Part shown: piece by piece, positions 1 through 10,935 of the stretch
Layout: every line of letters begins with the position of its first letter
Position numbering within the stretch: position 1 is the stretch's first letter
Source of the DNA: Dehalococcoidia bacterium
GTDB taxonomy: Bacteria > Chloroflexota > Dehalococcoidia > JAENJB01
Assembly (NCBI GenBank): GCA_030690705.1
Contig: JAUYGE010000081.1
Span: 1 to 10,935 of the forward strand
Reading direction: 5' to 3'
DNA length: 10,935 nucleotides
Notes under the pieces: generated by a model
Databases searched by the model: none
What the model was told of the DNA's origin: nothing
What the model saw: only the letters and a program-made list of their open reading frames with translations
Made by a program: the position numbers and the translations under genes

Positions 1-665
1 GCACCCTGATAGACCCGATGATAGGATGGTCGCGGCACGACCAGAAGCTATGGGGAAATTACAGCATCGAAACACTGGCTGAGCTGGCTGAAAAGTCCAG
101 AGGCAGGGTGGTAGCTGGCGCCGGTTACAACCCTTTCCGAATCATGGAGAGTCTCGAGGAGATAGAGAGGGCGGTCAAGGACCTGGGGTTCAAGTTCGTA
201 TGGGCGCACCCCATCAGCTTCGGACTAGCGCCGAACGACAAGAAAATGTACCCCCTCTATATCAAAGGGATTGAGCTGGGCATACCGATTTGCATACAGG
301 TTGGTCAATCAGCAGAGCCTCTCCCGAGCGAAGTGGGGCATCCGATGTATGCCGATGAGGTTGCCATGGATTTTCCAGAGCTTACCCTTGTTCTCACCCA
401 CACCGGCTGGCCCTGGACCCAGGAATGGATATCCATGGTCTGGAAACACCCCAATGTATACGGGAATATCGGCGCCTACATGCCCTCAGACCTGGACTCG
501 GCTCTGGTACGCTTTATGGACGGACGGGGTCAGGATAAAATCTTCTGGGCCACCAACGGATTGGGGATGACGCGCTGCAAGAAAGAGTTCATGGAGCTGC
601 CGCTCAAGGACGAGACCAGGAGAAAGGTCCTGCGGGAGAACGCAAAAAGGGTCTTCAAGCTCTAA
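1..665 (+). CDS. Amidohydrolase_2-family metal-dependent hydrolase, C-terminal part (5' truncated by window)
   Basis: The frame is open from the window edge (visible from base 3 as T-L-I-D-P-M-I-G-W), so the ATG at 18 is probably internal and the true start lies to the left. About 220 residues are visible. Proteins of this family are usually about 280-350 residues, so roughly the first quarter is missing. The fragment has the features of a TIM-barrel amidohydrolase_2: a WAHPIS segment, GIPICIQVG on a central strand, LVLTHTGWPW carrying a conserved His, then NVYGNIGAY, and a C-terminal ENAKRVFKL helix that matches the usual 'N-A-x-R-x-F-x-L' ending. Such enzymes hydrolyse or decarboxylate small carbonyl compounds in the cytoplasm. 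Near the C-terminus, where many members have a G-[ST]-D metal ligand, this protein reads WATNGLGM, with Asn in place of Asp. The substrate is unknown. The family call is firm and the exact reaction is not. Confidence 0.85.
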   Translation, partial: TLIDPMIGWSRHDQKLWGNYSIETLAELAEKSRGRVVAGAGYNPFRIMESLEEIERAVKDLGFKFVWAHPISFGLAPNDKKMYPLYIKGIELGIPICIQVGQSAEPLPSEVGHPMYADEVAMDFPELTLVLTHTGWPWTQEWISMVWKHPNVYGNIGAYMPSDLDSALVRFMDGRGQDKIFWATNGLGMTRCKKEFMELPLKDETRRKVLRENAKRVFKL

Positions 666-670
666 GCGGA

Positions 671-700
671 CGAAGCAATCCGTCCCCGGCGGTCCCGGGG
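671..700. repeat. Degenerate palindromic repeat remnant with a GC hairpin downstream of the amidohydrolase
   Basis: Six bases after the amidohydrolase stop codon the sequence CGAAGCAATCCG (671-682) matches the core of the larger palindromic repeat at 10076-10157. It is followed directly by a 6-bp hairpin, CCCCGG (684-689) / CCGGGG (695-700), with a 5-base loop. There is no T-run, so this is not a standard intrinsic terminator, although it could still limit 3' readthrough. The rest of the 666-958 gap holds a second hairpin repeat (861-904) and the ribosome binding site of the next gene. I see no further gene in it. Confidence 0.45.
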
Positions 701-860
701 TGACGAACGGCCATTATACAATTCACAGTCCACCTTCCCCAAAACGACCATACCTGTCGCCCCGGTGACTAAAGCCCTCTTGTTGCATCACTCACCCACA
801 GGGTATATCCTTAGCCGCGACGCTGGCATTCCCCAATCTACATCCAGACGTCCACCCTGG

Positions 861-904
861 ATTCCCGCCGGAGTCTACCCCATACGGCGATACGGGGCGG
901 GAAT
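861..904. repeat. Imperfect palindromic intergenic repeat (ATTCCCGCC...GGCGGGAAT)
   Basis: The arms ATTCCCGCC (861-869) and GGCGGGAAT (896-904) are perfect 9-base complements around a 26-base loop that itself contains CCCCATACGG/ATACGGGG. The flanks read CTGG on the left and GACA on the right, so the whole resembles the widespread 'TGGATTCCCG...CGGGAATGACA' class of short dispersed repeats. It stands 54 bases upstream of the membrane-protein start. It may be a small non-autonomous mobile or REP-like element. Only one copy of this type is seen here. Confidence 0.6.
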
Positions 905-944
905 GACACTTTGGCTGACATGGACTCGTATTCTCAGGGCAGTC

Positions 945-953
945 AAAAGGAGG
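945..953 (+). promoter_or_regulatory. Shine-Dalgarno site fixing the start of the membrane protein
   Basis: AAAAGGAGG is followed by 5 bases and then the ATG at 959. It decides against the earlier in-frame TTG at 911 and ATG at 920, which lie just after the palindromic repeat and lack such a site. Confidence 0.8.
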
Positions 954-958
954 CCTCC

Positions 959-1621
959 ATGCAGGAGCCAGTAGAGCCCGCACAAGGCAAGAGCGTTCGT
1001 GCGTTCACCCTGTGGGGACTTACCGGATGCGGCGCTGGTGCGCTTGCCGGAAGCGTGATCGGGTGGCCGGTGGCGATGACCATTGCCCCAGCTCTGGAAG
1101 ACCCGACGGAAGCGCTTCAGGCGGTTTTTGCGCTCGCGCTCCTGATAGCCGGCGCCGGAGCGGGCACGGCCATGGGCATGGCTCTGAGGAAGCGGAGAGT
1201 CCCTCTCATCGCTATCGTCACCGCCCTCGGCTTTCCTTTTGCATTTCTCGTTTCCTTTATGCTCTCGGGTCTCGCCTTCTCCTGGATTTCCTTCAGCGCC
1301 CTATCGAGCTTGCAACGCGCCGCCGTCATAGCCACGGTGACCGCCATCACGGGAGGTATCTTCGGCGCTTTCGCCGGCGCCATGCTTGGGCTGCTGTTGA
1401 GGGGACGGAGAGGCGCAGGCTGCCTGGCAGCGGGCGGTGCGGCGGGCGGCATCGTCGCCGGTCTTGTGATGATGACCGCGCTGGAGATGCTCTCCCGGGG
1501 CCCGCAGATGGCGGCTGTCACGCTCATGGTGGGGCTGGTCGTCTCGGCTGCGGCCGTGGGCGCCGGGCTGGGAGCGGCGCTGGGCTACCTGGAAAGAAGC
1601 AAGGCTGAAGGCCCGCCTTAG
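959..1621 (+). CDS. Small glycine/alanine-rich multi-pass membrane protein of unknown function
   Basis: From the ATG at 959 the product has 220 residues. A short polar N-terminus (about 1-17) precedes five or six hydrophobic segments, roughly at residues 18-45, 54-77, 82-110 (long, possibly two), 120-147, 154-177 and 184-208. Several are dense in small residues with GxxxG-like spacing (for example GCGAGALAGSVIG and GGIFGAFAGAMLG), which favours tight helix packing. Short basic stretches (RKRR near 77-80, RGRR near 148-151) mark likely cytoplasmic loops. The C-terminus is polar (LERSKAEGPP). I recognise no family motif or catalytic residue. It is convergent with the leftward block, and its stop codon abuts the PIN remnant. 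It is probably a real gene because of its strong ribosome binding site and clean membrane topology. Its role is unknown. Confidence 0.75.
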   Translation: MQEPVEPAQGKSVRAFTLWGLTGCGAGALAGSVIGWPVAMTIAPALEDPTEALQAVFALALLIAGAGAGTAMGMALRKRRVPLIAIVTALGFPFAFLVSFMLSGLAFSWISFSALSSLQRAAVIATVTAITGGIFGAFAGAMLGLLLRGRRGAGCLAAGGAAGGIVAGLVMMTALEMLSRGPQMAAVTLMVGLVVSAAAVGAGLGAALGYLERSKAEGPP

Positions 1622-1740
1622 CGCCAGTCGCCAAGAGGGATAACCTGGCAGCCCAGGGCACGCCCCTGATGCTTAGGATTGGCGGTGACCAGGGGGCAGG
1701 AGTGCTTTATCGCAACGGCAGCATAGCAGGCGTCGCGGTC
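1618..1740 (-). pseudogene. C-terminal remnant of a PIN-domain (VapC-type) toxin
   Basis: Read leftward from about 1740, this frame gives about 40 residues beginning DRDACYAAVAIKHSCPLVT, then ANPKH, and ending with QVIPLGDWR and a stop. This matches the end of VapC-like PIN domains, which typically read 'DALIAATALxxGxxLVTxNxxHF...G(V/L)xVIxx'. The acidic residue before the helix and the LVTANPKH strand-turn are both present. A complete PIN domain has about 125-140 residues, so two thirds is missing. The DNA upstream is occupied by the ferredoxin gene in another frame, so no intact toxin can be read, and no antitoxin gene is visible. In PIN toxins this segment carries one of the acidic Mg2+ ligands of the RNase site. 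I consider it a decayed fragment of an RNase toxin gene. Confidence 0.6.
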
Positions 1741-1747
1741 CCCCTGC

Positions 1748-1966
1748 CTACCAGGCCAACGGTATCCTGCGCTCGCGGACGGGGAAGCAGTAGATAGCAT
1801 CCTGGGGACATTCCCGCTCGCACAGGAAGCACCCCTGGCAATCGCGCAGGTACTTGATGTAGACCTTGTTGGTCTCTCTGTCCATGCGCAGGACATCCAT
1901 GGGACAGTAGTCCACGCAGATTTCACAGCCGTCGCATAGCTCCCAGTCTATTCTCCTTACGCCCAT
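1748..1966 (-). CDS. Small 2x[4Fe-4S] ferredoxin-like subunit, module 1
   Basis: The product is 72 residues with two classic clusters of cysteines: Cys11-x2-Cys14-x2-Cys17-x3-Cys21-Pro and Cys43-x2-Cys46-x2-Cys49-x3-Cys53-Pro, as in bacterial-type dicluster ferredoxins. An extra Cys lies at 60. The ATG overlaps the end of the AprA-like flavoprotein gene by 10 bases (ATGGGCGTAA). It has its own site AAAGGAG at 1974-1980, 7 bases upstream. This suggests translational coupling and a roughly stoichiometric complex. In AprAB, an AprB subunit with two [4Fe-4S] clusters carries electrons to or from the FAD of AprA. This protein is about half the size of AprB and lacks its C-terminal tail. It is identical at 51 of 72 positions to the module-2 ferredoxin. 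The electron-carrier role is well supported. The physiological partner is inferred from the overlap. Confidence 0.92.
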   Translation of the reverse strand: MGVRRIDWELCDGCEICVDYCPMDVLRMDRETNKVYIKYLRDCQGCFLCERECPQDAIYCFPVRERRIPLAW

Positions 1967-3684
1967 GAGACCGCTCCTTTCTCAATCTTGATGGCGCCAA
2001 TATTCTCAGCGGCCTGCCATAGGGGGTGAAGGTGTTCCGGCCGCTCCGGCCGGAAGCGATACCTCCCCATGGGCACGTCCTCGGTGCTTATCTTGAGATT
2101 CTCCCCCTCCTGCTTCATGTTGATCCACTTGAGCCAGTTGACGTTGTCGGTGTAGGGGTAGTCCTCCCGCAAGGCTACGCGGGACTCCGTCCGGAAGAGG
2201 GCGCTCTTGAGCTGGAGCTCGGCTATCTTCGCCATGCTGCTCGCCTCGATGGCCATGCGCAAGTAGTGATGGTCGTAGGCCTGGAGCAGGGGCGCCTGGT
2301 TCTTCAGTATGTCCTCCACCTCCGCAATAGCCTTCTTCATGCGCTCTCCATGCCTGATGAGCAGCACAGTGTAGGGGGCGACGACCTCCTGAACGGCCAG
2401 CACCACCTGGTCGGGCTCGATGCCGTCCTTCCTCTGCAAGGGCTGGTAAAGCCGCTCCCTGAGCTCCGCCACCTGCGCGCGGTCAATCTGAGGCTCGCCC
2501 GCCTCCTGAGCGTAGCGGGCCGCCGCGACGCCGGCGGTCACCCCCGAGGTTGCCGCACAGCCCAGGCTCTTGGTCATGGCCTGGGCCGCCGCCGATTCGC
2601 CGCAGGCGAACAGGCCGGGCAGCGACGACTGGAACCGGCGGTCCACGGCGAGGCCTACCTGGGCGTGAGGGGCGGTGATCATCCACTCGATGGGCTTGAC
2701 GAACCGGTCCCCGACCAGGAAGCCGGCCCTCTGGTGCATCAGGCTCGCCAGAGGCAGGGCCTTCTTTATACGGCCCACCTGCTCCGGATCGAGATGCGTC
2801 ATATCCATGTAGATAGGACCCTTCCCCTGCCGGACCTCCAACCCCATGGCCAGGCAGCGCATGCCGGCGATGGCGCGGTCCTTGCGGACGGGGTCGTACT
2901 TCTCCATGAACCGCTCGCCGCGGCCGTTGAGCAGGCGGCCACCCTGGCCGACATACATGTTCATGCCCGGCCCTATGTCCCAGTGGGCGACGAAGGCGTT
3001 GTTGAGCGAGAAGTCGCTCTCGGTGTCGCACACCGTCGCCCCGGCCCGCAGGGCCGCCACCGTGCCGTCGCCGGTGGTATCCCGCTGCCCCGGCGGCAGG
3101 CTCTTGTAGCGGCACATGCCCGAGGCCAGAATGGTGACCCCTGCCTTGAAGATATGGAATTCGCCGTTCATAACATCGAAGCCGGCGGCGCCGACGACCC
3201 GCCCGTCGTGAGTGAGGAAGTCGGTCACCATCGCCCGATTGACCTGCTCCACGCCCTTCTCCAGGGAAGCTTTGCGCATGGCCTCCATGAGGTTGGGGCC
3301 GTTAAACATGAGGCCGAGGTCGCGGGTCCAGCCGGGCACCCGCTCCAGCTCACCGCTGTCTTTCCGCACGAAGTCCACCCCATAGGACATCATGTCCTGC
3401 ATCACCAGATGGGCCTGCTCCAGGTGGTCCTGGACGCGGTCCTGCATCCGCAGGTAGCCGCCGTCCCTGACCATATCCTTGAACATGGCATCCAGGTCAT
3501 CGGTAGGCAGAGGGACGTTGAAGAAGCCGGCGGCGAACGCGCTGCAGCCGCTCTTGCCGACGTTGCCCTTGCAGACCTGGAGCACCCGTTTGGCCCCGGA
3601 CTCCCGGGCCTTGATGGCCGCGAAGGTGCCGGCGATGCCGCCGCCGATCACCAGGACATCGGTCTCGTGAGTTACATCAGACAT
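1957..3684 (-). CDS. AprA/FrdA-like FAD-dependent oxidoreductase, module 1
   Basis: The product is 575 residues from the ATG at 3684. The site AAGGAGGG (3692-3699) stands 7 bases upstream, so the GTG at 3702 is less likely. The N-terminal Rossmann motif [11 protein letters not shown] (residues 9-19) binds [17 protein letters not shown] (43-53) and DTTGDG (202-207) follow, and [10 protein letters not shown] (354-363) is the C-terminal flavin-contacting motif of the fumarate reductase/succinate dehydrogenase flavoprotein superfamily. Length and overall pattern resemble the adenylylsulfate reductase alpha subunit (AprA) more than FrdA. His340, in APHAQVGL, falls where FrdA has its HxxxGG substrate histidine. 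No signal peptide or heme motif is seen, so it is cytoplasmic. It probably passes electrons to the overlapping ferredoxin. I would not call it AprA: the rest of a sulfate-reduction locus (sat, qmo, dsr) is absent, and AprA active-site residues could not be mapped. Confidence 0.9.
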   Translation of the reverse strand: MSDVTHETDVLVIGGGIAGTFAAIKARESGAKRVLQVCKGNVGKSGCSAFAAGFFNVPLPTDDLDAMFKDMVRDGGYLRMQDRVQDHLEQAHLVMQDMMSYGVDFVRKDSGELERVPGWTRDLGLMFNGPNLMEAMRKASLEKGVEQVNRAMVTDFLTHDGRVVGAAGFDVMNGEFHIFKAGVTILASGMCRYKSLPPGQRDTTGDGTVAALRAGATVCDTESDFSLNNAFVAHWDIGPGMNMYVGQGGRLLNGRGERFMEKYDPVRKDRAIAGMRCLAMGLEVRQGKGPIYMDMTHLDPEQVGRIKKALPLASLMHQRAGFLVGDRFVKPIEWMITAPHAQVGLAVDRRFQSSLPGLFACGESAAAQAMTKSLGCAATSGVTAGVAAARYAQEAGEPQIDRAQVAELRERLYQPLQRKDGIEPDQVVLAVQEVVAPYTVLLIRHGERMKKAIAEVEDILKNQAPLLQAYDHHYLRMAIEASSMAKIAELQLKSALFRTESRVALREDYPYTDNVNWLKWINMKQEGENLKISTEDVPMGRYRFRPERPEHLHPLWQAAENIGAIKIEKGAVSWA

Positions 3685-3691
3685 GCTCTCA

Positions 3692-3699
3692 CCCTCCTT
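3692..3699 (-). promoter_or_regulatory. Shine-Dalgarno site of the module-1 flavoprotein
   Basis: On the minus strand AAGGAGGG lies 7 bases before the ATG at 3684. It overlaps the alternative GTG start at 3702, which argues for the shorter protein starting MSDVTHETDV. Confidence 0.75.
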
Positions 3700-3720
3700 C
3701 ACTCTGTTCAGGACAAGCTC

Positions 3721-3868
3721 TGCCCCCTCTCTCCTTTTGACAAAAGGAAGAGAGGGGGTGATGGTTTCTTTAGAGAGGCTGCGCCCCTCTCAGACGCCTG
3801 CTACCCTCTCCGTTTGGAGAGGGGACGCCCACTTTTCACGCGGTTATGCGGCCCTCTTAGACGCCTCC
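3721..3868. repeat. Two-unit hairpin repeat upstream of the module-1 flavoprotein
   Basis: Unit A (about 3721-3802) starts with CCCCCTCTCTCCTTTT-GAC-AAAAGG-A-AGAGAGGGGG, a long near-perfect hairpin with one bulged A. It continues with AGAGAGGCTGCGCCCCTCT (3772-3790) and CAGACGCC. Unit B (about 3803-3868) repeats the plan in decayed form: CCCTCTCC-GTTT-GGAGAGGG (3804-3823), then TGCGGCCCTCTTAGACGCC. A single unit of the same element lies at 8950-9018, upstream of the paralogous flavoprotein. The start of unit A is about 36 bases upstream of the ATG at 3684. It could be a MITE/REP-like element, an mRNA-stabilising or terminating stem, or both. No transposase is present here. Confidence 0.7.
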
Positions 3869-3926
3869 TAGTTCAAATCCCAATCTTGGAATAACAGATG
3901 TGTGAGGAGTCTACTGACCACCCCGT

Positions 3927-4136
3927 TCCCCGGCCGGGATGCCGCTGGAGCTTGCCGTCGGGCAGCCTCTCAAACACCACGCCAAAGCCCTCCATTTCCT
4001 TGAGCCTGGCGGGGAAATCGTCGTAGTGGTCCTGGAGACGTTCCTGGTCGCAGAGATAGTGGGCGCGGACGACCATGTCGGTGAACATCCGCTCGCGGTC
4101 GTCTTCTTCAGGGAGGAAGAGAACGGACGACATCAT
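3927..4136 (-). pseudogene. Internal fragment of a third AprA-like flavoprotein gene
   Basis: Read leftward from 4136, about 60 residues (from EEDDRE to LQRHPGRG) align without gaps to residues 61-121 of the module-2 flavoprotein. By eye 33 of about 60 positions are identical, including HYLCDQE/HFLCDQE, RLKEM/RIKEM and GKLQR. Homology stops after GRG. The frame then runs through 17 unrelated residues to a stop at 3873. The N-terminal FAD-binding Rossmann motif is absent, because the neighbouring reductase gene ends only 30 bases upstream. Nearly all of the catalytic region and the C-terminus are also absent, so this cannot be a working flavoprotein. It is closer to module 2 than to module 1, so it is the remnant of another paralog rather than a piece of the adjacent gene. 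I see no gene in the remaining 54 bases to 3873. Confidence 0.75.
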
Positions 4137-4165
4137 CGTTTCTTCATATGTTGTGGAGTCTCTCG

Positions 4166-5605
4166 TCAGGATACATCCCGGCTTGCCAGCGCCTGCCGGG
4201 CCGCTTCTCTGCCGGCGATGCGGCCGAAGACCAGGGCGGTGGCCAGTCCTGAGGAGTCTCCGGAGTTATAGCTTCCCATGTACGTCCTCACGCCACCGAC
4301 GGTGTAGGGCTTTCCGAAGGCCCAATTGACGATGGAGCCGGCGGCGTAGAGGCCGGGGATGGGCTTGCTGTCCCGGTCCAGCACTTGGGCGGCGCTGCTT
4401 ATCTTCAGCCCGCCGAGCGGGTGGTTCAGCCCCGGAATCACCGGATAAAAGGCGTAGAAGGGCGGCGTATCGATCTTCTGGGCGTTTTCTGTCTTGGGTA
4501 TGGGCAGCCCGAGGGCCTTGCCGTCCTTGACGGCGGCGTTGAACTCGTCGACCGCCTTCTTCAGACGCGCCGGCTGCATGTCTATCTTGATTGCCAGATC
4601 CTCGAGGCTCTGGGCCACCTGGAATACCTCTTCGCCTCGCGGATAGGCCTTGTAGACGTCCGGGTACATGGCCCTCACCTTCTCATCGAATATGAGGGCG
4701 GCCTTGTTCCGGGGCTGGTAGGCGATGGAGTTGGCTATAGTGTCGCTGTCGGCGATGCCTTCATCGATGAACCTCTGGCACTCCATGTTCAGGTATATGC
4801 CCAGGGGGTAGATGAGCCTTATGCGGCGGGACGGCCCCTCCCCGTAGAACTTGTCGGTGGTACGGATGTGGCAGGTGCTCAGGTTGGCCATCTGCGCTCC
4901 CAACTCCAGCGCCATCAGGTGCCCATCGCCGGTGTTGGTGGGACAGCCGGTGAGGACAGTGCCATAGGCTATGTCCGGGCCCACGTACTTGAGGAGCATC
5001 TCGTGGTTGGCCTGGTAGCCGCCTGTAGCCAGGATGACGGTTCCGGCATGTAGGTCGGCGATGCCGTTCTCGCTCCTGGTCCGCGCCCCGGTCACCTGCC
5101 CGCTCTCATCCGTCAACAGCTTCACGGCCCTGGCCTGGAACTGGATGGTGACGCCCCGGTCCTCGACGGCCTGGTACAGGTACCTGATGAGACCAGGGCC
5201 CCTTCCCCTCACCAGGGTACTGGCGAAGATGGGCCTTCTCTCCAGAAAGGGTATCTTCAGGTCGTCGCGGAGCCAGCGGCAGTCGCCGGGCAGCCTTTCC
5301 AGGTAGGTCCTCATCAGGTCCAGGTCGACCCGGCCCCATCCCCTGACCCGGTGACGATCGAGCAGTTCCTCCAGGGGCGCCTCCAGCTCAAAGCGGCCCA
5401 GACCTCCGCCGCCGGCGCGGGCGGTGTCGTTGGCGGGCCCGCCGGGGATGATCGCTCTTATCCCTTTGCCGATCATCGGGGGCAACTTGTCCACGACTGC
5501 CGCCCGGGCGCCGGCCTCCGTGACTTCGATGGCGGCCACCAAGCCGGCCATGCCAGCCCCAAGGATGAGGACGTCTGGCTGAACGGTGGAACTCTTTCTG
5601 CTCAA
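4166..5605 (-). CDS. FAD-binding flavocytochrome-c/fumarate-reductase-type dehydrogenase (heme-less)
   Basis: The product is 479 residues from a TTG at 5605, chosen because GGAGGAGGT (5615-5623) stands 9 bases upstream. A TTG at 5659 would add 18 residues but has no such site. DVLILGAGMAGLVAAIE (residues 11-27) is the FAD Rossmann motif. VILATGGYQAN (190-200) and TNTGDGH (223-229) contact the flavin. NHPLGGL (394-400) carries the substrate-binding histidine His395. IPGLYAAG (416-423) and LVFGRIAG (458-465) complete the flavocytochrome-c fumarate-reductase signature. Relatives include soluble fumarate reductases, tricarballylate dehydrogenase (TcuA-like) and 3-ketosteroid dehydrogenases. There is no CxxCH heme motif and no signal peptide, so it is a cytoplasmic flavoprotein that reduces or dehydrogenates a small acid or cyclic ketone. 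It is only distantly related to the AprA-like proteins and has no ferredoxin overlapping its end. Its exact substrate is unknown. Confidence 0.88.
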   Translation of the reverse strand: MSRKSSTVQPDVLILGAGMAGLVAAIEVTEAGARAAVVDKLPPMIGKGIRAIIPGGPANDTARAGGGGLGRFELEAPLEELLDRHRVRGWGRVDLDLMRTYLERLPGDCRWLRDDLKIPFLERRPIFASTLVRGRGPGLIRYLYQAVEDRGVTIQFQARAVKLLTDESGQVTGARTRSENGIADLHAGTVILATGGYQANHEMLLKYVGPDIAYGTVLTGCPTNTGDGHLMALELGAQMANLSTCHIRTTDKFYGEGPSRRIRLIYPLGIYLNMECQRFIDEGIADSDTIANSIAYQPRNKAALIFDEKVRAMYPDVYKAYPRGEEVFQVAQSLEDLAIKIDMQPARLKKAVDEFNAAVKDGKALGLPIPKTENAQKIDTPPFYAFYPVIPGLNHPLGGLKISSAAQVLDRDSKPIPGLYAAGSIVNWAFGKPYTVGGVRTYMGSYNSGDSSGLATALVFGRIAGREAARQALASRDVS

Positions 5606-5614
5606 GGTACAGGC

Positions 5615-5623
5615 ACCTCCTCC
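5615..5623 (-). promoter_or_regulatory. Shine-Dalgarno site selecting the TTG start at 5605
   Basis: Minus-strand GGAGGAGGT is followed by 9 bases and TTG, which begins MSRKSSTVQPDVLI. The FAD motif then falls at the usual distance from the N-terminus. The longer frame from 5659 would translate through this site. Confidence 0.65.
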
Positions 5624-5714
5624 GCGTGAGGCATGGTCAGCTTGGTCTTCCCAAGGCAAGACCTGCTGGCGAGCATATCACCTTTGTGTCTTCAGTGTCC
5701 AGCAGCTTCAGACA

Positions 5715-5842
5715 GTCACTGCGAGCCCGGATGCAATAGGGGCGAAGCAATCTCACCCTGGTTCTTCCAAGGAGTTCCTTCCCCAATAAGAACATCTCCT
5801 ATGAAAGAGTGATGTATCGGGACGCCTTCGTGGCAATGACAG
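5715..5842. repeat. Degenerate copy of the GAAGCAATC palindromic repeat in the divergent intergenic region
   Basis: Left end GTCACTGCGAG (5715-5725) and GCGAAGCAATCTC (5742-5754), with right end CCTTCGTGGCAATGACAG (5825-5842), recall the arms of the repeat at 10076-10157 (CATTGCGAGG...GAAGCAATCC / ...GCCTCGCAAAGACA). The middle has drifted. The element fills much of the 294-base gap between two divergent genes (5605 leftward, 5900 rightward), so promoters for both must lie around or within it. I could not identify convincing -35/-10 boxes and see no other gene in the gap. Confidence 0.5.
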
Positions 5843-5899
5843 TTTTGGGTACCCAGTGGTAGAATAGGCGCCGACCGACATGGAAAGCAGATTGCAGAC

Positions 5900-6982
5900 T
5901 TGACCGGTGGTCCGGAGCATCACAACCACCGAGAGACGCTCTTAAAGGCCGTCCCCGGACTGTTATTAACCTTGGGACTGGCGATAGTAGCCTTCGGCAC
6001 CTGGTGGTTCCTCGCCAATACCTGGCTCAAGTTCAGCGCCCTCTTGTGGGCTTTCATGTACTCTATCATCGCGGCAAATTTGGTGCCGGCGCTGTCCAGC
6101 AAGAGATTTCATCAGGGGATCGATCTGTCCTCCACCCATTTGCTCAAGTTCGCCATCGCTCTGCTTGGCTTGACGTTCAGCGCTTCGGTGTGGGTTGAGC
6201 TGGGCGGGATGGGCATAGCCGCGGTAATCATGAATCTTCTCTTCACCTCGGCTTTCGGATATGTCTTCTGCAGATATGTCTTGAAGCTGGATGGGGCGCT
6301 GCCCTTGCTGCTGATGGTCGGCACATCCATCTGCGGCGCAACGGCCATCGCCGCGACGGGGCCGGCCCTCAGGGCAAAGGCGGAAGAAATGGGGTTGGCG
6401 GTGGCGGTCGTCACACTCTTCGGGTTGGTGGCGATGTTTGGCTATCCGCTGCTATATTACGGGCCTCTCAACCACTGGCTGAATAATCTCCCTCTTGCCT
6501 ACGGCATGTGGGCCGGAATGGGCATCCACGAGACGGCCCAGGTGATAGCCGCTGGCAGCCAGGTGGAAGGTGCCGCCTCCATCGCCATATCGGCGAAGTT
6601 CATCCGGATATTCATGATCGGGCCGATGGTTTTCGCGAGCCTACTTATGTCTCGGGGCTCCTCCAGCAAGGCGTCTGCCAGACGGATCAGGTGGGCCACG
6701 CCGTGGTTTGCCGTGGCTTTCATCGCCCTGACGTTAGTGAACTTCGGACTGGACTCGCTGCCGATTCGCAGCTGGTGGGCCGACTTCAACAACGGCTATT
6801 TGAAGTCGGGGGTCACTTTTCTTCTGGCCTGGTCGTTCGCTGCCGTTGGCCTGAAGGTAAGGTTCTCTGCCATTCGCACTGTCGGATTCAAAGCGATTGT
6901 CGGAGGCATCGTGGTCTCGGTAGTGGCTGGGGGAAGCGCGCTCCTTCTCGTCAAATATCTGTGGATCCCGCTGTCGGGCTGA
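5900..6982 (+). CDS. YeiH/UPF0324-family putative sulfate-exporter-type membrane protein
   Basis: The product is 360 residues from a TTG at 5900. The weak purine stretch GGAAAG at 5882-5887 is the only candidate ribosome site. The protein is strongly hydrophobic throughout, with about ten predicted membrane segments. It carries the two hallmark motifs of the UPF0324 (YeiH) family: GTSICGATAIAA (residues 141-152) in one helix and WAGMGIHETAQVIAAG (204-219) in another. The C-terminal part VTFLLAWSFAAVGLKVRF is also typical. The family is annotated as a putative sulfate exporter, largely from gene neighbourhood in sulfur metabolism, and direct transport evidence is limited. Full length matches the family (about 330-360). 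It is the only rightward gene between two leftward redox blocks, and its stop lies 13 bases from the end of the module-2 ferredoxin gene. Confidence 0.9.
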   Translation: MTGGPEHHNHRETLLKAVPGLLLTLGLAIVAFGTWWFLANTWLKFSALLWAFMYSIIAANLVPALSSKRFHQGIDLSSTHLLKFAIALLGLTFSASVWVELGGMGIAAVIMNLLFTSAFGYVFCRYVLKLDGALPLLLMVGTSICGATAIAATGPALRAKAEEMGLAVAVVTLFGLVAMFGYPLLYYGPLNHWLNNLPLAYGMWAGMGIHETAQVIAAGSQVEGAASIAISAKFIRIFMIGPMVFASLLMSRGSSSKASARRIRWATPWFAVAFIALTLVNFGLDSLPIRSWWADFNNGYLKSGVTFLLAWSFAAVGLKVRFSAIRTVGFKAIVGGIVVSVVAGGSALLLVKYLWIPLSG

Positions 6983-6995
6983 ATATCTCCCATCT

Positions 6996-7214
6996 CTACC
7001 ACGGCAGGGGTATCCTTCTCTCGTAGACCGGGACGCAGTAGACAGCGTTCTCCGGGCAGACGCGCTCGCAGAGGAAGCAGCCCTGGCAGTCCCTCAGATA
7101 CTTGATGAAAGCCTTCTGGCTCTTTCCATCCATTTTCAGGACATCCATGGGACAGTACTCGACGCAAATGCTGCAGCCGGTACATCTGGCAACGTCTATC
7201 TTTCTTACGCCCAT
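6996..7214 (-). CDS. Small 2x[4Fe-4S] ferredoxin-like subunit, module 2
   Basis: The product is 72 residues with the same cysteine spacing as the module-1 ferredoxin (Cys11/14/17/21 and Cys43/46/49/53, plus Cys60). The region IKYLRDCQGCFLCER (37-51) is identical in both. Differences cluster in the N-terminal loop (VARCTGCS against WELCDGCE) and the tail. The ATG overlaps the flavoprotein stop by 10 bases through the same ATGGGCGTAA. The purine-rich GAGGGCGAG at 7223-7231 is a weaker ribosome site than in module 1, so reinitiation may matter more here. By family it is an electron carrier for the FAD of its partner and is most likely cytoplasmic. It is convergent with the YeiH-like gene 13 bases away, with no terminator hairpin between them. 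Confidence 0.92.
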   Translation of the reverse strand: MGVRKIDVARCTGCSICVEYCPMDVLKMDGKSQKAFIKYLRDCQGCFLCERVCPENAVYCVPVYERRIPLPW

Positions 7215-8938
7215 TTCACACGCTCGCCCTCGATTCGTATTATGCCCTGTCTCTCAGCCACTCGCCAAATCGGGTGGAGGTCTTTCCCCTTCTCTGGTTT
7301 GAGCTTATATCGATGCAAAGGCACTTCAACTGCACTTGTGCTTATCTGCTCCCCTTCCTTCTTTACCGTTACCCACTTCAACCAGTTGATATTGTCCATA
7401 TAGGGATAGTCCTCCCTCGCCGTCTCCCTCGATTCCTGCCGGAACAGGGAACTCTTCAAGAGGAGCAGAGACACCAACGCCAGGTTGCGAGCCTCTACAG
7501 CCATCCTCAAATAATGAGGATCATAGGCCTTCAACAAAGGTACCTGGTCCCTCCAAATACTCTCGATTTCCTTCAATGCTCTCGACATACGCTCCTCACT
7601 TCTCAAGGTCCATACATCATAGGGCATGACGGCTTCCTGTAGCGACAAGAGCACTTGATCAGGCTCGATCCCATCCTTCCTCAGCAGGGGCTCTAGCATT
7701 TGCCTCTTCAATTCACTGATCTGTTCCGCGTCCGCTTCCGGCGGCGATACCTCGCGGGCGTACTCTGCCGCATGTTTGCCGGCCCTGGCTCCAGAGGTCA
7801 TCGCGCCGGCAAGCGCGTTCTGCCCCCAGGTCCCGCTTGACGGCATGGCATCTCCGCAGGCAAAAAGCCCGGGGAGTGTGGTCTCATACCTCCTGTTGAC
7901 CAATAGCCCACCCCGGACGGATGGACCCTCAGTGACCCATTCTATCTTCCTGGTGAACCGGTCGCCAGCCAAAACCCCCGCCCGCTCCCACATCATCATC
8001 GGCGAGGGGATCACTCGTCTCATCAGACGCACCTTCTCGGGCTCGATGTGGGTCATATCGAGGTACAGCGGCGTTTTCCCGCGCTTGGCTTCTATAGCAC
8101 AGGCAGCGCTCAAAGTGTGAAGCTCCGTCCGTTCTTTGAGGACTGGATCGTACTTCTCAACAAATCTCTCGCCGTCAGCATTGACCAAAGTGGCGCCAGA
8201 ACCCATGTACATGTTGTTGCCAGGGCCGATATCGTACATCGCCGGGCCTGTATTTACTCCTCCGCTATCAAAACCCGTCAGGGTCAGGCCGGCTCGGTAG
8301 GCGGCGGCGATGCCATCCCCGCTGAGGTTGCGATGGCCCGGTCTCCGTGTCTTCAACCAGGTCCGCCCCGCAGCCAGAACTACGCTCTTGGCCATGAATT
8401 CGTGGACCTCACCGCTATCCGTATTGAATCCGATTGCACCGGCGATTCTGCCGCCGTCTGTCAACAGATCGACTATCATTACTCTGTCAACGAGTTTCAC
8501 TCCGGTTCTTGACGCTGCCCTCCTCATCGCTTCCATCATCTGGTACCCACCGTGAAACATGATGCTGGTAAACTTTCCCCGGCCGACCTGGCGCTGGAGT
8601 TTGCCCTGGGCCGTCTTCACGAACTCAACTCCAAGACTGTCCATCTCCTTGATTCTGTCGGCGGAGTCATCCAGGTGGTCTTCGAGCTTCTCTTGATCGC
8701 AGAGGAAATGCGACTTTATCACGGCTTCCCTGAAGCAATCCTCCCTGTCGTCCTCGTCAGGCGAAAAGGCCTGTATCACACCGGCGGCAAAGGCACTGCA
8801 TCCACTTCTACCTACGCTCGCCTTATCTACTTGCACCACCTCAGCAGCGCCTGCTTCCCTGGCCTTGATAGCGGCAAAGGTCCCTGCGATGCCACCGCCG
8901 ATCACCAGGACATCGGTCTCGTGTTCTTGGTTGTTCAT
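7205..8938 (-). CDS. AprA/FrdA-like FAD-dependent oxidoreductase, module 2
   Basis: The product is 577 residues from the ATG at 8938. It aligns without gaps to the module-1 flavoprotein through at least residue 360, and again near the C-terminus ([15 protein letters not shown] against REDYPYTDNVNWLKW). FAD motifs are [11 protein letters not shown] (9-19), [11 protein letters not shown] (43-53), SGDG (206-209) and [10 protein letters not shown] (354-363). Where module 1 has His340, this copy has Ser340 (GPSVRGGL), and the residues around it differ, which suggests a different substrate or reaction. The Glu in the ACGE motif is Asp here. The start ATG overlaps the stop of the OppF gene (ATGA), linking it to an ABC importer. 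It probably works with the ferredoxin overlapping its 3' end. The family is firm and the substrate unknown. Confidence 0.9.
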
Positions 8939-10035
8939 CCTCTTACCCCCTGCCCCCTCTCTCCTTCGACGGAGAGAGGGGGTTCATATTTTATAGAGGG
9001 GCTGCGCCCCTCTATGACAACCCCCTCATCCTGGCCTTCCCTCCCCGGCAGCGTTACGAGCTTGTAGTGGAGATGGCAGGATACCCAGTGACCGGGGAAT
9101 TTCTCGATAAGCGGCGGCTCTATATGCGGGCAGATTTCAAAGACCTTGGGACAACGGGTGTGGAAGCGACACCCGGAGGGCGGATTCATCGGCGAGGGGA
9201 CGTCCCCCTGGAGCACGATGCGCTCCCTTTTGAGATGAGGGTTGGGGATGGGAAGCGCGGATAGCAGGGCCTCGGTGTAGGGATGGAGGGGGTGCGCGAA
9301 GATTTCCTGCGTGGGCGACAGCTCGGCAATCTTCCCCAGGTACATCACCAGCACCCGGTGCGAGATGTGGCGTATCACCCCCAAGTCGTGCGCAATGAAC
9401 AGGTAGCTGAGCTTGAATTCGTCCCTTAGTTCCTGGAGCAGGTTCAGTATCTGGGCCTGCACCGAGACATCCAGGGCGCTGACCGGCTCGTCGGCGACGA
9501 TGAGCCTGGGGTTCACCGCCAGGGCGCGGGCGATGCCGACCCGTTGCTTCTGGCCGCCGCTGAACTCGTGAGGGTAGCGCTGAGCATACTCCGGCTCCAG
9601 GCCCACACGCTTCAGGAGCTCCTCCACCCGGCGCCAGCGCTCCTTTTCATCGCCCAGGCCGTGGACGAGCAAGGCTTCGTCTATGGAATCGCCGATGCGC
9701 ATCCGGGGGTCGAGGGACGACTGGGGGTCCTGGAAGACCATCTGCGCCTTGCGGCGGAAATCCTTCAGCGCAGCTCCGTTCAGCTTCGTTATCTCCTGCC
9801 CCTCGAAGAAGACCTCCCCCGAAGTCGGCTCCTCCAGCCGGAGGATGGTGCGACCGAGGGTGGACTTGCCGCAGCCCGATTCCCCCACCAGCCCCAGGGT
9901 CTCCCCCTGTTCCATATGGAAGGAGACACCGTCCACCGCCTTGACGGTGCCGATGTGATGCGCCAGCAGGCCCGCGGTCATGGGATAGTATTTCCGCAAG
10001 TCGCGCACTTCTAATAGCTTGCCGTTCTGGGTCAG
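8935..10035 (-). CDS. oppF: Oligopeptide/dipeptide-type ABC transporter ATP-binding protein (OppF/DppF-like)
   Basis: All ABC ATPase motifs are present (numbering from a start at 10035): Walker [10 protein letters not shown] (51-59), Q-loop [11 protein letters not shown], signature SGGQKQR (159-165), Walker B LIVADEP (178-184) and switch His216. A C-terminal oligopeptide-transporter extension follows, with Cys289, 295, 302 and 320, which in relatives can hold an iron-sulfur cluster. I place the start at a CTG (10035) behind GAGGGAGG (10041-10048). It restores the conserved N-terminus [12 protein letters not shown], whereas the GTG at 10008 cuts into it. The last 27 or so residues ([19 protein letters not shown] and neighbours) are encoded by the hairpin repeat at 8950-9018. 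It powers uptake with the OppD partner upstream. The stop overlaps the flavoprotein start (ATGA). The importer type is certain. The substrate may be a peptide, nickel or another small solute. Confidence 0.92.
8950..9018. repeat. Single hairpin-repeat unit upstream of the module-2 flavoprotein, inside the OppF 3' end
   Basis: It contains two perfect stems: CCCCCTCTCTCC-TTCGAC-GGAGAGAGGGGG (8952-8981) and AGAGGGGC-TGC-GCCCCTCT (8995-9013). The same two-stem design and shared wording (TGCCCCCTCTCTCCTT, GCTGCGCCCCTCT) occur at 3721-3802, upstream of the other AprA-like gene. Here the element is translated in frame as the C-terminus of the OppF-like ATPase. It begins 12 bases before the flavoprotein ATG, so mRNA folding could affect flavoprotein translation. 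Confidence 0.75.
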
Positions 10036-10040
10036 ACAGG

Positions 10041-10048
10041 CCTCCCTC
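10041..10048 (-). promoter_or_regulatory. Shine-Dalgarno site preceding a likely CTG start of the OppF gene
   Basis: Minus-strand GAGGGAGG is followed by CCTGT and then CTG at 10035-10033. No ATG, GTG or TTG lies between the upstream in-frame TAG and the codons for the conserved [15 protein letters not shown] is therefore the best start, although GTG 10008 cannot be excluded. Confidence 0.55.
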
Positions 10049-10075
10049 TAACCACATCAGCGCCGCTCAGTGGTG

Positions 10076-10157
10076 TCATTGCGAGGGGCAAAGCCCCGAA
10101 GCAATCCGAACCCATTTCCCCAACGGATTGCTTCGTCACTTCGTGCCTCGCAAAGAC
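10076..10157. repeat. Palindromic intergenic repeat (CATTGCGAGG...CCTCGCAA) between oppD and oppF
   Basis: The left arm 10077-10108 (CATTGCGAGG then GAAGCAATCCG) and the right arm 10124-10152 (CGGATTGCTTCG then GCCTCGCAA) are inverted complements around a 15-base centre. The ends are TCATT and AGACA. This is the best-preserved member of the family whose remnants occur at 671-682 and 5715-5842. It resembles the short 'CATTGCGAG...GAAGCAATC' elements scattered through many environmental bacterial genomes. It fills the gap between the two ABC ATPase genes, and the stop codon of the upstream gene (10136-10138) is inside it. It may attenuate or stabilise the transcript between them. Confidence 0.8.
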
Positions 10158-10935
10158 AGAACGGGCTGAAGGCCAAACACCGGAGACTCCCGGTGAAGAT
10201 AGCAGGCCACCCGGCGGCCGGGAGCGGTGACGTACTCCGGCGGCCTCTTCTCCAGGCACATGGGCATGACATAGGGACAGCGCGGATTGAAGTTGCAGTC
10301 GTCCGGCGGATCAATCAGGCTCGGGATAGTGCCGGGAATGCACTCCAGCTTCTGCTTTGCGCCGGAGGGGTCAGGCAGGCAGCGGAGCAGCGCCTGAGTA
10401 TAGGGGTGCTGGGGCTTATCGAAGATATCCAGGAGCGAGCCGACCTCGGCGACCCGGCCCCCGTACATCACCACAATCCTGTCGGCCATCTCCGCCACCA
10501 CCCCCATGTCATGGGTGATGAAGATAATGGACATCCTCTGCTGCTTCAGATTGCGGAAGATATCGAGCACCTGGGCCTTGGTGGTGACGTCCAGGGCAGT
10601 GGTCGGCTCATCGGCGATGAGAATCTCGGGATTGCAGGCCAGCGCCTGGGCCACCATCACTCTCTGCTTCATCCCCCCCGAGAACTGGTGAGGGTAATCG
10701 TCAATCCGCTTCTCGGCCGCCGGGATGCCTATCTGCTTCATCAACTCGAGGGCCCTCTCGCGCGCCTGACTCTTTGTCATACCCAGATGGAGCCTCATCG
10801 GCTCAGCTATCTGGTCACCCACCTTGAGGACCGGATTCAGGGAGGACTGGGGGTCTTGAAAGACCATCGCTATCTTGGAACCGAGCAGACGGCGCATCTG
10901 GGCGGGGGGATATGTCAGAAGGTCCTCTCCGTGGT
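10136..10935 (-). CDS. oppD: Oligopeptide/dipeptide-type ABC transporter ATP-binding protein (OppD/DppD-like), 5' end beyond window
   Basis: The frame stays open to the right edge, reading HGEDLLTYPPAQMRRLLGSK before the Q-loop. The ATG at 10897 is therefore internal, and the Walker A region lies outside the window. Visible motifs are the Q-loop [13 protein letters not shown], signature SGGMKQR, Walker B ILIADEPTTALD and the switch His in FITHDMGVVAE. An oligopeptide-transporter C-terminal domain has spaced cysteines (CNFNPRCPYVMPMC and VACYLH), as in relatives that carry an iron-sulfur cluster. About 266 of the usual 320-340 residues are visible. SGGMKQR and TTALDVTTKAQ are typical of the D-type partner, while the OppF-like gene downstream supplies the other half of the heterodimer. 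The extreme C-terminus (SLRGTK) is encoded by the palindromic repeat. Permease and binding-protein genes, if present, must lie to the right of the window. Confidence 0.92.
   Translation of the reverse strand, partial: HGEDLLTYPPAQMRRLLGSKIAMVFQDPQSSLNPVLKVGDQIAEPMRLHLGMTKSQARERALELMKQIGIPAAEKRIDDYPHQFSGGMKQRVMVAQALACNPEILIADEPTTALDVTTKAQVLDIFRNLKQQRMSIIFITHDMGVVAEMADRIVVMYGGRVAEVGSLLDIFDKPQHPYTQALLRCLPDPSGAKQKLECIPGTIPSLIDPPDDCNFNPRCPYVMPMCLEKRPPEYVTAPGRRVACYLHRESPVFGLQPVLSLRGTK

Follow-up and report, generated by a model that had tools for sequence, protein, structure and literature searches.

Paired flavoprotein and small-ferredoxin genes in Dehalococcoidia: a distinct branch of the fumarate reductase/AprA superfamily with a proposed role in organic acid chemistry

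The window, a stretch of 10,935 nucleotides from a Dehalococcoidia contig [GenBank accession JAUYGE010000081.1], carries two copies of a gene pair in which a flavoprotein gene (FP1, FP2) is followed by a gene for a small ferredoxin (Fd1, Fd2). The pair probably (probability about 0.6) specifies a two-subunit oxidoreductase of a distinct family in the fumarate reductase/AprA superfamily, performing two-electron chemistry on an imported small organic acid or CoA ester. The flavoprotein (FP) would hold a non-covalent FAD and the substrate pocket, and the ferredoxin, in complex with it, would pass single electrons through two [4Fe-4S] clusters between the FAD and a partner that depends on NAD(P)H or ferredoxin. 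The substrate, delivered by a neighbouring transporter, would be reduced or dehydrogenated by two electrons. "Family" is used here for a branch that stands apart within a known superfamily and is as yet uncharacterised; to our knowledge, no member has had its function measured.

The two leftward loci described in an earlier note, each with a flavoprotein of 575 or 577 residues and a 72-residue ferredoxin, were recovered at the same coordinates and on the minus strand (Table 1). FP1 and FP2 both contain the FAD_binding_2 and Succ_DH_flav_C domains of the superfamily, and the FrdA/AprA fold is seen for FP2 in an AlphaFold2 model compared using Foldseek. Fd1 and Fd2 each have the two four-Cys cluster motifs of a 2[4Fe-4S] ferredoxin. 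As claimed, no sat, qmo or dsr gene is nearby, judged from a Pfam and NCBIfam scan of 11 distinct proteins of the window. Over 775 bases, the DNA of the second ABC ATPase is 96% identical to an ABC ATPase region upstream of the FP1 orthologue in locus L085, and relatives of the TcuA-like oxidoreductase adjoin FPs in L048, L065 and L075.

Table 1. Features of the window.
Feature	Positions	Strand	Details
FP1, FrdA/AprA-superfamily flavoprotein	1957..3684	-	575 aa from ATG; 581 from upstream GTG
Fd1, ferredoxin	1748..1966	-	72 aa; two four-Cys cluster motifs
ATGGGCGTAA, 10-base overlap	1957..1966	-	FP1 stop / Fd1 start
Third-FP remnant	3912..4196	-	~85 residues; nearest is the L050/L087 paralog
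TcuA-like FAD oxidoreductase	4166..5659	-	212 bits, below NCBIfam cut-off of 369
YeiH-family putative sulfate exporter	5900..6982	+	PF03601; 148.8 bits, below TIGR00698 cut-off of 232.6
Fd2, ferredoxin	6996..7214	-	72 aa; two four-Cys cluster motifs
FP2, FrdA/AprA-fold flavoprotein	7205..8938	-	577 aa; AlphaFold2 model pLDDT 93.2
ATGGGCGTAA, 10-base overlap	7205..7214	-	FP2 stop / Fd2 start
DppF-like ABC transporter ATPase, oligopeptide/dipeptide type	8935..10008	-	stop overlaps FP2 start (ATGA)
Second ABC ATPase, oligopeptide/dipeptide type	10136..10897	-	

Judged by their sequences, FP1 and FP2 are old paralogs belonging to different subclades. Globally aligned, they match in 280 of 579 columns, and 6 gap characters make up four gaps. 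Of these gaps, three fall within the first 360 residues, which had been said to align without any; the reported identity of 51/72 between Fd1 and Fd2 is correct, and their alignment is free of gaps. A recent tandem duplication was rejected given this level of identity and because each of FP1 and FP2 groups with separate relatives in a supported subclade of its own. Expansion within the genome, also proposed earlier, is evident in the source assembly (1.42 Mb, 74% complete), where five core FPs were found and FP2 has 18 matches, counting fragments. Pocket residues differ among the FP paralogs, which therefore probably serve different substrates. A 30-base repeat lies upstream of both FP1 (3766-3795) and FP2 (8989-9018). 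Five copies of its core are present in the genome, on contigs C33, C206 and C238 as well, and it was discarded as an FP-shared regulatory element as it is not confined to FPs.

The identical 10-base overlap ATGGGCGTAA that the earlier note had observed is present exactly twice in the window, at the two FP/Fd junctions, and two copies were reached in none of 200 shuffles. Of the 29 core FPs, 15 have the overlap. All 37 aligned members have the C-terminal FP tryptophan, and 16, both window copies among them, end in Trp-Ala. With the C-terminal Trp invariant, TGG GCG TAA overlaps the ferredoxin start ATG GGC GTA (Met-Gly-Val), and the common overlap can be read as protein constraint together with common descent. 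An independent DNA signal was rejected because the overlap in relatives differs as codons permit (ATGGGCATAA, ATGGGGATAA, ATGGGGGTGA and others).

Relatives were found at 53 loci when alignment A1 was the query for the contig scan; a single FP2 sequence found none. The core set comprises 29 rows and the outer set 20 rows, after removal of duplicate contigs (L063, L064, L066, L067), same-genus orthologues of L049, L051 and L052 (L062, L077, L081), and partial, split or open-ended FPs (L065, L079, one of two in L080, L103, L117); later finds in genomes G041, G045 and G105 lie outside both sets. In a 51-row tree, which omits 35 of 86 rows (mostly distant, long or near-identical, some of them core), the FPs form a clade of 25 rows (support 100/95) apart from AprA, PAPS reductase and PRK08275.

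This placement bears directly on whether the pair is an adenylylsulfate reductase (AprAB) or a PAPS reductase, reducing or forming activated sulfate. The alpha subunit of the Methanothermococcus thermolithotrophicus PAPS reductase (PDB 8a8o) is the nearest solved structure, both by sequence and by Foldseek, and its alpha-plus-ferredoxin layout is similar. However, grouping the 29 members with AprA/PAPS reductase was rejected (p-AU 4e-7, from a quick tree and with the group named after seeing the tree), and FP1 and FP2 reach only 74.6 and 98.9 bits against AprA TIGR02061, far below its cut-off of 641.75. The columns of the AprA active-site residues Trp234 and Arg265 (A. fulgidus numbering) also differ, each being matched in 0/29 core FPs, with Trp234 a gap in all 29; the column of the active-site His398 likewise gives 0/29, although it lies in a poorly aligned loop within which FP1 has a His. 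ATP-sulfurylase (PF01747) and APS kinase (PF01583) were each unmatched in G000, G001 and G009 (controls 5/14 and 11/14), G000 being 74% complete and CysD-type enzymes outside the search. A PF01077 sulfite/nitrite-reductase-family gene in all three genomes qualifies this absence of sulfate-activation genes. Identity with either of these reductases is barely credible.

It is very improbable that the pair is a fumarate reductase or succinate dehydrogenase whose iron-sulfur subunit is small and unusual. Of the functional residues of SdhA/FrdA, the catalytic Arg and the FAD-linking His are each found in 0/29 core FPs in the aligned columns; the columns of the HYVMGG His and the HGANR Arg, both mostly gaps, give 0/29 each, and that of the QFHPTG His gives 4/29. 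The genome also has a true SdhA at L059 (750 bits), on a separate branch.

The earlier proposal of a distinct two-subunit FAD/Fe-S oxidoreductase family that is not the sulfate-reduction enzyme is supported, with the FPs outside bona fide AprA and the pairing conserved in other genomes. A ferredoxin gene lies downstream of 24 of the 29 core FPs, and that of a 25th is split. None was found in the downstream DNA examined at L049, L082, L086 and L105, indicating that the partner is not always adjacent. In the 24 core ferredoxins, the position of the electron-relay Trp (Trp42 in 8a8o, PMC10322725), which follows the first Cys of cluster motif two, is occupied by Gln (21), Glu (2) or Met (1), and never by Trp.

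The FPs are often found beside uptake genes for organic compounds. Neighbours include TRAP, Opp and other transporters, CoA ligases, UbiD, and a GltD-like NAD(P)H oxidoreductase, which in one case, at L102, interrupts the ferredoxin. Approximately two lineages, the L088-L092 clade and L102, have acquired the GltD-like gene independently, and it is not beside the window genes. Neighbours vary, some being on the opposite strand or kilobases distant, and 8 of 28 core loci have no transporter in the annotated clusters. Neighbour genes were called with our own ORF caller rather than a gene finder, and labels derive from one scanned representative for each of 10 recurring clusters, DctQ being assigned by position. 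With these provisos, the neighbours suggest a two-electron enzyme that acts on imported organic acids and is linked to NAD(P)H/ferredoxin.

The pair could instead be AsfAB-like and transfer electrons for the desulfonation of imported organosulfonates. AsfA and AsfB have been described as a reductase and ferredoxin acting on aromatic sulfonates, encoded in a cluster that includes an ABC transporter (PMC2864759, PMC4267179). The YeiH putative sulfate exporter adjoining FP2 would also suit sulfonate chemistry, and in PRK08275-type operons an FP is accompanied by a ferredoxin of 75-81 aa and by ABC transporters, with a TauE/SafE exporter in one instance. However, FP1 and FP2 lie outside the PRK08275 clade, scoring 222 and 232 bits against a PRK08275/NF006131 cut-off of 587, and the 10 recurring neighbour clusters that were scanned include no family of sulfur metabolism, whereas TRAP, CoA ligase and UbiD genes turn up repeatedly. 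Desulfonation is considered unlikely. For chemistry on organic acids or CoA esters, the observed features permit either direction. That the FP is a dehydrogenase passing substrate electrons to the ferredoxin, rather than a reductase, is one direction of the preferred reading and compatible with it; TcuA-like flavoproteins, named after a dehydrogenase, adjoin several FPs, there is no direct counter-evidence, and we place its chances somewhat short of even.

A more tentative proposal, possible but on balance doubtful, is that of a toolkit, in which one conserved Fe-S module for electron transfer would serve many FP paralogs for different substrates behind uptake transporters, the FPs being exchanged or lost by recombination between their genes. 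The ferredoxin of this module would lack the usual relay Trp and would sometimes be interrupted by an NAD(P)H oxidoreductase domain. If so, some Dehalococcoidia would possess a broad, previously undescribed repertoire of redox enzymes acting on organic acids that resist degradation. The number of paralogs in some Dehalococcoidia suggests an unexplored side of the use of organic matter by uncultured bacteria; the pair may take part in the breakdown of such matter. The pair is described in no title or abstract start among the openly licensed PMC papers that the literature searches listed, and two passages of a SAR202 paper (PMC5395668) make no mention of it. Several source databases give these FPs the name succinate dehydrogenase/fumarate reductase flavoprotein subunit, and others only that of FAD-dependent oxidoreductase. 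Because of such names, and with a PAPS reductase as the closest relative of solved structure, both functions could be miscounted in metagenome surveys. The C-terminal Trp, the overlap and the Trp-less ferredoxin provide an annotation signature that makes the family separable and testable.

Pairing with a small ferredoxin is itself already known from AprAB, the Methanothermococcus PAPS reductase and PRK08275-type operons. As the latter have the same layout, a short ferredoxin alone defines no new family; in sequence terms the window family is set apart by where it falls in the tree, by the lack of the ferredoxin Trp and by the C-terminus of the FP. TcuA tricarballylate dehydrogenase and fumarate reductase/succinate dehydrogenase share the FAD_binding_2 superfamily with the FPs but differ in active-site columns, and their partner subunits are different from the small ferredoxin. 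AprAB (1jnr, 2fja, 3gyx) shares the fold and the plan of a two-subunit Fe-S flavoenzyme, and differs in tree position and active-site columns. PRK08275/NF006131 operons were compared from Mesorhizobium, Aquabacterium, Sinorhizobium, Paraburkholderia, Cupriavidus and Nostoc. In 5 of the 6 records an FP of ~580 aa is followed 9-18 bases on by a ferredoxin of 77-81 aa, that of Nostoc being 3.2 kb on, and ABC transporter genes are nearby. However, these FPs are only ~29-30% identical to FP2 and form a separate clade, each operon includes a HEAT-repeat gene, and the ferredoxin retains the Trp (C-W-[YF]-C, 6/6) that the window family lacks. The M. thermolithotrophicus PAPS reductase likewise combines an FAD alpha subunit with a 2[4Fe-4S] beta subunit, though its beta subunit has 104 aa and Trp42, whereas the window ferredoxins have 72 aa and no Trp at that position. 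It retains the APS-reductase catalytic residues, according to PMC10322725, and these columns differ in the window FPs. AsfA/AsfB, compared by published description, is said likewise to join a reductase to a ferredoxin, with an ABC transporter in its cluster, whereas the recurring neighbours of the window family point mostly to carboxylates.

The window contains two leftward gene pairs (FP1/Fd1, 3684-1748; FP2/Fd2, 8938-6996), as described in the earlier note, on contig C254 of a genome of 1.42 Mb that is 74% complete. Several of the protein matches carry the name Dehalococcoidia or Chloroflexi, and the window very probably comes from an uncultured Dehalococcoidia member. The same overlap, ATGGGCGTAA, joins both pairs and is found in the window at these two junctions only, and Fd1 and Fd2 are identical at 51 of 72 positions. 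The claim that the flavoproteins align without gaps was wrong, because the FP1-FP2 alignment (280 of 579 columns identical) includes 6 gap characters. A 30-base repeat bearing a palindrome is located upstream of both FP genes (3766-3795 and 8989-9018), and its core occurs 5 times in the genome sequence searched. A 35-base inverted repeat at 10074-10158 is probably a dispersed element, as its arm recurs twice in L057 (94-97% identity). TcuA-like flavoproteins recurrently adjoin FP genes in the genus.

Features of the window and of related FP loci
Feature	Location	Strand	Remarks
FP1	window 3684-1957	leftward (-)	paired with Fd1
Fd1	window 1966-1748	leftward (-)	paired with FP1
FP2	window 8938-7205	leftward (-)	paired with Fd2
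Fd2	window 7214-6996	leftward (-)	paired with FP2
Remnant of third FP gene	window 3912-4196	-	about 85 residues
TcuA-like flavoprotein	window 4166-5659	-	adjoins FP genes
TcuA-like flavoprotein	L048:2711-4288		adjoins FP gene
TcuA-like flavoprotein	L065:2515-4032		adjoins FP gene; known from DNA similarity only
TcuA-like flavoprotein	L075:2238-3761		adjoins FP gene; known from DNA similarity only
L102 ferredoxin-GltD protein	L102:6709-8304	(+)	531 aa; GltD-like NAD(P)H oxidoreductase inside variable loop of ferredoxin

The pairing is kept in relatives, with a ferredoxin gene downstream of 24 of the 29 FPs that form the core set (offset -19 to +159); none was found in the downstream DNA searched for L049, L082, L086 and L105. 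Fourteen core loci and L102 (15/29) share the exact -10 overlap, a count that includes two same-genus orthologue pairs, FP1/L085 and L050/L087. The ferredoxin of L102 is split by a GltD-like domain. This layout is common: of 120 homologues listed, a set to which L102 itself belongs, 110 have both halves as judged by motif, and only L102 and P0122 carry the C-terminal signature of FP partners. A ferredoxin was found for 9 of the 20 FPs of the outer set, a looser search adding L076 and L080, and it is upstream of the FP gene in L106 and L110.

In a careful tree of 51 rows, FP1 and FP2 fall inside a 25-row clade (bootstrap/SH-aLRT 100/95) nested in a 38-row clade (99/97). AprA, PAPS reductase and PRK08275 proteins, together with three other proteins of the window's genome, make up the 10-row sister clade (100/98). 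A quick tree of 86 rows was concordant (SH-aLRT 95 for the core). Grouping of the core with AprA/PAPS reductase was rejected, the log-likelihood dropping by 81 when it was forced (p-AU 4e-7, on the quick tree, for a group named after the tree was seen). FP1 clusters with its orthologue L085, and FP2 with L087 and three paralogs from its own genome (L048, L049 and L050). Beta- and Deltaproteobacterial members (L088-L092) are nested within the otherwise mainly Chloroflexi core, a pattern that suggests lateral transfer.

Of the AprA active-site residues, Trp234 and Arg265 are missing from the aligned columns of the core: Trp234 (0/29 rows) falls in a gap, and Arg265 is likewise 0/29. No His occupies the His398 column, but the loop aligns poorly there and FP1 has a His within it. 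Among the presumed functional residues of SdhA, the catalytic Arg and FAD-linking His are each found in 0/29 aligned core rows; the HYVMGG His and HGANR Arg are also 0/29 each, but in columns that are mostly gaps, and the QFHPTG His is present in 4/29.

Expansion within one genome was confirmed. FP2 as query gave 18 matches in the window's genome and 25 in G001, of the same genus (fragments included), and 1 to 6 in 36 of the 41 genomes searched. When the FP alignment A1 was the query and four candidates were scored per genome, 9 of the 294 class genomes gave matches at E <= 1e-120, outer members included. PF02910 domains number 18 in the window's genome (G000), 18 in G001, 15 in G009, 6 in G041, 35 in G045 and 6 in G058; G045, a class member with a 6.5-Mb genome, has a large set of FrdA-type flavoproteins.

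At L085, the Opp operon runs straight into the FP1 orthologue, and the 5.3-kb segment between the FP genes (FP2, Fd2, YeiH, TcuA-like and FP remnant) is absent. Part of that remnant (3921-4119) shares 94% DNA identity with the L050/L087 paralog over 199 bases. The join (L085:5881-6130; window 8891 versus 3597) puts the body of FP1 behind the 5′-end of FP2, and carries a frame break in that assembly. An assembly error behind the missing segment is possible, as is insertion in the window instead of deletion in L085. P0041 is an uninterrupted chimera of FP2 start and FP1 body; together with the join, it fits loss of the segment through recombination between FP paralogs.

Among 28 core loci, counted on either strand with cluster labels taken from one scanned representative each, transporter genes are near 20 (DctM 10, SBP_bac_8 5, MFS 3, Opp 2), CoA ligase near 7 and UbiD near 5. 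A GltD-like NAD(P)H oxidoreductase occurs in 5, always on the same strand, downstream or fused. The best-supported assignment for the FP-Fd pair is a putative two-electron enzyme, linked to NAD(P)H/ferredoxin, that would act on imported organic acids or on their CoA esters. A search covering APS kinase and ATP sulfurylases of the PF01747 family, as distinct from CysD-type enzymes, detected neither in G000, G001 and G009, each of which has one gene assigned, to family level, to the sulfite/nitrite reductases.

According to PMC10322725, the APS-reductase catalytic residues are kept in the PAPS reductase of Methanothermococcus thermolithotrophicus, and Trp42 of the PAPS reductase beta subunit is a proposed electron relay. 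In the sequence, Trp42 comes just after the second cluster's first Cys. A Trp is present at the equivalent place in 6/6 PRK08275-type ferredoxins and the PAPS-reductase-like ferredoxin of Ilyobacter, whereas 0/24 core ferredoxins have one; the L054 ferredoxin does. Six PRK08275-type loci (L135, L136, L137, L138, L139 and L142) have FP, ferredoxin, ABC transporter and HEAT-repeat genes in common, and some include a DUF971 or TauE/SafE gene. Small ferredoxins are likewise paired with the flavoprotein in five PRK08275-type operons, but at the Nostoc locus the ferredoxin gene is 3.2 kb away. A pair in Ilyobacter has cysC and cysD as neighbours. The small-ferredoxin pairing therefore probably predates the window FP family.
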